Positions 1 to 64,000 of a stretch of DNA of 64,000 bases are shown here, piece by piece. Location of the stretch: NCBI GenBank assembly GCA_014860445.1, contig JACZJT010000010.1, forward strand, positions 62,001 to 126,000, written 5' to 3'. Numbering within the stretch: the stretch's first letter is position 1; every line of letters starts with the position of its first letter. Position numbers and translations under genes: made by a program. A model generated the notes under the pieces. It saw nothing but the letters and a program-made list of their open reading frames with translations. It was not told where the DNA came from and ran no database searches. The DNA comes from Burkholderiales bacterium (GTDB lineage Bacteria; Pseudomonadota; Gammaproteobacteria; Burkholderiales; SG8-39).

Positions 1-955
1 GATGTCCGTTCAAGGGCGGGTAGTACCAGCGGCGAGTCTCTATACCCGCCGCAGACAGGCGTGAACCAACCAAGGCTGGATCGGCCGAGGCCGGGAGCAA
101 TACGCAAAATGCCGCGTACGCGCCGTCGCCGGGACGTTGTTGAAATCGGATACCGGCGCATTTTGCCTCCAGGCGCCGCCTGTAATCAGCCGCCAGGGTG
201 CTGCGCAACGTGGCACGCTCGGGCCAGCGCGCAAGTGCGGCGATGCCCACCGCCGCGTGATATTCGCTGAGTTTGGCGTTGGTGCCTGCCTGATGCACTT
301 TGAAATCGCCGGGGTCGATGCCGAAGTTGGAGAGACAGCGCACGCGCTCAATCCATTCGGCATTGCCGCTGACGGCGAAGCCGCCTTCGCCCATTCCCAT
401 GGTCTTGGTCGCGTGCAGGCTGAACGCGACCGCAATGTTGCGGCCCGCCGCCTGATTGCCGAAGGCCCCGGCGGCGTCGATGATCACCGGGATTCCGGTT
501 TCCGCAGAGAATGCATCCCACTGTTCAGCATCGACCGGGCAACCAAGCGTCGTAACCGGGATGACGCAGGCGATGCGGTGTGCCGCAGCAGCTGTGCGCG
601 CGATCTCCGGGGTCAGGGTCCAGCGCTGTGGATCGACGTCGGCGACCAGGAGGCGATGTCCCGCCCGTTTGATCGCAGTTCCGGTGGCGACGAAGGTCAG
701 TGCCGGAACGAGTACCGTCGAATCCGCCGGCAGCCGGCGTGCGGCGAGCAGGAGTTCGAGCGCGAGTGTGCAGTTGCACACCGATACCACGCTGACTGGG
801 GTGCGTGGCTGGAATCTGCCGGCCAGCTGCGCTTCAAAGCGCTTGGCCAGCGGGCCGAAATTCGTGTACCAGCGGCTTTCGTCGATTTCGCGCAGCAGGC
901 CGATCAGGTCGTCCGCCCGCGGCATATCGGGTATCAGCAGGGGTATGCGCTCCAC
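1..955 (-). CDS. DegT/DnrJ/EryC1/StrS-type PLP aminotransferase (3' end outside window)
   Basis: The reverse strand reads open from 955 to the left edge. The product resembles the DegT/EryC1 family of PLP-dependent sugar aminotransferases, which make amino sugars for cell-surface glycans. Visible family marks are an N-terminal segment (about residues 20-45) of the type that binds substrate, an IIDAAGAFG stretch near residue 160 carrying the Asp that contacts the PLP pyridine nitrogen, and HATKTMGMGEGG near residue 182 with the Schiff-base Lys at about 184. About 318 residues are seen; the family is usually 370-400, so roughly the last 60 are missing. No ATG is available. I chose the GTG at 955, which follows the upstream rlmL stop by about 22 bases; this start is uncertain. 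The substrate cannot be predicted because the neighbouring glycan genes, if any, lie outside. Confidence 0.8.
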   Translation of the reverse strand, partial: MERIPLLIPDMPRADDLIGLLREIDESRWYTNFGPLAKRFEAQLAGRFQPRTPVSVVSVCNCTLALELLLAARRLPADSTVLVPALTFVATGTAIKRAGHRLLVADVDPQRWTLTPEIARTAAAAHRIACVIPVTTLGCPVDAEQWDAFSAETGIPVIIDAAGAFGNQAAGRNIAVAFSLHATKTMGMGEGGFAVSGNAEWIERVRCLSNFGIDPGDFKVHQAGTNAKLSEYHAAVGIAALARWPERATLRSTLAADYRRRLEAKCAGIRFQQRPGDGAYAAFCVLLPASADPALVGSRLSAAGIETRRWYYPPLNGH

Positions 956-977
956 CGCTCGTGTTCCGTGTAGACCG

Positions 978-2150
978 TCAGGCCTTGACGGGCTTGGTGC
1001 CGCGCATGCTGCCCGCCACAATCTTGTATTCGAACAATCGGCACTCCAGCGCGCCGTTGAACAGCGGCGTGCGCCTGGAAACCTGCAGCTTGATCAGCTT
1101 GGGCAGATTCATATCGGCGCTGAGTATGTAGCAATTCCAGCCGGCGAACTTCTGCTTCAACGCATCGCCGAATTTGGGGTAGAACCCGGCCAGCTCCTGC
1201 TGTTCGCCCATGCGCTCACCGTAGGGCGGGTTCGTGACCAGCACGCCGGCGGCGGCCGGCGCGGAGATTTCCAGCACATTCGCCTGTTTCAGTTGCACGG
1301 CGGCTTCGAGGCCTGCCGCGCTCAGGTTCGCCTGCGCGAGCTTGAGTGTATCGCCGTAGAGGTCGCCTCCGTAGATCGGCAAGGGCACGACAGGTTTTCG
1401 CCGCGCCTCCGCCTCGGCGCGCAGCGCCTGCCACAAGGCTGCGTCGTAGTCCTTCAGCTTTTCGAAACCGAAACCGCGTGTGCCGCCAGGCGCGATTTCG
1501 AGCGCGATCTGCGCGGCTTCGATGAGAATGGTGGCGCCGCCGCACATCGGATCGAGCAGGGCCGTGCCGGGCTGCCATCCCGTCAGCGCGAGTATGCCGG
1601 CCGCGAGGTTTTCCTTGAGTGGCGCTTCGCCCTGGGCGGCACGATTGCCGCGCTTGAACAGAGGCTCGCCCGAGGTGTCGAGGTAAAGCGAAAACTGCGT
1701 CGCATCCAGAAACGCGTGTATCCGAACGTCGGGGGCTCGCGTATTCACATCGGGCCGGCTTCCGATCGCGGCGCGGAATCGGTCGCATACCGCGTCCTTG
1801 ATGCGCAGCGTGAGGAAATCGAGACTCTTGAGCGGGCAGCGCTGCGCGGTGAGGTAAACGCGGATGCTGCGCGTGACTTCGAAGTGCTGCGGCCAGTCGA
1901 CCTCATAGGCCGCGCGGTAGATGTCTTCCTCGCTGCGATAGGGCTGGGTGAAAAGGCGCCACAGCACGCGTGTCGCGATGCGGCTTTCAAGGTTGGCGCG
2001 GTAGATCACGCGAACATCTCCGTCGAAAGCCACGCCGCCGGCGACAGACTGAATCGCCGTTGCGCCAAGTCCGGCGAGTTCGGCAGCCAGTGTGGCTTCC
2101 AGTCCGCGGGGACAGGGCGCAAACAGATTGGCGTTGGCTTGCGGGCTCAT
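978..2150 (-). CDS. rlmL: THUMP-domain class I SAM-dependent 23S rRNA methyltransferase (RlmL type, m2G2445)
   Basis: 390 residues. The N-terminus has the APCPRGLEATLAAEL signature of RlmL and a THUMP RNA-binding domain (about residues 5-160). The methyltransferase domain follows, with LLDPMCGGAT near residue 198 (SAM-binding loop) and NPPYGER near 308, the motif of N2-guanine methyltransferases. It aligns by eye along its length with the N-terminal half of E. coli RlmKL but lacks the RlmK half, as is usual in Betaproteobacteria where the protein is not fused. The predicted role is N2-methylation of G2445 in 23S rRNA. The gene is divergent from the TPR-methyltransferase at 2272. The DegT gene follows downstream on the same strand and may be cotranscribed. 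Confidence 0.88.
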   Translation of the reverse strand: MSPQANANLFAPCPRGLEATLAAELAGLGATAIQSVAGGVAFDGDVRVIYRANLESRIATRVLWRLFTQPYRSEEDIYRAAYEVDWPQHFEVTRSIRVYLTAQRCPLKSLDFLTLRIKDAVCDRFRAAIGSRPDVNTRAPDVRIHAFLDATQFSLYLDTSGEPLFKRGNRAAQGEAPLKENLAAGILALTGWQPGTALLDPMCGGATILIEAAQIALEIAPGGTRGFGFEKLKDYDAALWQALRAEAEARRKPVVPLPIYGGDLYGDTLKLAQANLSAAGLEAAVQLKQANVLEISAPAAAGVLVTNPPYGERMGEQQELAGFYPKFGDALKQKFAGWNCYILSADMNLPKLIKLQVSRRTPLFNGALECRLFEYKIVAGSMRGTKPVKA

Positions 2151-2271
2151 GGGAAATCAGGGATGATCGATTGAAGGCTGAACGCAAAAGTAACATAAAT
2201 CCAGGTAAGTGAATGCCCCACATCGCCGAACGGCAACAAATGCGCTCTGACAATTCCCTGGGGTCGGGCGC

Positions 2272-3369
2272 GTGACGCGCGCAGGCGAAGCTGAGGCGTA
2301 TTTCGCCGCCGGTGTGCAACGGCTGGATGCGGGCGATCCCGATGGCGCGGAGAGTGAGTTGCGCCGCGCACTCGAACTGCAACCGGGCAGCGCCGAGACG
2401 CAATACAAACTTGCCAACGCGTGCAAGGAGCTCGGAAAGCTGGCGGAAGCGGAGCGGCATTACCGCGGCACGCTGGCTCTGGATCCGGGGCGCGCCGAGG
2501 CGCATAACAACCTGGGTGCAACGTTGCAATTGATGGAAAGGCCGGACGCGGCGCAGGCGAGCTATGGCAGGGCGATTGCGCTCAAGCCGGAACTGCCGCA
2601 GCCTTATCTGAATCTCGGCCGCCTGCTGCAGCAGCAGGGAAAAAACGACGCGGCATTGGCCTGCTATGCGCAGGCGCTCGAGCGTGGCGTGGAGCCGGAA
2701 ATGTTCCAGCACCTGTTCGATGCGGCGCGCGGCGAGAGAACGGCACAGGCACCGCCAGCTTATGTGCGTGCCACTTTCGACGGTCTGGCCAGGCAGTTCG
2801 ACCGGCACCTGGTGGACACGCTCGACTACCATATTCCGGAAATGCTCAGCAATGCCGTGCGCGCGCTATCGCCGCCGGTGCAAATGGACATCCTGGATTT
2901 GGGCTGCGGCACTGGATTGTGCGGTGAGCATATGCGCGATCTGGCGCGGCATCTGGTCGGCGTGGACCTCGCGCCCAACATGCTCGAGATGGCGCGTGGC
3001 CGTGCTTGCTACCATGAACTTGTCTGCGCGGAGATCGGCGGGTACCTGTCGGCGCGGGAGGGATCCAGCTTCGATCTCGTGGTGGCGGCCGACGTTCTAA
3101 TCTATATAGGCGATATCAAGGAGGTGTTCAGCGAGGTGACGCGCGTGCTGCGTCCGCTCGGTTGGTTCGCCTTTTCGATCGAACAGCCCAGCCAGACCTG
3201 CGAATCTTATCGGCTGGAAGCCAGCGGCCGCTACGCGCAGTCGCTCGCCTATGTAAGAGAACTCGCGGGCACGCACGGACTGGCCGAATGCAGTTGCAGT
3301 AACGTCGCCATACGCAAGCACGGCGCGCAGGTGCTGCCGGGGCAGTTGCTGGTGCTGAAGAAGTGCTGA
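2272..3369 (+). CDS. TPR repeat plus class I SAM-dependent methyltransferase
   Basis: 365 residues with a GTG start; no ATG is available in this frame upstream. The first 150 or so residues form about four tetratricopeptide repeats (units of 34, with the AEAHNNLGATLQ type of TPR core). After a linker, a methyltransferase domain starts at about residue 200: ILDLGCGTGLCG is the SAM-binding motif I, VGVDLAPNMLEMAR is motif II and FDLVVAADVLIYIGD is the acidic motif around residue 270. This architecture is common in Proteobacteria as a predicted TPR-domain methyltransferase of unknown substrate. TPRs suggest that it docks on a partner protein. The next gene starts 2 bases after the stop, so the two are probably cotranscribed and translationally coupled. 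Confidence 0.82.
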   Translation: MTRAGEAEAYFAAGVQRLDAGDPDGAESELRRALELQPGSAETQYKLANACKELGKLAEAERHYRGTLALDPGRAEAHNNLGATLQLMERPDAAQASYGRAIALKPELPQPYLNLGRLLQQQGKNDAALACYAQALERGVEPEMFQHLFDAARGERTAQAPPAYVRATFDGLARQFDRHLVDTLDYHIPEMLSNAVRALSPPVQMDILDLGCGTGLCGEHMRDLARHLVGVDLAPNMLEMARGRACYHELVCAEIGGYLSAREGSSFDLVVAADVLIYIGDIKEVFSEVTRVLRPLGWFAFSIEQPSQTCESYRLEASGRYAQSLAYVRELAGTHGLAECSCSNVAIRKHGAQVLPGQLLVLKKC

Positions 3370-3370
3370 C

Positions 3371-3961
3371 ATGAACAAATATCAAATCGCTGCGCTGATC
3401 GTCGCCGCGATCAATGTGTCGCTGATGCTGCTGTTTCCGCCGTACGACTATCTCAGCTATACGCGCAATAACATACCGAACTTCAACGGCTTCCAATTCG
3501 TTTTCGGCGACCACTCCAACAGCACGATCAATAGCAATTTACTGTCGATCGAAATCGTCATCGTGGCGATCAATACCGCGATTGTTTGTCTGCTGCAGCG
3601 CGACCGCGCGCGCATGCGCCGTCGCCTGGACAGGCAGAATCTGGTGCTGTTGGGGGTGGCCTTGAATCTGCTGTTGGCGCTCTTGTTCCCGCCGTTTCAG
3701 GATCACTATGTAGTGTCCACCGCGTTGGTGCCGTCTTTCGACGGTTTCTATTTCATCTTTGGGGACAACTCCAGGCGGGTGATCGTCGCCGTCATGCTTT
3801 GGCTTGAGCTTGTTTTTATTCTCGTCAACGGCGCCATGCTGTGGCTGCTGTTCCAGCGGCCCGGGCCTCGGGAGTTGACCGCCGCGGAACGCTTTGCGCA
3901 ACCAAAGGAACTGCTGGCCGCAGGTACGCGCGGTGACGCGCAGGACGCGAAGACAAAGTAA
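3371..3961 (+). CDS. Uncharacterised membrane protein with an internal tandem duplication
   Basis: 196 residues, not recognised as a named family. Four hydrophobic segments are visible, at about residues 7-22, 57-76, 91-107 and 137-161. Two halves repeat with a shift of about 85 residues. Unit one has LLFPP at 20-24 and FNGFQFVFGD at 38-47, and unit two has LLFPP at 104-108 and FDGFYFIFGD at 123-132. Each unit is therefore membrane helix, FPP, a short periplasmic-type loop ending in FGD, then a second helix. A basic stretch (RDRARMRRRLDR, about 77-88) links the halves and is probably cytoplasmic. The C-terminal 35 residues are polar. It starts 2 bases after the TPR-methyltransferase stop, so it is likely in an operon with it. 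Function unknown. Confidence 0.75.
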   Translation: MNKYQIAALIVAAINVSLMLLFPPYDYLSYTRNNIPNFNGFQFVFGDHSNSTINSNLLSIEIVIVAINTAIVCLLQRDRARMRRRLDRQNLVLLGVALNLLLALLFPPFQDHYVVSTALVPSFDGFYFIFGDNSRRVIVAVMLWLELVFILVNGAMLWLLFQRPGPRELTAAERFAQPKELLAAGTRGDAQDAKTK

Positions 3962-4056
3962 GGAGATCGGCCCAGGAAGCCGACGGCCGTCCTTGTCTAT
4001 TGTCGCAGCCGGCGCCCCCGATCGGGCGGCAGGATAACTTGCCGGCGTCGCTCGCG

Positions 4057-4611
4057 CTAAGCCGCGAACTCACCCGCAAGCGTGGCAGTGCTTTGCACCT
4101 TGGCGTAAAGACCGTTGAGCGCCGCGAGGAAGGCGACGTGGACCTGCGCCGCGGGCACACTTTGATCGCCAAAAGCGACTGCGCGCGTGGCACAGGCATC
4201 ATGTGCCAGGCTGCAGGAAAACCCCAGATCGAAAGCGGCGCGCGTGGTCGCATCCACGCACATATGGGTCATCATGCCGGCGATGACCAGGTGGTCGATG
4301 TCCGAACCGCGCAGAATTTCCAGCAGTGGTGTGCCGCGAAAGCTGTTCGGGAAATTCTTCTGTACCACGGTTTCTCCGGAGAGCGGCGCGACGCATGAGT
4401 GGATGTTCGCGCCCTCCGTATCCGGTACGAAGAATCCGGCGCCCGGACGAGTGGACAGATGTTGTACGTGTACCAGCGGCAACCCCTTTTTACGAAAGGC
4501 GTCGAGCAGTTTTGCGGCTTGCGCGCCGGCCTGCGCGCTGCCTTCGAGTTCCATTTTGCCGCCGGGAAAATAGTCGTTCTGGATGTCGATGACAATAAGC
4601 GCTGGTTTCAT
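4057..4611 (-). CDS. Isochorismatase-like cysteine hydrolase
   Basis: 184 residues, the usual length for this superfamily (isochorismatase, nicotinamidase, N-carbamoylsarcosine amidase). The triad expected of the family is visible: Asp9 in VIDIQNDYF, Lys85 in VVQKNFPNSF and the nucleophile Cys118 in MTHMCVDATTRAA, preceded by the usual cis-peptide region. The motif set is closer to the general hydrolase group YcaC/YrdC than to nicotinamidase, which normally has a distinct metal-binding DxHxxxH; no such motif is seen here. Substrate unknown. It is the downstream-most gene of a leftward group but is separated by about 76 bases from threonine ammonia-lyase, so cotranscription is possible but not shown. 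Confidence 0.85.
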   Translation of the reverse strand: MKPALIVIDIQNDYFPGGKMELEGSAQAGAQAAKLLDAFRKKGLPLVHVQHLSTRPGAGFFVPDTEGANIHSCVAPLSGETVVQKNFPNSFRGTPLLEILRGSDIDHLVIAGMMTHMCVDATTRAAFDLGFSCSLAHDACATRAVAFGDQSVPAAQVHVAFLAALNGLYAKVQSTATLAGEFAA

Positions 4612-4687
4612 GGTCGAACTCCTTGAGAGGCTACAATTCTAGCCGGTATCGGCGCCCGTGATCGCAGAGCTATCCGCCGCCGCGCGC

Positions 4688-5896
4688 CTACGCGGCGTGG
4701 ACACGTGCGGCGAAGCCGACAGCGCCCAGCGCCCGGATGATCTCATCCACGTGTTCGCGGCCGCGAGTCTGCAGCACGAAATCGACTTCCGCGGTTTGCA
4801 GCGGCAGGTTGGTGAAAGCACGTTGATGGTGCACTTCCTCGATATTGGCATTGGCCTGGGCAAGGCAGGCGGTGACCGTGGCAAGCGCTCCAGGCAGGTC
4901 GCGCAGGTCGACTGTGAGCCGGGTAAGCCGGCCGGCACGCACCATCCCGCGCTCGATGATGACCGAAAGCATCAGCGGATCGATGTTGCCGCCGGAAAGG
5001 ACGATGCCTACGCGCTTGCCGCGGAATCGCCCGGGCTCTGCGAGCAACGCCGCCAGGCCCGCTGCACCTGCGCCCTCGACCACGGTTTTTTCGATTTCCA
5101 GCAACAACACGATGGCGTGTTCGATTTCGCCTTCGCCTACCAGAAGCATGCCGCTTGTGAGTTCGCGCACGATCGGGAGCGTGAGCGCGCCCGGCTGCCT
5201 GACTGCTATGCCCTCGGCGATGGTATTGGCCGCGAACCGCGCGGTGTCCCCGCGCAGCGCGCAATACATCGACGGAAAATTCTCGCTCTCGACACCGTAG
5301 AGTTCGATGCCGGGTTTGACCGCCCTGGCTGCGACCGCCATGCCGGCGATCAGCCCGCCGCCGCCTACGGGCACGAGCAGAACTTCCAGTTCTGGCTCGC
5401 ATGCAAGCATCTCCAGCGCCACCGTTCCCTGGCCGCTGATTACCTGCTCGTCATCATAGGGGTGGATCAGGCTCAGTTTGCGTTCTGCGGCGAGCGCGAG
5501 CCCGATGGCTTTGGCCTCGTCGAAGCTGTCGCCCGCGAGGATCACTTCTGCGCCGAAGGCGCGAGTGCGTTCCACTTTTACGTGCGGCGTGTGGCGCGGC
5601 ATGACGATGACTGCACGCAGTCCCAGGCGCCGTGCGTGGTAAGCCACGCCTTGCGCATGGTTGCCGGCGGAGACTGCGAGCACGCCCGCTGCCCGCTCCC
5701 GCTGCGCCAGCGAGAGCAGCTTTACCAGTGCGCCGCGTTCCTTGAACGAAGCTGTGAACTGGAGGTTTTCGAACTTGAGGTAGACCTCGGCGCCAGTGAT
5801 CTCGGAGAGCGTGCGCGAGTACAGGCAGGGCGTGTCGATCACCTGGTCCGTGAGCATCGCCGCGGCGGCGTGGATGGACTGCGCGGTAACGGGCAT
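4688..5896 (-). CDS. Threonine ammonia-lyase (threonine dehydratase), PLP-dependent, short form with ACT domain
   Basis: 402 residues. It deaminates L-threonine to 2-oxobutanoate, the first step to isoleucine, or acts in threonine degradation. The PLP Lys is at about residue 52 in ASFKERGA, SAGNHAQGVA is the loop that holds the substrate, and VPVGGGGLIAG is the phosphate-binding glycine loop. The last 75 or so residues form an ACT-type regulatory domain (RLTVDLRDLPGALA). At about 400 residues it is the short single-ACT form, like TdcB-type and many betaproteobacterial enzymes, rather than the 500-residue IlvA with two ACT-like units. I start at the ATG at 5896, the first in frame after the upstream hydrolase stop 14 bases away. 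The reading frame is open further upstream but overlaps the hydrolase. Confidence 0.9.
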   Translation of the reverse strand: MPVTAQSIHAAAAMLTDQVIDTPCLYSRTLSEITGAEVYLKFENLQFTASFKERGALVKLLSLAQRERAAGVLAVSAGNHAQGVAYHARRLGLRAVIVMPRHTPHVKVERTRAFGAEVILAGDSFDEAKAIGLALAAERKLSLIHPYDDEQVISGQGTVALEMLACEPELEVLLVPVGGGGLIAGMAVAARAVKPGIELYGVESENFPSMYCALRGDTARFAANTIAEGIAVRQPGALTLPIVRELTSGMLLVGEGEIEHAIVLLLEIEKTVVEGAGAAGLAALLAEPGRFRGKRVGIVLSGGNIDPLMLSVIIERGMVRAGRLTRLTVDLRDLPGALATVTACLAQANANIEEVHHQRAFTNLPLQTAEVDFVLQTRGREHVDEIIRALGAVGFAARVHAA

Positions 5897-5909
5897 GATA
5901 ATCAGGCCT

Positions 5910-6566
5910 CTAGTTGTGCCAATTGCCTTTGATGATGTTCTTGATGATATGCAGCCGCCGGTGGAAAAAATGATCCGCACCGGGCACGACGACCACCGGC
6001 AATTCCTGAGGGCGCGCCCATGCGAGCACATTGGCGAGCGGCACGGTTTCATCGAGTTCGCCGTGGATCACGAGGCTGTCCTCGGGCACCGGCTCCGAGG
6101 TGTAGCTGCGTCCGCCGCTGACAAACCCCGCGGCCACCCCCACCAGCGCCATGCGCTCCGGTTTTGCCCGGCGCGCCACCAGCGTCTGCACGTAGGCGCC
6201 GAATGAAAAGCCCGCCAGCACCGGCTCCGCTGCTTGAAAGCGCGTGCGCGCGTACTCCAGGATCGCGAGCATATCCTCGGTCTCGCCGCGGCCCTCGTCG
6301 TGTTCGCCCACACTCGCTCCGACTCCGCGGAAATTCGGCCGCAGCGCGACATATCCAAGCTCGACGAAGGTCTTGGCGAGCGTCTGCGCCACTTTGTTGT
6401 CCAGGCTGCCGCCGAACAGCGGGTGCGGATGTGCGATCAGGGCGACGCCCCTGGGCGCGTCATTCAGGCTCTCGTGGTTTGTGCCTGGCGCGGGGAAATC
6501 AATCACGCATTCGATACTTCCCGCCTGACCGTCCAGCAGCACGCGCTCCTTCGCCGCCCGGGTCAT
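5910..6566 (-). CDS. Alpha/beta hydrolase
   Basis: 218 residues. Alpha/beta-hydrolase marks are HPHPLFGGSLDNKV near residue 46 (oxyanion region), the nucleophile elbow GFSFGA near residue 119, the acid in HGELDETVPL near 168 and the His in PGADHFFHRRL near 201. The HPHPxxGGxxxNxV start places it in the small dienelactone-hydrolase-like group often annotated as CocE/NonD or YsgA-like. The substrate is unknown. It overlaps the upstream 2Fe-2S protein gene by 4 bases (stop and start share ATGA), so the two are translationally coupled. Threonine ammonia-lyase follows within 14 bases. Confidence 0.86.
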   Translation of the reverse strand: MTRAAKERVLLDGQAGSIECVIDFPAPGTNHESLNDAPRGVALIAHPHPLFGGSLDNKVAQTLAKTFVELGYVALRPNFRGVGASVGEHDEGRGETEDMLAILEYARTRFQAAEPVLAGFSFGAYVQTLVARRAKPERMALVGVAAGFVSGGRSYTSEPVPEDSLVIHGELDETVPLANVLAWARPQELPVVVVPGADHFFHRRLHIIKNIIKGNWHN

Positions 6567-6874
6567 ATTTTCAGGCGCTCGACCACACGCCCGTGCTGCA
6601 GATGCTCCTCGACAATTTCGTCGATGTCGTGTTCGTCTACATAGGTGTACCAGGTTTCCTCAGGGTACACCACGATGCAGGGGCCTTCCTCACAACGGTC
6701 CAGGCAGCCGGCCTGATTGATGCGCACCTGTCCTTTGCCGGCGAGATCGAGCGCCTTCACGCGCTGCTTGGCGTAGTCGCGCAACCGGCTCGCGCCCTTG
6801 TCGTTGCAACACGCGCGCTCGCCGCCCTCGCGCTGGTTGCAGCAGAAGAAAACGTGGTGGGCGTAATAACTCAT
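6563..6874 (-). CDS. Thioredoxin-like [2Fe-2S] ferredoxin-type protein
   Basis: 103 residues. It matches the (2Fe-2S) ferredoxin-domain family of stand-alone thioredoxin-fold ferredoxins. The cysteines are at FFCCNQR near the N-terminus, CCNDKGA near residue 22 and AGCLDRCEEGPCIVVYP in the second half. The pattern C..12-13 residues..C, then Cx3C, is that of the family's cluster ligands. Extra cysteines next to the ligands (CC pairs) are also common in this group. No redox partner is apparent. The 4-base overlap with the alpha/beta hydrolase gene suggests an operon. A role as an electron carrier is inferred from the family only. Confidence 0.82.
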   Translation of the reverse strand: MSYYAHHVFFCCNQREGGERACCNDKGASRLRDYAKQRVKALDLAGKGQVRINQAGCLDRCEEGPCIVVYPEETWYTYVDEHDIDEIVEEHLQHGRVVERLKI

Positions 6875-6940
6875 GCGGATTTTTGCCAGAAGGAAAGACG
6901 GTTCAGCGGCGTGCCTGCCGAAAAAAACAGCTACGCCGGA

Positions 6941-8050
6941 TTATAGCTCGCCGGGGCTGCCCGGACCTTCTTCAACGTGGCGCGGCGCGAGCAGCATCAG
7001 GTAGAACAGGGCCGCGAACGGCCAGGCAAGCGACACCAGGTGCGTTACGCCGTTGAAGTTCAGAAAGTAGCCCTGCGGCCACTGCTGCAGGGCATCGGCG
7101 AAATACGGGTTTTCCGGCGTCAGGTTGACCAGCACGGTAGCGCCCATCAGCATCAGGCCCGAGAGCGCGCGGCGCGCCGCGCGCGGAAGCGCCGCCGCCG
7201 GGATCAGCAACAACATGCCGCCCGCAAGGCCGAGCAGCGCGCCCGGCGTGAGCCAGGCGAACACGTGCTGCGCCTTGAGCAGTTCGCCCACCGCCACCGT
7301 CTTCAGCGCCAGTGCGCCCGCGAGCAGCACCAGCAGCGGGCCGCGCAAGGGCCGCGCGTCGCGGGTCAGGCAGGAGGCGAACAGACCCACCGCGACCAGG
7401 TTGCATGCGGCGACCACCGCCTCTCCCTGGATGAAGACTTCGGCCGGATGCAGCGCGGCGAGCGGCGCCTGCAGCAGTCCGCGCAGATCGCCGTTGCCGA
7501 ACAGCAGTGTCTCGGGATTGAGCTGGGTGAACAGCCACAACCCCAGCAGCACCAGTCCGAGGTCGTACTGGTGGCCGTCGAGAAACCAGCGATGGCGTAA
7601 CGCGTGCATCCTGCCGCGGCTGAGCAGGTCGACGCCGAAGGCGAGCGCAAGCCCGGCACCGGTAAAGGTCCCCATCGCGTTAGTGGCGAAATCTAGGTTG
7701 GAAGGGATGCGGGTCGGCAAAAAGGTCTGTAGCGCTTCCAGCGCGAGGCTCAGCAGGCCGCCGGCCAGGCCCGCGGCGATGAGTGCGCCCGCGCCGCGCA
7801 GCAGCGGGTACAGCGCCAACAGCGCGAAAAACCCCAGCGGCAGATAGGCGGCGAAATTGGTGACCAAATCGAACGCCGTGATATAGCGCGGCAGTCCGCC
7901 GTTGAGGTAGGCGAACGCACCCACGCCCTGGTCGCGCCAGCCATAGAAGGGGTGGAGGCTGCCATAGACCACCAGCAGCGCATAGGCGAGCAGCAGGTAG
8001 CGCGCCAGCGGCGAGGCGCGGTCATCGCGGCGCTGTGCGGTGTGCGCCAT
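6941..8050 (-). CDS. VanZ-family polytopic membrane protein
   Basis: 369 residues with about ten hydrophobic segments. The N-terminal 130 residues match the VanZ-like domain: LVVYGSLHPF, FDLVTNFAAYLPLGF and LEALQTFLPTRIPSNLDFATNAMGT are the family's conserved patches. VanZ was named for low-level teicoplanin resistance in enterococci, but the proteobacterial members have no established function. The second half is additional membrane region with no recognised domain. I start at the ATG at 8050, which lies 1 base after the stop of the macrodomain gene; the frame extends upstream but would overlap that gene entirely. This gene and the macrodomain gene are probably cotranscribed. Confidence 0.8.
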   Translation of the reverse strand: MAHTAQRRDDRASPLARYLLLAYALLVVYGSLHPFYGWRDQGVGAFAYLNGGLPRYITAFDLVTNFAAYLPLGFFALLALYPLLRGAGALIAAGLAGGLLSLALEALQTFLPTRIPSNLDFATNAMGTFTGAGLALAFGVDLLSRGRMHALRHRWFLDGHQYDLGLVLLGLWLFTQLNPETLLFGNGDLRGLLQAPLAALHPAEVFIQGEAVVAACNLVAVGLFASCLTRDARPLRGPLLVLLAGALALKTVAVGELLKAQHVFAWLTPGALLGLAGGMLLLIPAAALPRAARRALSGLMLMGATVLVNLTPENPYFADALQQWPQGYFLNFNGVTHLVSLAWPFAALFYLMLLAPRHVEEGPGSPGEL

Positions 8051-8051
8051 G

Positions 8052-8564
8052 CTACAGGCGCGCGAATTCCGCGCGGTATAGCGCCAGCATCGCGGGCGTG
8101 AAGCAAGCGAATGCGATCTGCTCGATCTGCGCTTCGGCCGCGGCGACCTGCGCGCACTCGCGTACCGCGATACGCACCGCGTCGGGCAGCGGATAGCCGT
8201 AGACGCCGCAGCTGATGGCGGGGAAGGCGATGCGGGTCGCGCGGTGCGCCAGCGCCAGCACCAGGCTTTCGCGGTAGCAGGAGGCGAGGAGCCCCGCCTC
8301 ACCCTGTGCGCCGCCCCGCCATATCGGCCCGACGGTGTGGATCACGTATTCCGCCGGCAGACGGTAGCCGCGCGTAATCTTGGCCTGTCCGGTTGCGCAG
8401 CCGCCCAAGGTACGGCACTCGGCGAGCAGTTCGGGCCCGGCCGCTTGGTGGATCGCGCCGTCCACGCCGCCACCGCCGAGCAGGGAGTTGTTGGCGGCGT
8501 TGACGATTGCGGTCACCTCCAGGGTGGTGATGTCCGCTTCAAGCGCGATGAGCTTGTCGTGCAT
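8052..8564 (-). CDS. Macrodomain protein, O-acetyl-ADP-ribose deacetylase type (YmdB-like)
   Basis: 170 residues, a complete single macrodomain. Characteristic motifs are [30 protein letters not shown] at residues 9-38 (only parts named here: the NAAN segment, where the second Asn and the Asp of GVDGAIH are catalytic in YmdB-type enzymes), VIHTVGP near 74 and [12 protein letters not shown] near 114, the phosphate-binding loop. It probably removes acetyl from O-acetyl-ADP-ribose or ADP-ribose from proteins. It is the first gene of a leftward pair with the VanZ protein. The 218 bases upstream, up to the symporter at 8783, contain no recognisable gene. Confidence 0.9.
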
Positions 8565-8782
8565 GCGCGAATTCTACCGTGCCAGGGGACGAGCGTAGCG
8601 CGAGCACGCGCTCATTCTCGCGTCTTCATCCGTTTCGGCGTTGCCATCCCGGCGCCGCAGGCGTAGATTTCGCCGTAAATGAGCGACTACCCATTTCCAC
8701 ATTCTGCGAAAAAGTCGGGTGTTGCCGCCGGAGCAAACGCGAGCTCCAATTCCTGCATTGCGAAACGTCTTGAGCCCGCAAC

Positions 8783-10267
8783 ATGCTGATCACCTTTGTC
8801 TCCCTATACCTTGTACTGACCATTACCATCGGTCTGGTCGCCTCGCGCCTGGTCAAGAACTCGACCGACTACCTGGTCGCCGGCCGCCGACTGCCACTGT
8901 ACATGAACGTCGCAACCGTCTTCGCAACCTGGTTCGGCGCCGAGACGGTGCTGTCGGTATCCGCCACCTTCGCCAAGGACGGCCTGCACGGCATTCCGGG
9001 TGACCCCTTCGGCGCTTCGGTGTGCCTGGTACTCGCGGCCCTGCTGTTCGCCCGATTGTTCTACCGGATGAACCTGCTGACCATAGGTGATTTCTACAAA
9101 CAGCGCTACGGCAAGCCGGTGGAGGTGTTGACCAGTTTGTCGATTACGCTGAGCTATCTGGGCTGGACGTCGGCGCAACTAACCGCGCTGGGGTTGGTGA
9201 TCTTTTCACTGTCCGGCGGCGCACTGGAACTCAACCAGGCCATCATGCTCGGCGCCGGCGTGGTCGTCGTTTACACGATCTTCGGCGGCATGTGGTCGGT
9301 GGCATTTACCGACCTGTTTCAGACGGTGATCATTGTGATTGGTCTGACCCTGGTGGGTTTGCTCGTCGGCGACCTCGCCGGAGGTGTCGAGAAAGTGGTG
9401 CGTCAAGCCGCGGCCGACGGCAAGCTGGTGATGTTCCCGGCCGACATGGACGCCGCCGCGTGGTGGGCGATGGCCGGCGCCTTCTTCGCCTTTGCTTTCG
9501 GCTCGATTCCTCAGCAGGATGTGTTTCAGCGCATGACCAGCGCCAAGGACGAGAAGACGGCGGTGCGCGGAACCATCATCGGCGGGCTGGTCTACTTTTG
9601 TTTTGCTTTCGTGCCGATCTATATCGCCTACGCGGCGCTGGTAGCCGACCCCTCGCTGAGGGAACTGTTCGCGAACAAGGACGCCCGCGTGATTCAGAAG
9701 ATCCTGCCGGACCTGGTGCTAGGCAAGATGCCCCTGTGGGCGCAGGTAATGTTCTTCGGCGCGCTGCTCTCGGCCATTTTGTCCACCGCCAGCGGCGCCC
9801 TGCTGGCGCCGACGGCATTGTTTACCGAAAATGTCCTGCGGCCCTTCATGCGCCGCATGAGCGACCGCCAAATGCTGCTGACCCTGCGCATTATCCTGGT
9901 TACGTTCGCAGCCGCGGCCTTGGTGTTCGCCGTCAATAGCACCAGCACCATGTACGAAATGGTGCAAAACGCTTACAACGTGACGCTGACGGGCGCCTTC
10001 GTGCCGCTGGCTGCGGGCGCCTACTGGAAGCGAGCCAATACGCAAGGGGCTTTGTTTTCCATCGTGCTCGGCGTCGGCACCTGGCTGGTGGCCGACAACA
10101 TAGCCGCCGAGGCCATGGTACCGCCGAACCTGGCCGGTTTCTTCGCGTCAATGTTCGGGATGGTGCTCGGAACGCTGGCACCGCCCATCATTCGTAACCA
10201 CGGCCAGTCGATAGAGGCCTCGCTCTCGCATCCCAAGCCCCTGCCCGGGCAGCGCGGCCACCACTGA
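8783..10267 (+). CDS. Sodium:solute symporter family (SSS) transporter
   Basis: 494 residues with about 13 hydrophobic segments, the size and pattern of the SSS family (proline, pantothenate, acetate and related permeases). Family marks are STDYLVAGRRLPLYMNVATVFATWFGAETVLS near the N-terminus (the first sodium-site helix, residues about 27-57), GGMWSVAFTDLFQ near 171 and LLSAILSTASGALLAP near 335, where the Ser/Thr pair contributes to sodium binding. The substrate is not predictable. It stands alone between a leftward operon and the convergent ubiB, so there is no context clue. The start ATG at 8783 gives a first membrane helix right at the N-terminus, as expected. Confidence 0.85.
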   Translation: MLITFVSLYLVLTITIGLVASRLVKNSTDYLVAGRRLPLYMNVATVFATWFGAETVLSVSATFAKDGLHGIPGDPFGASVCLVLAALLFARLFYRMNLLTIGDFYKQRYGKPVEVLTSLSITLSYLGWTSAQLTALGLVIFSLSGGALELNQAIMLGAGVVVVYTIFGGMWSVAFTDLFQTVIIVIGLTLVGLLVGDLAGGVEKVVRQAAADGKLVMFPADMDAAAWWAMAGAFFAFAFGSIPQQDVFQRMTSAKDEKTAVRGTIIGGLVYFCFAFVPIYIAYAALVADPSLRELFANKDARVIQKILPDLVLGKMPLWAQVMFFGALLSAILSTASGALLAPTALFTENVLRPFMRRMSDRQMLLTLRIILVTFAAAALVFAVNSTSTMYEMVQNAYNVTLTGAFVPLAAGAYWKRANTQGALFSIVLGVGTWLVADNIAAEAMVPPNLAGFFASMFGMVLGTLAPPIIRNHGQSIEASLSHPKPLPGQRGHH

Positions 10268-10279
10268 ACCGGCATGTCC

Positions 10280-10298
10280 CGCGCCCCCTATGGGCGCG
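10280..10298. other. Stem-loop between convergent genes
   Basis: CGCGCCC and GGGCGCG pair perfectly around a 5-base loop. The element sits in the 34-base gap between the convergent symporter and ubiB stops. It has the position of a bidirectional terminator, but neither side has a run of T, so termination is only a guess. Confidence 0.35.
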
Positions 10299-10301
10299 CC
10301 G

Positions 10302-11837
10302 TCAAAGCACGAGATAGATATGCCAGGCGAGCAGAGCCGCCAGCAGCAGGCCTAGCGTAACCAGGCTGCGGTGGCGCTGTCTTTGTTCAGTCGCGAGCTG
10401 CTCCAGCGCCCGCTCGATCCCGGCGCCGTGGTCGGCATCCAGCGCGCGGTGCAGGAGCCGCGGCATCTGCGGCAGCATGTTGACCCAGCTCGGTACCTCA
10501 TTTTGCAGGTTGCGCAGTATTCCGCGCCAGCCCAACTGCTCGCTCATCCAGCGCTCGAGGAAGGGCTTGGCGGTCTTCCACAGGTCGAGATCGGGGTCGA
10601 GTTGCCGCCCGAGGCCCTCGATATTCAGCAGGGTCTTTTGCAGCATCACCAGCTGCGGCTGGATCTCGACGTGGAAGCGGCGCGAAGTCTGGAACAGCCG
10701 CAGCAGCACGCGGCCGAATGAAATGTCCTTGAGCGGGCGGTCGAACACCGGTTCGCACACGGCCCGAATGGCGTTCTCGAATTCGTCCACGCGCGTATCG
10801 GGCGGCACCCAGCCCGCTTCCAGGTGCGCCTGCGCCACGCGCTTGTAGTCGCGTTGAAAAAAAGCGAGAAAATTCTGCGCCAGGTAGTTCTTGTCGACGT
10901 CGGTGAGCGTGCCCATGATGCCGAAATCGACGGCGACGTACTGTCCGCGAGGGTCGGTGTCGGTGGAAACGAAAATATTGCCCGGGTGCATGTCCGCATG
11001 GAAAAAACCGTCGCGGAACACCTGGGTGAAGAATATCTCCACGCCGGCGCGCGCGAGTCGCGGAATATCCACGCCGGCGCTTCGCAGTTCATCGACGTGG
11101 CTGACCGGTGTGCCGCTGATGCGCTGCATCACCATTACCGAGGACGAACAGTAGTCCCAATATATCTCCGGGATCATCAGCAGCTGTGAGCCGGCGAAAT
11201 TGCGCCGCAACTGGCTCGCGTTTGACGCCTCGCGCATGAGGTCGAGTTCGTCGTTCAGGTGCATCGCAAATTCCGCCACGACCTCGCGTGGTTTCAGGCG
11301 CCGGCCGTCGATCCACAGCGCCTCCATCAAACTGGCGGCGCTGTCGAGCAAGGCTACGTCTTTTTCGATCGCCTGCCGCATATTGGGGCGCAGTATCTTG
11401 ACGGCGCACTCGCGTCCCCCTGGCAGGACTGCGAAATGCACTTGCGCGATGGAGGCGCTGGCTACCGGCAGGGCGTCGAACTGCTCGAACACTTCCGCCA
11501 CGGGGCGGCCGAAAGAGCGCTCAAGCTGCGCGCGGGCGAGTTCAGTCGAGAAGGGCGGCACCCGGTCCTGCAGGCGCGCCAGCTCGTCGGCGATATCGGT
11601 GGGCAGCAGGTCGCGCCGTGTGGAGAGCACCTGACCGAATTTTACGAACAGCGGCCCCAGGGCCTCCAGCGCCAGGCGCAGCCGCACCGCGCGCGGCTGG
11701 GTGAGCCTGCGCCAGAACAGCACGCGCTGTACCGCTACGAGCAGGAAACGCGTGCGCGCGTGGGCGAGTACGAACTCATCCAGGCCGAAGCGGATGCCGA
11801 CATTGATGATCAGGGCGAGGCGCAGGAGGCGCTGCAA
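10302..11837 (-). CDS. ubiB: UbiB, ABC1-type atypical kinase/ATPase for ubiquinone biosynthesis
   Basis: 511 residues. UbiB supports the lipid-bound ubiquinone-synthesis complex, probably by ATP hydrolysis that helps extract hydrophobic intermediates. The family's KxGQ motif (Lys66, Gln69 in [12 protein letters not shown]), the alanine-type loop ASASIAQVH near residue 126, [10 protein letters not shown] near residue 285 and the metal-binding DFGIMG near 307 are all present. The last 25 residues are a hydrophobic C-terminal anchor ([20 protein letters not shown]), as in E. coli UbiB. It is the last gene of the leftward ubiE-Tim44-ubiJ-ubiB cluster, 155 bases after ubiJ. Confidence 0.93.
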
Positions 11838-11992
11838 TTGATTGGTCTGCGGAAGTCTAAATGCGGATTCTAACAGGCTGTCTGAAAACCACCGAAGGAA
11901 CCGAAACGCAGTTCAATAGCCATGAGCTTATCCGCTCGACAAGATCTCGCCTAGCGCAAACGACGCCGAGCCTATCGGGAAGCGGCCTGAAA

Positions 11993-12571
11993 TTATGCTT
12001 TCGTCGCCAGAATCTCGACGCGTTTTTCCAGCCGCGCCAGATCGTCGCGCAGCTGGTCTACGTCGGCCAGGAATTCGCGCACTTCTGCCGGGCGTGCCAG
12101 CAGCGGCTGTTCCTCTACCCAGTATTCGGCAAAATTTTGCGCGAGTTTTTCCGCTGCTTCGCGGTTCCACGCGGCGAAGCGCCTGCCTTCGGTCACCATG
12201 CGCTGGGCAAGCACGTCGCCGAATACCTTGGACAGGTCTTCGGCTATGTCCCAGCGCAAGTGCCGAAACAGATACTGCACCGTGCCGGCCAGATCGGCGT
12301 TGCCTTCTATGCCGATTTCGCGCAGCAGCGCGTCTTCGCCGCGCAAAGACGCCGGGAGCGCGGCCGGCCCGATGTTTACAACCAGGTTGGGGGCGTTGTC
12401 TGCAGCAGCAGCTTGCAGCAGACCGGTTTCGAGGATGTCCAGACGCAGCGCAGGCAGCGGCGGGGAGCGGAATTCCACACACTGTCCGGCGTAGGGCTTG
12501 AGCTTGTCGCGCGCCCAGGATTCCGCCTCGAGCAGGTGGTTGAGAGCGTATATTCCCGGGTGAGGTAACAC
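11993..12571 (-). CDS. ubiJ: UbiJ, SCP2-domain ubiquinone biosynthesis accessory factor
   Basis: 192 residues. The N-terminal 110 or so residues form an SCP2 sterol-carrier-like domain with a lipid pocket, and the last 40 are a predicted coiled coil (FLADVDQLRDDLARLEKRVEIL), exactly the two-part layout of UbiJ. With UbiK it forms the scaffold that carries ubiquinone precursors to the hydroxylases and methylases. Sequence similarity to E. coli UbiJ is modest, but the position between ubiE and ubiB is diagnostic. It is 28 bases downstream of the Tim44-like gene. Confidence 0.87.
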   Translation of the reverse strand: MLPHPGIYALNHLLEAESWARDKLKPYAGQCVEFRSPPLPALRLDILETGLLQAAAADNAPNLVVNIGPAALPASLRGEDALLREIGIEGNADLAGTVQYLFRHLRWDIAEDLSKVFGDVLAQRMVTEGRRFAAWNREAAEKLAQNFAEYWVEEQPLLARPAEVREFLADVDQLRDDLARLEKRVEILATKA

Positions 12572-12599
12572 GGCTTCCTCCGATGTAGTCGAAGCGCGC

Positions 12600-13454
12600 T
12601 TATTGCATCTGTTGTATGCCCGCCAGCAACCAACCGGTCTTGCCGGAGGTCGGCTTCGCCAGGTTCCAGATCTCCTGGAAGTCTTCAGGCTGGGCGGCGG
12701 GGCTTTCGCGGATCATCCCGGAGAAACGCACGCTGGCCCAATGGGTGTCGCCCTCGGTGAGGACTTCCAGCAGTTCCGCATCGAGCGTCACGACGTCGGT
12801 CTGTTGTCCGATGCTGCCATGTTGCAGCAAATCCTGCTTGATGGACTCAAACATTGCGTCAGTGGTGAATTCGCGCAATTCGCCCAGCTTGCCGCCGTCA
12901 TGCACGGCCTGCATCTTGACGAAATTGAGCTTGGCCTGGCGCAGAAAACCCTCGGCGTCGAAACCCTCGGGAATACTCGGGCGTAGCTGTGCGCCGAAGT
13001 CGGGTGCGCTGTTCGCACCGGGTGAAAGCGCGGGCGCTTCGCCGGGGGCGTTCCCCATCCCCGCGTATTGCATCTTGCCTTCGATTCTGGGCCGGGCGAG
13101 CAGACGCATGACCGAGACCACCGCGAAACCGACCAGAGCCATGATCAGCACGGTGCCCAGCATGCCTCCGAAACCGCCCTGACCGATCAGCCATCCCAGA
13201 CCCAGGCCGGCGGCGAGTCCGGCGATCGGGCCGAGCCAGCGGTTGCCCGCGGGCTTGGTCGCGGCCGCCGTATTGGTTCCCGCGGCAGCGGGCGCCGCTT
13301 GCGACGGCGGTGTCTGCTGCACGCTCTTGCTCGGAGCGATGGAGCGCTGCGCGCCGAAGCTCCTGGCCCCGCCCAGACGCCTGGCTTCAGCGTCCTCCGC
13401 CACGAATGCCAATGCCAAAACGGAAAGCATCAATGTTGATAACAGATGTTTCAT
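12600..13454 (-). CDS. Tim44-like domain protein with signal peptide and membrane segment
   Basis: 284 residues. A cleavable-type signal peptide (residues 1-24, ending in AEDAEA) is followed by a low-complexity Ala/Pro/Thr-rich stretch, two Gly-rich hydrophobic segments (about 77-96 and 97-115) and a C-terminal Tim44-like domain (about 160-284: AEGFLRQAKLNFVKMQAVHD, DLLEVLTEGDTHWASVRFSG type). Bacterial Tim44-domain proteins are exported or inner-membrane proteins of unclear function. In Betaproteobacteria this gene commonly sits between ubiE and ubiJ, as here. The context suggests a role near the ubiquinone complex or the inner membrane, but this is inference. Confidence 0.82.
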   Translation of the reverse strand: MKHLLSTLMLSVLALAFVAEDAEARRLGGARSFGAQRSIAPSKSVQQTPPSQAAPAAAGTNTAAATKPAGNRWLGPIAGLAAGLGLGWLIGQGGFGGMLGTVLIMALVGFAVVSVMRLLARPRIEGKMQYAGMGNAPGEAPALSPGANSAPDFGAQLRPSIPEGFDAEGFLRQAKLNFVKMQAVHDGGKLGELREFTTDAMFESIKQDLLQHGSIGQQTDVVTLDAELLEVLTEGDTHWASVRFSGMIRESPAAQPEDFQEIWNLAKPTSGKTGWLLAGIQQMQ

Positions 13455-13511
13455 ATTTTCCCTCGTTCCTGTGAGATACCGGTTTGAATCACTATCTTTG
13501 CGCCGTCGCCA

Positions 13512-14246
13512 TCAGATTTTGAATGCACGATGCAGCGCGACCACCCCTGCGCTCAAGTTGAAATATTCGACACGCTCCAGGCCCGCTTGTTCCATCAGGG
13601 TTTTCAATTGTTCCTGGTCCGGGTGCATGCGTATGGACTCGGCCAGGTAACGGTAACTGTCCGCATCGTCGGCAATCTTCGAGCCCAGCCACGGCAGCAC
13701 CTTGAACGAATACCAGTCGTAGACCGGCTTCAGCGGCTGCCAAACGCGTGAGAATTCGAGCACCAGCAGGCGCCCTCCCGGCCGGAGTACGCGCCGCATT
13801 TCCGCCAGCGCCGCCTCCTTGCGCGTCATATTGCGCAGCCCGAATGCGACGCTCACGCAGTCGAAGTAATCGTCGGGAAATGGGAGATGCTCGGCATTGC
13901 ATTGTGCCAGCGGCAGGGCGCGCCCTTCGTTGAGCAGGCGGTCGCGCCCGCGCTCGAGCATGGCACGGTTGATGTCGGTGATCCAGACTTCGCCGTTGGT
14001 GCCGGCGCCCCGGGCGAACGCCCGCGCCAGATCGCCGCTGCCCGAGGCAACGTCGAGGACGCGCTCGCCCGGCCGGATTCCGGCGATGGCGATGGTGAAG
14101 GCTTTCCATGCGCGGTGCATTCCGGCCGACATCAGATCGTTCATGAGGTCGTACTTGGAGGCCACCGAGTCGAAGACGTCCGCGACCTTGCGCGCCTTTT
14201 CGCCTTCGTCTACCTGCTCATAACCAAAATGGGTCTTTCCGTTCAT
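13512..14246 (-). CDS. ubiE: UbiE, demethylmenaquinone/2-octaprenyl-6-methoxybenzoquinol methyltransferase
   Basis: 244 residues. It C-methylates the ubiquinone (and, if made, menaquinone) precursor using SAM. Visible are [21 protein letters not shown] at the N-terminus (residues 4-24, typical UbiE), [15 protein letters not shown] (SAM motif I, about 65-79), the family signature [17 protein letters not shown] and [11 protein letters not shown] near 150 with [13 protein letters not shown] near 170. I start at the ATG at 14246, preceded by AGGCGG 8 bases upstream, rather than at 14288, which adds 14 residues unlike other UbiE proteins. It is the first gene of the ubi cluster and is divergent from phoB. 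Confidence 0.95.
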
Positions 14247-14342
14247 CGCTGTATCCGCCTGGTTCCGGTTCCGATCCGTGCCGCGCACCGCGGCCGAGGG
14301 CGTCTATGATACCGTGACCGGTGAGTTTTGCGCCGTTCACCA

Positions 14343-14371
14343 CTGTAACCAAAATGTCACGTGTGCGACAT
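14343..14371 (+). promoter_or_regulatory. Pho-box-like direct repeats upstream of phoB
   Basis: Three 7-base units with an 11-base period: CTGTAAC at 14343, ATGTCAC at 14354 and GCGACAT at 14365. The first two match the PhoB half-site consensus CTGTCAT in 5 of 7 positions each, and the third is weaker. The 11-base period is that of tandem PhoB binding. A further CTGTCAC at 14383 is out of register. The site lies 57-85 bases before the phoB ATG, so autoregulation by phosphate starvation is likely. Confidence 0.6.
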
Positions 14372-14427
14372 ATTATTGTGCCCTGTCACGCCGAGTATCC
14401 CATTGCACCCCAGGAATCGACCATAAG

Positions 14428-15117
14428 ATGCCGCTCAATATCTTGATTGTGGAGGACGAAGCCGCCATCCAGGAATTGATCGCCGTCAATCTGGAGGCGG
14501 CCGGCCATCATGTCCTTCGTGCAGCGGACGCCGAGAAGGCGAACGACCTCATGCGCGAGAGCCTGCCCGATCTGGTGCTGCTCGACTGGATGCTGCCGGG
14601 GCGATCGGGTGTGGCGATCGCGCGGCATTTGCGCGGTGACGCCAGGACGCGCGCCATACCCATCATCATGCTCACCGCCAAATCGGCGGAGCAGGACAAG
14701 ATTCTCGGGCTCGAAGCGGGCGCGGACGACTACATCACCAAGCCGTTCTCGCCGCGCGAACTGCTTGCGCGCATCAAAGCCGTGATGCGCCGGCGTGCGC
14801 CGCAAATGACCGACGACGTGGTCGAGGTTCGCGGCTTGCGGCTGGATCCGCTCGCGCACCGGGTCAGCGGCAACGGCCAATCGCTCGACCTGGGACCGAC
14901 GGAGTTTCGTCTGCTGCATTTTTTCATGACCCATGCGGAGCGCGTCCATACACGCACCCAACTGCTCGACCAGGTTTGGGGTGACCACGTGTTCGTCGAG
15001 GAGCGCACGGTCGACGTGCACATCCGTCGGCTGCGCCAGGCCCTGGAGGTGAGCGGCCACGATGCGCTGATCGAGACGGTGCGCGGTACCGGCTATCGCT
15101 TCGCTGCACGGGATTGA
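14428..15117 (+). CDS. phoB: PhoB, phosphate-regulon response regulator
   Basis: 229 residues. A receiver domain with the acidic pair VEDE at 8-11, phospho-acceptor Asp53 in LLDWMLPG and the Lys of ITKPFSPRE near 105 is followed by an OmpR/PhoB winged helix (VRGLRLDPLAHRV to ETVRGTGYRFA). Length and linker match PhoB. The pairing with a PhoR-type kinase 154 bases downstream and a Pho-box-like repeat upstream support PhoB over other OmpR-family regulators. The frame is open to 14278, but the ATG at 14428 begins the canonical MPLNILIVEDE. Confidence 0.93.
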   Translation: MPLNILIVEDEAAIQELIAVNLEAAGHHVLRAADAEKANDLMRESLPDLVLLDWMLPGRSGVAIARHLRGDARTRAIPIIMLTAKSAEQDKILGLEAGADDYITKPFSPRELLARIKAVMRRRAPQMTDDVVEVRGLRLDPLAHRVSGNGQSLDLGPTEFRLLHFFMTHAERVHTRTQLLDQVWGDHVFVEERTVDVHIRRLRQALEVSGHDALIETVRGTGYRFAARD

Positions 15118-15271
15118 TGCGTTCCGCGCGCGCGGCGCGTAGGACGGGCATGCGATAATCCTCCTCAAGGTTATCTTGGTAACTTCACATTGACAGGATC
15201 CGGCTAAGGGGAAAACGGGGTACGGTATCCCTTCGTCTTGGGCCTGGCTCCAGGAATATCGGGTTCGTGAA

Positions 15272-16612
15272 TTGAGTTCCGTCTGGATACGCAGCCTGTG
15301 GGTGGTCGCCGGCATCGGCATCGCCGGTTTGATCGCTTGGCCAATTGCCGGACCTGTGTGGGCGCTGATACTGGTTTGTTTCACACTGGTACTGCTGCTC
15401 GCGCGCCATGTGCTCAACCTCGACGCGCTGGCCGGCTGGTTGCGCGATCCATTGACCAAGCCCGTGCCGCAGGCCGGCGGTGTGTGGGAACCGGTATTGG
15501 CCGGGCTGTACGGTTTCGTGCGCACCCGCCTTCGCTGGGAACGGCAACTCGAGGATGACCTCGCGCGCTTTCGCAATGCCGGTCTGGCACTGCCCGACGG
15601 TGTCGTTCTGCTCGACGCCAATAGCCATATCGAGTGGTGCAATCCGATCGCCAGCGAGTACCTTGGTCTGGACGAATCGCGCGATCTTGGACAGCCCCTG
15701 GTCAATCTGGTGCGGCATCCTGATCTCGCCGCCTATCTGGCGCAGGGCGAATATGCCGAACCCCTCACGCTGCGATTGGCGCGCACCGGTGGCCGGGTGC
15801 TGTCCCTGGCCATCATTTCCTATGGCGAAGAGCAAAAACTATTGCTCGCAAGCGACATCACGCTGGCGGAGAAAGTCGAAACCATGCGGCGCGATTTCGT
15901 CGCCAATGTGTCGCACGAACTGAAAAGCCCGCTTACCGTGGTCGCCGGTTTTCTGGAGACGCTTACCGACGGCGACGTCAAACTGGACGAGGAACGCAGA
16001 CTGGGCTATCTGCAGATGATGCGCGAGCACACCCGGCGCATGCAGCGACTGGTCGAAGACCTGCTCACCTTGTCCGCGCTGGAGGGCAGTCAGGGCTTGA
16101 ACGACGAGACCCTCGTTGACGTGAGCGCGCTGCTCGCCGGCGTGCGTGACGAAGCACTCGCGCTCAGCGCCGGGCGTCATCGCGTTGAACTCGACATCCA
16201 GGATCCGGTCGCGCTGTTGGCCAATGCGCAGGAGTTGCGCAGCGCTTTTGGCAACCTGGCGGCAAATGCGGTCCACTACACGCCCGCCGGCGGGGAAATA
16301 CGGCTAGCCTGGGGTCGCCGCGGCGCGCAAGCCGTGTTCAGTGTCAGGGACACCGGCCCGGGTATAGAGCCGCGTCATGTGCCGCGCCTGACCGAGCGCT
16401 TTTATCGCGTTGATCACAGCCGCTCGCGCGAAACCGGTGGCACCGGGCTCGGCCTGGCCATCGTCAAACACGTGCTGACGCGCCATCAGGCGGAGCTGGA
16501 AATCGATAGCGAGCCGGGGAGGGGTAGTTGCTTTTCCGCGACGTTTCCGGCGCGGCGCGTCAAATCGGTCGCCGATACGACGACGGTCCCGCAGGCCGGT
16601 AATACGACTTAG
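15272..16612 (+). CDS. phoR: PhoR, phosphate-regulon sensor histidine kinase
   Basis: 446 residues with a TTG start; the frame upstream to the previous stop contains no ATG or GTG. The layout is PhoR-like: two closely spaced membrane helices (about 7-23 and 28-46), a PAS domain (about 95-195, LPDGVVLLDANSHIEWCNPIA), the H-box VSHELKSPLTV with His215, and an HATPase domain with LAANAVHYTPAGGEI (N-box), DTGPGIEPRHVPRLTERFYRVDHS and GTGLGLAIVKH. It phosphorylates PhoB under phosphate starvation. It lacks a large periplasmic sensor loop, as usual for PhoR, which senses through the Pst transporter and PhoU; neither is in this window. Confidence 0.92.
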   Translation: MSSVWIRSLWVVAGIGIAGLIAWPIAGPVWALILVCFTLVLLLARHVLNLDALAGWLRDPLTKPVPQAGGVWEPVLAGLYGFVRTRLRWERQLEDDLARFRNAGLALPDGVVLLDANSHIEWCNPIASEYLGLDESRDLGQPLVNLVRHPDLAAYLAQGEYAEPLTLRLARTGGRVLSLAIISYGEEQKLLLASDITLAEKVETMRRDFVANVSHELKSPLTVVAGFLETLTDGDVKLDEERRLGYLQMMREHTRRMQRLVEDLLTLSALEGSQGLNDETLVDVSALLAGVRDEALALSAGRHRVELDIQDPVALLANAQELRSAFGNLAANAVHYTPAGGEIRLAWGRRGAQAVFSVRDTGPGIEPRHVPRLTERFYRVDHSRSRETGGTGLGLAIVKHVLTRHQAELEIDSEPGRGSCFSATFPARRVKSVADTTTVPQAGNTT

Positions 16613-18216
16613 CTGGCTGGCTCGATCGAAACGCGCTCGAAATCGCTGCCGCGTTCGATTGTGCCGGTGAGCAGCAGCATTTCGGCGCTGTCGCTATAGA
16701 CTTCCAGCACCCGCTTGGGTCGGTACCAGCCGGGCGGCAGAATCAGCGCAGCGGGTACGGACAGCGCCGGAATCGGCGGGCAATAGAGCGCCGGCACGAA
16801 CTTTTCTGCCATCGCATTGATGCCGGTTGGGCGCACTGCCACGGCCCGCGCCACACCCGGAAAAATCTGAACGCCGAGCTGAAGGTCGCCGTTCTCGGCG
16901 GTATTGAGCCAGCGCACTACACCGATCATAAAACTTTTTGCGTCGGCCGGGCGCACCGCGACCAGTTGCGAAATTACGTAGCGACCGCCCGTGGTATCGG
17001 CCTGACGGGTGATGCGCAGACCGGAGAGGCTTTCCTCGAGCAGCAGCCAGTCCTCGGTCGCATAACCCCCGGCTTCGACAAATGCGTCCTCCAGGCGCGT
17101 GCTGGTATGGCCGAACGTTGCGATCTCTTCGCGTTCGCGCCTGCTAAGCTGGGTCGCGTGTCCAGGCTGGCGGAATGACTTGTTGCCGGAGATATGGAAA
17201 TGCATGGAGACCAGGGTCGTGCATACCTTGGCTTTCGCGTTGACGCTGCGGCGCGCTTGCACACGCGCGTTTTTGCCCTCGCACCACAGCCGAAACAGCT
17301 GCACCAGCAACTGTTCGACACTGGGCATTGCACTATCCTCGCCCAGGCCGAGGCTGGCGGGCGATTCACCCTTGCGCAAGCGCACCACGCATTTCTTCAA
17401 TATGCGCGCAAGGTCGCTGATATCAAGCCACGCCGAAGTTTTGTGCCCGCCTGCGCCGGCCTCTCGATAGGCGCCTGCAGCTGCGGTGTAATCCATCTGT
17501 AGCGGCGGCAAACCCTTGTCCTCCGGCGGCGCGCGCCTCACAGGCACATGCTGAGCCCATTGTTCCAGCCAGCGCTGAATTTGCGCGATCTGTTTCTGCG
17601 TTTGCTCGTTGGGGTCGGCAAGCATAAACAGCAGCGCGCGCACGTATACCTCTGCGCAGCTCGTTTCGGATTTTCGCACCGTGTCGGTGACGGGCGCTGC
17701 GATGACGCTGGCGTCCTCGGCCCTGCGGTAGATCTGGTGCAGGGCCAGCCAATAGGCCGTGGGGAAACTGTGATAGACGCGGCAGTGGTCGAACATGCTC
17801 GAGGCGACGCAGTCCAGCCCCCGCTGGCATATGAGCGCGATCTGGCTGTCGTGCTTGCCCCCGGCGGTGTCCTGGAGGCAGCGCTGGTAGCCGACCAGCA
17901 GCGCATGCCAGAGGCCCACTACCTGTTCGAATATGCCGCGCTCGACCTGGGTCAGCGGCAGCGGTTTGTTCGTCAGCTTTCTGATCTGATGCTCTTGCAG
18001 AAAATAAATCGACTCGCGCAGCGCCTCGAGCACCTTGAGACGCTCTTCGGCGGGCAGGCCGTAGCGGTTCAGTTCGCGCAGTTGCTCGAGCAGCCGGATC
18101 TGCGAAGGCGCCACATTGGCCAGGGGCAGCTCGCCCAGCCACGCCGCGCAGGAGGCGACGTCGGTGAACTCCGGCTTCGCGTCGGTCGAGATTGCGGGCA
18201 GGTCGAATTCGGACAT
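16609..18216 (-). CDS. Conserved protein of unknown function (535 residues)
   Basis: I do not recognise a named family. The protein is soluble, with no signal peptide or membrane helix. The N-terminal half (to about 330) is mostly helical, with LEQLRELNRYGLPAEERLKVLEALRES-type helical segments (about 43-70) and many aromatic/Leu positions. The C-terminal half (about 400-530) is richer in beta-type segments (RYVISQLVAVRP, DLQLGVQIFPGVARAVAVRP, LPPGWYRPKRVLEVYSD) with spaced Arg and Gly residues. This tail is reminiscent of a PilZ-like barrel, but I cannot identify a clear RxxxR and DxSxxG pair. The stop overlaps the phoR stop by 4 bases in convergent orientation. The HIT gene follows within 25 bases on the same strand side upstream. 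Confidence 0.6.
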   Translation of the reverse strand: MSEFDLPAISTDAKPEFTDVASCAAWLGELPLANVAPSQIRLLEQLRELNRYGLPAEERLKVLEALRESIYFLQEHQIRKLTNKPLPLTQVERGIFEQVVGLWHALLVGYQRCLQDTAGGKHDSQIALICQRGLDCVASSMFDHCRVYHSFPTAYWLALHQIYRRAEDASVIAAPVTDTVRKSETSCAEVYVRALLFMLADPNEQTQKQIAQIQRWLEQWAQHVPVRRAPPEDKGLPPLQMDYTAAAGAYREAGAGGHKTSAWLDISDLARILKKCVVRLRKGESPASLGLGEDSAMPSVEQLLVQLFRLWCEGKNARVQARRSVNAKAKVCTTLVSMHFHISGNKSFRQPGHATQLSRREREEIATFGHTSTRLEDAFVEAGGYATEDWLLLEESLSGLRITRQADTTGGRYVISQLVAVRPADAKSFMIGVVRWLNTAENGDLQLGVQIFPGVARAVAVRPTGINAMAEKFVPALYCPPIPALSVPAALILPPGWYRPKRVLEVYSDSAEMLLLTGTIERGSDFERVSIEPAS

Positions 18217-18240
18217 TGGGTCAGCGCGCCGGAATGCCGT

Positions 18241-18663
18241 TCATTCTGCCGCGGCCTGCAAGTGCGCGTGCAAGGCCAGTTGCAGTGCCGAGCGATCGAT
18301 CGCGCGCGGGACGCCCGCCCGTTGCGCTTCGCTCCAAACAGAGTCGGGAAAATGCCGGTCGTCCGAAAAGCGTGCGATCACATGCCAGTGCAGGTGTGCG
18401 ACCCTGTTGCCCAGGCTCGCGAGATTGATTTTCGCGGGTCGCATCAACTCCCGCAAAGCGGACTCCGCGGCAAACACCACGCGCATAAGCCTCTGCCTGG
18501 TCGGTGCGTCAAGATCGCTCATTTCGCTCACATGATGATTAAGGATTACGCGGCAGAATCCGGGGTAGTGCTGATCGTCCACCAGGACCACGCGGCACAG
18601 TTCGTCCCGCCACAGGGTTTCCCCACCGGCAGAATTACACAACTCGCAGGATGCAACTGTCAA
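18241..18663 (-). CDS. HIT-family nucleotide-binding protein
   Basis: 140 residues. The histidine-triad motif HLHWHVIARF is present near residue 92, with the preceding N(L)xSLGN type loop. The N-terminus has SCELCNS, a CxxC often found in bacterial HIT proteins of the HINT/diadenosine-hydrolase branch. Members hydrolyse nucleoside phosphoramidates or dinucleoside polyphosphates. It lies between the 1307-residue oxidoreductase gene (upstream, 228 bases away) and the 535-residue unknown gene, all on the same strand. Confidence 0.86.
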   Translation of the reverse strand: MTVASCELCNSAGGETLWRDELCRVVLVDDQHYPGFCRVILNHHVSEMSDLDAPTRQRLMRVVFAAESALRELMRPAKINLASLGNRVAHLHWHVIARFSDDRHFPDSVWSEAQRAGVPRAIDRSALQLALHAHLQAAAE

Positions 18664-18891
18664 CTTGTTCTCGCCGGAGCTGAAGCATAGGCGCCGAGCG
18701 TGATTAATTCACAAGCTTCGGACCGCCGGCCAATTCTGGCGGGGCTGCCGGCAGCGGCTTTCGGCGAGGCTGCGCTGCGGAATCAGCATAGCAGAATTTC
18801 TGTGCTTCATCGGTCCGGCGGACCGCTTTCCGCTCCATCCCTTGCGATGCCTTGTGCGAGATGCTCCTGCGGATCTGTCCGGTGCGCTCGA

Positions 18892-21800
18892 TCAGAGCAA
18901 CACGCGCTCGATGCCGCCATGGTTCGCTTTGGCCACATAGTCGGCCATCCAGTCTGCGCCCAGGGTATGCGTGGCGATCTCGACCACTATATAGTCGGCG
19001 CTGGTGCCGGCGTCATCGTCGTAGCGCGCCAGGCCCTGCAGGCAGGAAGGGCAGGAAGTGAGAATCTTGACCTCTCCCTTGAAGTCTCCGCCGCCGCCGG
19101 CGCGCGCCGCGGCGACCCCTTTCTTCATTTCCTCTTCCTTGCGAAACCGCACCTGGGTGGAGATATCCGGCCGGGTGAGTGCGAGCGTACCCGCTTCGCC
19201 GCAGCAACGCTCGTTCAAGCGCACTTCGCCGCCCATGAGCTGGTTGACGACCTTGAGCGGCTGGTAGGTCTTCATCGGCGTGTGGCAGGGGTCGTGGTAC
19301 ATGTAGCGCACGCCGGCCACGCCCTCGAGCTTCACCCCTTTTTCGAGCAGATACTCGTGGATGTCCAGCAGGCGGCAGCCGGGGAAGATCTTGTCGAATT
19401 CGTATTTCTGCAGCTGGTCCATGCAGGTGCCGCAGGACACGATCACGGTCTTGATGTCCAGGTAGTTGAGCGTGTTGGCGACGCGGTGAAACAGCACGCG
19501 GTTGTCCGTGATGATGCGCCGCCCCGCTTCTTCTTCGCCGGCGGCGGTTTGCGGATAGCCGCAGCACAAATAGCCGGGCGGCAGCACGCACTGCGTGCCG
19601 ATGGAGTAGAGCATCGCCTGCGTTGCCAGACCGACCTGGCTGAACAGCCGCTCGGAGCCGCAGCCCGGAAAGTAAAACACCGCGTCGGAGTCTTCGGTCA
19701 CCTTGGCCGGATCGCGGATGATGGGCACGATGTGGCGGTCCTCGAGCTCGAGCAGCGCGCGCGCGGTGCGTTTGGGAAGCTTGCCCGGCATGGGTTTGTT
19801 GATGAAGTGCACCACTTGCGCCCGGACCGGCGCCCGCCCGGTGCTCGAAGGTGGCCGCCGCGTCTGGCGCTGCGCCAAGCCGAGCATTTTCGCGGCGCTG
19901 TAGGCGAGCCGCTGCGCCCGGTAGCCCCATTCGATCATCAGCTTGCGCGCGATCTTGATGGTGTTTGGGTTGGTGGCGTTCAGAAACAGCATCGACGCCG
20001 CCGTGCCCGGATTGAATTTCTTCTTCCCCTGCTTGCGCAGCATATTGCGCATCGCGATCGAGACGTCGCCAAAATCGATGTCCACCGGGCAGGGGTTGGC
20101 ACACTTGTGGCATACGGTGCAATGATCGGCGACATCGCCGAACTCATCGAAATGCCTGAGGGAGATGCCGCGGCGCGTCTGCTCCTCATAGAGGAAGGCT
20201 TCGATCAGCAAAGACGTGGCGAGGATCTTGTTTCTCGGACTGTAGAGCAGATTGGCGCGCGGGACATGGGTGGCGCACACCGGTTTGCACTTGCCGCAGC
20301 GCAGGCAATCCTTGATCGAGTCGGCAATGCTGCCGGTCTCCGACTGCTCCATGATCAGCGACTCGGCGCCGATCAGGCTGAAACTCGGCGTGTAGGCGTT
20401 GCGCAGATCACCGCCCGCCAGTAATTTGCCGGCGTTGAAGCGGCCTTGCGGATCCGCTTTGTCCTTGTAGCTGCGGAAAGCCTCGACTTCGTGCGCGTCG
20501 AGGTACTCGAGCTTGGTGATGCCGATGCCGTGTTCGCCCGATATCACGCCGTCCAGCGATTTCGCCAGGCGCATGATGCGCGCCACCGCCGCGTTGGCCT
20601 GGCGCAGCATGTCGTAGTTGTCCGAGTTGACCGGAATGTTGGTGTGCACATTGCCGTCGCCGGCGTGCATGTGCAGCGCCACGAACACGCGCGCCTTGAG
20701 TACGCTTTGGTGTATGGCGCGGCACGCCTCCAGGATATGGCGGAATACCAGGCCGTCGAACAGTTGCTCCAGTTCGTCGCGTACTTCGTCTTTCCATGAA
20801 ACGCGCACGCTGTGGTCCTGTAGAACGGAGAACACGGTGCGCCCCGCATGGGTGACCGCGGCGAGGCCGGGAACCGCGTCGGCGCGCGCCTCGGCCACGG
20901 GCAGGTCGAGGTTGGCGAGCAGATACTGCCAGCGCGAGCGCGTTCTGGCGAGGTGTTCGCGCGCGGCTTCGCGCCGGTCGCCGAGAAACTCGGGCGCGGG
21001 CAGCGTTTCCCCGTGCTGGACCAGGGGCAGTTCTCCCTGGAAATACTCGTCAAGCGCATCGAGCAGGGCAAGCTTGTTCGAAATCGACAGTTCGATATTG
21101 ATGCGTTCGATCCCGTCGGAATAGTCGCCCAGGCGCCCCAGCGGTATCACCACGTCCTCGTTGATCTTGAACGCATTGGTGTGCTTGGCGATGGCAGCGG
21201 TGCGCGCGCGGTCGAGCCAGAAGCTGCGCCGTGTTTCCGCTGAGACTGCGACGAAGCCCTCGCCTCCGCGGGCGTTGGCGATACGCACCACCTGCGAAGC
21301 GGCCGCCGCGACTGCGTCTTCGTCTTCGCCGACGATGTCGCCGATCAGCACCATTTTCGGCCTTCCGGCCCCGCCCGCCTGGCGCTTGGCCTTGGTCGCA
21401 TAGCCCACCGCCTTCAGGTAGCGCTCGTCCATGTGTTCCAGCCCGGCGAGCATCACCGGTCGCCCGTCCCCGCCGGTCGCGCCGGCGCGGGTGTCGAGGT
21501 AGTCCTTGATTTCGACGATGGCCGGCACCGAGTCGCGCACCTGTCCGAAAAATTCCAGACAAACCGTGCGGATCGCGGCGGGCATTCTGTGCAGAATGAA
21601 ACGTGCGGAGGTGATAATGCCGTCGCACCCCTCTTTCTGGATGCCGGGAAGCCCGGAAAGGAACTTGTCCGTTACGTCCTTGCCCAGACCGGCCTTGCGA
21701 AAGCGCGCGCCCGGGATATTGAGAATTTCCGGCTCGCCGAAGGGGGTCCTGCCGTCGCGGCGGTAGCGTTGCACCCGGAAGCGCGTCGCCGCCGCATCAT

Positions 21801-22815
21801 GGATTTTGCCGAGGTTGTGGTCCAGTCGCGTAACTTCGAGGAAATAGCCGTTCGCATCCACCATGCGCCAGGACACGAGGTTGTCCAGCGCAGTGCCCCA
21901 CAACACCGCCTTCTTGCCACCCGCGTTCATGGCGACATTGCCGCCGATGCAGGAAGCGTCGGCCGAGGTCGGGTCGACCGCAAAGACCTGCCCCGCTTCT
22001 TCCGCCGCTTCCATTACGCGCTTGGTCACCACCCCTGCGCCGCAGCGTATGGTTGCGACCCTGTTTGCGACGCCCGGCAGCTCGCTTTCTTCGACGGCGC
22101 CCAACGTGTCGAGTTTTTCGGTATTGATGACGGCGGAAAGCCGCGTGAGGGGTACTGCGCCGCCGGTGTAGCCGGTGCCGCCGCCACGCGGAATAATGGT
22201 AAGTCCGAGGTCGATGCAGTCGCGCACTACCGCGGCGACTTCGTCTTCGCTGTCCGGATAGATGACGACGAACGGGTATTCGACGCGCCAGTCGGTGGCG
22301 TCCGTCACATGAGACACGCGCGACAGGCCGTCGAACTGGATGTTGTCCCTGCGCGTGCTGCGGCACAGTTTTTTCAGCGCGAGGCGCCGCAGCGCCGCCA
22401 CCTCGGCGAAGCCGGCGGCGAAGTTGTCGACTGCGTTGCGTCCGCTCTCCAACAGAAATGCAACCCGCTCTGCACGCGCGGTTTGTTGCGCCCTGGTTCC
22501 GGTATCCGCGTCGACCTCAGCGAGATACTGCCTGCGGCGTTTTTCAATCTCGTCCAGGCGGTGGCGCATGGCTTCGATCAGCGCCGCGCGCCGACCGGGG
22601 TTGTCGAGCAGGTCGTCCTGCAGATAGGGATTGCGCGATACCACCCAGATATCACCCAGTACTTCGTAGAGCATGCGCGCCGAGCGCCCGGTTCTGCGTT
22701 CCGAGCGAAGTTCGTGCAGCGTGTCCCAGGCCTTTTCGCCGAGCAGGCGCAGCACGATCTCCCGATCGGAGAACGAAGTGTAATTGTAGGGAATCTCGCG
22801 CAGCCGGGCGCTCAT
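18892..22815 (-). CDS. Giant FAD/FMN-binding oxidoreductase fused to 4Fe-4S and CCG domains (DUF3683 type)
   Basis: 1307 residues. In order: an N-terminal DUF3683-like helical region (about 1-150), an FAD-binding PCMH domain (about 170-400, with [17 protein letters not shown] as the FAD diphosphate loop), an FAD-linked oxidase C-terminal domain (about 600-830, with [15 protein letters not shown] and [13 protein letters not shown]), two 4Fe-4S ligand sets ([11 protein letters not shown] near 870, [14 protein letters not shown] near 935), and a CCG-type cysteine-rich region ([34 protein letters not shown]). This combines the GlcD/D-lactate dehydrogenase flavoprotein with the GlcF/heterodisulfide-reductase-type electron acceptor in one chain. 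It probably oxidises a 2-hydroxy acid and passes electrons to the quinone pool. The actual substrate is unknown. Confidence 0.85.
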
Positions 22816-22831
22816 CGGGAACCCATGGCCG

Positions 22832-23644
22832 TCACGACGGACCCGCCGTGGAGCCGTTCTCGGCTATAGCCGGGTCGTTCGGCGGCGCGAACACATCGCG
22901 GTAGCTGGCGTAAAAGCTCGCAAACAGGGTGGGGACGTAGGTGAGCATCACCGGCAGCATCACCAGGATGAACGCATTCTGCGATTTGTTTCCCAGGAGT
23001 CCGCGCACCAGCAAAGCCAGCACGAACAGTGTGAGGCTGCAGATTATGCCTAGGAGCACCAGCGCGAGACCGTAGGTGAAAAAGGCCCGCCAATTGCTCA
23101 ACGTGGCAAAAAAGCTGTAGAACAAGGCCTGCGTGGCGGGAAGTTCGCGCCAGATTGACAGGGCGGGTGCGAACCAGAACGCGGCCAGCACGGGCATGTA
23201 CAGGGCGCCGGCGAGCATCGCCGCGCCGGCCAGGCTGCCGTTCTCGAATGCCGCGGCGGGCGGTTTTTCGCCGAATACCATCATCTGCATCAGCAGCCCG
23301 CCATCGACCAGCGCAGACAAACCGAGGATGACGAGTCCGCTCGCCAGGTAGAAGCCGCCCTGCCGCAGCAGCGCGGGCAGGTTCGATCTGAATCCGGAGA
23401 ACAGCATGTCGAAGCCGAGCTTGCGGCCCTGGTCGAGTTCCCGGCTCGCGATCATGAAGCTGGCCGAGAATGCGGGGATCAGCACGGTTGCGGCAAACCA
23501 TCCGATCACCGGAATCATGCCCAGTATCTGCATCAGCATGATGTAGGACAGGGTCAGGAATGCCCACATCGCCGGGCTCTTGCGAAACAGCGCAAATCCG
23601 GTCAGCACCCAGTTCCAGCCATGGTTTGCGGGAACGGTGTTCAT
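22832..23644 (-). CDS. BPSS1780-type integral membrane protein
   Basis: 270 residues from the ATG at 23644, with five or six hydrophobic segments. The start region ([17 protein letters not shown]) and alternation of membrane helices match the family annotated in Betaproteobacteria after Burkholderia BPSS1780, which has no known function. The frame is open to 23713 but that start would overlap the thrB stop by 44 bases; the ATG at 23644, 25 bases after thrB, gives the usual family N-terminus. It is probably cotranscribed with thrB. Confidence 0.72.
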
Positions 23645-23669
23645 GTTTTCTGCAGGCGTTCGCGTGGCG

Positions 23670-24614
23670 TCAGATCCATGGCACATCGCCTGAATGGGTG
23701 ATACGCAGTTCAAGGATGCGGCGAAAGTGCTCGGGATCGTGCGCGTGCACCAGTTCGCCCGCTCGCGGAAGGTAGAAGTCGTAGAGCCGCGATAGCCAGA
23801 ACCGCAAGGCCGCGGCCCGCAACATCACCGGCCAGGCCCCATGCTCCTCGGAAGTGAACGATCGTTTGGCATGGTAGGCGGCAAGCAGCGCGCGCGCCCG
23901 CGTTGCATCGATGCCGCCCGCCGCGTCGACGCACCAATCGTTGACCGTAACCGCCACGTCGAACAGCAGGCAATCGACGCCGGCAAAGTAGAAATCGATC
24001 ACGCCGCCTATGCGCTCGCCGGCGAACAGAACGTTGTCGCGGAACATGTCGGCGTGGATGGGCCCGCGCGGCAGGTCATCGCACCTGTGCTGCGACTGGA
24101 ATTCGAGTTCCGAGCGCAGCAGTTCGGCGCGCGCATCATCGAGGAAAGGACTTACCTGGGGCGCTGCCTCGCGCCACCAGCGCGGTCCGCGCGGATTCGC
24201 GAGCCGGCCCGCGTAGCTCAGGCCGGCAAGATGGATATCGGCGAGCGTGCCGCCGACCTGGCCGCAATGCTCAGGTGTCGGCGCAGCGACGGCCTCGCCC
24301 TGCAGCCTGGACATCAGCGCCGCGGGCTTGCCGTTCAGCTCCGAAAACATCCGTCCCTGGAGGTCGATCGCCGGCGCCGGGCTGGGGATTCCACGCTGTG
24401 CGAGATGCGCCATCAGTCCGAGATAGAACGGCAATTCGCCCGGCGTAAGTTTCTCGAACAAGGTCAGCACATAGCTCCCGCCTGTCACGGTGACAAAATA
24501 GTTGGTATTTTCGATGCCTGCGGCGATGCCTTGCATCCGCACCAGCGTTCCCAGGCGGTAGGACTTTAACCAAACAGATAACTGCTCGGGCGTGACCGGA
24601 GTAAAAACTGACAT
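23670..24614 (-). CDS. thrB: Homoserine kinase, aminoglycoside-phosphotransferase-fold type
   Basis: 314 residues. This is the ThrB form found in Pseudomonas and Betaproteobacteria, of the APH/choline-kinase fold, not the GHMP form of E. coli. Marks are MSVFTPVTPEQL at the start, the ATP-binding region GIENTNYFVTVTGG (about 33-46), FEKLTPGELPFYL, the catalytic HADMFRDNVLF (187-197, Asp189 as base) and the metal-binding IDFYFAG near 206. It phosphorylates L-homoserine on the route to threonine. It is near threonine-unrelated genes; the BPSS1780-type gene follows by 25 bases. Confidence 0.93.
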   Translation of the reverse strand: MSVFTPVTPEQLSVWLKSYRLGTLVRMQGIAAGIENTNYFVTVTGGSYVLTLFEKLTPGELPFYLGLMAHLAQRGIPSPAPAIDLQGRMFSELNGKPAALMSRLQGEAVAAPTPEHCGQVGGTLADIHLAGLSYAGRLANPRGPRWWREAAPQVSPFLDDARAELLRSELEFQSQHRCDDLPRGPIHADMFRDNVLFAGERIGGVIDFYFAGVDCLLFDVAVTVNDWCVDAAGGIDATRARALLAAYHAKRSFTSEEHGAWPVMLRAAALRFWLSRLYDFYLPRAGELVHAHDPEHFRRILELRITHSGDVPWI

Positions 24615-24693
24615 GCGGGCAATGGCAATGAGCCGTGGGCAAAGGGGCTGCGGGATTTACCTCGCAGTGCCTAGCCCGGACCCGGCGCCTGGT

Positions 24694-25026
24694 TCAGAAT
24701 GAATGAATCACCCACTGCGGCACGCGCAGGCCGGAGTCGAAGGAATCACGCCGGCTCATCACGCCGTTGCCGGCCTCGTCTATCAGAAAGTACGGCACGC
24801 CGTGCGGTGGTGTAACCTTCATCGCGTAGAGCTTGCCGTTGATGCGATACTCCTCGACTTTGTCTTCGCCGCGTTTGGTGATCGTGACCTGTGGTTCCAG
24901 CGCCGGATCAAGTGCGAGGCCGGGCGGCGGAGGTGGAGGCTCCGGCAACGGTTCGAGCTTGGGCGGTTGCTGCGCCGCAAGCGGAAGCGCGATTCCGAGT
25001 AGTGCAATTCCTAACAAGCGGCGCAT
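24694..25026 (-). CDS. DUF2782-type secreted protein
   Basis: 110 residues from the ATG at 25026, which starts a signal peptide (RRLLGIALLGIALPLAAQ). A Pro-rich stretch (EPLPEPPPPPPG) is followed by a beta-rich domain (VTITKRGEDKVEEYRINGKLYAMKVTPPHGVPYFLIDEAGNG, only parts of which are conserved: the EEYR.NG.LY.MKV core). This is the DUF2782 family, always small, exported and typical of Beta- and Gammaproteobacteria, often adjacent to polA, as here. Function unknown. Confidence 0.82.
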   Translation of the reverse strand: MRRLLGIALLGIALPLAAQQPPKLEPLPEPPPPPPGLALDPALEPQVTITKRGEDKVEEYRINGKLYAMKVTPPHGVPYFLIDEAGNGVMSRRDSFDSGLRVPQWVIHSF

Positions 25027-25084
25027 GACGGGCTTCCGGTTTTGGTGGCGTTGATGGCGAATTTTAGCAGATTCCAACACCGTC

Positions 25085-25807
25085 TCAGAGATTGAGTAGG
25101 TTCTCGCGTTCCGCCGGTAAAGGCGCAAACCCCCTTTTCTCGTAGTACTTGAAGATGGCTTCGACGATCGCCGCCGGCTCGTCGATCGTTTGCACCAGAT
25201 CCAGGTCCGCCGGATCGATCATATGCTCCGCCTGCAGATGGTCGCGGAACCAGTCCAGCAGCCCGCGCCAGAACGGCGAATGCACCAGGATGATGGGCAT
25301 TTTTCGCGTTTTGCCGGTCTGCACGAGGGTAAGCGCTTCGCACAACTCGTCCATCGTGCCGAACCCCCCCGGCAGCACGACATAGGCGGTTGCGAACTTG
25401 ACGAAGCTGACCTTGCGCGCAAAAAAATGGTGGAAGGTGAGGCTGATGTCCTGAAAACGATTGCTGAGCTGTTCGTTCGGCAACTGGATATTCAGACCCA
25501 CCGAGGGAGACTTGCCGAAAAAGGCGCCCTTGTTGGCGGCTTCCATGATCCCGGGGCCGCCACCGGAAATCACCGAGAACCCGGCGTCCGAAAGCAGCCG
25601 CGCAATTTTTTCCGCGAGCAGGTAGTAGGGGGAGTCCACGGGTACGCGCGCGCTGCCGAACAGGCTCACCGCGGGGCGGATCTGTGCGAGGCGCTCCGTT
25701 GCCTCGACGAATTCTGACATAATCCCGAATATCCGCCAGGACTCGCGCGCGTTGTGGGCCATGTCTGCTGCGCCGGCGTCAGCCGGCCGCGGAATTTTTC
25801 CATTCAT
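25085..25807 (-). CDS. LOG/TIGR00730-family protein (cytokinin riboside 5'-monophosphate phosphoribohydrolase type)
   Basis: About 240 residues. It has the Rossmann-type lysine-decarboxylase-like fold of LOG proteins, with SLFGSARVP, GGGPGIMEAANKGA and PGGFGTMDEL, the last being the catalytic PGGxGTxxE motif. The ESWRIFGIMSEFVEA segment ahead of this is conserved in the larger proteobacterial group, so the start must lie upstream of it. I use the ATG at 25807, which has AGAGGC 8 bases upstream; the ATG at 25762 is the alternative. The predicted activity is hydrolysis of the N-glycosidic bond of a nucleoside 5'-monophosphate. It is divergent from polA with starts only 13 bases apart. Confidence 0.85.
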   Translation of the reverse strand: MNGKIPRPADAGAADMAHNARESWRIFGIMSEFVEATERLAQIRPAVSLFGSARVPVDSPYYLLAEKIARLLSDAGFSVISGGGPGIMEAANKGAFFGKSPSVGLNIQLPNEQLSNRFQDISLTFHHFFARKVSFVKFATAYVVLPGGFGTMDELCEALTLVQTGKTRKMPIILVHSPFWRGLLDWFRDHLQAEHMIDPADLDLVQTIDEPAAIVEAIFKYYEKRGFAPLPAERENLLNL

Positions 25808-25819
25808 ACCCGTGCCTCT

Positions 25820-28522
25820 ATGAAAACCCTGTTGTTGGTGGATGGTTCGTCTTACCTCTACCGCGCGTTTCACGCGCTGCCCGACTTGCGCAACGCGCGC
25901 GGCGAGCCCACCGGCGCGATCTACGGTGTGCTCAACATGCTACGTCGGCTCGCTGCCGACTACAAGCCGGACTATCTCGCTTGCGTGTTCGACGCCAAGG
26001 GCAAGACGTTTCGCGACGACTGGTATGCCGATTACAAGGCCAACCGCCCGTCCATGCCGGACGACCTCGTGCGCCAGATCGAGCCCCTGCATCAGGCGGT
26101 GGTCGCGCTGGGCTGGCCGCTGCTGATGATCGACGGGGTCGAGGCCGACGACGTGATCGGCACGCTGGCGCGCCAGGCGGCCGAGGGGGGTATGCGCTGC
26201 GTCGTCTCGACCGGTGACAAGGATCTGACCCAGTTGGTCAACGAGCGCGTCAGCCTGATCAATACCATGAACAACGAACGCCTGGACGAGGCCGGGGTCG
26301 AGGCCAAGTTCGGCGTGCCGCCGCGCCTGATCCTCGATTACCTAACCCTGGTCGGCGACAGCGTGGACAACGTGCCCGGCGTGGACAAAGTCGGACCGAA
26401 GACCGCGGTCAAGTGGCTCACCCAATATGGTTCCCTCGACGCGATCGTAGAGCACGCCGGGGAAATCGGCGGTGTCGTAGGCAAGAATTTGCGCAATGCG
26501 CTGCCTTGGCTGCCGCAGGCGAAAAAGCTGCTTACCGTGTACTGCGATGTGCCGCTGCCGGTGAAACCGGAAGACCTGCTGCCGCAGCCCTGCGGCGAAG
26601 CCGAGCTGACCGGTCTATTCCAGCGCTTCGGCTTCAAGAGCTGGCTGAAAGAGACGGCGCAGGAAAGCGCGGCGGCAAGTGCTCCCGCACAGCCGCGCGT
26701 AGAGCCCGAGCCCTTAGAGCGGCACTACGAAACCATCATCGACGAAGCGCAGTTGGCCGGTTGGCTGAAACTGCTAGACAGCGCCGACCTGGTCGCTTTC
26801 GACACCGAGACCACGGGCCTCGACCCCTTGACGGCGCAGCTGGTGGGCATGTCGTTTTGCGCCGAGCCGGGGCGGGCCGGATACCTGCCGCTTGCGCATA
26901 ATTACGCCGGCGCGCCGCAACAAATTGGCGTGGCGCGGGCGCTCGCATTGCTGCGGCCCTGGCTGGAGGACGCGACCAAGCCCAAACTCGGTCAGAACCT
27001 CAAGTACGACGAGCATGTGCTCGCCAATCACGGTGTCCGGCTTCGCGGCGTGGCGCACGATACGCTGCTTGAGTCCTATGTGCTCGAGTCGCATTTGCGC
27101 CACGACATGGGCTCGCTCGCCGAACGCCATCTGCATCTGCCGACCATCAGCTATGACGAGGTCACCGGCAAGGGGGCGCAGCGCATCGGTTTCGAGCAGG
27201 TGAGCGTGGAGCGCGCAACGGAATATTCCGCCGAAGACGCCGACGTGACCTTGCGGCTGCACCGGTGCCTCTACCCCAAGGTGCAGGCCGAAGCCGGCCT
27301 CGAATTCATTTATCGGCAAATTGAGCTGCCGTCGCGCGAAGTGTTGTTCAGGATGGAGCGCACCGGCGTGCTCATCGACGCCGCGCTGCTCGACGCGCAA
27401 AGCCGCGAACTCGGGCAGAAAATGATGGAGCTGGAACACAAGGCGCATCAGGAGGCCGGCCAGCCCTTCAATCTGAATTCACCCAAGCAGATCGGTGAAA
27501 TCTTCTTCGAGCGCCTGCAACTGCCGGTGCTGAAAAAAACCCCCAGCGGCGCGCCTTCCACCGACGAAGAGGTGCTGGAGCGGCTCGCCGCCGACTACCC
27601 GCTGCCGAAGACTCTGCTCGAATACCGCGCGCTCACCAAGCTCAAGTCCACCTATACGGACAAGTTGCCGCGCATGGTCAACCCCGCTACCGGGCGCGTG
27701 CATACCAACTACGCGCAGGCGACGGCGGTGACCGGGCGCCTGGCCAGTACCGATCCGAATCTGCAGAACATTCCGGTGCGAACACCCGAAGGCCGGCGTA
27801 TTCGCGAAGCATTCATTGCACCGGTCGGTGGCGTGATCGTTTCGGCGGATTATTCGCAGATCGAATTGCGCATCATGGCGCACATTTCGCGCGATGCAAA
27901 CCTGCTGCGCGCGTTTGCCGCGGGCGAAGACGTGCACCGAGCGACTGCTGCGGAGATTTTCAACCGCAGCCTGCACGAGGTCACGCCCGAAGAGCGTCGC
28001 TACGCCAAGGTGATCAACTTCGGCCTGATCTACGGCATGTCCGCTTTCGGCGTGGCGCAGGCGCTCGGCCTGGAGCGCGCCACCGCACAGGCCTATATCG
28101 ACAGTTATTTCACGCGCTATCCCGGTGTGGCGCAATACATGCAGCAAACACGCGAACAGGCGCGCGAGCGCGGTTATGTCGAGACGGTTTTCGGCCGCCG
28201 GCTGTGGCTCGCCGAGATCCGGGCCGGCAACGCCGGCCGGCGGCAGGGCGCCGAGCGCGCCGCGATCAACGCGCCGATGCAGGGGACGGCCGCGGACCTG
28301 ATCAAACTTTCCATGATTGCCGTGCAGGACTGGCTGGACCGGGAGGGTTTGTCGGCCACCCTGGTCATGCAGGTGCATGACGAACTGGTGCTCGAAGTAC
28401 CGCAGGCGGAGCTCTCGCGGGTGCGCGAGGAACTGCCCCGCCTGATGACCGGTGTGGCCCAACTCGAGGTGCCCCTTGTCGTTGATGTGGGAGTCGGTGC
28501 AAACTGGGAGCAGGCGCACTAG
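25820..28522 (+). CDS. polA: DNA polymerase I
   Basis: 900 residues with all three activities. The 5'-3' exonuclease domain is at 1-290 (LLLVDGSSYLYRAFHA, GVEADDVIGTLA, STGDKDLTQLV). The 3'-5' proofreading domain is complete: Exo I is FDTETTGLDP near 330, Exo II is GQNLKYDEHVL near 390 and Exo III is YSAEDADVTLRL near 468. The polymerase domain follows, with DPNLQNIPVRTPEGR, SADYSQIELRI (motif A) near 676 and VMQVHDELVLEVP (motif C) near 850. The ORF is open 22 codons upstream, but the ATG at 25820 gives the canonical MKTLLLVDGSSYLYR. Confidence 0.96.
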   Translation: MKTLLLVDGSSYLYRAFHALPDLRNARGEPTGAIYGVLNMLRRLAADYKPDYLACVFDAKGKTFRDDWYADYKANRPSMPDDLVRQIEPLHQAVVALGWPLLMIDGVEADDVIGTLARQAAEGGMRCVVSTGDKDLTQLVNERVSLINTMNNERLDEAGVEAKFGVPPRLILDYLTLVGDSVDNVPGVDKVGPKTAVKWLTQYGSLDAIVEHAGEIGGVVGKNLRNALPWLPQAKKLLTVYCDVPLPVKPEDLLPQPCGEAELTGLFQRFGFKSWLKETAQESAAASAPAQPRVEPEPLERHYETIIDEAQLAGWLKLLDSADLVAFDTETTGLDPLTAQLVGMSFCAEPGRAGYLPLAHNYAGAPQQIGVARALALLRPWLEDATKPKLGQNLKYDEHVLANHGVRLRGVAHDTLLESYVLESHLRHDMGSLAERHLHLPTISYDEVTGKGAQRIGFEQVSVERATEYSAEDADVTLRLHRCLYPKVQAEAGLEFIYRQIELPSREVLFRMERTGVLIDAALLDAQSRELGQKMMELEHKAHQEAGQPFNLNSPKQIGEIFFERLQLPVLKKTPSGAPSTDEEVLERLAADYPLPKTLLEYRALTKLKSTYTDKLPRMVNPATGRVHTNYAQATAVTGRLASTDPNLQNIPVRTPEGRRIREAFIAPVGGVIVSADYSQIELRIMAHISRDANLLRAFAAGEDVHRATAAEIFNRSLHEVTPEERRYAKVINFGLIYGMSAFGVAQALGLERATAQAYIDSYFTRYPGVAQYMQQTREQARERGYVETVFGRRLWLAEIRAGNAGRRQGAERAAINAPMQGTAADLIKLSMIAVQDWLDREGLSATLVMQVHDELVLEVPQAELSRVREELPRLMTGVAQLEVPLVVDVGVGANWEQAH

Positions 28523-28581
28523 TGTTCCGAATCGTTAGTTCGTTGAATTATTGCCCGGCGTAAAGATAATGGTTGAAACGG

Positions 28582-28683
28582 AAAAGCGGCGAAAACGGCG
28601 CCAGACTAGGCGCAAAGCGCAGCAAGGTTGGACACCTTGCGAGCATTTGCAACGCCGTATGGCGTCGTTTCTCGGCGTCTTTT
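28582..28683 (+). repeat. Structured intergenic element with nested hairpins after polA
   Basis: The 211-base gap after polA contains an outer inverted repeat, AAACGGCGCCA at 28593-28603 against TGGCGTCGTTT at 28660-28670 (10 of 11 pair), flanked by AAAAG and CTTTT. Inside it are three hairpins in a row: GCGC-AAA-GCGC at 28610-28620, GCAAGGT-5-ACCTTGC at 28622-28640 and ACGCC-GTAT-GGCGT at 28652-28665 (the last competes with the outer arm). The run ends in CTTTTCTTC. It could be the polA terminator, a small RNA or a REP/MITE-type repeat. Confidence 0.5.
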
Positions 28684-28733
28684 CTTCAGCGAATTAGCGA
28701 TTCGGGACACCAGGGTCTGTTGACAATTCGCAC

Positions 28734-29417
28734 ATGAACCCACCGTCCAGTCACAAGCCGCCCGGGGCGTCCTCGCACCGGCGCGGGTCCTTCCGGCACG
28801 TGGTGCTGCTTGGCGATGCCCTGCTCGAAGCCTACACAGGTATCGATCAGACCCCCGGAAAATTCGAAAACGCCGTCCTGCCCGGAACGCAAAATCAATG
28901 GAAGCTCAGCGTCGTCTCCGCGGCCGAAGTCGAACGCGCCGGGTCGACGCTGGCGCTCCCCAGGGACGCCACCCACGCGATGATTTTCATCGAGGGCAAT
29001 CACGCGATAGAGCAGAGCGGATTGCTCGACAGCCGCTCCGACGCGGGCGACCAGGCGCTGGAGCAGCTTTCCCTCGCCGCCGACGAATTCGAACGTACGC
29101 TCGAGAGAATGATCCAGGCCGCGCAGGCGGCGCGGCTTGTAATCATGGTTTGCGCCATGTTCCAGCCCAACTACAAGGATCCGGTGCGTCAGCGCGCCGC
29201 TTGTGCCGCACTCGCGGTATTCAACGACCGCGTCACCAAGCGTGCGGCCGCTGCGCACGCCGCCCTGATCGACCTGCGCCTGACCTGCAACGAGCCGGGA
29301 GATTACGACAAGCCGACGCTGCTCTCCAGGGGCGGTGTGCAGAAGGTGGCCAACGTCATCCGCTTCGCCATGTTCGAACTCGACGCCGGCGCGCGTCGCA
29401 GCGAGGTGTTTTACTAG
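28734..29417 (+). CDS. SGNH/GDSL-hydrolase homologue lacking the nucleophile Ser (probable pseudoenzyme)
   Basis: 227 residues. It aligns by eye with bacterial SGNH/GDSL hydrolases of the GDSIFDN group: the block I region is [11 protein letters not shown], where the nucleophile Ser of GDS is replaced by Ala29. Block III is [15 protein letters not shown], keeping the Gly and Asn (88-89) but with His instead of Asp at 90. The C-terminal [33 protein letters not shown] region, which in active members is DLR..C.EP.DYANPIEPS.RGG.KIA, is largely retained. Substitution of the nucleophile suggests that it no longer hydrolyses esters and may act as a binding protein. It is convergent with lipA, whose stop overlaps this stop by 4 bases. 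Confidence 0.65.
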
Positions 29418-30409
29418 CGCCTGACTCGCCCGGCGTACCGGTCTAAATCCCCCGACGCCTCCTTGCTGAAACCTTCCGCCAGCCCCGCGGACTGCGCCTG
29501 CCGGTCAGCGTGATAACTCGATCGCACCATGGGGCCGATCGCGGCATGCAGAAAGCCCATTTCGCGCGCCGCATCTTCGAACGCGGCGAATCCGTCCGGA
29601 TGAACATAGCGCAGCACCGGCAGGTGGTGTGCGGTAGGTTGAAGGTACTGGCCGATGGTGAGCATGCCTACTCCATGCGCGCGCAAATCGCGCATCACCG
29701 CGAGGATCTCCTCGTCGGTTTCGCCCAGGCCCAGCATCAAGCCCGATTTTGTCGGAATATCCGGGCGGCGCGCCTTGAATTCCCGCAGGAGTTTGAGTGA
29801 GTGCAGGTAATCCGAGCCGGGGCGGGCCTGCCGGTATAAGCGCGGCACGGTCTCGAGATTGTGATTCATCACATCGGGCGGATCGGCGCTGAGTATTTCG
29901 AGCGCGATTTCGAGCCGGCCGCGAAAATCCGGGACCAGCACCTCGATGCGCGTCTGTGGCGCTAGTTTGCGCACCGAACGTATGCAGTCGGCAAAATGCC
30001 GCGCGCCGCCATCGCGCAGGTCGTCGCGGTCGACGCTGGTGATGACCACGTGTTCAAGCGCCAGCGCGGCGATGGTTTGTGCGAGATGGGCGGGCTCCTC
30101 CGCATCCGGCGCCACCGGACGGCCGTGGGCGACATCGCAAAACGGACAACGCCGCGTGCAAAGATCGCCCAGGATCATGAATGTCGCCGTGCCCTTGCCG
30201 AAACACTCGCCGATATTGGGGCAGGAGGCTTCCTCGCATACGGTGTGCAGTTTGTTCTCGCGCAAGCGTTGTTTGATTTCGTCGAAACGCGTGTTGCCGG
30301 AACCCGCCTTGACGCGGATCCAATCGGGTTTCTTCAGCCGCTCCTGCGGCAGGACCTTGATCGGAATACGCGCCGTCTTGGCGCGACCCTTTTCAGCGTC
30401 TTTGCTCAT
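29414..30409 (-). CDS. lipA: Lipoyl synthase
   Basis: 331 residues. This radical-SAM enzyme inserts two sulfurs into protein-bound octanoyl to make lipoyl groups. The auxiliary cluster is held by [12 protein letters not shown] near residue 57, the radical-SAM cluster by the [10 protein letters not shown] motif near residue 84, and the third auxiliary-cluster residue is the Ser of VRSSYHAD near the C-terminus. I start at the ATG at 30409, which overlaps lipB by 17 bases; the ATG at 30451 would add 14 non-conserved residues. It is the last gene of a leftward run of ybeD-lipB-lipA. Confidence 0.95.
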
Positions 30410-31100
30410 GTTCGGCCAGGAGATGCGCAAGTTCGTCGGCGAGTCGCTCACCGAGCGTGTCGGCGGAGGCGGCGATCCCCTGTTCTCGCGTTTGCGTCAC
30501 CGCCAGGCCTGGGTAGCCGCAGGGGTCAATCGCCAGAAACGGGGAAAGGTCCATGTCCACGTTGAGAGCGACGCCGTGATAGCAGCCTGCGCTGCGCACG
30601 CGCAGTCCCAGGGCCGCGATTTTTGCCCCATTCACATAGATGCCCGGCGCACCGGCTTTGCGCTGCGCGGTGACACGGTAAGGCGCCAGTGTATTGATCA
30701 CCGCCTGCTCCAGCAGCTCGACGAATGCGCGTATTTTGAGATTGCGTCGTGCCAAATCGAGCAGCGTGTACATCACCACCTGGCCCGGACCGTGATAGGT
30801 AATTTGGCCGCCGCGATCGACGCGCGCTAGCGGTATGTCCGAACCGCGCGGCAGGTGTTCCGGGCGGCAGGCGAGACCCGCGGTGTACACCGGTGGGTGT
30901 TGCAGCAGCCACAGTTCGTCCGGCGTATCCCGCTGGCGCGAGGTGGTGAATTGGCGCATCGCGGCATAGGTGGGCTGAAACTCGACCAGCCCCAGACGCT
31001 TGACGTGCGGGTCGGAATTCAGTCGACGGGGCGCGAGGCCGGCAGCAGGTCGCGTGGCTTGCGCCGCGCCGGAGATGGATTGGCGTTTTTCGCTTTGCAT
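30393..31100 (-). CDS. lipB: Lipoyl(octanoyl) transferase
   Basis: 235 residues from the ATG at 31100, 10 bases after ybeD. It transfers octanoyl from acyl carrier protein to lipoate-dependent enzyme subunits, producing the LipA substrate. Family motifs are [11 protein letters not shown] near residue 65, [17 protein letters not shown] near 94 (the RGGxxTyHGPGQ signature), [25 protein letters not shown] near 155, with the catalytic Lys in AKIAALG and the catalytic Cys in AGCYHG. Residues 1-22, ahead of the domain, are an unusual polar extension rich in Ala, Gln and Arg; a later start is possible. Confidence 0.94.
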
Positions 31101-31110
31101 GTTTCCGCGC

Positions 31111-31383
31111 TTACAGCACCATTTTGACCATCGGATGGTCGCACAGATCGCGATACAGATCATCGAGCTGCAGGCGCGACTGGGCGCGTATGGTAACCGT
31201 CAACGACAGGTATTTTCCCAGACGGCTTTTGCGCATTTCCATGGTGCTGGCGTCGAAATCCGGGGCGTGGCGCATGACCACGTCCATCACCGCCTGGGCG
31301 AAGCCGGGTTGGGTTTCGCCCATGACCTTGATCGGAAAGTCACAGGGGAAAGCGAGCAGCGATTCGGGCTCAGGCGTCGACAT
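31111..31383 (-). CDS. ybeD: DUF493/YbeD-family protein
   Basis: 90 residues from the ATG at 31383. It has the ferredoxin-like, ACT-related fold of YbeD (FPCDFPIKVMGETQPGF, SRLGKYLSLTVTIRAQSRLQLDDLYRDLCDHPMVKMVL). The family often sits just before lipB, as in E. coli, and is thought to be a small regulatory protein, but its exact role is not settled. It overlaps dat by 14 bases, indicating translational coupling. Confidence 0.9.
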   Translation of the reverse strand: MSTPEPESLLAFPCDFPIKVMGETQPGFAQAVMDVVMRHAPDFDASTMEMRKSRLGKYLSLTVTIRAQSRLQLDDLYRDLCDHPMVKMVL

Positions 31384-32245
31384 TGTCCGGCGCACGCATC
31401 ACCGTACGCTTGTAGTCCTGGTAGAGCTGATACATGCGCGCGGCCACCGGCCCGGGCTTGCCGGCGTTGATTCCGCGACCGACCGGTTTGCCGTCCAGAG
31501 TCGAGATCGGCAGCACTTCCTTGGTCGAGGAGGTAAGCCAAAGCTCGTCCGCGTCCCGGACCTCGGCTTCGCTCACCTGGCGGATTTCCAGCGGCAGCCG
31601 GTTGGCGCGTGCCAGTTCGATGACCACGTCGTAGGTGATGCCCGGCAGGATGAAATTGGTCTTGGGCGGGGTGACGATGACGCCGTTCTTGACCACGAAA
31701 ATGTTGCTCGCCGAACCCTCCGTAAGGAAGCCGTCGCGCAGCAGCACGGCTTCTGCAGCCTCGCCGTCTACGGCGGTCTGGCGCAGCAGGCAGTTCGCAA
31801 GCAGTGATACCGATTTGATGTCGCAGCGCAGCCAGCGGTTGTCCGCGACCGTAACGGCGGCCACACCCCGGTCGCGCTGAGCCTGCGGCGGCGTGGTGAG
31901 CGGGTTGGTCATCATGAACACGGTGGGTTTCACGCCCTTGGGAAAAGCGTGGTCGCGCGGCGCCACGCCGCGTGTCACCTGCAGATAGACGTATTGATCG
32001 TCCATCGGATTCTTCGCCACCATTTCGCGCACCAGTTCATCCCAACGCTCAATGCTGCACGGGTTTTCAATGCGTACGCCATCGAGGCTGGACTGCAGGC
32101 GTGTCAGGTGTTCGCGCAGGCGGAACGGGTGACCGGAATAACAGGGAATCACCTCGTAAACACCATCGCCGAAAATGAATCCACGGTCCAACACCGGAAC
32201 CATGGCTTTTTCGATGGGCATCCATTCGCCATTAAGATAAATCAT
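31370..32245 (-). CDS. dat: D-amino-acid transaminase
   Basis: 291 residues of the class IV PLP aminotransferases (fold type IV). Lys144 in CDIKSVSLLAN is the Schiff-base residue, and RGFIFGDGVYEVIPCYSGHPFRLREHLTRL and EGSASNIFVVKNGVIVTPP are class IV signatures. RGVAPRDHAFP near 92 is the loop that in D-alanine transaminase carries the Arg/His pair that binds the substrate carboxylate from the opposite side, so D-amino-acid rather than branched-chain specificity is favoured. It makes D-glutamate or D-alanine, which fits the peptidoglycan genes next door. It lies 152 bases downstream of the D,D-carboxypeptidase. Confidence 0.9.
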   Translation of the reverse strand: MIYLNGEWMPIEKAMVPVLDRGFIFGDGVYEVIPCYSGHPFRLREHLTRLQSSLDGVRIENPCSIERWDELVREMVAKNPMDDQYVYLQVTRGVAPRDHAFPKGVKPTVFMMTNPLTTPPQAQRDRGVAAVTVADNRWLRCDIKSVSLLANCLLRQTAVDGEAAEAVLLRDGFLTEGSASNIFVVKNGVIVTPPKTNFILPGITYDVVIELARANRLPLEIRQVSEAEVRDADELWLTSSTKEVLPISTLDGKPVGRGINAGKPGPVAARMYQLYQDYKRTVMRAPDNVDA

Positions 32246-32397
32246 CTACATCTCCTGATAACACTGATTCCGAATACGATGCTGGACAAACCTGCTGTTG
32301 CTCCAAGAAAACAAGCAGATTTCCCGTCCTCCAGTAAGACTTCCTTCTCTTCGGGGCGTCGCACTCGCTCCTCAAGATGACCGCCGCCAGGCGGCGA

Positions 32398-33519
32398 TCA
32401 CTTGAACCAAAGCCGCATACCGTCCCATGTCCGGCCGAAAAATCCGGCGATTGCCACGCTCTCCAGCGCCACTACCGGGTACTCGCCCAACAATTTGCCC
32501 TGCAGCGTAAGCTTGATCGTGCCCACTTTCTGACCAGATCCGATCGGCGCCACCAGGGGTTGCATGCTCACCAGGTCCGCTTTCAATTGATCGGCGAGGC
32601 CGCGCGGCACGCTTACGTAGAAGTCGGACAGGAACCCGGCCCTGAGCCGGTTCTCGGCTCCTTTCAGCACTTCCAGCGCGCTCACCGCCTGACCTTTTTC
32701 GTACAATTTGATCGAATCGTAGTACTGGAAACCGTAGTTCAGGAGTTTCTGGCTTTCCAGTGCCCGGTCGTTGTCCGAGTTCGCCCCCAGCACGACCGCC
32801 AGCAAGCGCCGCGCCCCGCGCTTGGCCGATGCAATCAGGCAATATCCGGCGTTTTCAGTATAGCCCGTCTTCATGCCGTCGACATTTGGATCGAGCCAGA
32901 GCAAGCGGTTGCGGTTGGGCTGGGTAATGTTGTTATAGCGGTACTCGCGCAAGGCGTACAGCGGGTAGAAATCCGGAAAATCACGGATCAGCGCCGATGC
33001 AAGCAAGCCCAGGTCGTACGCACTCGAGTAGTGCTTGGGGTCCGGCAGGCCACTCGCGTTGGTGTAGTTCGTATCCTTCATACCCAGGCGTTGCGCCTCG
33101 CGGTTCATCATTTGCGCGAACGCATCCTCGGAACCGCCGATTGCTTCGGCCAGGGCGATGCAGGCATCATTTCCCGACTGTGTGATCATCCCGTGCAGCA
33201 ATTCCTCCACGGTTACCGGTTTTTTCGGCTCGATGAACATGCGCGATCCGGGTGCCTTCCAGGCGCGTTCGGATACCGGCACGACCTGATCCAGCGTCAG
33301 CTTTTTTTGCTTCAGCGCCGAGAACGCAAGGTAGGCGGTCATCAGTTTGGTCAGCGAGGCGGGCTCTACCCGGTCATGCTGGTTTGCGCTGACGATGGTC
33401 TGTGAACTGGTGAAGTCGTACAGCAGCCACGCTTTGGCGGCCAGGGTCGGCGCAGGAGGGGCGTCGGCGAAGACGGGCGCGGAAAGCAGGATCAGAAAAG
33501 CGAGCAGCAGGCGATTCAT
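32398..33519 (-). CDS. D-alanyl-D-alanine carboxypeptidase (PBP5/6 family)
   Basis: 373 residues from the ATG at 33519. A signal peptide (residues 1-19, ending VFA) is followed by the serine-protease-like penicillin-binding core with SLTK (Ser55, Lys58), SGN (115-117) and KTG (217-219), and a C-terminal PBP5-type beta domain ending in an amphipathic helix with VAIAGFFGRTWDGMRLWFK, which anchors PBP5 to the membrane. It trims pentapeptides in peptidoglycan. Convergent position relative to no gene; it follows the second rlpA by 50 bases within the long leftward cell-wall block. Confidence 0.94.
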   Translation of the reverse strand: MNRLLLAFLILLSAPVFADAPPAPTLAAKAWLLYDFTSSQTIVSANQHDRVEPASLTKLMTAYLAFSALKQKKLTLDQVVPVSERAWKAPGSRMFIEPKKPVTVEELLHGMITQSGNDACIALAEAIGGSEDAFAQMMNREAQRLGMKDTNYTNASGLPDPKHYSSAYDLGLLASALIRDFPDFYPLYALREYRYNNITQPNRNRLLWLDPNVDGMKTGYTENAGYCLIASAKRGARRLLAVVLGANSDNDRALESQKLLNYGFQYYDSIKLYEKGQAVSALEVLKGAENRLRAGFLSDFYVSVPRGLADQLKADLVSMQPLVAPIGSGQKVGTIKLTLQGKLLGEYPVVALESVAIAGFFGRTWDGMRLWFK

Positions 33520-33569
33520 GGGGTGACACAAAAGCGCAAATTATACCAGCCCGCTTCCGCTCCCCGAGC

Positions 33570-34463
33570 CTACCGGGTGACGACGAGCGGTTTGAAGTCG
33601 AGTTCCGCGCGGATTTTTTCGGAGATCGCTTTGGCTTCGCCGCGGTCCGGGTAAGGTCCCAGGTGCAGGCGGAACAGTTTGCCGCGCTTCTGAATCTGGA
33701 TTGCCTGCTTGAGCCATGGCAACTGCTTGCGGATGGTATCGCGGAAACTTTCCGCGTTCGCATGCGAGGAAAATGCGCCCAGTTGCAGGTATATGCCCGC
33801 GATTTCGGCGCTTACCGGGATGCTGCCCGCTTCCGCCGCAGCAGTTGCGCGCTCGGGCCCGGGCGTTGTGTCCAGCACGATGCTCTCGACTTCCACCGCC
33901 GCGATTCCGATCTCAGCAAAGCCGAGCTTGTAGGCTGCGGCGAACGACAGATCCATCATGCGGCCGGAGGAAAATGGTCCCCGGTCGTTGATGCGCACTA
34001 CCACGGTTTTACTGTTTTGCAGGTTGGTAACACGGGCGTAGCTCGGGATCGGCAGCGTCGGGTGGGCCGCGGTCATGGCATACATGTCGTAGACCTCGCC
34101 GCTCCAGGTGCGCTGGCCGTGAAATTTGCGTCCGTACCACGAAGCCGTGCCTTGCTTCTTGTGGGCAGAAAATTCCTTCTCCGGCGCATATTCTTTGCCG
34201 AACACGACGTAAGGATCGTTGGCGTGGGCGTTCAGGGGCTCGGCTCTGGGCTGGGCGTCGGCGATTGTGTCCAGATCGACCGGAGGGGCGCCGTCGGGAC
34301 CGTCGTCTTTGTAATAACCGCCGGGACGGCGCAGCAACTGCGCCACAGGTATGCTCGCGGGTTTGGCTTTGGCCGCCGGCGGCGCTGTGCGCGGCGTCTG
34401 CAGTTCGGCGCAACTGCATAGCGGCAGCACCAGGCAAAGCGCGTATAGCATCCGATAGTTCAT
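33570..34463 (-). CDS. RlpA-like septal ring lytic transglycosylase, second copy
   Basis: 297 residues. A lipoprotein signal ends in LCSC (lipid-modified Cys18). The double-psi beta-barrel domain (about 105-200) has the RlpA signature: GTASWYGRKFHGQRTWSGEVYDM, ARVTN and VRINDRGPFSS with the catalytic Asp. A C-terminal SPOR domain (about 225-297, IYLQLGAFSSHANAESF) binds denuded glycans at the septum. It is 5 bases downstream of another rlpA with the same domain order; the two differ mainly in the linker. It is predicted to cleave naked glycan strands at the division site. Confidence 0.9.
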   Translation of the reverse strand: MNYRMLYALCLVLPLCSCAELQTPRTAPPAAKAKPASIPVAQLLRRPGGYYKDDGPDGAPPVDLDTIADAQPRAEPLNAHANDPYVVFGKEYAPEKEFSAHKKQGTASWYGRKFHGQRTWSGEVYDMYAMTAAHPTLPIPSYARVTNLQNSKTVVVRINDRGPFSSGRMMDLSFAAAYKLGFAEIGIAAVEVESIVLDTTPGPERATAAAEAGSIPVSAEIAGIYLQLGAFSSHANAESFRDTIRKQLPWLKQAIQIQKRGKLFRLHLGPYPDRGEAKAISEKIRAELDFKPLVVTR

Positions 34464-34468
34464 GACTT

Positions 34469-35515
34469 CTAGCGCACCACGATGAGTGGTTTGAGTTGCA
34501 ACGCCTCGCGGATTTTCCCGGCCATGCCGGCGGCCTCTTCGCGATCGCGGTAAGGGCCCAGATCCAGGCGGTACATGCCGTCGCGCGCAAAAATCCGGAT
34601 CGCGTCATTGAGCCAGACGAGCTGCTGGTAGACGCGGACGCGGAAATTCTCGGCATTGTCGCGCCCCGAAAACGCACCGAGCTGCAGGTAGACCCCGCCG
34701 GCTCCGGTATCGACCGGCATTGCCTGCGCCGGCTCGGCCGGTTCGGGCGGGGTCGGGCTGGCTGCGGCGGCAAGCACAGGCGCAACCGGTCGCGTTTCCG
34801 CGGGTGCTTGCGGCGTGTCCTGCGGGGATGGCGCGGGCTGTACGGGGCTCGCCGTTTGCAGCGCTTTTTTCTGCTGTGCCACGATCAGCGGTATTTCGTC
34901 GGGTGTGATCAATTCGACCTCGACGGATGCGCTGCCGGCGCCGACGTAACCGAGCTTATAGGCGGCAGCGTACGACAAATCGATCAAGCGCCCCGCGAGG
35001 AACGGCCCCCTGTCATTGACGCGCACAATCACGCTGCGGTCGTTTGCGAGGTTGGTCACGCGCGCATAGCTGGGAATCGGCAGCGTGGTATGCGCGGCGG
35101 TCATGGCATACATGTCGTAGGGCTCCCCGCTCGATGTGCGCTGACCGTGAAATTTGCGCCCATACCAACTGCCGATGCCACGTTGCCGGTAGGGCGCGAG
35201 CGTCTTGCGCGGCACGTATTGCTGACCGAAGACGGTGTAAGGATTATTGGCTGCGCGGGCGAGCGGTTCAAGGCGGGGTTCGGCATCTGCAATTTGATCC
35301 AGGTTCGCCGGCTGGCTGTCGCCCGGACCGTCATCCTGATAGTAACCGCCGCCCCGACCCGTACGCGGTGCGGCGCCGTTGGACGCGGATTTCGGTGCGG
35401 CGACGCCGGCGTCGCGCACGATCGCGCCTCTCTTCGGAGTGCTGCCGCAGCCGCCGAGTATCAGTCCTGCTGCCAGCATCGCGCCGGCTATCGCCATATG
35501 CGGGTTTCGGTTCAC
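34469..35515 (-). CDS. rlpA: RlpA-like septal ring lytic transglycosylase, first copy
   Basis: 348 residues. A lipoprotein signal with LILGGCGST (Cys23 lipidated) is followed by a low-complexity segment, then the RlpA barrel (about 110-200: GSWYGRKFHGQRTSSGEPYDM, ARVTN, VRVNDRGPFLAGR) and, after a Pro/Ala-rich linker of about 50 residues, a SPOR domain (GVYLQLGAFSGRDNAENF). It starts 1 base after the rodA stop, so it is tightly coupled to the elongation genes. The next gene is a paralogue of it, and the longer linker is the main difference. Confidence 0.92.
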   Translation of the reverse strand: MNRNPHMAIAGAMLAAGLILGGCGSTPKRGAIVRDAGVAAPKSASNGAAPRTGRGGGYYQDDGPGDSQPANLDQIADAEPRLEPLARAANNPYTVFGQQYVPRKTLAPYRQRGIGSWYGRKFHGQRTSSGEPYDMYAMTAAHTTLPIPSYARVTNLANDRSVIVRVNDRGPFLAGRLIDLSYAAAYKLGYVGAGSASVEVELITPDEIPLIVAQQKKALQTASPVQPAPSPQDTPQAPAETRPVAPVLAAAASPTPPEPAEPAQAMPVDTGAGGVYLQLGAFSGRDNAENFRVRVYQQLVWLNDAIRIFARDGMYRLDLGPYRDREEAAGMAGKIREALQLKPLIVVR

Positions 35516-35516
35516 C

Positions 35517-36611
35517 TCAGGTTTGTACCAGTTTTCGGTGCCTGTGAATGCTCATCAGTATGCCGATACCGAAGAACAGTGTCACCAGCGCCGTGCCGCC
35601 GTAGGAAATCAGCGGAAGCGGCACGCCCACCACCGGCAGGATGCCGCTCACCATGCCCATGTTGACAAATGCGTAAGTGAAGAATGTCAGTGTGACCGCG
35701 CCGGCAAGCAGGCGCGCAAAAAAGGTCGGCGCGTTTGCCGCAATTGCCAGGCCGCGGCCGATCAACAGCAAATAAAGCAGTAGCAGCAGGCAGTTTCCGA
35801 TCAATCCGAATTCCTCCGAAAAAACCGCGAATACGAAATCCGTGGAGCGCTCCGGAATAAATTCCAGGTGCGCCTGCGTGCCTCTGAGCCAGCCCTTGCC
35901 GGCGAGCCCGCCCGAGCCGACGGCGATGACCGACTGGATGATGTGATAGCCCGCACCGAGCGGATCGGAAGAGGGGTCCAGCAAAGTCAAAATGCGGCGG
36001 CGCTGGTAATCGTGCATCAACGACCACAGGAAGGGCAGGCTGGCGCAGGCCCCGAGCAGTGCGCCGACCAGCAGTTTCCACGAAAGACCGGCGAGAAAAA
36101 TCACATAGAACCCTGCCGCTGTCACCAGCAAGGCGGTTCCCAAATCGGGCTGGCGGGCGATCAGCATCACCGGCACCAACAACAGCAAGCTGGCGACAAA
36201 ATATTCGCGCAGCCTCAAGGTCGCTTCATGCTTGTCGAAATACCAGGCCAGCATCAGGGGCATGGCGATTTTCATGATTTCCGAAGGCTGGATGCGCATG
36301 ATCCCCAGGTTGAGCCAGCGGCGGGCGCCGTTGACGACGTCGCCGAACACGGCCACCGCGATCAGCAGCGCAAGCCCAAACACATAGACCGGCACTGCGA
36401 AGCGCATCATCGTCTGCGGCGGGAACTGCGCCACCGTCCACATCACCGCGAGCGCGATTAGGATGCTGACGGCCTGGCTGCTGATTCGTGCCGGACTATC
36501 CTGTGCGGCGCTGACCAGTGTGACGAGGCCGAGCACCAGCAGGGTGAACGCGGTCGCAAAAAGCGGCGGATCGATCTTGTCGGTGAAGCGCATCCAGAGT
36601 GCCCTAATCAT
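35517..36611 (-). CDS. rodA: RodA, SEDS-family peptidoglycan glycosyltransferase
   Basis: 364 residues with about ten membrane helices. RodA polymerises glycan strands with PBP2 during lateral growth. Family residues seen are RWLNLGIMRIQPSEIMKI (near 107), ARQPDLGTALLVTAAG (near 160, containing the essential Asp), LLDPSSDPLGAGYHIIQS and GWLRGTQAHLEFIPERSTDFVFAVFSEEFG (near 245). I start at the ATG at 36611, which overlaps mrdA by 8 bases; the longer frame to 36731 adds an unlikely basic N-terminus. Confidence 0.94.
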   Translation of the reverse strand: MIRALWMRFTDKIDPPLFATAFTLLVLGLVTLVSAAQDSPARISSQAVSILIALAVMWTVAQFPPQTMMRFAVPVYVFGLALLIAVAVFGDVVNGARRWLNLGIMRIQPSEIMKIAMPLMLAWYFDKHEATLRLREYFVASLLLLVPVMLIARQPDLGTALLVTAAGFYVIFLAGLSWKLLVGALLGACASLPFLWSLMHDYQRRRILTLLDPSSDPLGAGYHIIQSVIAVGSGGLAGKGWLRGTQAHLEFIPERSTDFVFAVFSEEFGLIGNCLLLLLYLLLIGRGLAIAANAPTFFARLLAGAVTLTFFTYAFVNMGMVSGILPVVGVPLPLISYGGTALVTLFFGIGILMSIHRHRKLVQT

Positions 36612-38502
36612 AGCTCTCGTCTCCGGGGCCCTCGATGGCGGGCGGCGCGAGTTGTTTGCCGAGCAGGTAAAAGTCCAGGACCTGTCGCGCAATCGGCGCC
36701 GCGGCGCGCGCTCCAAAACCGGCGTTTTCAACCACTACGGCAAGCGCGATCTTGGGGCTTTCCAGCGGCGCGAAAGCGATGAACAAGGCGTGGTCGCGAT
36801 GGCGCTCGGCCACGCGTTTCTCGTCGTATTTCTCGTTTTGTTTTATCGCCACCACCTGCGCCGTGCCGGTCTTGCCGGCGCTGGTGTACTCGGCATTGGC
36901 GAACGCGCGCGCACCCGTGCCCTCGATGTTGACGCCCTCCAGGGCGCGTTTGATGAACTCGAGATTCTCCGGTTTCAGCTTTATCGAACGGGCGATGCTG
37001 GGCTCGACCAGGTCGCGCTCGCCGCTTCCGATCGATTCGATGTAATTGACCAGATGCGGACGGTACATGACGCCGTTGTTGGCGATCGCCGCAATCGCCT
37101 GCGCCATCTGCAGCGGCGTGTAGGCGTTGTAACCCTGGCCGATGCCGACGCTGATGGTTTCGCCCGGATACCACTTTTGCTGCTCCGGATTCTTGAAGCG
37201 CTTGCGCTTCCATTCCTGCGAGGGCAAAACGCCCGTCGCCTCGCCTTCGACGTCGATGCCGGTCTTGGCGCCGAGGCCGAACTGTCCGATGAAGCGGGCG
37301 ATGTTGTCTATGCCGAGGTCGTTGCCCAGTATGTAATAGTAGGTGTCGCAGGACTGGACGATCGACTTGTACATGTCGACGACACCGTGTCCGCCGGGTT
37401 TGTCGTCGCGGAAACGATGACCGCCAAACTGGTAATAACCCTGATCGTTGATTGTCTGTTGCGGCGTGCGTTTGCGCAGTTCGAGCGCCGCCAGAGCCAT
37501 GTAAGGCTTGAACGTGGAGCCGGGCGGATAGGTTCCGGCGAGCGCGCGATTCACCATCGGACGGTCTTCAGACGTGTTGAGTTCATCCCAGCTGGCCGGA
37601 TCGATGCCATCCACGAACAGATTCGGATCGAAACCCGGCTTGGACACGAAGGCAAGGATGCCGCCGGTGGCAGGCTCGATCGCCACCAGCGCGCCGCGGT
37701 TGTCGCCGAAAGCCTGCTCGGCCACCTGCTGCAGCTTGATGTCCAGGGTCAGCACCAGATTGTTGCCTGGGGTGGGGGAGGTGCGCGAAAGCGTTCTCAC
37801 GCCGCGGCCGGCCGAGTCCACTTCGACTTGCTCGTAGCCGGTGACGCCGTGCAGTTCGCCTTCGTAGCTTTGCTCGAGTCCGGTTTTGCCTATGTGGTCG
37901 GTGCCCTTGTAGTTCGCCGTGAGCCCTGCTTTGTCTATGCGGACCACGTCGCGGTCGTTGATGCGGCCGATGTACCCGGTAACGTGCGAGGCCAGGTCGT
38001 TCAAGGGATACTGGCGGAACAGACGCGCCTGGATGTCGACGCCTGGAAAGCGGTAGCTGTTGACGGCGAACTTGGCCACTTCTTCGTCGGTGAGTCGCGT
38101 GCGGATCGGCAGGCTGATCGCACCTTTGGCTTCGATCATCAGACGCTTGAAACGGGCACGATCGCTGGCCCGGATTTCCACTACGCCCCCTAGCTCGTTG
38201 ATGGTCTGCTCAAGGTCGTTCACCTTGCCCGGGGATATTTCCAGCGTGTATGCCGCGTAATTGCGCGCCAGCACCGTTCCGTTGCGGTCGAGGATGAGCC
38301 CGCGGTTGGGGATGATGGGGACGATGGAGATGCGGTTGTCCTCCGCCTTGGTGCGGTAGTAGTCGTACTGCACGATCTGCAGGTAGACGAAGCGCAGCAA
38401 CAGCAGTGAGAAAGCGGCAAGCACGAAAACACCGGCGATGCCGATGCGCAGTTGAAAGTAGTGCAGCTCGCGCTGGTGGTCCTTGAACTCGGTTAGGCGC
38501 AT
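36604..38502 (-). CDS. mrdA: Penicillin-binding protein 2, elongation transpeptidase
   Basis: 632 residues. One N-terminal membrane anchor (about 20-40), a pedestal domain (about 50-240) and a transpeptidase domain with STFK (nucleophile Ser329, Lys332), a SCD motif near 388 and KTGTAQ near 545. Partner of RodA in the elongasome. The C-terminal tail (PPAIEGPGDESYD) is short. It lies 10 bases downstream of mreD. Confidence 0.95.
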   Translation of the reverse strand: MRLTEFKDHQRELHYFQLRIGIAGVFVLAAFSLLLLRFVYLQIVQYDYYRTKAEDNRISIVPIIPNRGLILDRNGTVLARNYAAYTLEISPGKVNDLEQTINELGGVVEIRASDRARFKRLMIEAKGAISLPIRTRLTDEEVAKFAVNSYRFPGVDIQARLFRQYPLNDLASHVTGYIGRINDRDVVRIDKAGLTANYKGTDHIGKTGLEQSYEGELHGVTGYEQVEVDSAGRGVRTLSRTSPTPGNNLVLTLDIKLQQVAEQAFGDNRGALVAIEPATGGILAFVSKPGFDPNLFVDGIDPASWDELNTSEDRPMVNRALAGTYPPGSTFKPYMALAALELRKRTPQQTINDQGYYQFGGHRFRDDKPGGHGVVDMYKSIVQSCDTYYYILGNDLGIDNIARFIGQFGLGAKTGIDVEGEATGVLPSQEWKRKRFKNPEQQKWYPGETISVGIGQGYNAYTPLQMAQAIAAIANNGVMYRPHLVNYIESIGSGERDLVEPSIARSIKLKPENLEFIKRALEGVNIEGTGARAFANAEYTSAGKTGTAQVVAIKQNEKYDEKRVAERHRDHALFIAFAPLESPKIALAVVVENAGFGARAAAPIARQVLDFYLLGKQLAPPAIEGPGDESYD

Positions 38503-38512
38503 TTACCGGACC

Positions 38513-39034
38513 CTAGATCACCCGGTTCTCGTCCACGGTCTCGGCCTGCCGCTGCGGCAGCAACAGCAGGAAACTCAGCGTCGGCCAGAGTGCCGCGCAG
38601 ATGAAGCTGCCGGCGAAATAGGCCCAGCCGGGGAAGTCGCCGCCTGCGGCGATGCGTATCACCAGCGTAAGCAGCTGCGTCGACAACAGCAGCAGCAACA
38701 GATGCAGCGCCTGCTGCCATGGCGGGAACCAGAGGATGCGCCTGTGCACCGCGAACGCGAGAAAGGCGAGGATCGAATAGCCGAATGCGTGCTGGCCCAG
38801 CAGCGAGCCATTGCCGACATCGAGCAGCAGGCCCAGTGTCCAGGCAATGCCGATACCCACCCTGCGCGGTTGATGAATACACCAGAAGGCAAGCACCGTC
38901 GCGGTAAGGTCCGGCACGCCCGCGATACCGCCCCAGGGCAGCAGGTTGAACAGCAGACCCAGGGCCAGGGTCAGCGCGATGAAGCTGCCTTTGGCCGGCA
39001 GCAGGATGCGCTGCGGATGTGCTTGAAGTTCCAT
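38513..39034 (-). CDS. mreD: MreD, rod-shape membrane protein
   Basis: 173 residues with five hydrophobic segments. The ATG at 39034 follows the mreC stop with one base between. The sequence is typical of MreD (KGSFIALTLALGLLFNLLPWG, WTLGLLLDVGNGSLLGQHAFGYSILAFLAF). It acts in the elongasome with MreB, MreC, PBP2 and RodA. The frame is open upstream to 39199 but that part lies inside mreC. Confidence 0.92.
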   Translation of the reverse strand: MELQAHPQRILLPAKGSFIALTLALGLLFNLLPWGGIAGVPDLTATVLAFWCIHQPRRVGIGIAWTLGLLLDVGNGSLLGQHAFGYSILAFLAFAVHRRILWFPPWQQALHLLLLLLSTQLLTLVIRIAAGGDFPGWAYFAGSFICAALWPTLSFLLLLPQRQAETVDENRVI

Positions 39035-39035
39035 G

Positions 39036-39938
39036 CTACCCGGCTTTCCGCGGCCGTTTGGTCCGGGGCTGCTTGCGCACCGGCTGTTCCGGTTCCGCCG
39101 GCGGCGTTTTCGCCTCGCTCGAGAGCACGAGCACCTGGCGATAACGATCGGTGCCCGCGGTGGGCACAAGCGTGATATTGGCGAACGCGTAGGCGGCATC
39201 GCGCTCGATGCGTGCCACCGTGGCCACCGGAAGACCCGGGGGATAGGTGCCGTCTATGCCCGAGGTAACCAGCACATCCCCGTTATTGATATCGGCGTTG
39301 GCCGGCATGAAACGCAGATCGAGCATGCCGCCCTCGGCGCCGTAGGCGATGGCGCGCAACCCGTTTCTGAGCACCTGCAGCGGTATCGCCTGCCCTTTGT
39401 CGGAAAGCAGGGTCACTTCGCTCATGAGCAAATACACGCGCGTCACCTGGCCGATCACGCCGACATCGTCGATCACCGGCTGGCCGGGCTGGATGCCGTT
39501 TTGCGAGCCTTTGTCGATGATTACCTTGCGCGAGAACGGGTCGCGCGCGGCGTAGAGTATTTCGGCAAACACGGACTTGCGCGGCAGGCGCTCCTGCGCC
39601 TCGAGTACGCGGCGCAACTGGTTGTTCTCTTGCTGCAGCGCCTGCAGCTGCAGCAACCCCTGCGCGGCGCGCAACTGCCTTGTCCTGAGCGCATTGTTCT
39701 CCTCGCGCAGTGCCGTGGTGGTGCTGAAGTAATTCACCACGCCATGAAAAAGATCCACTGGCGCCATCGCGACGCGCTGCATCGGATAGGCGGCGAGTGC
39801 GACCACCTGGCGCACGTTCTCGGCGTAGCGAAAGCGCGCATCCAGAACCATCAGCAGGATCGCGAGCGAAACGAAAAAGGTGAGGCGGACCAGGGGTGCC
39901 GGGCCACGATTGAAAAACGGTGGCGGCTGGTATTCCAT
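39036..39938 (-). CDS. mreC: MreC, rod-shape-determining periplasmic scaffold
   Basis: 300 residues. A short cytoplasmic tail, one membrane helix (about 18-38), a coiled coil (about 70-112, LREENNALRTRQLRAAQGLLQLQALQQEN) and two beta-barrel domains with KVIIDKGSQNGIQPGQPVID and GDVLVTSGIDGTYPPGLPVATV. The last 30 residues are basic and Pro-rich, unusual but common in Betaproteobacteria. It lies 71 bases downstream of mreB. Confidence 0.94.
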   Translation of the reverse strand: MEYQPPPFFNRGPAPLVRLTFFVSLAILLMVLDARFRYAENVRQVVALAAYPMQRVAMAPVDLFHGVVNYFSTTTALREENNALRTRQLRAAQGLLQLQALQQENNQLRRVLEAQERLPRKSVFAEILYAARDPFSRKVIIDKGSQNGIQPGQPVIDDVGVIGQVTRVYLLMSEVTLLSDKGQAIPLQVLRNGLRAIAYGAEGGMLDLRFMPANADINNGDVLVTSGIDGTYPPGLPVATVARIERDAAYAFANITLVPTAGTDRYRQVLVLSSEAKTPPAEPEQPVRKQPRTKRPRKAG

Positions 39939-40009
39939 AGCGGCGTTAGCGCTCGGCGGACGCCGGGCGATGGGGGCCTTTGCTCATTGCACCTCACCCA
40001 TTGAAGGGT

Positions 40010-41056
<1,047 letters not shown>

Positions 41057-41092
41057 CTAGTGGTCCAATTCGAATGAGGTCGGTAAATACGT

Positions 41093-41098
41093 TATAAT
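41093..41098 (+). promoter_or_regulatory. Probable -10 element of the gatCAB promoter
   Basis: A perfect TATAAT lies 36 bases before the gatC ATG in the 80-base divergent gap with mreB. The -35 region (around 41069, TTCGAA) is poor. The mirrored TATTATAAC in this gap could serve mreB on the other strand. Confidence 0.45.
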
Positions 41099-41133
41099 AC
41101 CGCACTTTAACGCACCATTTAAGCCCAAATTCC

Positions 41134-41421
41134 ATGTCCTTGTCTTTGCCCGAGGTTAAGCAGGTCGCCTGGCTGGCGCGCATTGAAATTACTGATGCCG
41201 AGGCGAGCGCGGCACAAGGCAAACTGAACGACATATTCAAATTGATCGAACAGATGCAGTCGGTTGATACCGAGGGCGTTGCGCCGATGGCGCACGGCCA
41301 GGACGTGGTGCAGCGCTTGCGCGAGGACCGGGTCACCGAGACCGACCGGCACGTGCTCTACCAGGCGATCGCGCCGCAGGTGGAGGACGGCCTGTACCTG
41401 GTACCCAAAGTGATCGAATAA
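41134..41421 (+). CDS. gatC: Aspartyl/glutamyl-tRNA amidotransferase subunit C
   Basis: 95 residues, family length. Starts [19 protein letters not shown] and ends [16 protein letters not shown], as usual. Part of GatCAB, which converts Glu-tRNA(Gln) and/or Asp-tRNA(Asn). First gene of gatCAB. Confidence 0.95.
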
Positions 41422-41479
41422 GACCCGGGGGCGCCTGACTCGGACTGCACGCGCAGCGGGTCGCGCGCCTTGCGCCCAA

Positions 41480-42961
41480 ATGTTCAATTCCACCTTAAAA
41501 CAGCTGTCCGCCTTGCTCGCGCAGAAGAAATTGTCCAGCGCGGAGCTGACGCAGTCCTATCTGGACCGCATCGCGCAGCGCAATCCCGAGCTGAACGCCT
41601 TTCTGACCGTCGATGCCGAAAAGAGCCTGGCGCAGGCGCGCGCTGCCGACGCGCAGATCGCTGCGGGCAAGGCGCAGCCGCTCACGGGCATCCCGGTGGC
41701 GCACAAGGATATTTTCTGCGCCCAGGGCTGGCTCACCACCTGCGGCTCGAAGATGCTCGCCAACTTCGTCAGTCCCTACGACGCCCACGTTGTGGAAAAA
41801 CTCAACGCGGCCGGGGCGGTGATCCTGGGAAAAACCAACATGGACGAGTTCGCCATGGGGTCGTCCAGCGAAACCGGGTTTTTCGGTGCGGTCAAAAACC
41901 CCTGGGATCCGACCCGGGTTGCCGGCGGATCCAGCGGCGGCTCTGCCGCGGCTGTGGCCGCGCGCATCGCACCAGTGGCGATCGGGACGGATACCGGCGG
42001 GTCGATACGCCAGCCCGCTGCACTCACCGGGATTTGCGGTTTGAAACCGACTTACGGCGTGGTGTCCCGTTACGGCATGATCGCGTTCGCGTCCAGCCTC
42101 GATCAGGGCGGGCCGATGGCGAAGAGCGCCGAAGATCTCGCCCTGATGCTCAACGTGATGGCAGGATTCGACGCGCGCGACTCGACCAGCCTCGAGCGGC
42201 CGGAAGAGGACTACTCGCGCCTGCTCGATGTGCGGCTCACCGGTGATCGGTCCAAGCCGCTCGGTGGGCTGCGCATCGGCGTGCCGAAGGAATATTTCGG
42301 CGCGGGCCTGGGCGCTGACGTGGGCGCGGCGGTGGAAGCGGCGCTGGTGCAGTTCGAGAAGCTGGGCGCTGTCCGCGTTTCCATAGCACTGCCCAACTCC
42401 GGTCTGTCGGTGCCGGCCTACTATGTCATTGCGCCTGCCGAGGCCTCATCCAACCTGTCGCGTTTCGACGGCGTGCGCTATGGTTATCGTGCCGCCGAGT
42501 ACGGCGACCTGACCGAGATGTACCGCAAGACGCGCGCGCAGGGTTTCGGTGCCGAGGTGAAGCGGCGCATCCTGATCGGCACCTATGTGCTTTCGCACGG
42601 CTATTACGACGCCTACTATCTCAAGGCGCAAAAAATCCGCCGGCTCATTGCGCAGGATTTCGCGCAGGCATTCAAACAATGCGATTTGATTTTGGGGCCG
42701 ACCACGCCGGGCGTCGCATTCGGACTGGGGTCCATGTCGTCGGACCCGGTGCAGATGTACCTCCTCGATATTTACACCACCGCCGCCAACCTCGCCGGCC
42801 TGCCGGCAATGTCCATCCCCTGCGGCTTCGGTGAAGGCGGCCTGCCCGTGGGGCTGCAGCTCGCCGGCGATTATTTCTCCGAAGCGCGCATGCTGCAGGC
42901 CGCGCACCAGTATCAGCTTGCGACCGACTGGCACCTGCGCCAGCCGGCTGGCATGGAGTAG
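41480..42961 (+). CDS. gatA: Aspartyl/glutamyl-tRNA amidotransferase subunit A
   Basis: 493 residues. Amidase-signature Ser-cisSer-Lys triad: Lys in PVAHKDIFC near 76, [12 protein letters not shown] near 152 and the nucleophile in [13 protein letters not shown] near 175. It hydrolyses glutamine and supplies ammonia to GatB. Starts 58 bases after gatC. Confidence 0.96.
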
Positions 42962-42964
42962 GCC

Positions 42965-44398
42965 ATGGACTGGGAAACCGTCATCGGTCTGGAAACACAC
43001 GCGCAATTGTCGACGCGATCGAAGATTTTTTCGGGTGCGTCCACCGAATTCGGCGCGGCGCCCAACGTGCAGGCCTGTGCGGTGGATGTCGCACTGCCCG
43101 GGGTGCTGCCGGTGCTGAACAAGGGCGCGGTGGAAAGAGCGGTGCGCTTCGGACTCGCCGTCGGCGCGGACATCAGCCGGCGCTCGGTGTTCGCGCGCAA
43201 GAATTATTTTTATCCCGACCTGCCTAAGGGTTACCAGATCAGCCAGTACGAGTTGCCGGTGGTGCAGGGCGGCTCGCTGTCGATGCTGGTCGGTGACGAC
43301 GAGAAAACCGTGCGGCTCACCCGCGCCCACCTGGAAGAAGATGCGGGCAAGTCCCTGCATGAAGACTTTCACGGCATGAGCGGAATCGACCTCAATCGCG
43401 CCGGTACGCCGCTGCTTGAAATCGTGACCGAGCCCGACATGCGTAGCGCAGAAGAGGCGGTGGCCTATGCCAAGGCACTGCATTCGCTGGTGCGCTGGAT
43501 CGGTATCTGCGACGGCAACATGCAGGAAGGGTCGTTCCGATGCGACGCGAACGTTTCCGTGCGGCCGAAGGGTGTGGGCGTACTCGGAACACGCTGCGAG
43601 ATCAAAAATCTCAATTCGTTCCGCTTTCTGGAAGAGGCCATCAACTACGAAGTGCGCCGCCAGATCGAATTGCTCGAAGACGGCGGCAAGGTGGTGCAGG
43701 AAACTAGGCTCTATGATCCGGACAGGAAACAAACGCGCTCGATGCGCTCGAAGGAAGACGCGCACGACTACCGCTATTTTCCCGATCCGGATTTGCTGCC
43801 CTTGCTTATCAGCGAGGAGACGGTCGAACAAATCCGCTCCGAACTGCCCGAACTCCCCGCTGCCAAGTGCGAGCGCTACATGCGCGAGTTCGAGCTCTCG
43901 GCCTACGATGCCGGCGTGCTGACTTCTTCGCGGGAAGTGGCCGACTATTACGAGGATCTGATCGGTGCGCTGGGCGGCGCTTATAAACTTGGCGCGAGCT
44001 GGATAACGGGCGAATTATTTGGTGCGCTGAAACGCGCAGGCTTGGAGATTTCCCAATCGCCGCTAGGAAGCCGGCAGCTTGCCGGCCTGCTGCAGCAGAT
44101 TCAGGACAAGGTCATTTCCGGAAAAACCGCCAAGGACGTGTTCGACGCCATGTGGAACGGCGAGGGCGAGGCGGCGGCCATCATTGCCGCCAAAGGCCTG
44201 AAACAAATTTCCGACGCCGGCGAACTGGAACGGGTGATAGACGGCGTGCTCGCCGCCAATCAGAAGTCGGTCGAGGAATACAGGGCGGGCAAGGAAAAGG
44301 CTTTCAACGCCCTCGTCGGCCAGGCCATGAAGGCGACCAGGGGAAAAGGCAACCCGTCCCAGATCAACGAAATCCTGAAGAAAAAACTCGCGGGTTAG
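42965..44398 (+). CDS. gatB: Aspartyl/glutamyl-tRNA amidotransferase subunit B
   Basis: 477 residues. It has [22 protein letters not shown] at the start and the GatB/Yqey C-terminal domain at about 330-477. It activates misacylated tRNA and adds the ammonia passed from GatA. Begins 3 bases after gatA. No clear terminator was seen after the stop. Confidence 0.96.
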
Positions 44399-44407
44399 TC
44401 GGCCTGG

Positions 44408-45046
44408 TTATCTCCGCCGCGGCGCGTCGCCGGCTTTCGGGCGCGTGAGCTCAAGATAGCGCTTTTTGTCCTGATCGTACTTGGCATTGATTTCGTCGCT
44501 TTCCTTTTTCCGCCCGGCCAGCGCATTCATCTGCGTATTGAGGTCGATCTCGTTGTTCTTGATGTCGTCCTGCAGCTTCTTGGGCATCGGCTTCTTCACG
44601 TAGAATTCCTTTTCGGCAGCAAGGTCCTTGGAACGCTTGCGCGCGTCCGCGATGCGCTTTTCGATTTCCTTGGTCGCCTGCTCGGCCTGTTTCAGCGCGC
44701 GCTGCCGGCCGTCCTCGATATCTTTTTCGCTCGAATAAGTGTTGAGCAGCGCCTGGTTCTTGCGTTTCTCCTCCCGGGCCTGCACTTCTTCTTCATGCTT
44801 GCGCTTTTCCGCTGCCTCGCGCGCCTCGATTTGCTCGGGCGTCAGCATGCCTTCGCGCCGCTTTATCACGCTGCCCTGCTTCGACAGCTCCTCAATGGGC
44901 TTGCCCAGGCATTCGGGCGGCATCGTCTGTCCGAAGTAGGTTTTTCCCTTGCTGTCCTTGCACTTTATCAGAGGCGCCTCCGCTGACGCGTGTGCAGCGA
45001 CGAGTGATATGAAGATTGTGAAAACGAGGATTTGCAACTTAAGCAT
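44408..45046 (-). CDS. DUF4124-type secreted coiled-coil protein
   Basis: 212 residues. A signal peptide (1-22, ending in ASA) is followed by the DUF4124-like segment (LIKCKDSKGKTYFGQTMPPECLGKPIEEL, about 26-54, with two Cys that may form a disulfide) and a long, highly charged coiled-coil region (about 65-200, rich in Lys, Glu and Arg). DUF4124 proteins are envelope proteins of unknown role. It overlaps the pyrE stop by 8 bases, so it is probably coexpressed with pyrE. It is convergent with gatB. Confidence 0.72.
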   Translation of the reverse strand: MLKLQILVFTIFISLVAAHASAEAPLIKCKDSKGKTYFGQTMPPECLGKPIEELSKQGSVIKRREGMLTPEQIEAREAAEKRKHEEEVQAREEKRKNQALLNTYSSEKDIEDGRQRALKQAEQATKEIEKRIADARKRSKDLAAEKEFYVKKPMPKKLQDDIKNNEIDLNTQMNALAGRKKESDEINAKYDQDKKRYLELTRPKAGDAPRRR

Positions 45047-45689
45047 GTGCGTCCGCTCCGTAGAGTTGGCGATAGTGTTCGATTTCGATCAGTGCCTGCG
45101 ACAGGGCGGGTTTTGCGCCGAGGAATTGCACCAGGTCGTCCAGGTCGGCGATGGCGGTTACGGGTAAACCCAATGTCTCGCGTACCTCCTGCACCGCCGA
45201 GCGCTCGCCTACGCCGCGCTCCAGCCGGTCGAGCGCAATGACCACGCCGCAGGCAGTCGCGCCTCCGGCTTCGATCAACTGAACCGATTCGCGCACCGAA
45301 GTGCCCGCGGAGATCACGTCATCGACGATCAACACCCGTCCTGCCAGCGGCGCGCCTATTGTTTGCCCGCCCTCACCGTGGTCTTTTGCCTCCTTTCGGT
45401 TGAAGCTGTAGGAGACGTTATGCCCGGCCTGGGCCAGCGCGATGGCCACGCTCGCGACCAGCGGTATGCCTTTGTAGGCGGGACCGAACAACATGTCGTA
45501 AGGCTGGTCCGCGGCAAGGATGGCTTTCGCGTAAAATTGGCCGAGGTGACCGAGCATCGCTCCGTCATTGAACAAACCGGCGTTAAAAAAATACGGCGAC
45601 ATGCGTCCGGCCTTGGTCTTGAACCGGCCAAAACGCAGTACCCCGCAATCGATGCAGAAGGAGATGAACTCTTTGCGAAAATCCGTCAT
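45039..45689 (-). CDS. pyrE: Orotate phosphoribosyltransferase
   Basis: 216 residues from the ATG at 45689. It forms orotidine 5'-phosphate in pyrimidine synthesis. MTDFRKEFISFCIDCGVLRFG, AYKGIPLV and the PRPP motif VLIVDDVISAGTSVRES are present. The frame extends to 45785 but overlaps the divergent xth gene, so the later ATG is chosen. Confidence 0.95.
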   Translation of the reverse strand: MTDFRKEFISFCIDCGVLRFGRFKTKAGRMSPYFFNAGLFNDGAMLGHLGQFYAKAILAADQPYDMLFGPAYKGIPLVASVAIALAQAGHNVSYSFNRKEAKDHGEGGQTIGAPLAGRVLIVDDVISAGTSVRESVQLIEAGGATACGVVIALDRLERGVGERSAVQEVRETLGLPVTAIADLDDLVQFLGAKPALSQALIEIEHYRQLYGADAHA

Positions 45690-45732
45690 TTGCCGATCCT
45701 GTTGCGCGCAGCTCGGCGCCTGATACCCGGTC

Positions 45733-46509
45733 ATGTTACGCATTATCTCGCTTAATCTCAACGGCATACGCTCGGCGGTCAGCAAGGGCCTGCTCGAGTG
45801 GCTTGCCGCTCAAAACGCAGATATGGTCTGCGTGCAGGAAGTGAAGGCGCAACTGCCCGACCTTGCCCCGGCGATACTCAACCCACCTCCGTTTTCCGGT
45901 CACTTCAGTTGCGCGGAAAAAAAAGGCTATAGCGGCGTCGGCTTGTATTGCAGCAGGGCGCCGGACAAAGTCATCAGCGGCTTCGGCCCCAGGGAATTTG
46001 ACGACGAAGGCCGTTATCTGCGCGCAGACTTCGGCGATCTCAGCGTGATCTCGGTTTATCTGCCCTCGGGCTCAAGTTCCGACGAGCGCCAGCAGGCGAA
46101 ATTTCGCTTTCTCCGCGATTTCATGCCGCATCTCAATGCGCTCAAGGCGAGCGGTCGCGAAGTGGTGATCTGCGGCGATTGGAATATCGCCCACAAGGAA
46201 ATCGATCTGAAGAACTGGCGCGGCAACCAGAAAAACTCAGGTTTTCTGCCTGAAGAGCGCGCGTGGTTGAGTGAGGTGTTCGACCAGTGCGGCTGGGTCG
46301 ACGTGTTCAGACGAATCAATCAGCAGCCCGAACAGTACACCTGGTGGTCGAACCGCGGCCAGGCGTGGGCAAAGAACGTGGGTTGGCGCATCGATTATCA
46401 AATCGCCACGCCGGGAATCGCTGCGAGCGCGAAGGTAGCGTCGATCTACAAGGATCAGCGCTTCAGCGACCACGCGCCGCTGACCATAGACTACGACTGG
46501 AAGCTGTAG
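45733..46509 (+). CDS. xth: Exodeoxyribonuclease III
   Basis: 258 residues, the AP endonuclease/3' exonuclease of base-excision repair. Motifs are LNLNGIRSA near 7, CVQEVKAQ near 33 (catalytic Glu), GDWNIAHKEIDLKNW near 149 (catalytic Asp/Asn) and FSDHAPLTIDY at the C-terminus (His and Asp). Divergent from pyrE with 43 bases between. Confidence 0.94.
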   Translation: MLRIISLNLNGIRSAVSKGLLEWLAAQNADMVCVQEVKAQLPDLAPAILNPPPFSGHFSCAEKKGYSGVGLYCSRAPDKVISGFGPREFDDEGRYLRADFGDLSVISVYLPSGSSSDERQQAKFRFLRDFMPHLNALKASGREVVICGDWNIAHKEIDLKNWRGNQKNSGFLPEERAWLSEVFDQCGWVDVFRRINQQPEQYTWWSNRGQAWAKNVGWRIDYQIATPGIAASAKVASIYKDQRFSDHAPLTIDYDWKL

Positions 46510-46589
46510 GGCCGGCGTTCGCCGTCGGATTCCGGTACTGATTCCGGTTCTTTTTGCCACCGGGGTCGCCGGCGGCCGATCAATATTTA

Positions 46590-46904
46590 TCAGGCTGCGC
46601 TGCTGCCCGGCGGCAAATCATTTCGCAGCTTGTTCTGGCGGCGCCGGTCCAGCCACCAGGCGAGCGCCGGCAGCACCACAAATGAACCGGGCATCACCAT
46701 CACCGCGAGATACGGGCTCACCATGGACAGGCGGCGCAGATGGTTGACGATTTGTCGCTTGTCCTCCGGCGTCCATTTCTGCCGGTTGCGCGGTTTCATG
46801 AGCAAGGGCATCAGCCCGGTTACCTGAACGACTTCACCGAGGACGTATTTTCTCTCCCGGTCCATCAAATCCAACATGGACCGGACGATCACTGGCTTTT
46901 GCAT
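46590..46904 (-). CDS. Small conserved protein, partly membrane-bound, unknown
   Basis: 104 residues. Polar N-terminal 45 residues (basic, with an RKWTPEDKRQIVNHLRRLS-like segment, actual NRQKWTPEDKRQIVNHLRRLS) and one hydrophobic stretch (about 62-86, PYLAVMVMPGSFVVLPALAWW). I recall it as conserved in Betaproteobacteria, without a function. It is the last gene of the tight YqjD-YqjE-YqjK operon, 3 bases downstream. Confidence 0.65.
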   Translation of the reverse strand: MQKPVIVRSMLDLMDRERKYVLGEVVQVTGLMPLLMKPRNRQKWTPEDKRQIVNHLRRLSMVSPYLAVMVMPGSFVVLPALAWWLDRRRQNKLRNDLPPGSSAA

Positions 46905-46907
46905 GCG

Positions 46908-47195
46908 CTAAACGACCGCTTTTTGTTTCAGCCAGCGATAGCCCTGCCACAGGCCAAAGGCGCGCCGCGCCCATTTCAATGCACTGCGTGGGCGCAGCAG
47001 CGCCAGCACGAGCGCGATGCCGGCCGCGAGCGGCGGTCGCGCAAGGACATATCTGGCGGCTTCGACGCAGCTGTCCACGATACCCAGCGGCTGCTCCCAC
47101 AGTTGCAGGATCTGTACCACGTCCGCGCGCTCCCGTGCGGCGCGCTCGAGCAGGCGCGCGCGTCTGGCTTCAATAGCAACGAGTCGCTGATTCAC
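46908..47195 (-). CDS. YqjK-like protein
   Basis: 95 residues with a GTG start at 47195, chosen because upstream parts of the frame run inside the previous gene and the GTG follows that stop by 2 bases. A helical, Arg/Ala-rich N-terminal half (VNQRLVAIEARRARLLERAARER) and a hydrophobic segment (about 55-72), as in YqjK. Member of a stationary-phase envelope cluster in Enterobacteria. Function unknown. Confidence 0.72.
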   Translation of the reverse strand: MNQRLVAIEARRARLLERAARERADVVQILQLWEQPLGIVDSCVEAARYVLARPPLAAGIALVLALLRPRSALKWARRAFGLWQGYRWLKQKAVV

Positions 47196-47197
47196 GC

Positions 47198-47590
47198 TCA
47201 ATTGTCGCGCAGCATGGCGCCGTCCTTGGCGAGTTCGCCGCGCGTGATCAGGAAAGGTTTGGGCCGCGATTTCACGCGGGCCCACAGAGCCCAGCCCAGC
47301 GCGATCGCCATGGCCATGAACGTCCCCGCGAGCACGCCGGCGGCGAGCAGCCGGTGCGTATCCCAGAAGTAAATCAGCACGAACAAAACGCACAGCAGCA
47401 TGCCCATGCCCAGGCAGATCGCAGCGCCCAGTGCGAGGAGCAGGAGTTGTTCCAGCCGCAGCCGCTCTTCTTCGAGTTCGGTGGCAAATATTTCAAGTCG
47501 TGTGCCCGCCGCGCCGAGGACCGTGTGCGCAAGCCGCTTGATCGAGTGCAGAAGGCCGCCGCGCGCGGCGGCGCCTTCCCTTTCCGCCAT
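47198..47590 (-). CDS. YqjE-like/phage-holin-superfamily membrane protein
   Basis: 130 residues from the ATG at 47590. It has an amphipathic N-terminus and two hydrophobic helices (about 50-75 and 80-102), with TRLEIFATELEEERLRLEQLL in front, the pattern of the YqjE (DUF1469, holin III superfamily) family. It lies 2 bases downstream of the YqjD-like gene. Confidence 0.82.
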   Translation of the reverse strand: MAEREGAAARGGLLHSIKRLAHTVLGAAGTRLEIFATELEEERLRLEQLLLLALGAAICLGMGMLLCVLFVLIYFWDTHRLLAAGVLAGTFMAMAIALGWALWARVKSRPKPFLITRGELAKDGAMLRDN

Positions 47591-47592
47591 GA

Positions 47593-47904
47593 CTAGCGGC
47601 GGCTGATCAGCATGCCGATGACGAGGCCGACGGCGCCGGCAATGCCCACCGCGCCCCACGGGTGATCGTGCACGTAATCGTCGGTGGCGCGCGCCGCCGC
47701 CTTGGTCTTGTCGACCATGGCTTCTTCGGCCCGGGCCAGCTTGTCCTTGGCGACACGCAGGCTTTCCTGTATGCGCTCGCGCGCGACCACTGCCTTTTCC
47801 CCCATCTGGCCGGCGGTCGCGCGCATCAATTCTTCCGCATCGGCGATAACAATGCGCATGTCGGATGCGAGCTTTTCCCGGGACATTTCGGTATTGGTGT
47901 TCAT
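47593..47904 (-). CDS. YqjD/ElaB-like (DUF883) membrane-anchored protein
   Basis: 103 residues from the ATG at 47904. An amphipathic, Ala/Lys/Glu-rich helical region (about 8-75) and a C-terminal membrane helix (HPWGAVGIAGAVGLVIGMLISRR), the DUF883 layout. In E. coli YqjD binds ribosomes and the membrane in stationary phase. First gene of a four-gene operon; divergent from the AmpG-type gene with 125 bases between. Confidence 0.86.
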   Translation of the reverse strand: MNTNTEMSREKLASDMRIVIADAEELMRATAGQMGEKAVVARERIQESLRVAKDKLARAEEAMVDKTKAAARATDDYVHDHPWGAVGIAGAVGLVIGMLISRR

Positions 47905-48029
47905 GGTGTCTTGCCTCTCTGACTGGAAATTTCCGCTCTCGCTAAAGCACTGGCGGAAGATACCAAGCCTACCGGCTTTCTCTCGTAAAATCAACCTTAT
48001 CTGACTGTAACGCGGGTAGAATCCGCAGC

Positions 48030-49280
48030 ATGTCGTCACCCTATCTGGAGATCCTGCGCAGTCCGCGCATTGCCGCCGTCCTGCTGCTCGGGTTTTCCTC
48101 CGGACTGCCGCTGGCGCTCACGGGCGGCACCTTGCAAGCCTGGCTCACCGTGTCAGGAACCGACATCATGACCATCGCCTGGTTCTCCTGGATCGGCATC
48201 CCCTATCTGCTCAAGTTTCTCTGGTCGCCCTTGATGGACCGCTATGTGCCGCCGTTTCTCGGCCGCCGCCGCGGGTGGATGCTGCTGACGCAGCTGGGCC
48301 TGGTCGCGGGCATACTCGGCATGGCGGTTTCCTCGCCGAGCGCCGACCTGTGGCTGCTCGGCTGCCTGGCGCTTTGGGTGGTGTTTGCTTCGGCTTCGCA
48401 GGACATCGTCATCGATGCCTATCGCACCGACCTGCTGCCGGCGAACGAGCGCGGCATGGGTGCAGCAGTGAGTGTTCTCGGCTATCGCATCGCGATGCTG
48501 GCCTCGGGCGGGCTTGCGCTGATCCTGGCCGACCGGATCGGCTGGCGCCAGACGTTTTTTGTCATGGCGGCGCTGATGAGCGTCGGTCTGGTGACCAGCC
48601 TGTTCGCGCCCGAACCTGCGCAGCGCGGAACGCCGCCGCGCAGCTTGCGCGATGCCGTGGTCGAGCCGCTCCGGGATCTCATGGCACGGCCGGGCGCATT
48701 GCAATTGCTCGCCCTGATTGCCTTGTACAAATTCGGCGACGCGCTCGCCGGCACGCTGACCACCGCCTTTTTGATCCGCGGTGTCGGCTTCTCGCTCACC
48801 GACGTGGGCACCATCAACAAGGCCCTGGGGCTGGTTTCGCTGCTGGTCGGCGGCCTCGTCGGCGGGCTGCTCCTGGTGCGCATGAGCCTGATGCGCGCGC
48901 TGCTTTTGTTCGGTGTGCTGCAGGCGATTTCCAACCTTTCGTTTGCGGTACTCGCCTGGGCCGGCAAGAGCTACCCGCTGCTGGTGTTCGCGGTCGGTTT
49001 CGAAAACCTCGCGAGCGGCATGGGCACCGCGGCTTTTGTCGCCTTTGCCATGGCGCTATGCAACCACAATTTCAGCGCGACGCAATATGCACTCCTGTCG
49101 GCCATCGCGTCGCTCGGGCGCATTCTGTTCGGTCCGGTCACCGGCGGCCTGGTCGAGGCCTGGGGCTGGGCAAACTTTTTCGTACTCACCTTTGCGGCCG
49201 CGCTGCCCGGTCTGTGGCTGGTTTGGCATATGCGCGCGCAGATCGCCGCGGTGGAACAAGGGCAGCCTCAAACGACCTGA
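48030..49280 (+). CDS. ampG: AmpG-type muropeptide permease (MFS)
   Basis: 416 residues with 12 hydrophobic segments. AmpG marks include RIAAVLLLGFSSGLPLALTGGTLQAWLT (about 13-40), LKFLWSPLMDRYVPPFLGRRRGW (about 61-83) and DIVIDAYRTDLLP (about 124-136). It imports anhydromuropeptides for cell-wall recycling. The symbol rests on family similarity; other AmpG-like MFS members exist. Confidence 0.82.
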   Translation: MSSPYLEILRSPRIAAVLLLGFSSGLPLALTGGTLQAWLTVSGTDIMTIAWFSWIGIPYLLKFLWSPLMDRYVPPFLGRRRGWMLLTQLGLVAGILGMAVSSPSADLWLLGCLALWVVFASASQDIVIDAYRTDLLPANERGMGAAVSVLGYRIAMLASGGLALILADRIGWRQTFFVMAALMSVGLVTSLFAPEPAQRGTPPRSLRDAVVEPLRDLMARPGALQLLALIALYKFGDALAGTLTTAFLIRGVGFSLTDVGTINKALGLVSLLVGGLVGGLLLVRMSLMRALLLFGVLQAISNLSFAVLAWAGKSYPLLVFAVGFENLASGMGTAAFVAFAMALCNHNFSATQYALLSAIASLGRILFGPVTGGLVEAWGWANFFVLTFAAALPGLWLVWHMRAQIAAVEQGQPQTT

Positions 49281-49312
49281 ACAGCTTGCGGCGGCAGCCC
49301 CGCCGCCCGGGC

Positions 49313-49924
49313 TCAGACCCGCGCGAAGCGGTAGACCGCGACGCTGCCACGCAGGTTCGGCGCGAAGCTGATCCGGCGGTCGCCCTGCATGACGATGCGC
49401 TCGATGATGCGCACCGCATGGGTCGCGCAGAAATCCTCAAAGTCCGAAAGCGTGCACAGGTGGACGTTGGGCGTGTCGTACCACAGGTGGGGCAGCACAT
49501 CCGAGCGCGGCATGCGGCCGCGCATGATCTGCAGACGCTGCGGCCAGTAACCGAAATTGGGAAAGGAGACGATGCCCTGCCGGCCGACCCGCAGCATCTC
49601 CATGATGATTTCCTCGGTATGGTGCATGGCTTGCAGCGTTTGCGACAGGATGACGTAATCGAAGGACCCGGCATCAAATCCGGCCAGGCCCGCTTCCAGG
49701 TCGCTCTGGATAACGTTGACCGAGTTTTTTACGCAGGCGAGCACGTTCGCGTCGCTGATTTCCACTCCGTAGCCTAGGACTTCGCGACTTCGATTCAGAT
49801 ACTTGAGCAGCAGGCCTTCGCCGCAGCCCAGATCGAGCACGCTCGCGCCGGGCGGCACCCAGGAAGCAATGGCTTCCAGGTCGGCGCGGCCGGCGATCGC
49901 CGGAACCGGGAGGGCGGCGTTCAT
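49313..49924 (-). CDS. metW: MetW, methionine biosynthesis methyltransferase-like protein
   Basis: 203 residues, SAM-binding fold with [16 protein letters not shown] (about 30-45), [15 protein letters not shown] and [10 protein letters not shown], typical of MetW. It works with MetX in homoserine O-acylation. Starts with a 4-base overlap with metX. Confidence 0.94.
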
Positions 49925-51060
49925 ACCTGCGCTCCCAAGTCGTTGGCCACGTTTTCGAAGTACGCCCGCACCAGCGCGAGGTAGCGCTCGTCATCGAGCA
50001 GGAAGGCGTCGTGCCCGTGCGGCGCATTGATCTCCGCGTAACAAACGCTGGCGCGATTGTCGAGCAGGGCCTTGACGATCTCGCGCGAGCGTTCCGGCGC
50101 GAAGCGCCAGTCCGAGGTGAATGAGGCCACGAAGAATTTCGCCGTGGCCGGCGCGAGCGCCCGCGCGAGGTCGCCGTCGCAGGCCGCGGCCGGGTCGAAA
50201 TAGTCCAGCGCGCGCGTAATCAGCAGATAGGTATTGGCGTCGAAGTACTCGGAGAACTTGTCTCCCTGATGGCGCAGGTAGGACTCGACTTCGAAATCGA
50301 CGTCGAAATGGAAGTTGATCGCGCCCGAGCGCAGGCTGCGGCCGAATTTTTCCATCATCGCGTCGTCCGACAGATAGGTGATATGGCCGATCATGCGCGC
50401 CAGCCGCAGGCCGCGGCGCGGAATCACGTTGTAGGCGTAGAAATCGCCGCCGTGAAAGTCCGGATCGGTGGTGATGGCCTGTCGAGCGACCTCGTTGAAG
50501 GCGATGTTCTGCGCCGAAAGCTTGGGTGCCGCGGCGATAACAATCGAGTTTGCGATCCGCTCCGGGAAGGCGATGGCCCACTGCAGCGCCTGCATCGCGC
50601 CCAGGCTCCCGCCCATCACCGCGGCAAAGCGCGCGATGCCGAGGCGGTCGGCGAGGCGCGCCTGCGCTTCGACCCAGTCCTCGACCGTCACCACCGGGAA
50701 ACTGGAGCCGTAGGCCTTGCCGGTCTTCGGATTGATCGAGGCCGGACCGGTGGAGCCGAAGCAGCCGCCCGGATTGTTGACCCCGATGACAAAGAACTTG
50801 TCGGTGTCCAGGGGCTTCCCCGGGCCGATCATGTTGTCCCACCAGCCTACTTTGCGCGGGTCTTCGGCATAGAATCCGGCAACGTGATGCGAAGCGTTGA
50901 GCGCGTGGCACACCAGTACCGCGTTGGATTTTTCCGCGTTCAGCGTGCCGTAGGTTTCGTACATCAGATCGTAGGCGTCCAGCACCGCGCCGCTCCTGCA
51001 TGCGAGCGGCGTATCGAAGTGCATGGTCTGCGGCGTTACCGCGCCTACTGAATTACTCAT
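49921..51060 (-). CDS. metX: Homoserine O-acyltransferase MetX
   Basis: 379 residues. Alpha/beta hydrolase fold with the nucleophile elbow [13 protein letters not shown] near 150, [14 protein letters not shown] near 52 and the catalytic His in PHGHDAFLL near 355. It acylates homoserine for methionine synthesis; with MetW in Betaproteobacteria the acyl donor is often succinyl-CoA rather than acetyl-CoA, so I do not fix it. A strong Shine-Dalgarno (GAAGGAAG) precedes the ATG. TATATT lies about 20 bases before the ATG. Confidence 0.93.
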
Positions 51061-51163
51061 CTTCCTTCACCGACAAAATATAACGTTCGGAACTGGGTAC
51101 GGCAGCGCCTAGTCTGTCGATTCTTGACACCCGGCGCGTCGCGAGGCACGAGCCTTTAAGCAG

Positions 51164-51208
51164 CCCGCGCTAGCTTTACGCGCGGGCGGTCCACTTCACG
51201 CGCCCGCG
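51164..51208 (-). other. Two overlapping stable hairpins upstream of metX
   Basis: Hairpin A pairs CCCGCGC (51164-51170) with GCGCGGG (51180-51186). Hairpin B pairs CGCGGGCG (51181-51188) with CGCCCGCG (51201-51208). They share bases 51181-51186, so only one can form at a time. They lie between the ptsI terminator and metX, 104-148 bases upstream of the metX ATG. The other 155 bases of this gap (51256-51416, up to ptsI) hold nothing I recognise. Confidence 0.4.
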
Positions 51209-51221
51209 GTCCCAGAATGCA

Positions 51222-51255
51222 AAAACCCGTTCAGCTTGCTCGCTAAACGGGTTTC
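51222..51255 (-). terminator. Intrinsic terminator of the PTS operon
   Basis: AAACCCGTT and AACGGGTTT form a long stem with AGC/GCT inside, around the loop TTGCTC, and on the minus strand the stem is followed by TTTTTG. It lies about 160 bases after the ptsI stop, so it ends transcripts of ptsI. Confidence 0.75.
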
Positions 51256-51416
51256 CCGCGCTTTAGCCGTATTTGTTTTTCACTCGGTCGATGTCCTGAC
51301 CGGCGGCGCCCGCAAGCTGACCATCAAATCGGCGCTGAGGTGAAAGATACCCGCGAAGCCGGGGCCCTGTCAATCGGCGCCCAAAGCGTGCTGAAAGGGT
51401 GCGCCGGGCGCGGCCC

Positions 51417-53141
51417 TCAGGCGTTGAGTTTCTCCAGCAGCCGTTTCGCTTTTTCCGGGTCGTCCGCATGCAGTATTCGGCTGGAGAGTTTGTCGAGCTC
51501 GCCGAGGTCGCTCTTGAGCACCTGTTGCTTGACCGCGAGCAAATTCGCCGGATGCATGGAAAACTGGCGCAGCCCGAATCCGAGCAAGAGGCGCGTCAGC
51601 GTTACGTCGCCCGCCATTTCCCCGCACACCGCCACCGGAACGTTTCCGCGGCTTCCGGTCTTGATCGTGTGCGCGATCAAATGCAGCACCGCCGGATGCA
51701 GCGGGTTGTACAGGTGCGATACGCTGTCGTCGGTGCGGTCGATGGCAAGCGTGTACTGGATCAGGTCGTTGGTGCCGATCGACAGAAAATCGAGCTTGCG
51801 CACGAATACGCCTAGCGACAATGCCGCCGCCGGCACTTCGATCATGCCGCCGACCTCGATGCCTTGGTCGTAAGGCACTTTCTGCTCATCGAGAGACTGC
51901 TTTGCCCGTCCGATCATGGCGAGAGCTTGGTCGATCTCATGCGCGTGCGCGAGCATCGGAAGCAGCAGCCGGATTTTGCCGTAATGCGAAGCGCGCAGGA
52001 TGGCGCGCAGCTGCGTCTGGAACATCTGCGGTTCTGCAAGGCACAGCCGGATCGCGCGTAAACCCATGGCCGGATTGGGGCCGCTGCGCGCGCTGCTGTT
52101 TACCGCCTTGTCCGCGCCGAGGTCGAGCGTGCGTATGGTCACGGGCATGCCGTGCATGGCTTGCGCCACGTGCCGGTAAGCTTCGAACTGCTCATCCTCG
52201 CCGGGCAGCTCTTTGCGATTGAGAAACAAAAATTCGCTGCGGAACAGGCCCACGCCGGACGCGCCGGACTCTCGCACCTTCTCAACATCCTGTGGCAGCT
52301 CGATATTGGCGTGCAGGTCCACTGCGGCGCCGTCGCGCGTGGTTGTGGGCGTGGCGCGGATGCGCTTGAGTTTTTGCCGTCCGAGTTCGATTTGCCGCTG
52401 GCGCTCCACGTACTCCTTGAGCACCCGTTCGTCCGGATCGACGATGAGCACCCCGTGCACGCCGTCGATAATCACCAGCTCGCCCTCATTCACCATCTGC
52501 CGCGCAGAGTGCGCGCCGACAATGGCCGGTATGTTGAGGCTGCGCGCCACGATGGCGGTGTGCGAGGTCACCCCGCCCAGGTCGGTGACAAAGCCCGCAT
52601 ACTGGTGCTGCTTGAACAGGATCATGTCCGCGGGGGACAGGTCGTGCGCCACCACGATCAGGCTCGCTTCATGCGCCGGTGTGGCGCTCCCGCGCCCGGG
52701 CTGTTCCTGCATCGCCTTGAGCGCGCGTTCCACCACCTGCACGACATCGGCCTTTCTTTCGCGCAGGTACGGGTCTTCGATCTTGTCGAACTGTGCAACC
52801 AGGTAGTCCATCTGCTGCACCAGCGCCCATTCGGCATTGCAACGCAGGCTGCGGATCAGATCCCGCGGCGCCTGCGAAAGCGTCGCATCATCGAGGATCA
52901 TCAGATGCAGGCTCAGAAACGCGCCCAGCTCGGCCGGTGCGCCTTCGGGGACGTTGCGGCGCAACCCCTGGAGTTCCGCGCGTACATTGTCCACCGCCGT
53001 CGAGAAGCGCATCACCTCGAGCTCGATGTGTTCGGGCGCGACGGCGTAATGCGCCACTTCCAGGCGTGCGCTGGAAATCAGGTGCACCCGGCCGATCGCG
53101 ATGCCGCCGCCTACGCCTGCACCGTGTAAGGTGAAGCTCAC
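51417..53141 (-). CDS. ptsI: Phosphotransferase system enzyme I
   Basis: 574 residues. PEP-dependent kinase of the PTS, with the phosphorylated His194 in GGVTSHTAIVAR, the PEP-binding domain (GVGLFRSEFLFL near 300; EVGGMIEVPAA near 430) and SIGTNDLIQYTLAIDR near 455. It passes phosphate to HPr. No sugar permease (EIIBC) is nearby, so a regulatory PTS is likely. It overlaps ptsH by 4 bases. Confidence 0.95.
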   Translation of the reverse strand: MSFTLHGAGVGGGIAIGRVHLISSARLEVAHYAVAPEHIELEVMRFSTAVDNVRAELQGLRRNVPEGAPAELGAFLSLHLMILDDATLSQAPRDLIRSLRCNAEWALVQQMDYLVAQFDKIEDPYLRERKADVVQVVERALKAMQEQPGRGSATPAHEASLIVVAHDLSPADMILFKQHQYAGFVTDLGGVTSHTAIVARSLNIPAIVGAHSARQMVNEGELVIIDGVHGVLIVDPDERVLKEYVERQRQIELGRQKLKRIRATPTTTRDGAAVDLHANIELPQDVEKVRESGASGVGLFRSEFLFLNRKELPGEDEQFEAYRHVAQAMHGMPVTIRTLDLGADKAVNSSARSGPNPAMGLRAIRLCLAEPQMFQTQLRAILRASHYGKIRLLLPMLAHAHEIDQALAMIGRAKQSLDEQKVPYDQGIEVGGMIEVPAAALSLGVFVRKLDFLSIGTNDLIQYTLAIDRTDDSVSHLYNPLHPAVLHLIAHTIKTGSRGNVPVAVCGEMAGDVTLTRLLLGFGLRQFSMHPANLLAVKQQVLKSDLGELDKLSSRILHADDPEKAKRLLEKLNA

Positions 53142-53407
53142 TCGCTCTCCCCGAATTTCCCTTCGATCAGGCGCAGGATGGATTGCAGCGCCGTGTCGGC
53201 GTCGCTGCCGTCCGTTTCCACGCTGATCGTCGCGCCCTTTCCAGCGGCGAGCATCATCACGCCCATGATGCTCTTGGCATTGACGCGGCGCCCGTTGCGC
53301 GTCAGCCAGATCTCGCTCTCGTACCCGCTGGCGAGCTGGGTCAGCTTGGCCGCCGCGCGCGCATGCAGCCCGAGCTTGTTGACGATTTCAATCTCGGTTT
53401 GCGGCAT
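53138..53407 (-). CDS. ptsH: Phosphocarrier protein HPr
   Basis: 89 residues. Active His15 in LGLHARAAAK and Ser46 in AKSIMGVMML, the site phosphorylated by HPr kinase. It overlaps the EIIA gene by 20 bases and ptsI by 4. Confidence 0.95.
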   Translation of the reverse strand: MPQTEIEIVNKLGLHARAAAKLTQLASGYESEIWLTRNGRRVNAKSIMGVMMLAAGKGATISVETDGSDADTALQSILRLIEGKFGESE

Positions 53408-53801
53408 TGCAGGCGTCGGTATTCAAATGGATTACTCCCGCCACGCCGCCGCTGATGGCTTTCTCGGCAACGGTGGCGAGGGCTTCTTCGCGATAGGTCA
53501 GGGCGCGGATCAGCATCGGCAGATTGACCCCGGAAATCCCCTCGACCCGTCCGGGAGCGAGCAGGCGCGTGGCGATATTGGAGGGCGTGGCGCCGAGGAT
53601 GTCGCTGAACACCAGCACACCCTGGCCCTGGTCGAGCTGTTTCACCAGCTCTCTGGCTTGCGGCAGGATCGCCTCCGGGTCGTCGTGAATGGTGACGCCG
53701 AGCTGGCGAACCTGCGGCGGGCGCTTGCCCATCACGTGGCTGGCGCAGTGGATCAGGGCTTCGCCGAAGGCGCCGTGGGCAACGATGAGGATTCCGACCA
53801 T
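53388..53801 (-). CDS. PTS EIIA, mannose family
   Basis: 137 residues. Starts MVGILIVAHGAFGEALI with His9 as the phosphorylation site; VFSDILGATPSNIAT is the EIIA-Man signature. No EIIB, IIC or IID partner is present here, so it is probably a regulatory protein, as reported in other Proteobacteria for the gshB-EIIA-ptsH-ptsI locus. It begins 43 bases after gshB. Confidence 0.9.
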   Translation of the reverse strand: MVGILIVAHGAFGEALIHCASHVMGKRPPQVRQLGVTIHDDPEAILPQARELVKQLDQGQGVLVFSDILGATPSNIATRLLAPGRVEGISGVNLPMLIRALTYREEALATVAEKAISGGVAGVIHLNTDACNAANRD

Positions 53802-53843
53802 GGCATTAACTCTCGAATTAAGTGTTAGGGACGACCTGCTGCA

Positions 53844-54788
53844 TCAGGCGGCGCACGCTTTCTCCAGCGCGTTGATGAACAGCGCGGCGACGTTGCAGCC
53901 GGTTTGCTCGCGGATTTCCTGGAAGCAGGTCGGGCTGGTGACATTGACTTCGGTGAGGTAGTTGCCGATCACGTCCAGCCCCACCAGCAACAGGCCGCGC
54001 CGTGCGAGTTCCGGGCCGAGTGCGCGGGCGATCTCCATTTCGCGCGCCGTCAGCGGCATCGCCACGCCCTTGCCGCCGGCGGCCAGATTGCCGCGCGTCT
54101 CGCCCGCCTTGGGAATGCGTGCGAGGCTGTAAGGCACCGGCTCTCCCGCGATCAGCAGGACGCGTTTGTCGCCTTCGCGAATTTCCGGGATATAGCGCTG
54201 TGCCATGATCGACCGCGTGCCGTGCCAGGTGATCGTCTCGACGATCACGTAGCGGTTCGGGTCGGTATCGGTGACGCGAAACACCTGAGCCCCGCCCATG
54301 CCGTCCAGTGGTTTCACCACCACGTCGGCGTGGGCGTCGATGAAATCATGGATCTGCTTTTCCATGCGCGTCACCAGCGTCGGGCTGGTGAATTGCGGGA
54401 ACTCCGCAATCGCCAGTTTCTCGCTGTGGTCGCGCAGCGCGCGCGGATCGTTGAATACCCTGGCGCCTTCGCGTACGGCCAGTTCCAGCAGCCAGGTGGC
54501 GGTGACGTACTCCATGTCGAAGGGCGGATCCTTGCGCATGAGTACTGCGTCGAAGTCGGCGAGCGTGTCTTCGCGCGGCGAATCGGTTCGATACCAGCGC
54601 TCCTTCTCGCCGGTCAACTCAAGCCGGCAGGATTCTCCGATCACACGGCCGCGCTTCCACATCACGCCGTCCTGCATCAAGACGTGCAACTCGTGCCCGC
54701 GCGCGGCTGCTTCCGCCATCATCGCGTAGGTCGTGTCTTTATAGGTCTTGATGTGTTCCAGCGGATCAAGAATGATCGCAATTTTCAT
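53844..54788 (-). CDS. gshB: Glutathione synthetase
   Basis: 314 residues. ATP-grasp ligase joining gamma-glutamylcysteine and glycine. MKIAIILDPLEHIKTYKDTTYAMM at the N-terminus, VVKPLDGMGGAQVFRV near 153 and NVTSPTCFQEI near 283 match GshB. First gene of the leftward EIIA-HPr-EI locus. Confidence 0.95.
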   Translation of the reverse strand: MKIAIILDPLEHIKTYKDTTYAMMAEAAARGHELHVLMQDGVMWKRGRVIGESCRLELTGEKERWYRTDSPREDTLADFDAVLMRKDPPFDMEYVTATWLLELAVREGARVFNDPRALRDHSEKLAIAEFPQFTSPTLVTRMEKQIHDFIDAHADVVVKPLDGMGGAQVFRVTDTDPNRYVIVETITWHGTRSIMAQRYIPEIREGDKRVLLIAGEPVPYSLARIPKAGETRGNLAAGGKGVAMPLTAREMEIARALGPELARRGLLLVGLDVIGNYLTEVNVTSPTCFQEIREQTGCNVAALFINALEKACAA

Positions 54789-54913
54789 GGTGCCGAGCGC
54801 AGCGCGCGAAACCCGTTAAGCAGACAGGCTGATTCTAACAGCGACTCGGTACGGGCGCGCCCGCAGGCGGCGCACGAAGCAGGCCGCAACCCCCCCGCGT
54901 GTTGCAGCAAAAC

Positions 54914-54937
54914 AAAAAAGGCGGCAAGGCCGCCTTC
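54914..54937 (-). terminator. Intrinsic terminator of the cytochrome c gene
   Basis: AAGGCGGC and GCCGCCTT pair around a 3-base loop. On the minus strand the stem is followed by a T-rich tract (TTTTTTGTTTTG). It lies just after the stop of the diheme cytochrome c gene at 54961, in the direction of its transcription. Confidence 0.8.
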
Positions 54938-54960
54938 TTCGGGTCCATCTTTGTGGACGA

Positions 54961-55767
54961 CTACTTCACCAGCTCCGCCAGATAATCAACCGCCGCCTTG
55001 ACATCGGCGTCGGCGAGGGCGGTGTTGCCGCCCTTGGCTGGCATTGCCCCCTTGCCCTTGAGCGCGTTGGCATAGAGCGCGTTCATCCCGGTCTTGAGGC
55101 GCGGCGCCCAGGCGGCCTTGTCACCGGCCTTGGGCGCGCCGGCCACGCCGGCAGCGTGACAGGGCATGCAAGTGGTGTCGTAGATTTTCTTGCCGTCGAT
55201 GCCCGCGGCCGCGGTTGCCGTTTTTTCGGCCGCCGCTGGCGCCGCCGGCGCAGCACCCGCCGCCGGCTCCTTGAATTTGGCCCCGGCAGAATTTGCGATG
55301 AACACCAGCGCACGCTCGAGCTCGAGGTCGCTCAGGTCAGCGCCACCGCCGCGCGGCGGCATCGCATTCAGGCCCTTGATGGCCGAGGCCAGCAACGCCG
55401 TCTGCCCTTTCTTCAGGCGCGCGGCCCAGGCGGCTTCGTCGCCGAACTTCGGTGCTCCGGCCGCGCCGCTCGCATGGCAGGCGCCGCATACCGATTTGTA
55501 GACGTCTTCGCCGCTTCTCGGTCCGGCGGCCGCATTTGCGCCGGCTTCGGCGAAGGCCAGATCGCCCACAGGCTTCAGGCGGGTTGCCACGGCATTGGGC
55601 GACATCGCCGCGCTGTCCATGTCGACGCTGCGTATATTGGCGATGAACTGCGAAAGCATGACGATGAGCAGGATCGGCACCAGGAAAGCGAGCGCGACGG
55701 TAATGATCAGTTGCTTGGGCGTCTTGATCGGGCTTTCGTGCCCCTCGGCATGCTCGTTCTGGCTCAT
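54961..55767 (-). CDS. Membrane-anchored diheme cytochrome c (c5-like domains in tandem)
   Basis: 268 residues. One N-terminal membrane helix (about 20-43), then two similar domains, each with a CxxCH heme site: CGACH at 94-98 and CMPCH at 200-204. Each is followed at about 40 residues by an axial Met in a MPPRGG or MPAKGG motif, and by the repeats AWA(A/P)RLK.G..AL. The second domain is about 60 residues after an Ala/Pro-rich linker. Cytochrome c5 family; electron carrier in the periplasm. It is the last coding gene before the tRNA. Confidence 0.9.
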   Translation of the reverse strand: MSQNEHAEGHESPIKTPKQLIITVALAFLVPILLIVMLSQFIANIRSVDMDSAAMSPNAVATRLKPVGDLAFAEAGANAAAGPRSGEDVYKSVCGACHASGAAGAPKFGDEAAWAARLKKGQTALLASAIKGLNAMPPRGGGADLSDLELERALVFIANSAGAKFKEPAAGAAPAAPAAAEKTATAAAGIDGKKIYDTTCMPCHAAGVAGAPKAGDKAAWAPRLKTGMNALYANALKGKGAMPAKGGNTALADADVKAAVDYLAELVK

Positions 55768-55880
55768 TGGTTTCCTGCTCTAAGTCGTTGCAATCGCGCG
55801 CATTATAGTCGCAATTCATGCTTGCTTAAAAGCATCGCCGCACGCTGGCATCCGGCAAAAGCCGGTATACTTCGGCCGAC

Positions 55881-55957
55881 GCGCCCGTAGCTCAGCTGGA
55901 TAGAGTGTTGGTTTCCGAAACCAAAGGTCACAGGTTCGACTCCTGTCGGGCGCGCCA
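55881..55957 (+). tRNA. tRNA-Arg (anticodon CCG)
   Basis: 77 bases. Acceptor GCGCCCG pairs with CGGGCGC, followed by discriminator G and an encoded CCA. The D arm has GCTCAGCTGGATAGAGT, the anticodon stem TTGGT/ACCAA closes the loop TTCCGAA with anticodon CCG (reads CGG), and the T arm is CAGGTTCGACTCCTG. TATACT at 55866 may be its -10. Confidence 0.95.
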
Positions 55958-55974
55958 CTCTTCTCAATAAAATC

Positions 55975-56000
55975 AAGCCTTATCGCCGGGGCTTTTTTTT
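55975..56000 (+). terminator. Intrinsic terminator after tRNA-Arg
   Basis: AAGCC pairs with GGCTT (short stem, 10-base loop) and runs into eight T. It overlaps the end of the LysR gene on the other strand. The stem is weak but the position is right. Confidence 0.5.
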
Positions 56001-56972
56001 CGCCCGTCCCGGTTTCGTCCGTTTTGCTCCCGCCGGGTCCTCGATTGGCGCGAACAGAGGTTGCAGCAGTGGGTTGCGTGAGGCGCAAAGTTCGCGCAGG
56101 TGCGCGGTGATTTTGCCGGCTGCTTTGCGCCGCCAGGCAATTGCCAGTGGAGAGGGCGAACGTCCGGCCTCGACCGGACGTTGCACCAGTTGGTGCGTTC
56201 GTATCAGTTCGCGCGCGATTGGACCCGGCAGAAACCCGACGGCCAGCCCGCGTTGATGGCAGGCGATTTTCGCGTTCAGATCCGGGACCAGAATTTCCTT
56301 CTGTCCTGACAGCCTCCAGGCCGTGCGTTTCGTCAGCCGGTGCGAGGTGTCTCTCACATTGACCGCGGGATAACGGCGCAGGACATCGTCGCTCAGCGGC
56401 GCCGTAGCCGACGCCAGCGGGTGGTCGGGTGCGACGACGAAAATCCAGTTGATGACGCCCAGGGGCTCGGTCACGAAATCGTCATTGATGGTATGGAAAC
56501 CTGGAACGCCTAACGCCATCTGCGCACCGTTGCTGATGACTTCGTCCCATACGCCCATGTAGACAGCGCGGCGAACTTCGAATCCGGCATGGGGAAAGCG
56601 CCCGGCAAGGTGCGCCAGCAGCGAGGCGATGGCAGCGGCATCGTAGAGCAGGTTGTTCACTACCAAGGTGAAATGGGGCTCGATTCCGTCGCTTAGCTGT
56701 TTCAACTCCTCTGGCAGCGACTCCAGCCACTCGAATATCCGGCTCGCTTTCTCGAGAAGAATCTCGCCTGAAGCGGTCAGCGTAACCGACCGGGTGGTGC
56801 GCTGAAACAAGGGCGTACCAACGCTGTCCTCCAGCGACTTTATCCGGTAGCTGATCGCCGAGGTGGTCTTGTGCAGCAGCTCAGCCGCAGCGGAGAAACT
56901 GCGCAGCTTCGCGACGCTTACGAAGGTGTGCAGCGATTCTGCATCGATATTGCTCTTCTGAAATTCAGGCAA
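55980..56972 (-). CDS. LysR-family transcriptional regulator
   Basis: 330 residues. The winged helix is at about 10-70 (LHTFVSVAKLRSFSAAAELLHKTTSAISYRIKSLEDSVGTPLFQR, only parts cited) and the effector domain follows from about 95. The start is the TTG at 56972, preceded by GGAG 8 bases upstream; the open frame goes further but contains no ATG near the family N-terminus. The position at the end of the amidohydrolase/FdrA group, on the same strand, makes it a good candidate regulator of it. The C-terminus is basic and Pro/Lys-rich (PGRAKKKPRR), unusual for the family. Confidence 0.86.
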   Translation of the reverse strand: MPEFQKSNIDAESLHTFVSVAKLRSFSAAAELLHKTTSAISYRIKSLEDSVGTPLFQRTTRSVTLTASGEILLEKASRIFEWLESLPEELKQLSDGIEPHFTLVVNNLLYDAAAIASLLAHLAGRFPHAGFEVRRAVYMGVWDEVISNGAQMALGVPGFHTINDDFVTEPLGVINWIFVVAPDHPLASATAPLSDDVLRRYPAVNVRDTSHRLTKRTAWRLSGQKEILVPDLNAKIACHQRGLAVGFLPGPIARELIRTHQLVQRPVEAGRSPSPLAIAWRRKAAGKITAHLRELCASRNPLLQPLFAPIEDPAGAKRTKPGRAKKKPRR

Positions 56973-57091
56973 GTCGATATCTCCGGGCGGCGTAGGCACG
57001 GGCAGGCTGATTCCCCGTGTCGGAGTTGATCGCCGCAAAGCCGCTAGTGTAGACCAGTGCGGCGGCACCAGGCCGACCGGATACCCAGATG

Positions 57092-57982
57092 CTAGGCCGA
57101 TTCCGGAACCGGCTGCCGGGACCGGTGCGCTGCTCGGACCGACCCGGCGGCAGCGACGAAACCGGCCAGCGTATCGTACCCCGAGGTCGCGCCGTGTTCT
57201 GCCACACGTTTCGCCAGCGCGATGGCCCGGGAGGCCGGCGCTCGCGGCAGCGCGCGCACCCACGCGATCAGGTGGCTGCCGAATTCACCGCGCGCGGCGG
57301 CCCGCAGGTAGGTTGCGCTCACGGCAGTCGTCAATTCGGGAAGCGCCGGTCCGAGCATACGCAGCGCCGCGATTGCCGGCGCACCGCGCCCGCGGGTCGC
57401 CCAGGCATGGGCGAGCATACCGACGATAAAGTCGTCTCCAGCGGGTGTGGTTCCTGCGCCGAAGCCGATCAGTGAGCGCAGGACCGATTCTGCCGCAGCC
57501 CCGGTGTCCTGCACTGCGGCAGCGTATTGCAACCAGCGGCTACCGGGTGCGAGCGCCTCGACGGCCGTCACGCCCAGCCCCAGCGGCGCCGCCGAAACGC
57601 GCAAGGATTGCGCCACCGCCGCGATGCCGGCCCGCGCACGAGCGCATTGCGGGTCTAGTGAATCCGGCCTTAGCACTGGACGAAAGATGCGCGCGTCCGC
57701 AGCATCGATGCGCAGCCTCAATGCTCCGGCCTGAGCGCCTGCCAGCGCGTCGCGCACGCACTCGAGGTCCCGCTTGCGCACGACAATGTGCGCCGGCAGT
57801 AGCCCCAAGCCGGGCGCGCTCATAAACACGCTATCCTCCGTGCCGGGCAGGGCGAGTATCGCGCCGTGGCGATGCCCCGTCTGTACGACAGGCGCACCGC
57901 TTGCCAGCCCCTCGGCTACGCTGGCGCTGAGCGCGAGCGGCCTGATGCAAAGCGAGTGCAACGCGTACAGCGGGCCTGTCAC
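57092..57982 (-). CDS. DUF2877 protein (AllH/YlbF type), predicted carbamoyltransferase subunit
   Basis: 296 residues. Carries the DUF2877 signature LIGFGAGTTPAGDDFIVGML (about 168-187) and a HGATSGYDTLAG motif near the C-terminus. Homologous to E. coli YlbF (AllH), a subunit of the AllFGH oxamate carbamoyltransferase. In this window the other two subunits' homologues lie 1-3 kb upstream with an amidohydrolase between. It begins 41 bases after the amidohydrolase stop. The N-terminus (MTGPLYALHSLCIRPLAL) is the first ATG after that stop. Assignment as subunit is inference from family and neighbours. Confidence 0.75.
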   Translation of the reverse strand: MTGPLYALHSLCIRPLALSASVAEGLASGAPVVQTGHRHGAILALPGTEDSVFMSAPGLGLLPAHIVVRKRDLECVRDALAGAQAGALRLRIDAADARIFRPVLRPDSLDPQCARARAGIAAVAQSLRVSAAPLGLGVTAVEALAPGSRWLQYAAAVQDTGAAAESVLRSLIGFGAGTTPAGDDFIVGMLAHAWATRGRGAPAIAALRMLGPALPELTTAVSATYLRAAARGEFGSHLIAWVRALPRAPASRAIALAKRVAEHGATSGYDTLAGFVAAAGSVRAAHRSRQPVPESA

Positions 57983-58023
57983 GACGGCCGGCGGATTTCA
58001 ATGCGCGGCACGAGCTGCCTGCA

Positions 58024-59247
58024 TTAGAACGCGTATTCGACGCGGCGCTCGGACCTCGCGACGATGCGGCCGCGCTTGAGCACTGCACTGCGCTCGGGCA
58101 GATCGATGATCGCGTCGGCGACCCTTTGCGTGTCGAGCAGCACGAGATCCGCGTCCTTGCCGACTTCGAGTCCGTAATTCGGAAGACGCAATGCCCTGGC
58201 GGGGTTGGTCGTCAGCATCGGCAGAACGCTCGCCTGATCATCGGCTCCGCCCAGATGGCATGCGGGCAACGCGAGCGCCGCGATCTGCAGCAGATCGCCG
58301 TTTCCGTAAGGCGTGAATGCATTGCGCACATTGTTGGTGGCGAGGCAGACATTCACGCCGCCGTCGCGCAGCGCGCGCACCGGCGTCAGCGTGCGCCGCA
58401 CATTGGTCTCGTCCTTGCGCCCGCCCAGATGCAGGTCCGTTGCCGGCAGGCACATCACCGAAATACCTGCGTCGCGCAGCAACGCGATTATTTCCTTGCG
58501 GCGCGCCGGCGCCGCGGCGCCGAGCGCAGTCAGATGGCCCACGCAGACCCGCCCCTGGTAATTTTGTGCAATGGTTAGTCTTGCGAGATATTCGATCGAC
58601 ATCGCGTCGGCGTCGTCGTGGAAATCCTGGTGGAAATCGAGATCCTTGTCGAAATCGCGCGCCAGCCGGAACACCCAGTCGATGTGCTCGCGCGCATCGC
58701 TGTCGTTGTAAGGGATGCCGCCGACCACGTCCGCGCCTTTTTTCATCGCTTCGACCATCATCGCTTCGGTGCCCGGCGTCTTGAGTATGCCTTCCTGCGG
58801 AAACGCGACGACCTGGATGTCGATCACGCCGGCAAATTCGCGGCGCAAGTCGAGCACAGTGTCGAAGCCCGTGAATCCCTGCGCCGGATCGAATTCGGCG
58901 TGGGCGCGCACGTGGGTGCTGCCGAATCCGACCAGTTGGCGCAGCAGTCGGCGCGAACGGGCCTCGATGTCCTCGCGCGTGAAGCTCGGCTTGAGGGAGG
59001 CGGTGACCTCGATCGCCTCCAGCAGCGTCCCCGAGCGGTTCGGCTTGCGATCCATCACGAAGGCTTTTTCCAGATGCAGGTGGCTTTCGACCAGGCCGGG
59101 AATCAGCACGCGCCCCGCGGCGTCGATCTCGGTCGCACCGCGGCATTCGAGTTTCGGCGCGATGGCCGCGATCTTCCCCCCGGCTAGGGCCAGATCCATC
59201 AATGGCGCAGCGTCATCCAGGCGCGCTTGGCGAAATACGAGATCCAT
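58024..59247 (-). CDS. Cytosine-deaminase-like amidohydrolase with altered active site
   Basis: 407 residues, starting at the ATG 59247 (28 bases after the DUF1116 stop). The TIM-barrel amidohydrolase fold has metal ligands HLH (His56, His58), His206 in DFHQDFHDD and His238 in GHLTAL, as in CodA. Two residues expected from CodA differ: the catalytic Glu that follows the third His (HCDE in CodA) is Phe209 here, and the metal-binding Asp of the GHDD motif is Asn305 in LATNNVRNAF. Otherwise FTPYGNGDLLQ matches the family. It is probably a hydrolase of an amide or ring compound, substrate unknown. The altered residues make plain cytosine deaminase activity unlikely. Confidence 0.82.
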   Translation of the reverse strand: MDLVFRQARLDDAAPLMDLALAGGKIAAIAPKLECRGATEIDAAGRVLIPGLVESHLHLEKAFVMDRKPNRSGTLLEAIEVTASLKPSFTREDIEARSRRLLRQLVGFGSTHVRAHAEFDPAQGFTGFDTVLDLRREFAGVIDIQVVAFPQEGILKTPGTEAMMVEAMKKGADVVGGIPYNDSDAREHIDWVFRLARDFDKDLDFHQDFHDDADAMSIEYLARLTIAQNYQGRVCVGHLTALGAAAPARRKEIIALLRDAGISVMCLPATDLHLGGRKDETNVRRTLTPVRALRDGGVNVCLATNNVRNAFTPYGNGDLLQIAALALPACHLGGADDQASVLPMLTTNPARALRLPNYGLEVGKDADLVLLDTQRVADAIIDLPERSAVLKRGRIVARSERRVEYAF

Positions 59248-59275
59248 AAGCGCGTACTTTAACAGGACGCTGCGC

Positions 59276-60538
59276 TTATGCCTGCAGCCCTCTTGCGGCC
59301 GCCAGAGCCTCCAGCGCCTGCTCGAAACAGCCAAGCGGCGGGCGCACGGTGCCCGCGCCGACCTGTCCGATGCCCGCTTTGCGATGGGCGATGCCGGTGT
59401 TGATCACGGGGGTGATGCCGGTCTCGACCACCCGCCGTACGTCCAGCCCGAGACAGGCGCCCTGATAGTCCCAGGTGGGAATCAGGAACATGGGGTTGGC
59501 GTCGAGATAGATTTCGCGCATTTCCTCGCTGATTTCCAGCGCTTCGGAAAAGCCGCCGGCGCCGACGAAGCGGGTAACGCCGGGCGCGGCGATCATCGCC
59601 GCGCCGCCTATGCCCAGGCATTCGGTGATCGCGCTGTCGCCGATGTCGGGGTTGGCGTCGTCCTGCGAGTAACCGGTGAAGAACAGGCCGACCGGCATGT
59701 TGACGGGGGCGGTGAACCAGCGCGCGCCCAAGCCGCTCACGCGGATGCCGAAATCGCGGCCGTTGCGCGTCATCGCGGTGACGATGCTGCCGTCCCCCAC
59801 TTTGGCTGCGGTGTCCATCACGCACTTGCCGTAAGCCATGGCAATGTTGAGGAAGAACTGGTCGGTGCGCCCGAGAAAGCGCAGCACTTCCTGCTGTGCC
59901 TCAACGCCGGCGTCGCTGCCTGCGATATCGGCGGCCAGTGCCTTCAGCAGCAGCGCCGAAGCAGCGATATTGCGCTGGTGAAACTCATCGCCCATGGTGA
60001 TCGCCTGCGCCATCAGCGCGGTGAGGTCTATCCCGTCCGGAATGCGCGCCAGCGCCGCAGACAGCGTCGGTCCGAGCACGTCGCGCATCCAGGCGAGACG
60101 CGTCTGCACCTCGCCCTCGAACGCGCCGAAGCGCATCACCTTGCCGATGCCCTCGTTGAGATTGCAGTAGGCGTAGTTGCCCTGCTCGGCATTGCGCACC
60201 ACCAGCACCGGCATGTGCGCCGAGGTGATCCCGCCCATGGGGCCGACTGCCGAATGGTCATGGCAGGGCAGGAAACGGACCTTGCCCGAGGCGGCGAGCG
60301 ACTCGGCCGCAGCAGCGTCCGCCGCCCAGCCTTCGAACATGCAGGCGCCGAGCACGGCGCCCTGCATCGGCCCGGTCATGTCCGGCCACGCGATCGGCGG
60401 ACCGGCGTGCAGCAGCGCATAGCCCTCATTCAGCGCCGGGATGCATTCCTTGGCGGGCTTTACGTCGAGCAGGCGGGGGCGCGCCCGTTTGATTTCCGCG
60501 ATCACCGCGGCATTGGCTTGGTTCAGGGTCTCATACAC
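59276..60538 (-). CDS. DUF1116 protein (AllG/YlbE type), predicted carbamoyltransferase subunit
   Basis: 420 residues, close to the length of E. coli YlbE (AllG). Conserved stretches include ANAAVIAEIKRARPRLLDV at the start, FLPCHDHSAVGPMGGITSAHMPV near 89, AITMGDEFHQRN near 184 and TAMTRNGRDFGIRVSG near 258. The AllG homologue of the oxamate carbamoyltransferase. It starts 15 bases after the FdrA gene, so it is in the same transcript. Confidence 0.85.
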   Translation of the reverse strand: MYETLNQANAAVIAEIKRARPRLLDVKPAKECIPALNEGYALLHAGPPIAWPDMTGPMQGAVLGACMFEGWAADAAAAESLAASGKVRFLPCHDHSAVGPMGGITSAHMPVLVVRNAEQGNYAYCNLNEGIGKVMRFGAFEGEVQTRLAWMRDVLGPTLSAALARIPDGIDLTALMAQAITMGDEFHQRNIAASALLLKALAADIAGSDAGVEAQQEVLRFLGRTDQFFLNIAMAYGKCVMDTAAKVGDGSIVTAMTRNGRDFGIRVSGLGARWFTAPVNMPVGLFFTGYSQDDANPDIGDSAITECLGIGGAAMIAAPGVTRFVGAGGFSEALEISEEMREIYLDANPMFLIPTWDYQGACLGLDVRRVVETGITPVINTGIAHRKAGIGQVGAGTVRPPLGCFEQALEALAAARGLQA

Positions 60539-60553
60539 GATGCGTGCTCCGTT

Positions 60554-62218
60554 TCATTGCATTTGGGCGATCAGGCGCTGCAGCCGTTCATTGCCGCCGG
60601 CCGCGGGTTCCCACTGCTGGTGAACCACTTGGACGCCGTTGGCGTGCAGGTCGTCGGCAAAGCTGCGCAGTCCGACGTTGACTATGGCCGGCTTGGCGCA
60701 CAGTAGCGCCGGCGGCGCGCCCACCGCCGGCGCTTTCGCGGCGATCACGCGCGTCGCAAGCAGCACGGCCGTGCGCACGCTGTCGGCGACGACGATGCCG
60801 GCCTCTTTGAGTTTGCCGGCCTGACTGTCGCGGTCCTGGGGATCCCCGGCCGTGCCTGTGAGTGTGGCAATGGCAACGATAGGCGATTGGTCGCCACGCG
60901 CCGCGCGCAACGCCGTCACCGCGCGGGCCACCTCGCCTGCGGGGTCGGGCTGCGCGCCGTAGCCGAGCACCACATCGAGCAGCAATACCCCGATCGCCGT
61001 ATCGTCCGAGAGTCGCCGGATCATCTCGTTGCGTGAGGAAGAATCGATCATCGGGTGCGGCCGGCTCCGGGTATACGCGTCGTCGCCCAGGTCGATTATT
61101 CGATGTCCGGCGGCGCGCAGCATGTATCCGTCCGCATGCGCCGCGTCTGACGCGAGATCCAGGGCTTCGGCCAGCAGGAGTGCGGCTTCGGCGGCCAGTG
61201 TCCCGCCGGTATAAAGGCCGCATATGCCCTGCCGCGCGACGCTTGGCAATTCGCCGGCCAGGGTGTCCATGTTGGCGAGCTCGAGCGCCAGCGCCGCTGC
61301 GGCGTCGAGCGTGCGCACCAGATGCACGTTGCCGATGTCGCAACGCGTCGGCCGCTCGCCCAGAAACAGCGCGACTACCGGTTTGCCGATGGCCTGCATC
61401 GCCTCCAGAACGCGTGCCTTGACCGCCGGGGCTGGCGGCTTGGAGACGAACACGATGACGCGGCTGGCGGCGTCGTTCGCCACCAGGCCCAGCGCCGTGA
61501 TTGCGCTCATGCCGCCGATGTGCTCGGACAGATCGCGGCCGCCGAGGCCCAGTGCGTGCGAAACGCCGCCACCCCGAAGCGCGATCTGCGAGGCGAGCTC
61601 CTGAATCCCCGTGCCTGAGGCGCCCACTATCGCTATCGGTCCTGGGGGCATGCGGTTGGAAAACGCGAGCGGCGCTCCGTTGATGATCGCCGTGCCGCAG
61701 TCGGGACCCATCACGAGCAGCCCGCGCATTGCGGCAACGGTCTTGAGCTCGAGCTCCTGCTCCAGGCTCACGTTGTCGGAGAACATCATTACATGGCAGC
61801 CGTCCTCAAGCGCCTGCCGCGCCGGCGCGAAGGCGTAGTGTCCTGCGATTGAGATCAGCGCGATATTGGCGTCGGGCAGAAGCTGGCGCGCGCGCCGCCA
61901 ACTGCGCACCACCGGGTAGCCCGCATTGCGCCTGCCGCGTGCGAGTTCCGCGAGCCGCGCCTTCACCTGCTTCGCCATGGATTCCGCGATCGCCGGATCG
62001 CCGCTGTCGCTGTCGACGACGAGGCAGAGGTCGTTCGGCGTGGCGGCTGCGAGCGTATCGTGCCAATGTCCGGTCTCCCTGTACACATCCTTGTTGGCCG
62101 GGGTTCCCATCATCACCGCGACGGATTTGACGCCGGGCAATGCAGAGAGATCCCGCGACAGCAGCATCAGCGTGACCGAATCCTGAAACGTGCCTTTGAT
62201 CAGCAGCGCGTGTAACAC
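60554..62218 (-). CDS. FdrA (AllF type), acyl-CoA-synthetase-like subunit of a carbamoyltransferase
   Basis: 554 residues, the same length as E. coli FdrA. Succinyl-CoA-synthetase-alpha-like fold: GPIAIVGASGTGIQELASQIALRGG near 192-216 is a CoA-binding-like loop, GPDCGTAIINGAPLAF is near 171, and GLYTGGTLAAEAALLL near 336 begins the ligase-type half. The C-terminus (AIVNVGLRSFADDLHANGVQVVHQQWEPAAGG) is a conserved extension. FdrA is the AllF subunit of E. coli AllFGH, which phosphorolyses oxalurate into oxamate and carbamoyl phosphate. It is 149 bases downstream of the carbamate kinase gene. Confidence 0.88.
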   Translation of the reverse strand: MLHALLIKGTFQDSVTLMLLSRDLSALPGVKSVAVMMGTPANKDVYRETGHWHDTLAAATPNDLCLVVDSDSGDPAIAESMAKQVKARLAELARGRRNAGYPVVRSWRRARQLLPDANIALISIAGHYAFAPARQALEDGCHVMMFSDNVSLEQELELKTVAAMRGLLVMGPDCGTAIINGAPLAFSNRMPPGPIAIVGASGTGIQELASQIALRGGGVSHALGLGGRDLSEHIGGMSAITALGLVANDAASRVIVFVSKPPAPAVKARVLEAMQAIGKPVVALFLGERPTRCDIGNVHLVRTLDAAAALALELANMDTLAGELPSVARQGICGLYTGGTLAAEAALLLAEALDLASDAAHADGYMLRAAGHRIIDLGDDAYTRSRPHPMIDSSSRNEMIRRLSDDTAIGVLLLDVVLGYGAQPDPAGEVARAVTALRAARGDQSPIVAIATLTGTAGDPQDRDSQAGKLKEAGIVVADSVRTAVLLATRVIAAKAPAVGAPPALLCAKPAIVNVGLRSFADDLHANGVQVVHQQWEPAAGGNERLQRLIAQMQ

Positions 62219-62242
62219 AATCGATTCTCTCCCTGGGCTAGT

Positions 62243-62257
62243 GGACTACGCCGTAGT
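62243..62257. promoter_or_regulatory. Short perfect inverted repeat before fdrA
   Basis: GACTAC-GCC-GTAGTC, 6-base arms, 25 bases before the fdrA ATG. Possible operator or RNA hairpin that affects translation of fdrA. Confidence 0.3.
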
Positions 62258-62367
62258 CGCGGGCGCAAGCATGAGGCACTTCAATCCTTGATTGGATGAC
62301 AACGCAACGTTCGCCATTTTCCTCTTCGTCTGGGTTGCATGGCGAAGCAGATTGCAGCCACCTGGCT

Positions 62368-63405
62368 CTAATCCGCTTCTCCAATCGATCGGCGCTCGGC
62401 CTCGCTGTTGATCGCCGCTATCGACCGGCGGAGGTCCAGGTCCGCGTCGTGCACGATGTGCGTGCCGGTGTCACCGCGCAATGCGGGAACGGCTGTGTGC
62501 AGGCTGGTGATGATCACGCGCTTGCCGCCTTCTTCGAGAAAGCGCAGCGCCGCCTCCACTTTCGGCCCCATGCTTCCCGCCGGAAAGTGGCCGGCGGCCA
62601 GGTAGTCGCGCATCTGCGACAAAGAAACCCGATCAAGGTCGCGCTGGTTCGGCTTGCCGAAATTGAGCGCGACGCGCGGCACCGGTGTCAGGATCATCAT
62701 GTCGCGGATGCCGAGGACGTTCGCCATTACGCCCGTGGTGAGGTCTTTGTCAATGACCGCGTTCACGCCATGGCGGCGGCCGCGGTCGTCGCGCACTACC
62801 GGAATGCCGCCGCCGCCGCCGGCGATGACCACGGTCTTGGTGCACATGAGCGACTCGACCAGCGAAATGTCGCAAATGTGCTTGGGCTTGGGCGAAGCGA
62901 CCACGTAGCGCCAGCCGCGCCCGGAATCCTCCCTCACTTGCACGCCGAGTTCTACACCGATCGCTTTGGCCTCGGCCTCGCTGAAGAACGGGCCCACCGG
63001 CTTGGTGGGGTTGCTGAAGCCGGGGTCGTCCGCGTCGACCTCCACCTGTGTCACCAGGCCGACTACGTGGCGCGGATTGCCCACCTCGCGCAGCGCGTTT
63101 TCGAACGCTTGCGCGAGGATGTAGGCAGTGGCGCCCTGGGTCTGGGCCACCAGCATATCGAGCGACTGCGGCGGAATGCGCGAACGCGCAATGGCGCCGG
63201 CGAGCAGCAGCTTGCCGACCTGGGGGCCGTTACCATGAACGATGACCAGCTGATTGTCGAGTTGCAGCAGCGGCAGCACCGTCTTCGCCGTTTCGGCGGC
63301 GATCGCTTTCTGTTCTTCTGGCGTGCCTTTGCCGTCGGCCGGGTCGATCGCATTGCCCCCGATGGCGACGATCAGGCGGCGAGGTATCGCGAAGGGTTTA
63401 TTCAT
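62368..63405 (-). CDS. arcC: Carbamate kinase
   Basis: 345 residues. Amino-acid-kinase fold with VAIGGNAI near 13, VHGNGPQVGKL near 56, VIAGGGGGIPV near 214 and AVIDKDLTTG near 235. It makes ATP and carbamate from carbamoyl phosphate and ADP. The context (FdrA and DUF1116/2877) is that of E. coli allK (ybcF) rather than the arginine deiminase pathway, because no arginine deiminase or ornithine carbamoyltransferase is near. Confidence 0.92.
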   Translation of the reverse strand: MNKPFAIPRRLIVAIGGNAIDPADGKGTPEEQKAIAAETAKTVLPLLQLDNQLVIVHGNGPQVGKLLLAGAIARSRIPPQSLDMLVAQTQGATAYILAQAFENALREVGNPRHVVGLVTQVEVDADDPGFSNPTKPVGPFFSEAEAKAIGVELGVQVREDSGRGWRYVVASPKPKHICDISLVESLMCTKTVVIAGGGGGIPVVRDDRGRRHGVNAVIDKDLTTGVMANVLGIRDMMILTPVPRVALNFGKPNQRDLDRVSLSQMRDYLAAGHFPAGSMGPKVEAALRFLEEGGKRVIITSLHTAVPALRGDTGTHIVHDADLDLRRSIAAINSEAERRSIGEAD

Positions 63406-63472
63406 TGTTGCCGGTCTCCAACAAACGCGATTGCGGAATAAGATCAGGATTCAGTTGAGGGCGCAAGCAGGT

Positions 63473-63495
63473 ATTGTTTGAATCTTTCGAGCAAT
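63473..63495. promoter_or_regulatory. Imperfect 23-bp palindrome upstream of carbamate kinase gene
   Basis: ATTGTTTGAA-TCT-TTCGAGCAAT; the arms agree in 8 of 10 positions. It lies 68-90 bases upstream of the arcC ATG in the 149-base gap after the transporter ATPase gene. It has the size and symmetry of a dimeric-regulator operator. Confidence 0.5.
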
Positions 63496-63554
63496 CGGGA
63501 GCGCCGCCGCGGGGGGAAGGGGGTTCTTGGCGAGGGGCGTTCGCAGCCCTAGCC

Positions 63555-64000
63555 TCAATGTGCGGTGTCTGCCTGCGTGCCTAGGTAAGCCCGATGCAGG
63601 GCGCCGTCGGCCGCAATCTCGGCCGCAGTTCCCGACGCGACGATGGTCCCGCTCTCGATCACGTAGGCGCGGTCGGCCAGGGCGAGCGCGAGGCCTGCCA
63701 TCTGATCCACCAGCAGGATGGTGACCTTCTCGCCGCGCAATCTATCGAGTACCGCAAACAGGTCGTTGATCACGGCTGGCGCGAGGCCGAGCGACGGTTC
63801 GTCCAGCAGCAGCAGGCGCGGCCGCGACATCAGGCCGCGCGCCACCGCGAGCATCTGCTGCTCGCCGCCGGACAGGAGGCCGGCGCGCTGGTGCCGGCGA
63901 TCGCGCAACTTCGGAAAGCGCTCGAACATGGCCTCGATGTCCTGCTCCTGCGCGTCGCGCCTGAGAAACGCGCCCAGACGAATATTGTCGCTTACGCTCA
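63555..64000 (-). CDS. Branched-chain/amide-type ABC transporter ATPase (LivF type), 5' end outside window
   Basis: The final 148 codons are seen; the start lies beyond the window. LSGGEQQMLAVARGLMSRPRLLLLDEPSLGLAP carries the ABC signature and Walker B (LLLLDEPS), and the end (IESGTIVASGTAAEIAADGALHRAYLG) is typical of LivF. Upstream genes (LivG, permeases, binding protein) are expected outside. The product powers uptake of amino acids, amides or urea-like compounds. Its stop is 149 bases before carbamate kinase, on the same strand. Confidence 0.88.
   Translation of the reverse strand, partial: SVSDNIRLGAFLRRDAQEQDIEAMFERFPKLRDRRHQRAGLLSGGEQQMLAVARGLMSRPRLLLLDEPSLGLAPAVINDLFAVLDRLRGEKVTILLVDQMAGLALALADRAYVIESGTIVASGTAAEIAADGALHRAYLGTQADTAH

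Follow-up and report, generated by a model that had tools for sequence, protein, structure and literature searches.

The right end of the window, by which we mean the whole stretch of 64,000 nucleotides analyzed here, carries an island of leftward genes in which a cytosine-deaminase-like amidohydrolase, here called AmdH, lies among the genes of an oxamate carbamoyltransferase (AllFGH), a carbamate kinase and an importer. The core of this island is of a known kind, and the new part would be AmdH in the role of feeder. The most likely substrate of AllFGH in this organism is oxalurate rather than a new carbamoyl compound. A self-contained route in which AmdH would be the oxalurate-yielding feeder of AllFGH has, in our judgment, an even chance of being correct, and parabanate as the exact substrate of AmdH has a somewhat smaller one.

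Genomic organization of the island

The initial annotation described seven consecutive leftward genes separated by gaps of 15-149 bases. Their order and families were all confirmed by the ORFs and the family profile matches, and so were the gaps with the starts used here. What had been read as a gene for a LivF-type ATPase does belong to the LivF family but is not a separate gene: it is the C-terminal part of a LivM-LivG-LivF fusion. When the importer genes upstream were read on the contig, the rest of the fusion was followed by LivH and then by a LivK-type protein. The features are as follows (window position = L003 position + 63000):

55980..~56999, minus strand, AllS-type LysR (PRK10094 AllS, 422.8 bits, cut-off 372)
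57092..57982, minus strand, AllH (DUF2877; PF11392, 86.4 bits)
58024..59247, minus strand, AmdH, cytosine-deaminase-like amidohydrolase, ATG start, proposed cyclic-ureide (parabanate) hydrolase
59276..60538, minus strand, AllG (DUF1116), GTG start (PF06545, 315.6 bits)
60554..62218, minus strand, AllF (FdrA), GTG start (NF004760, 754.5 bits, cut-off 433)
62368..63405, minus strand, carbamate kinase (NF009007, 336 bits, cut-off 266; arcC equivalog, 335.8 bits, below its cut-off of 358.25)
63555..64000, minus strand, LivF end of the 826-aa LivM-LivG-LivF fusion, remainder beyond the window edge
L003:555-3035, minus strand, the LivM-LivG-LivF fusion, running on beyond the window edge
L003:3032-3907, LivH, upstream of the fusion on the same contig
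L003:3969-5198, LivK-type binding protein, upstream of LivH on the same contig

The start of the LysR gene is uncertain, the candidates being GTG 56999, GTG 57068 and TTG 56972.

A chance neighbourhood of these genes is ruled out by a near-identical order in a genome of the same genus and by the recurrence of AmdH with AllF/AllG and carbamate kinase in other phyla. The same-genus contig (L039) carries LivK, LivH, LivMGF, carbamate kinase, AllF, AllG, AmdH and AllH in the same order, 71-95% identical to the island, and its gene order differs from that of the window only with respect to LysR. No signal of recent transfer was seen in the composition, the GC per kb being 0.61-0.70 in the island and 0.59-0.66 in the 10 kb leftward of it. 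Similar importers (LivK 81-86% identical) were found in the same family beside AllFGH clusters of another type that have no AmdH and lie next to a PuuE-like deacetylase, and the importer is therefore not specific to AmdH.

The core enzymes and their probable substrate

AllF, AllG and AllH, the three parts of oxamate carbamoyltransferase, are all present with a carbamate kinase gene alongside, and this gene content supports the earlier proposal of a putative carbamoyl-phosphate-yielding catabolic island equipped with an importer and a carbamate kinase. The E. coli allFGHK system likewise combines AllF, AllG, AllH, carbamate kinase and an AllS-type LysR, but it is fed from allantoin via AllB, AllC and AllD, whereas the island has the importer and AmdH in the operon. 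According to the available part of the report on the E. coli enzyme, purified AllFGH converts oxalurate to oxamate and carbamoyl phosphate, and it was linked to its genes only in 2024, as the final step of allantoin breakdown (PMC11326118). Phosphorolytic carbamoyl removal in purine breakdown is also described, in the accessible text of another report, for the ureidoglycine carbamoyltransferase and carbamate kinase of Rubrobacter xylanophilus; unlike AllFGH, to which it is unrelated, that enzyme is of the ATCase family and its substrate is allantoate (PMC4016543).

A second E. coli cluster, yahBCDEFGHIJ, holds the same enzyme set (LysR, DUF2877, FdrA-like, DUF1116 and carbamate kinase-like proteins and a cytosine-deaminase-like amidohydrolase), so that the combination found in the island is not unprecedented, a point that the initial annotation had missed. 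No assigned function of yahF-yahJ was found among the open-licence PMC papers listed. Orthology with the yah cluster, with the same role, would agree with this shared set and with the carbamate kinase, which is 47% identical to YahI vs 37% to AllK by blastp. However, the other blastp comparisons place the island nearer to the All set: AllF is 52% identical to E. coli AllF vs 39% to YahF, AllG 69% to E. coli AllG vs 46% to YahG, AllH 38% (124 aa) to E. coli AllH vs 28% (120 aa) to YahE, and the LysR, 49% identical to E. coli AllS, is closer to AllS than to the LysR of the Yah set and clears the NCBIfam AllS equivalog cut-off. AmdH is only 28% identical to YahJ, which keeps the catalytic Asp at a position where AmdH differs, and the two coexist in one locus (L139), where a YahJ-like protein follows AmdH. 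In addition, no ABC importer is annotated in the yah stretch viewed. The island has the Yah enzyme set with neither Yah-closest F, G, H and LysR proteins nor a YahJ-orthologous amidohydrolase. Yah orthology was rejected on the closeness to the All set and the differing catalytic position, and we hold it to be highly improbable.

In a quick tree of 66 AllG sequences, made without bootstrap (as was the AmdH tree) and with group labels of our own, 24 sequences, E. coli AllG among them, formed a clade (SH-aLRT 100). This clade comprises eight AllD-adjacent sequences (that of E. coli included), eleven AmdH-adjacent ones, four from genomes with AmdH elsewhere and one that is both; for one of the eight counted as AllD-adjacent (L237), AllD really lies about 12 kb away. 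The window AllG belongs to a set of seven with E. coli AllG (SH-aLRT 99), apart from YahG, and none of the 31 sequences labelled 'other' falls inside the 24-sequence clade. Oxalurate is proposed as the substrate of the core on the strength of the identity of AllG to its E. coli homologue and of this supported clade with AllD-linked AllGs. The intermediate other than oxalurate that the initial annotation had supposed is not supported, given the same closeness of AllF, AllG, AllH and LysR to the All set, the AllS score and the grouping of AllG with the proven enzyme.

AmdH could instead supply AllFGH with another acylurea or ureido acid, from a ring such as hydantoin, barbiturate or cyanurate, the specificity of AllFGH being altered. 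Ten of the 21 AmdH-adjacent AllG sequences lie outside the clade of AllD-linked AllGs, and in one locus (L147) AmdH is followed by an amidase of the hydantoinase/carbamoylase family (534.2 bits vs 204). The allFGHK genes of comammox bacteria and ammonia-oxidising archaea, which like the island lack upstream purine genes, differ from it in occurring with biuret/triuret hydrolases, and the available part of that report does not mention a cytosine-deaminase-like amidohydrolase (PMC12625717). However, the window AllG groups with E. coli AllG, the regulator is AllS-type, and in a close relative the cluster is adjoined by an HpxW-like gene, which points to oxamate. We therefore regard such a change of substrate as rather unlikely, and favor oxalurate.

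The ORFs between the window and the contig end, a distance of 9.9 kb, showed no allantoin genes. The best matches in the window genome stayed below the curated cut-offs for AllB (193.4 bits vs 357.85), AllC (254.8 vs 597.75) and AllD (128.2 vs 496.2). The earlier statements that the amidohydrolase is not an allantoinase and that allantoin genes are missing nearby agree with these results, and on the same scores we rejected the idea that the genome conceals an allantoin pathway. The sub-cut-off homologues of AllB, AllC and AllD that do exist in the genome could have drifted functions.

AmdH and its active-site residues

AmdH is related to CodA and AtzC over nearly its full length, and the HxH motif of CodA and another two of its His are kept in the alignment (AmdH residue numbers refer to the fragment 58024-59253 and are two more than those counted from the ATG). 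CodA Glu 217 and Asp 313, which we take to be its catalytic residues, are in contrast aligned to Phe and Asn, and D314 and D317 also correspond to Asn. In 67 aligned AmdH relatives the Glu position is Phe in 60, Leu in 5, Val in 1 and Gly in 1, and the Asp position (N307) is Asn in all 67. An Asp within LP[AS]TDL, D273, is invariant among the aligned relatives. Search patterns containing HxHxxK were used to gather part of this alignment (A2), so the constancy of H58, H60 and K63 partly reflects the way in which it was built; the patterns did not contain D273, N307, N308 or N311. The nearest named models are cytosine deaminases, the best of which gives 281.4 bits and does not reach its cut-off of 438; AmdH has neither the catalytic Glu and Asp of these enzymes nor a score over their curated threshold. 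Asp occupies the N307 position in ten loci 33-38% identical to AmdH (L096-L105) and in YahJ; since L091, at 38.0%, has Asn there, a sharp identity limit is absent.

Distribution of AmdH and its coupling to AllFGH

Among the best 80 loci of the scan, from which all AmdH counts were taken, the AmdH core clade has 28 members, 23 of them from loci or genomes with AllG and five being Pseudomonas copies in cyanase loci. The AllG base rate is 15 of 398 sampled Pseudomonadota with the window genome counted, a sample confined to that phylum, whereas Bacillota supply many of the AmdH genomes. The linkage of AmdH to FdrA (AllF) is not due to chance. Thirty of the 80 loci have an AmdH of at least 54% identity: AllG is in the locus in 13, AllH lies beside AmdH on a short contig in L154, and L146 was checked for AllG at the locus level only; genome searches of the remaining 15 located AllG elsewhere in ten and found none in five, which are Pseudomonas. 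No AllG was found in any of four genomes with more distant, gamma-glutamyltransferase-linked AmdHs.

Where AmdH is a neighbour of AllF/AllG, AllD has no match over its cut-off in nine of 11 genomes (representing 11 of the 21 such loci among the best 80), several of the genomes read as AllD-less being MAGs or drafts, and AllC has none in any of 17 genomes searched. AllD is present in nine of the ten genomes whose core-clade AmdH lies apart from AllFGH. In these nine, AmdH is placed directly behind its own permease-like gene (F2), which fits an entry enzyme. The F2 protein has about 454 aa and is encoded directly upstream of AmdH in at least 21 loci; it gives no hint of the substrate, as no Pfam match was found in the four members scanned and no NCBIfam match in the one scanned.

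The fate of oxamate

The neighbour of LysR in L154, a locus of a same-genus relative, is a gamma-glutamyltransferase-fold, HpxW-like protein, for which 5hft is the best match among solved structures (354.6 + 278.8 bits for its two chains; the next one has 258.8). The window genome encodes an 88% homologue of it outside the island, and also an oxalyl-CoA decarboxylase. An HpxW-like gene was present at E <= 1e-80 in four of the 12 genomes searched; at this threshold none was detected in G021 or G006 (both with the island), in the genome of L131 or in the five Pseudomonas. The Klebsiella HpxW oxamate amidohydrolase route is matched by the adjacent gene of L154 and by the one elsewhere in the window genome, but the island itself has no HpxW-like gene and its carbamoyl removal would be phosphorolytic, by AllFGH.

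A downstream role, in which AmdH itself would convert oxamate to oxalate and ammonia, would clear the dead-end product of AllFGH with a yield of one more nitrogen, and would suit the two island genomes in which no HpxW-like gene was found. However, AmdH with its own permease-like gene occurs apart from AllFGH, the window genome, G019 and L154 each have both AmdH and an HpxW-like gene, and the feeder of AllFGH would be left unaccounted for where AllD is missing. We consider this role very unlikely, and retain AmdH as a feeder.

Cyanase loci in Pseudomonas

Five Pseudomonas AmdHs, 70-72% identical to that of the window, lie in loci with CynR, CynT and CynS in genomes without AllG. In tblastn searches CynS was found in all five of these loci, together with a carbonic anhydrase and a CynR-type member of the LysR family. 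Where scanned, CynR and CynS exceed their curated cut-offs in L133, and CynR does so in the Wohlfahrtiimonas locus L134. The cyn-type AmdH copies form one clade nested in the core clade, and G019, one of the genomes with the island, has a cyanase-like gene (43%) 3.4 kb from its HpxW-like gene. The cyanase is not accounted for by an oxalurate product of AmdH. These observations would agree with a role in cyanate metabolism, where the product of AmdH would be or give cyanate, or a cyanate-derived ring would be handled, with AllFGHK or cyanase as two outlets for the carbamoyl group. Yet cyanase was seen beside AmdH in one AmdH subclade only, three genes separate AmdH from CynT-CynS in L138, and no CynS was seen in the L134 locus, whose genome has AllG and AllD. 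A role of AmdH in cyanate metabolism seems improbable to us.

Proposed route and its meaning

In the route with AmdH as feeder, LivKH-LivMGF would import a small neutral ureide, and AmdH would open the cyclic ureide ring to give oxalurate, taking the place of AllB-AllC-AllD. Parabanate is proposed as the ring because it is the cyclic form of oxalurate and its simplest one-step hydrolytic precursor. AllFGH, by its membership of the clade of the E. coli enzyme, would phosphorolyse oxalurate to oxamate and carbamoyl phosphate, from which carbamate kinase would form ATP and carbamate, the latter breaking down to CO2 and ammonia. Oxamate could be turned into oxalate and ammonia by the HpxW-like protein, whose gene lies outside the island, oxalate could enter metabolism via the oxalyl-CoA decarboxylase, and the AllS-type LysR would control the operon. 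The accessible part of one report states that parabanic acid arises from urate and singlet oxygen and at neutral pH slowly hydrolyzes to oxaluric acid (PMC5703782); this spontaneous hydrolysis weakens the need for an enzyme. No gene for a parabanate hydrolase was found among the open-licence PMC papers listed.

We put forward, as a speculative proposal that may well not hold in full, that AmdH represents an unrecognised amidohydrolase subfamily, marked by the Asp to Asn change and the new invariant D273, and is the parabanate entry enzyme of bacteria and archaea that lack allantoin genes and earn ATP and ammonia via AllFGH and carbamate kinase, while in pseudomonads the carbamoyl group would leave as cyanate for cyanase. 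If true, this would give a function to a subfamily so far closest to cytosine deaminases among named models, and would define a version of AllFGH, present in several phyla, that does without AllD and has a ring-opening enzyme of its own. It might explain a 1965 report of parabanic acid as an inducer of AllFGH activity, and would offer a simple enzymatic test for microbial use of oxidised-urate products. The Asn-for-Asp change would also make the catalytic mechanism of the AmdH subfamily a testable question.

Organization of the island

The initial annotation had described a leftward run of genes for a LivF-type ATPase, carbamate kinase, FdrA (AllF), DUF1116, a cytosine deaminase-like amidohydrolase (here AmdH), DUF2877 and a LysR regulator. 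This was right in gene order, and the families were borne out by NCBIfam and Pfam, the current Pfam names of DUF1116 and DUF2877 being AllG and AllH. The operon spans the right end of the window, which stops inside it. On the contig the order from the upstream end is LivK-type binding protein, LivH, a LivM-LivG-LivF fusion, carbamate kinase, AllF, AllG, AmdH, AllH and LysR; the importer genes sought upstream are present, LivM and LivG as parts of the fusion.

L003 (locus overlapping the window) 555-3035, window 63555 onward, minus strand: LivM-LivG-LivF fusion, one 826-aa protein
Window 58024-59247, minus strand: AmdH
Window 55881-55957, plus strand: tRNA-Arg, flanking the LysR gene at the island's downstream border

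No clear GC break was observed at the tRNA-Arg border. Proteins of 774-826 aa occupy the place of the fusion in loci L039, L053, L068 and L113.

Relationship to the two E. coli sets

E. coli K-12 carries two sets of these genes, allFGHK and yahE-yahJ. For allFGHK, conversion of oxalurate to oxamate and carbamoyl phosphate is proven (PMC11326118), and our search of the open-licence PMC literature found no assigned function for yahE-yahJ. The window has the enzyme set of yahE-yahJ, but its AllG (69% identity to E. coli AllG versus 46% to YahG), AllF (52% to AllF versus 39% to YahF) and LysR (49% to AllS versus 39% to YahB) are closer to the All set, and the LysR exceeds the AllS cut-off (422.8 bits versus 372). 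For the carbamate kinase alone, the Yah counterpart is the nearer one (YahI 47% versus AllK 37%). Passages of PMC12535856 describe activation of allFGHK by AllS in E. coli, with DNA binding unchanged by allantoin, glyoxylate, 2-oxoglutarate, glutamine or oxalurate.

The AllG tree had 66 rows, of which 21 were labelled AmdH-adjacent, 8 AllD-adjacent (in L237 with AllD about 12 kb off) and 31 other, these last being 28 from the window's family and three second copies in genomes searched for AllG. A 24-row clade (SH-aLRT 100) contains all eight AllD-adjacent rows, E. coli AllG among them, and the window and E. coli AllG share a 7-row set (99). YahG, 10 of the 21 AmdH-adjacent rows and all 31 other rows, the 28 from the window's family included, are not members of the 24-row clade. 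Oxalurate is the likely substrate of the window AllFGH.

AmdH and the allantoin genes

The initial annotation had seen no allantoin genes in the window, and in a profile search none of AllB, AllC and AllD, which feed AllFGH in E. coli, was found over curated cut-offs in the whole genome (4.6 Mb, 73 contigs, 99.5% complete). A collection of species genomes was scanned with an AmdH alignment. Among the best 80 loci, 30 encode proteins at least 54% identical to AmdH; AllG lies within the locus in 13 of these, and in L154, from the window's genus, AllH adjoins AmdH on a short contig. Leaving out L146, a genome-wide search of the remaining 15 found AllG elsewhere in 10 and did not find it in five, all Pseudomonas. 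Nor was AllG found in four of four genomes with more distant, gamma-glutamyltransferase-linked AmdHs. The base rate of AllG over cut-off was 15 of 398 sampled Pseudomonadota, window genome counted, many AmdH genomes being Bacillota. In the AmdH tree (67 rows), a core clade of 28 rows (96) comprises 14 whose locus contains AllF/AllG, 9 from genomes carrying AllG elsewhere and 5 linked to cyanase; 7 of the 39 rows outside it have AllF or AllG in the locus.

AllD was searched for in 23 genomes. Where AmdH lies beside AllF/AllG, it was under the cut-off or absent in 9 of 11 (eight without any match) and over it in two (L144, L151). Where a core-clade AmdH lies apart from AllFGH, AllD was present in 9 of 10 genomes and missing in L131; none was over the cut-off in the two Pseudomonas genomes searched. 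Since AllD is missing mostly where AmdH adjoins AllF/AllG and present mostly where they are apart, AllFGH seems to be fed either by AmdH or by the allantoin pathway. AmdH is likely to supply the substrate of the window AllFGH. In Enterococcus sp. CU12B (L195), AllB and AllC are close to an AmdH-permease pair; in Virgibacillus (L144), such a pair has AllD and AllFGHK nearby. Of 98 genomes searched in the window's family, 41 have AllH, and AmdH was found in 4 of the 40 longer loci read there (L037, L039, L047, L050). In two Nitrospinae/Nitrospinota MAGs and one other bacterium (L171, L172, L177), a divergently read Liv-type importer adjoins AmdH and AllG.

Candidate substrate and transporters

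Oxalurate is ring-opened parabanate, so that one hydrolysis connects the two, and we tentatively predict parabanate as the substrate of AmdH. Tigier and Grisolia (1965) reportedly found the oxamate transcarbamylase of a Streptococcus to be induced by parabanic acid. Passages of PMC5703782 present this acid as a singlet-oxygen product of uric acid, hydrolysed slowly to oxaluric acid at neutral pH, and those of PMC5491218 report that a Burkholderia cenocepacia ntrC mutant is defective in using parabanic acid as a nitrogen source. The importer type is loosely compatible with a ureide. Similar importers (LivK 81-86% identical) occur in three loci of the same family, near AllFGH of another type and a deacetylase that, where scanned (L059, L068), resembles the allantoinase PuuE below cut-off (108.5 and 103.1 bits versus 424.6):

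L053 16558-17439: deacetylase
L059 3820-4692: deacetylase, PuuE-like
L068 7296-8174: deacetylase, PuuE-like

A SnoaL-like gene lies upstream of LivK on the window contig and also beside the importers and other-type AllFGH of these three loci.

Directly upstream of AmdH, a permease-like membrane protein of about 454 aa is encoded in a Clostridium locus (L139, 8603-9967) and 20 others. It had no Pfam match (four members scanned) or NCBIfam match (one scanned), and might import the substrate of AmdH. A YahJ-like amidohydrolase shares the AmdH locus in the same Clostridium (L139, 11659-12870) and in L182, L188-L191, L196, L200 and L206 (several Bacillota); the two amidohydrolases may act in sequence.

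Fate of oxamate

AllFGH would leave oxamate. Next to LysR in L154 is a gene for a protein of gamma-glutamyltransferase fold; among solved structures, 5hft is by far its best relative. This is Klebsiella HpxW, an oxamate amidohydrolase reportedly described by Hicks and Ealick (2016), whose work is cited in PMC5270733. An 88% homologue is encoded on another contig of the window genome, and G019, another genome with the island, also has one. Of 12 genomes searched for such a protein at E <= 1e-80, only four had it; G021 and G006, both drafts with the island, were among those in which it was not found. Proteins belonging to this homology group also neighbour the more distant AmdHs (about 50%), for example in Herminiimonas, Oxalicibacterium and Methylobacterium, with gamma-glutamyltransferase family membership scanned in L110 and L114. 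Of the Oxalicibacterium copies, those of 42% and 37% are apparently the ones close to AmdH, and the 62% copy lies elsewhere. The window genome also encodes oxalyl-CoA decarboxylase (987.9 bits versus a cut-off of 739.4).

Association with cyanase

In all five Pseudomonas AmdH loci (L132, L133, L135, L137, L138), from genomes in which AllG was not found, the neighbourhood contains cyanase, carbonic anhydrase and a CynR-type LysR, three genes separating AmdH from the cyanase neighbours in L138. This suggests a link of AmdH to cyanate and does not fit its proposed role as oxalurate feeder. Since release of isocyanic acid from an acylurea is possible in principle, cyanate may be a further, hypothetical exit for this carbamoyl group. 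In G019 the HpxW-like gene has a cyanase-like gene (43%) at a distance of 3.4 kb.

Active site of AmdH

In a phmmer alignment to cytosine deaminase (1k6w), CodA H61, H63, H214 and H246 correspond to AmdH H58, H60, H208 and H240 (numbered from fragment 58024-59253, two more than from the ATG). However, CodA E217 falls on F211, and D313, D314 and D317 fall on N307, N308 and N311. These three Asn, as well as D273, are conserved in 67 of 67 aligned relatives. The N307 position is Asp in YahJ and the more distant L096-L105 (33-38%), and Asn in L091 (38.0%). Our guess is that D273 might replace the lost Asp.

The pathway first proposed, in which a ureido or cyclic imide compound is degraded by way of carbamoyl phosphate, holds in outline, but its expectation of a new carbamoyl intermediate is probably wrong. 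The oxalurate core is of an already known kind; the novelty lies in AmdH as feeder and in its altered active site.
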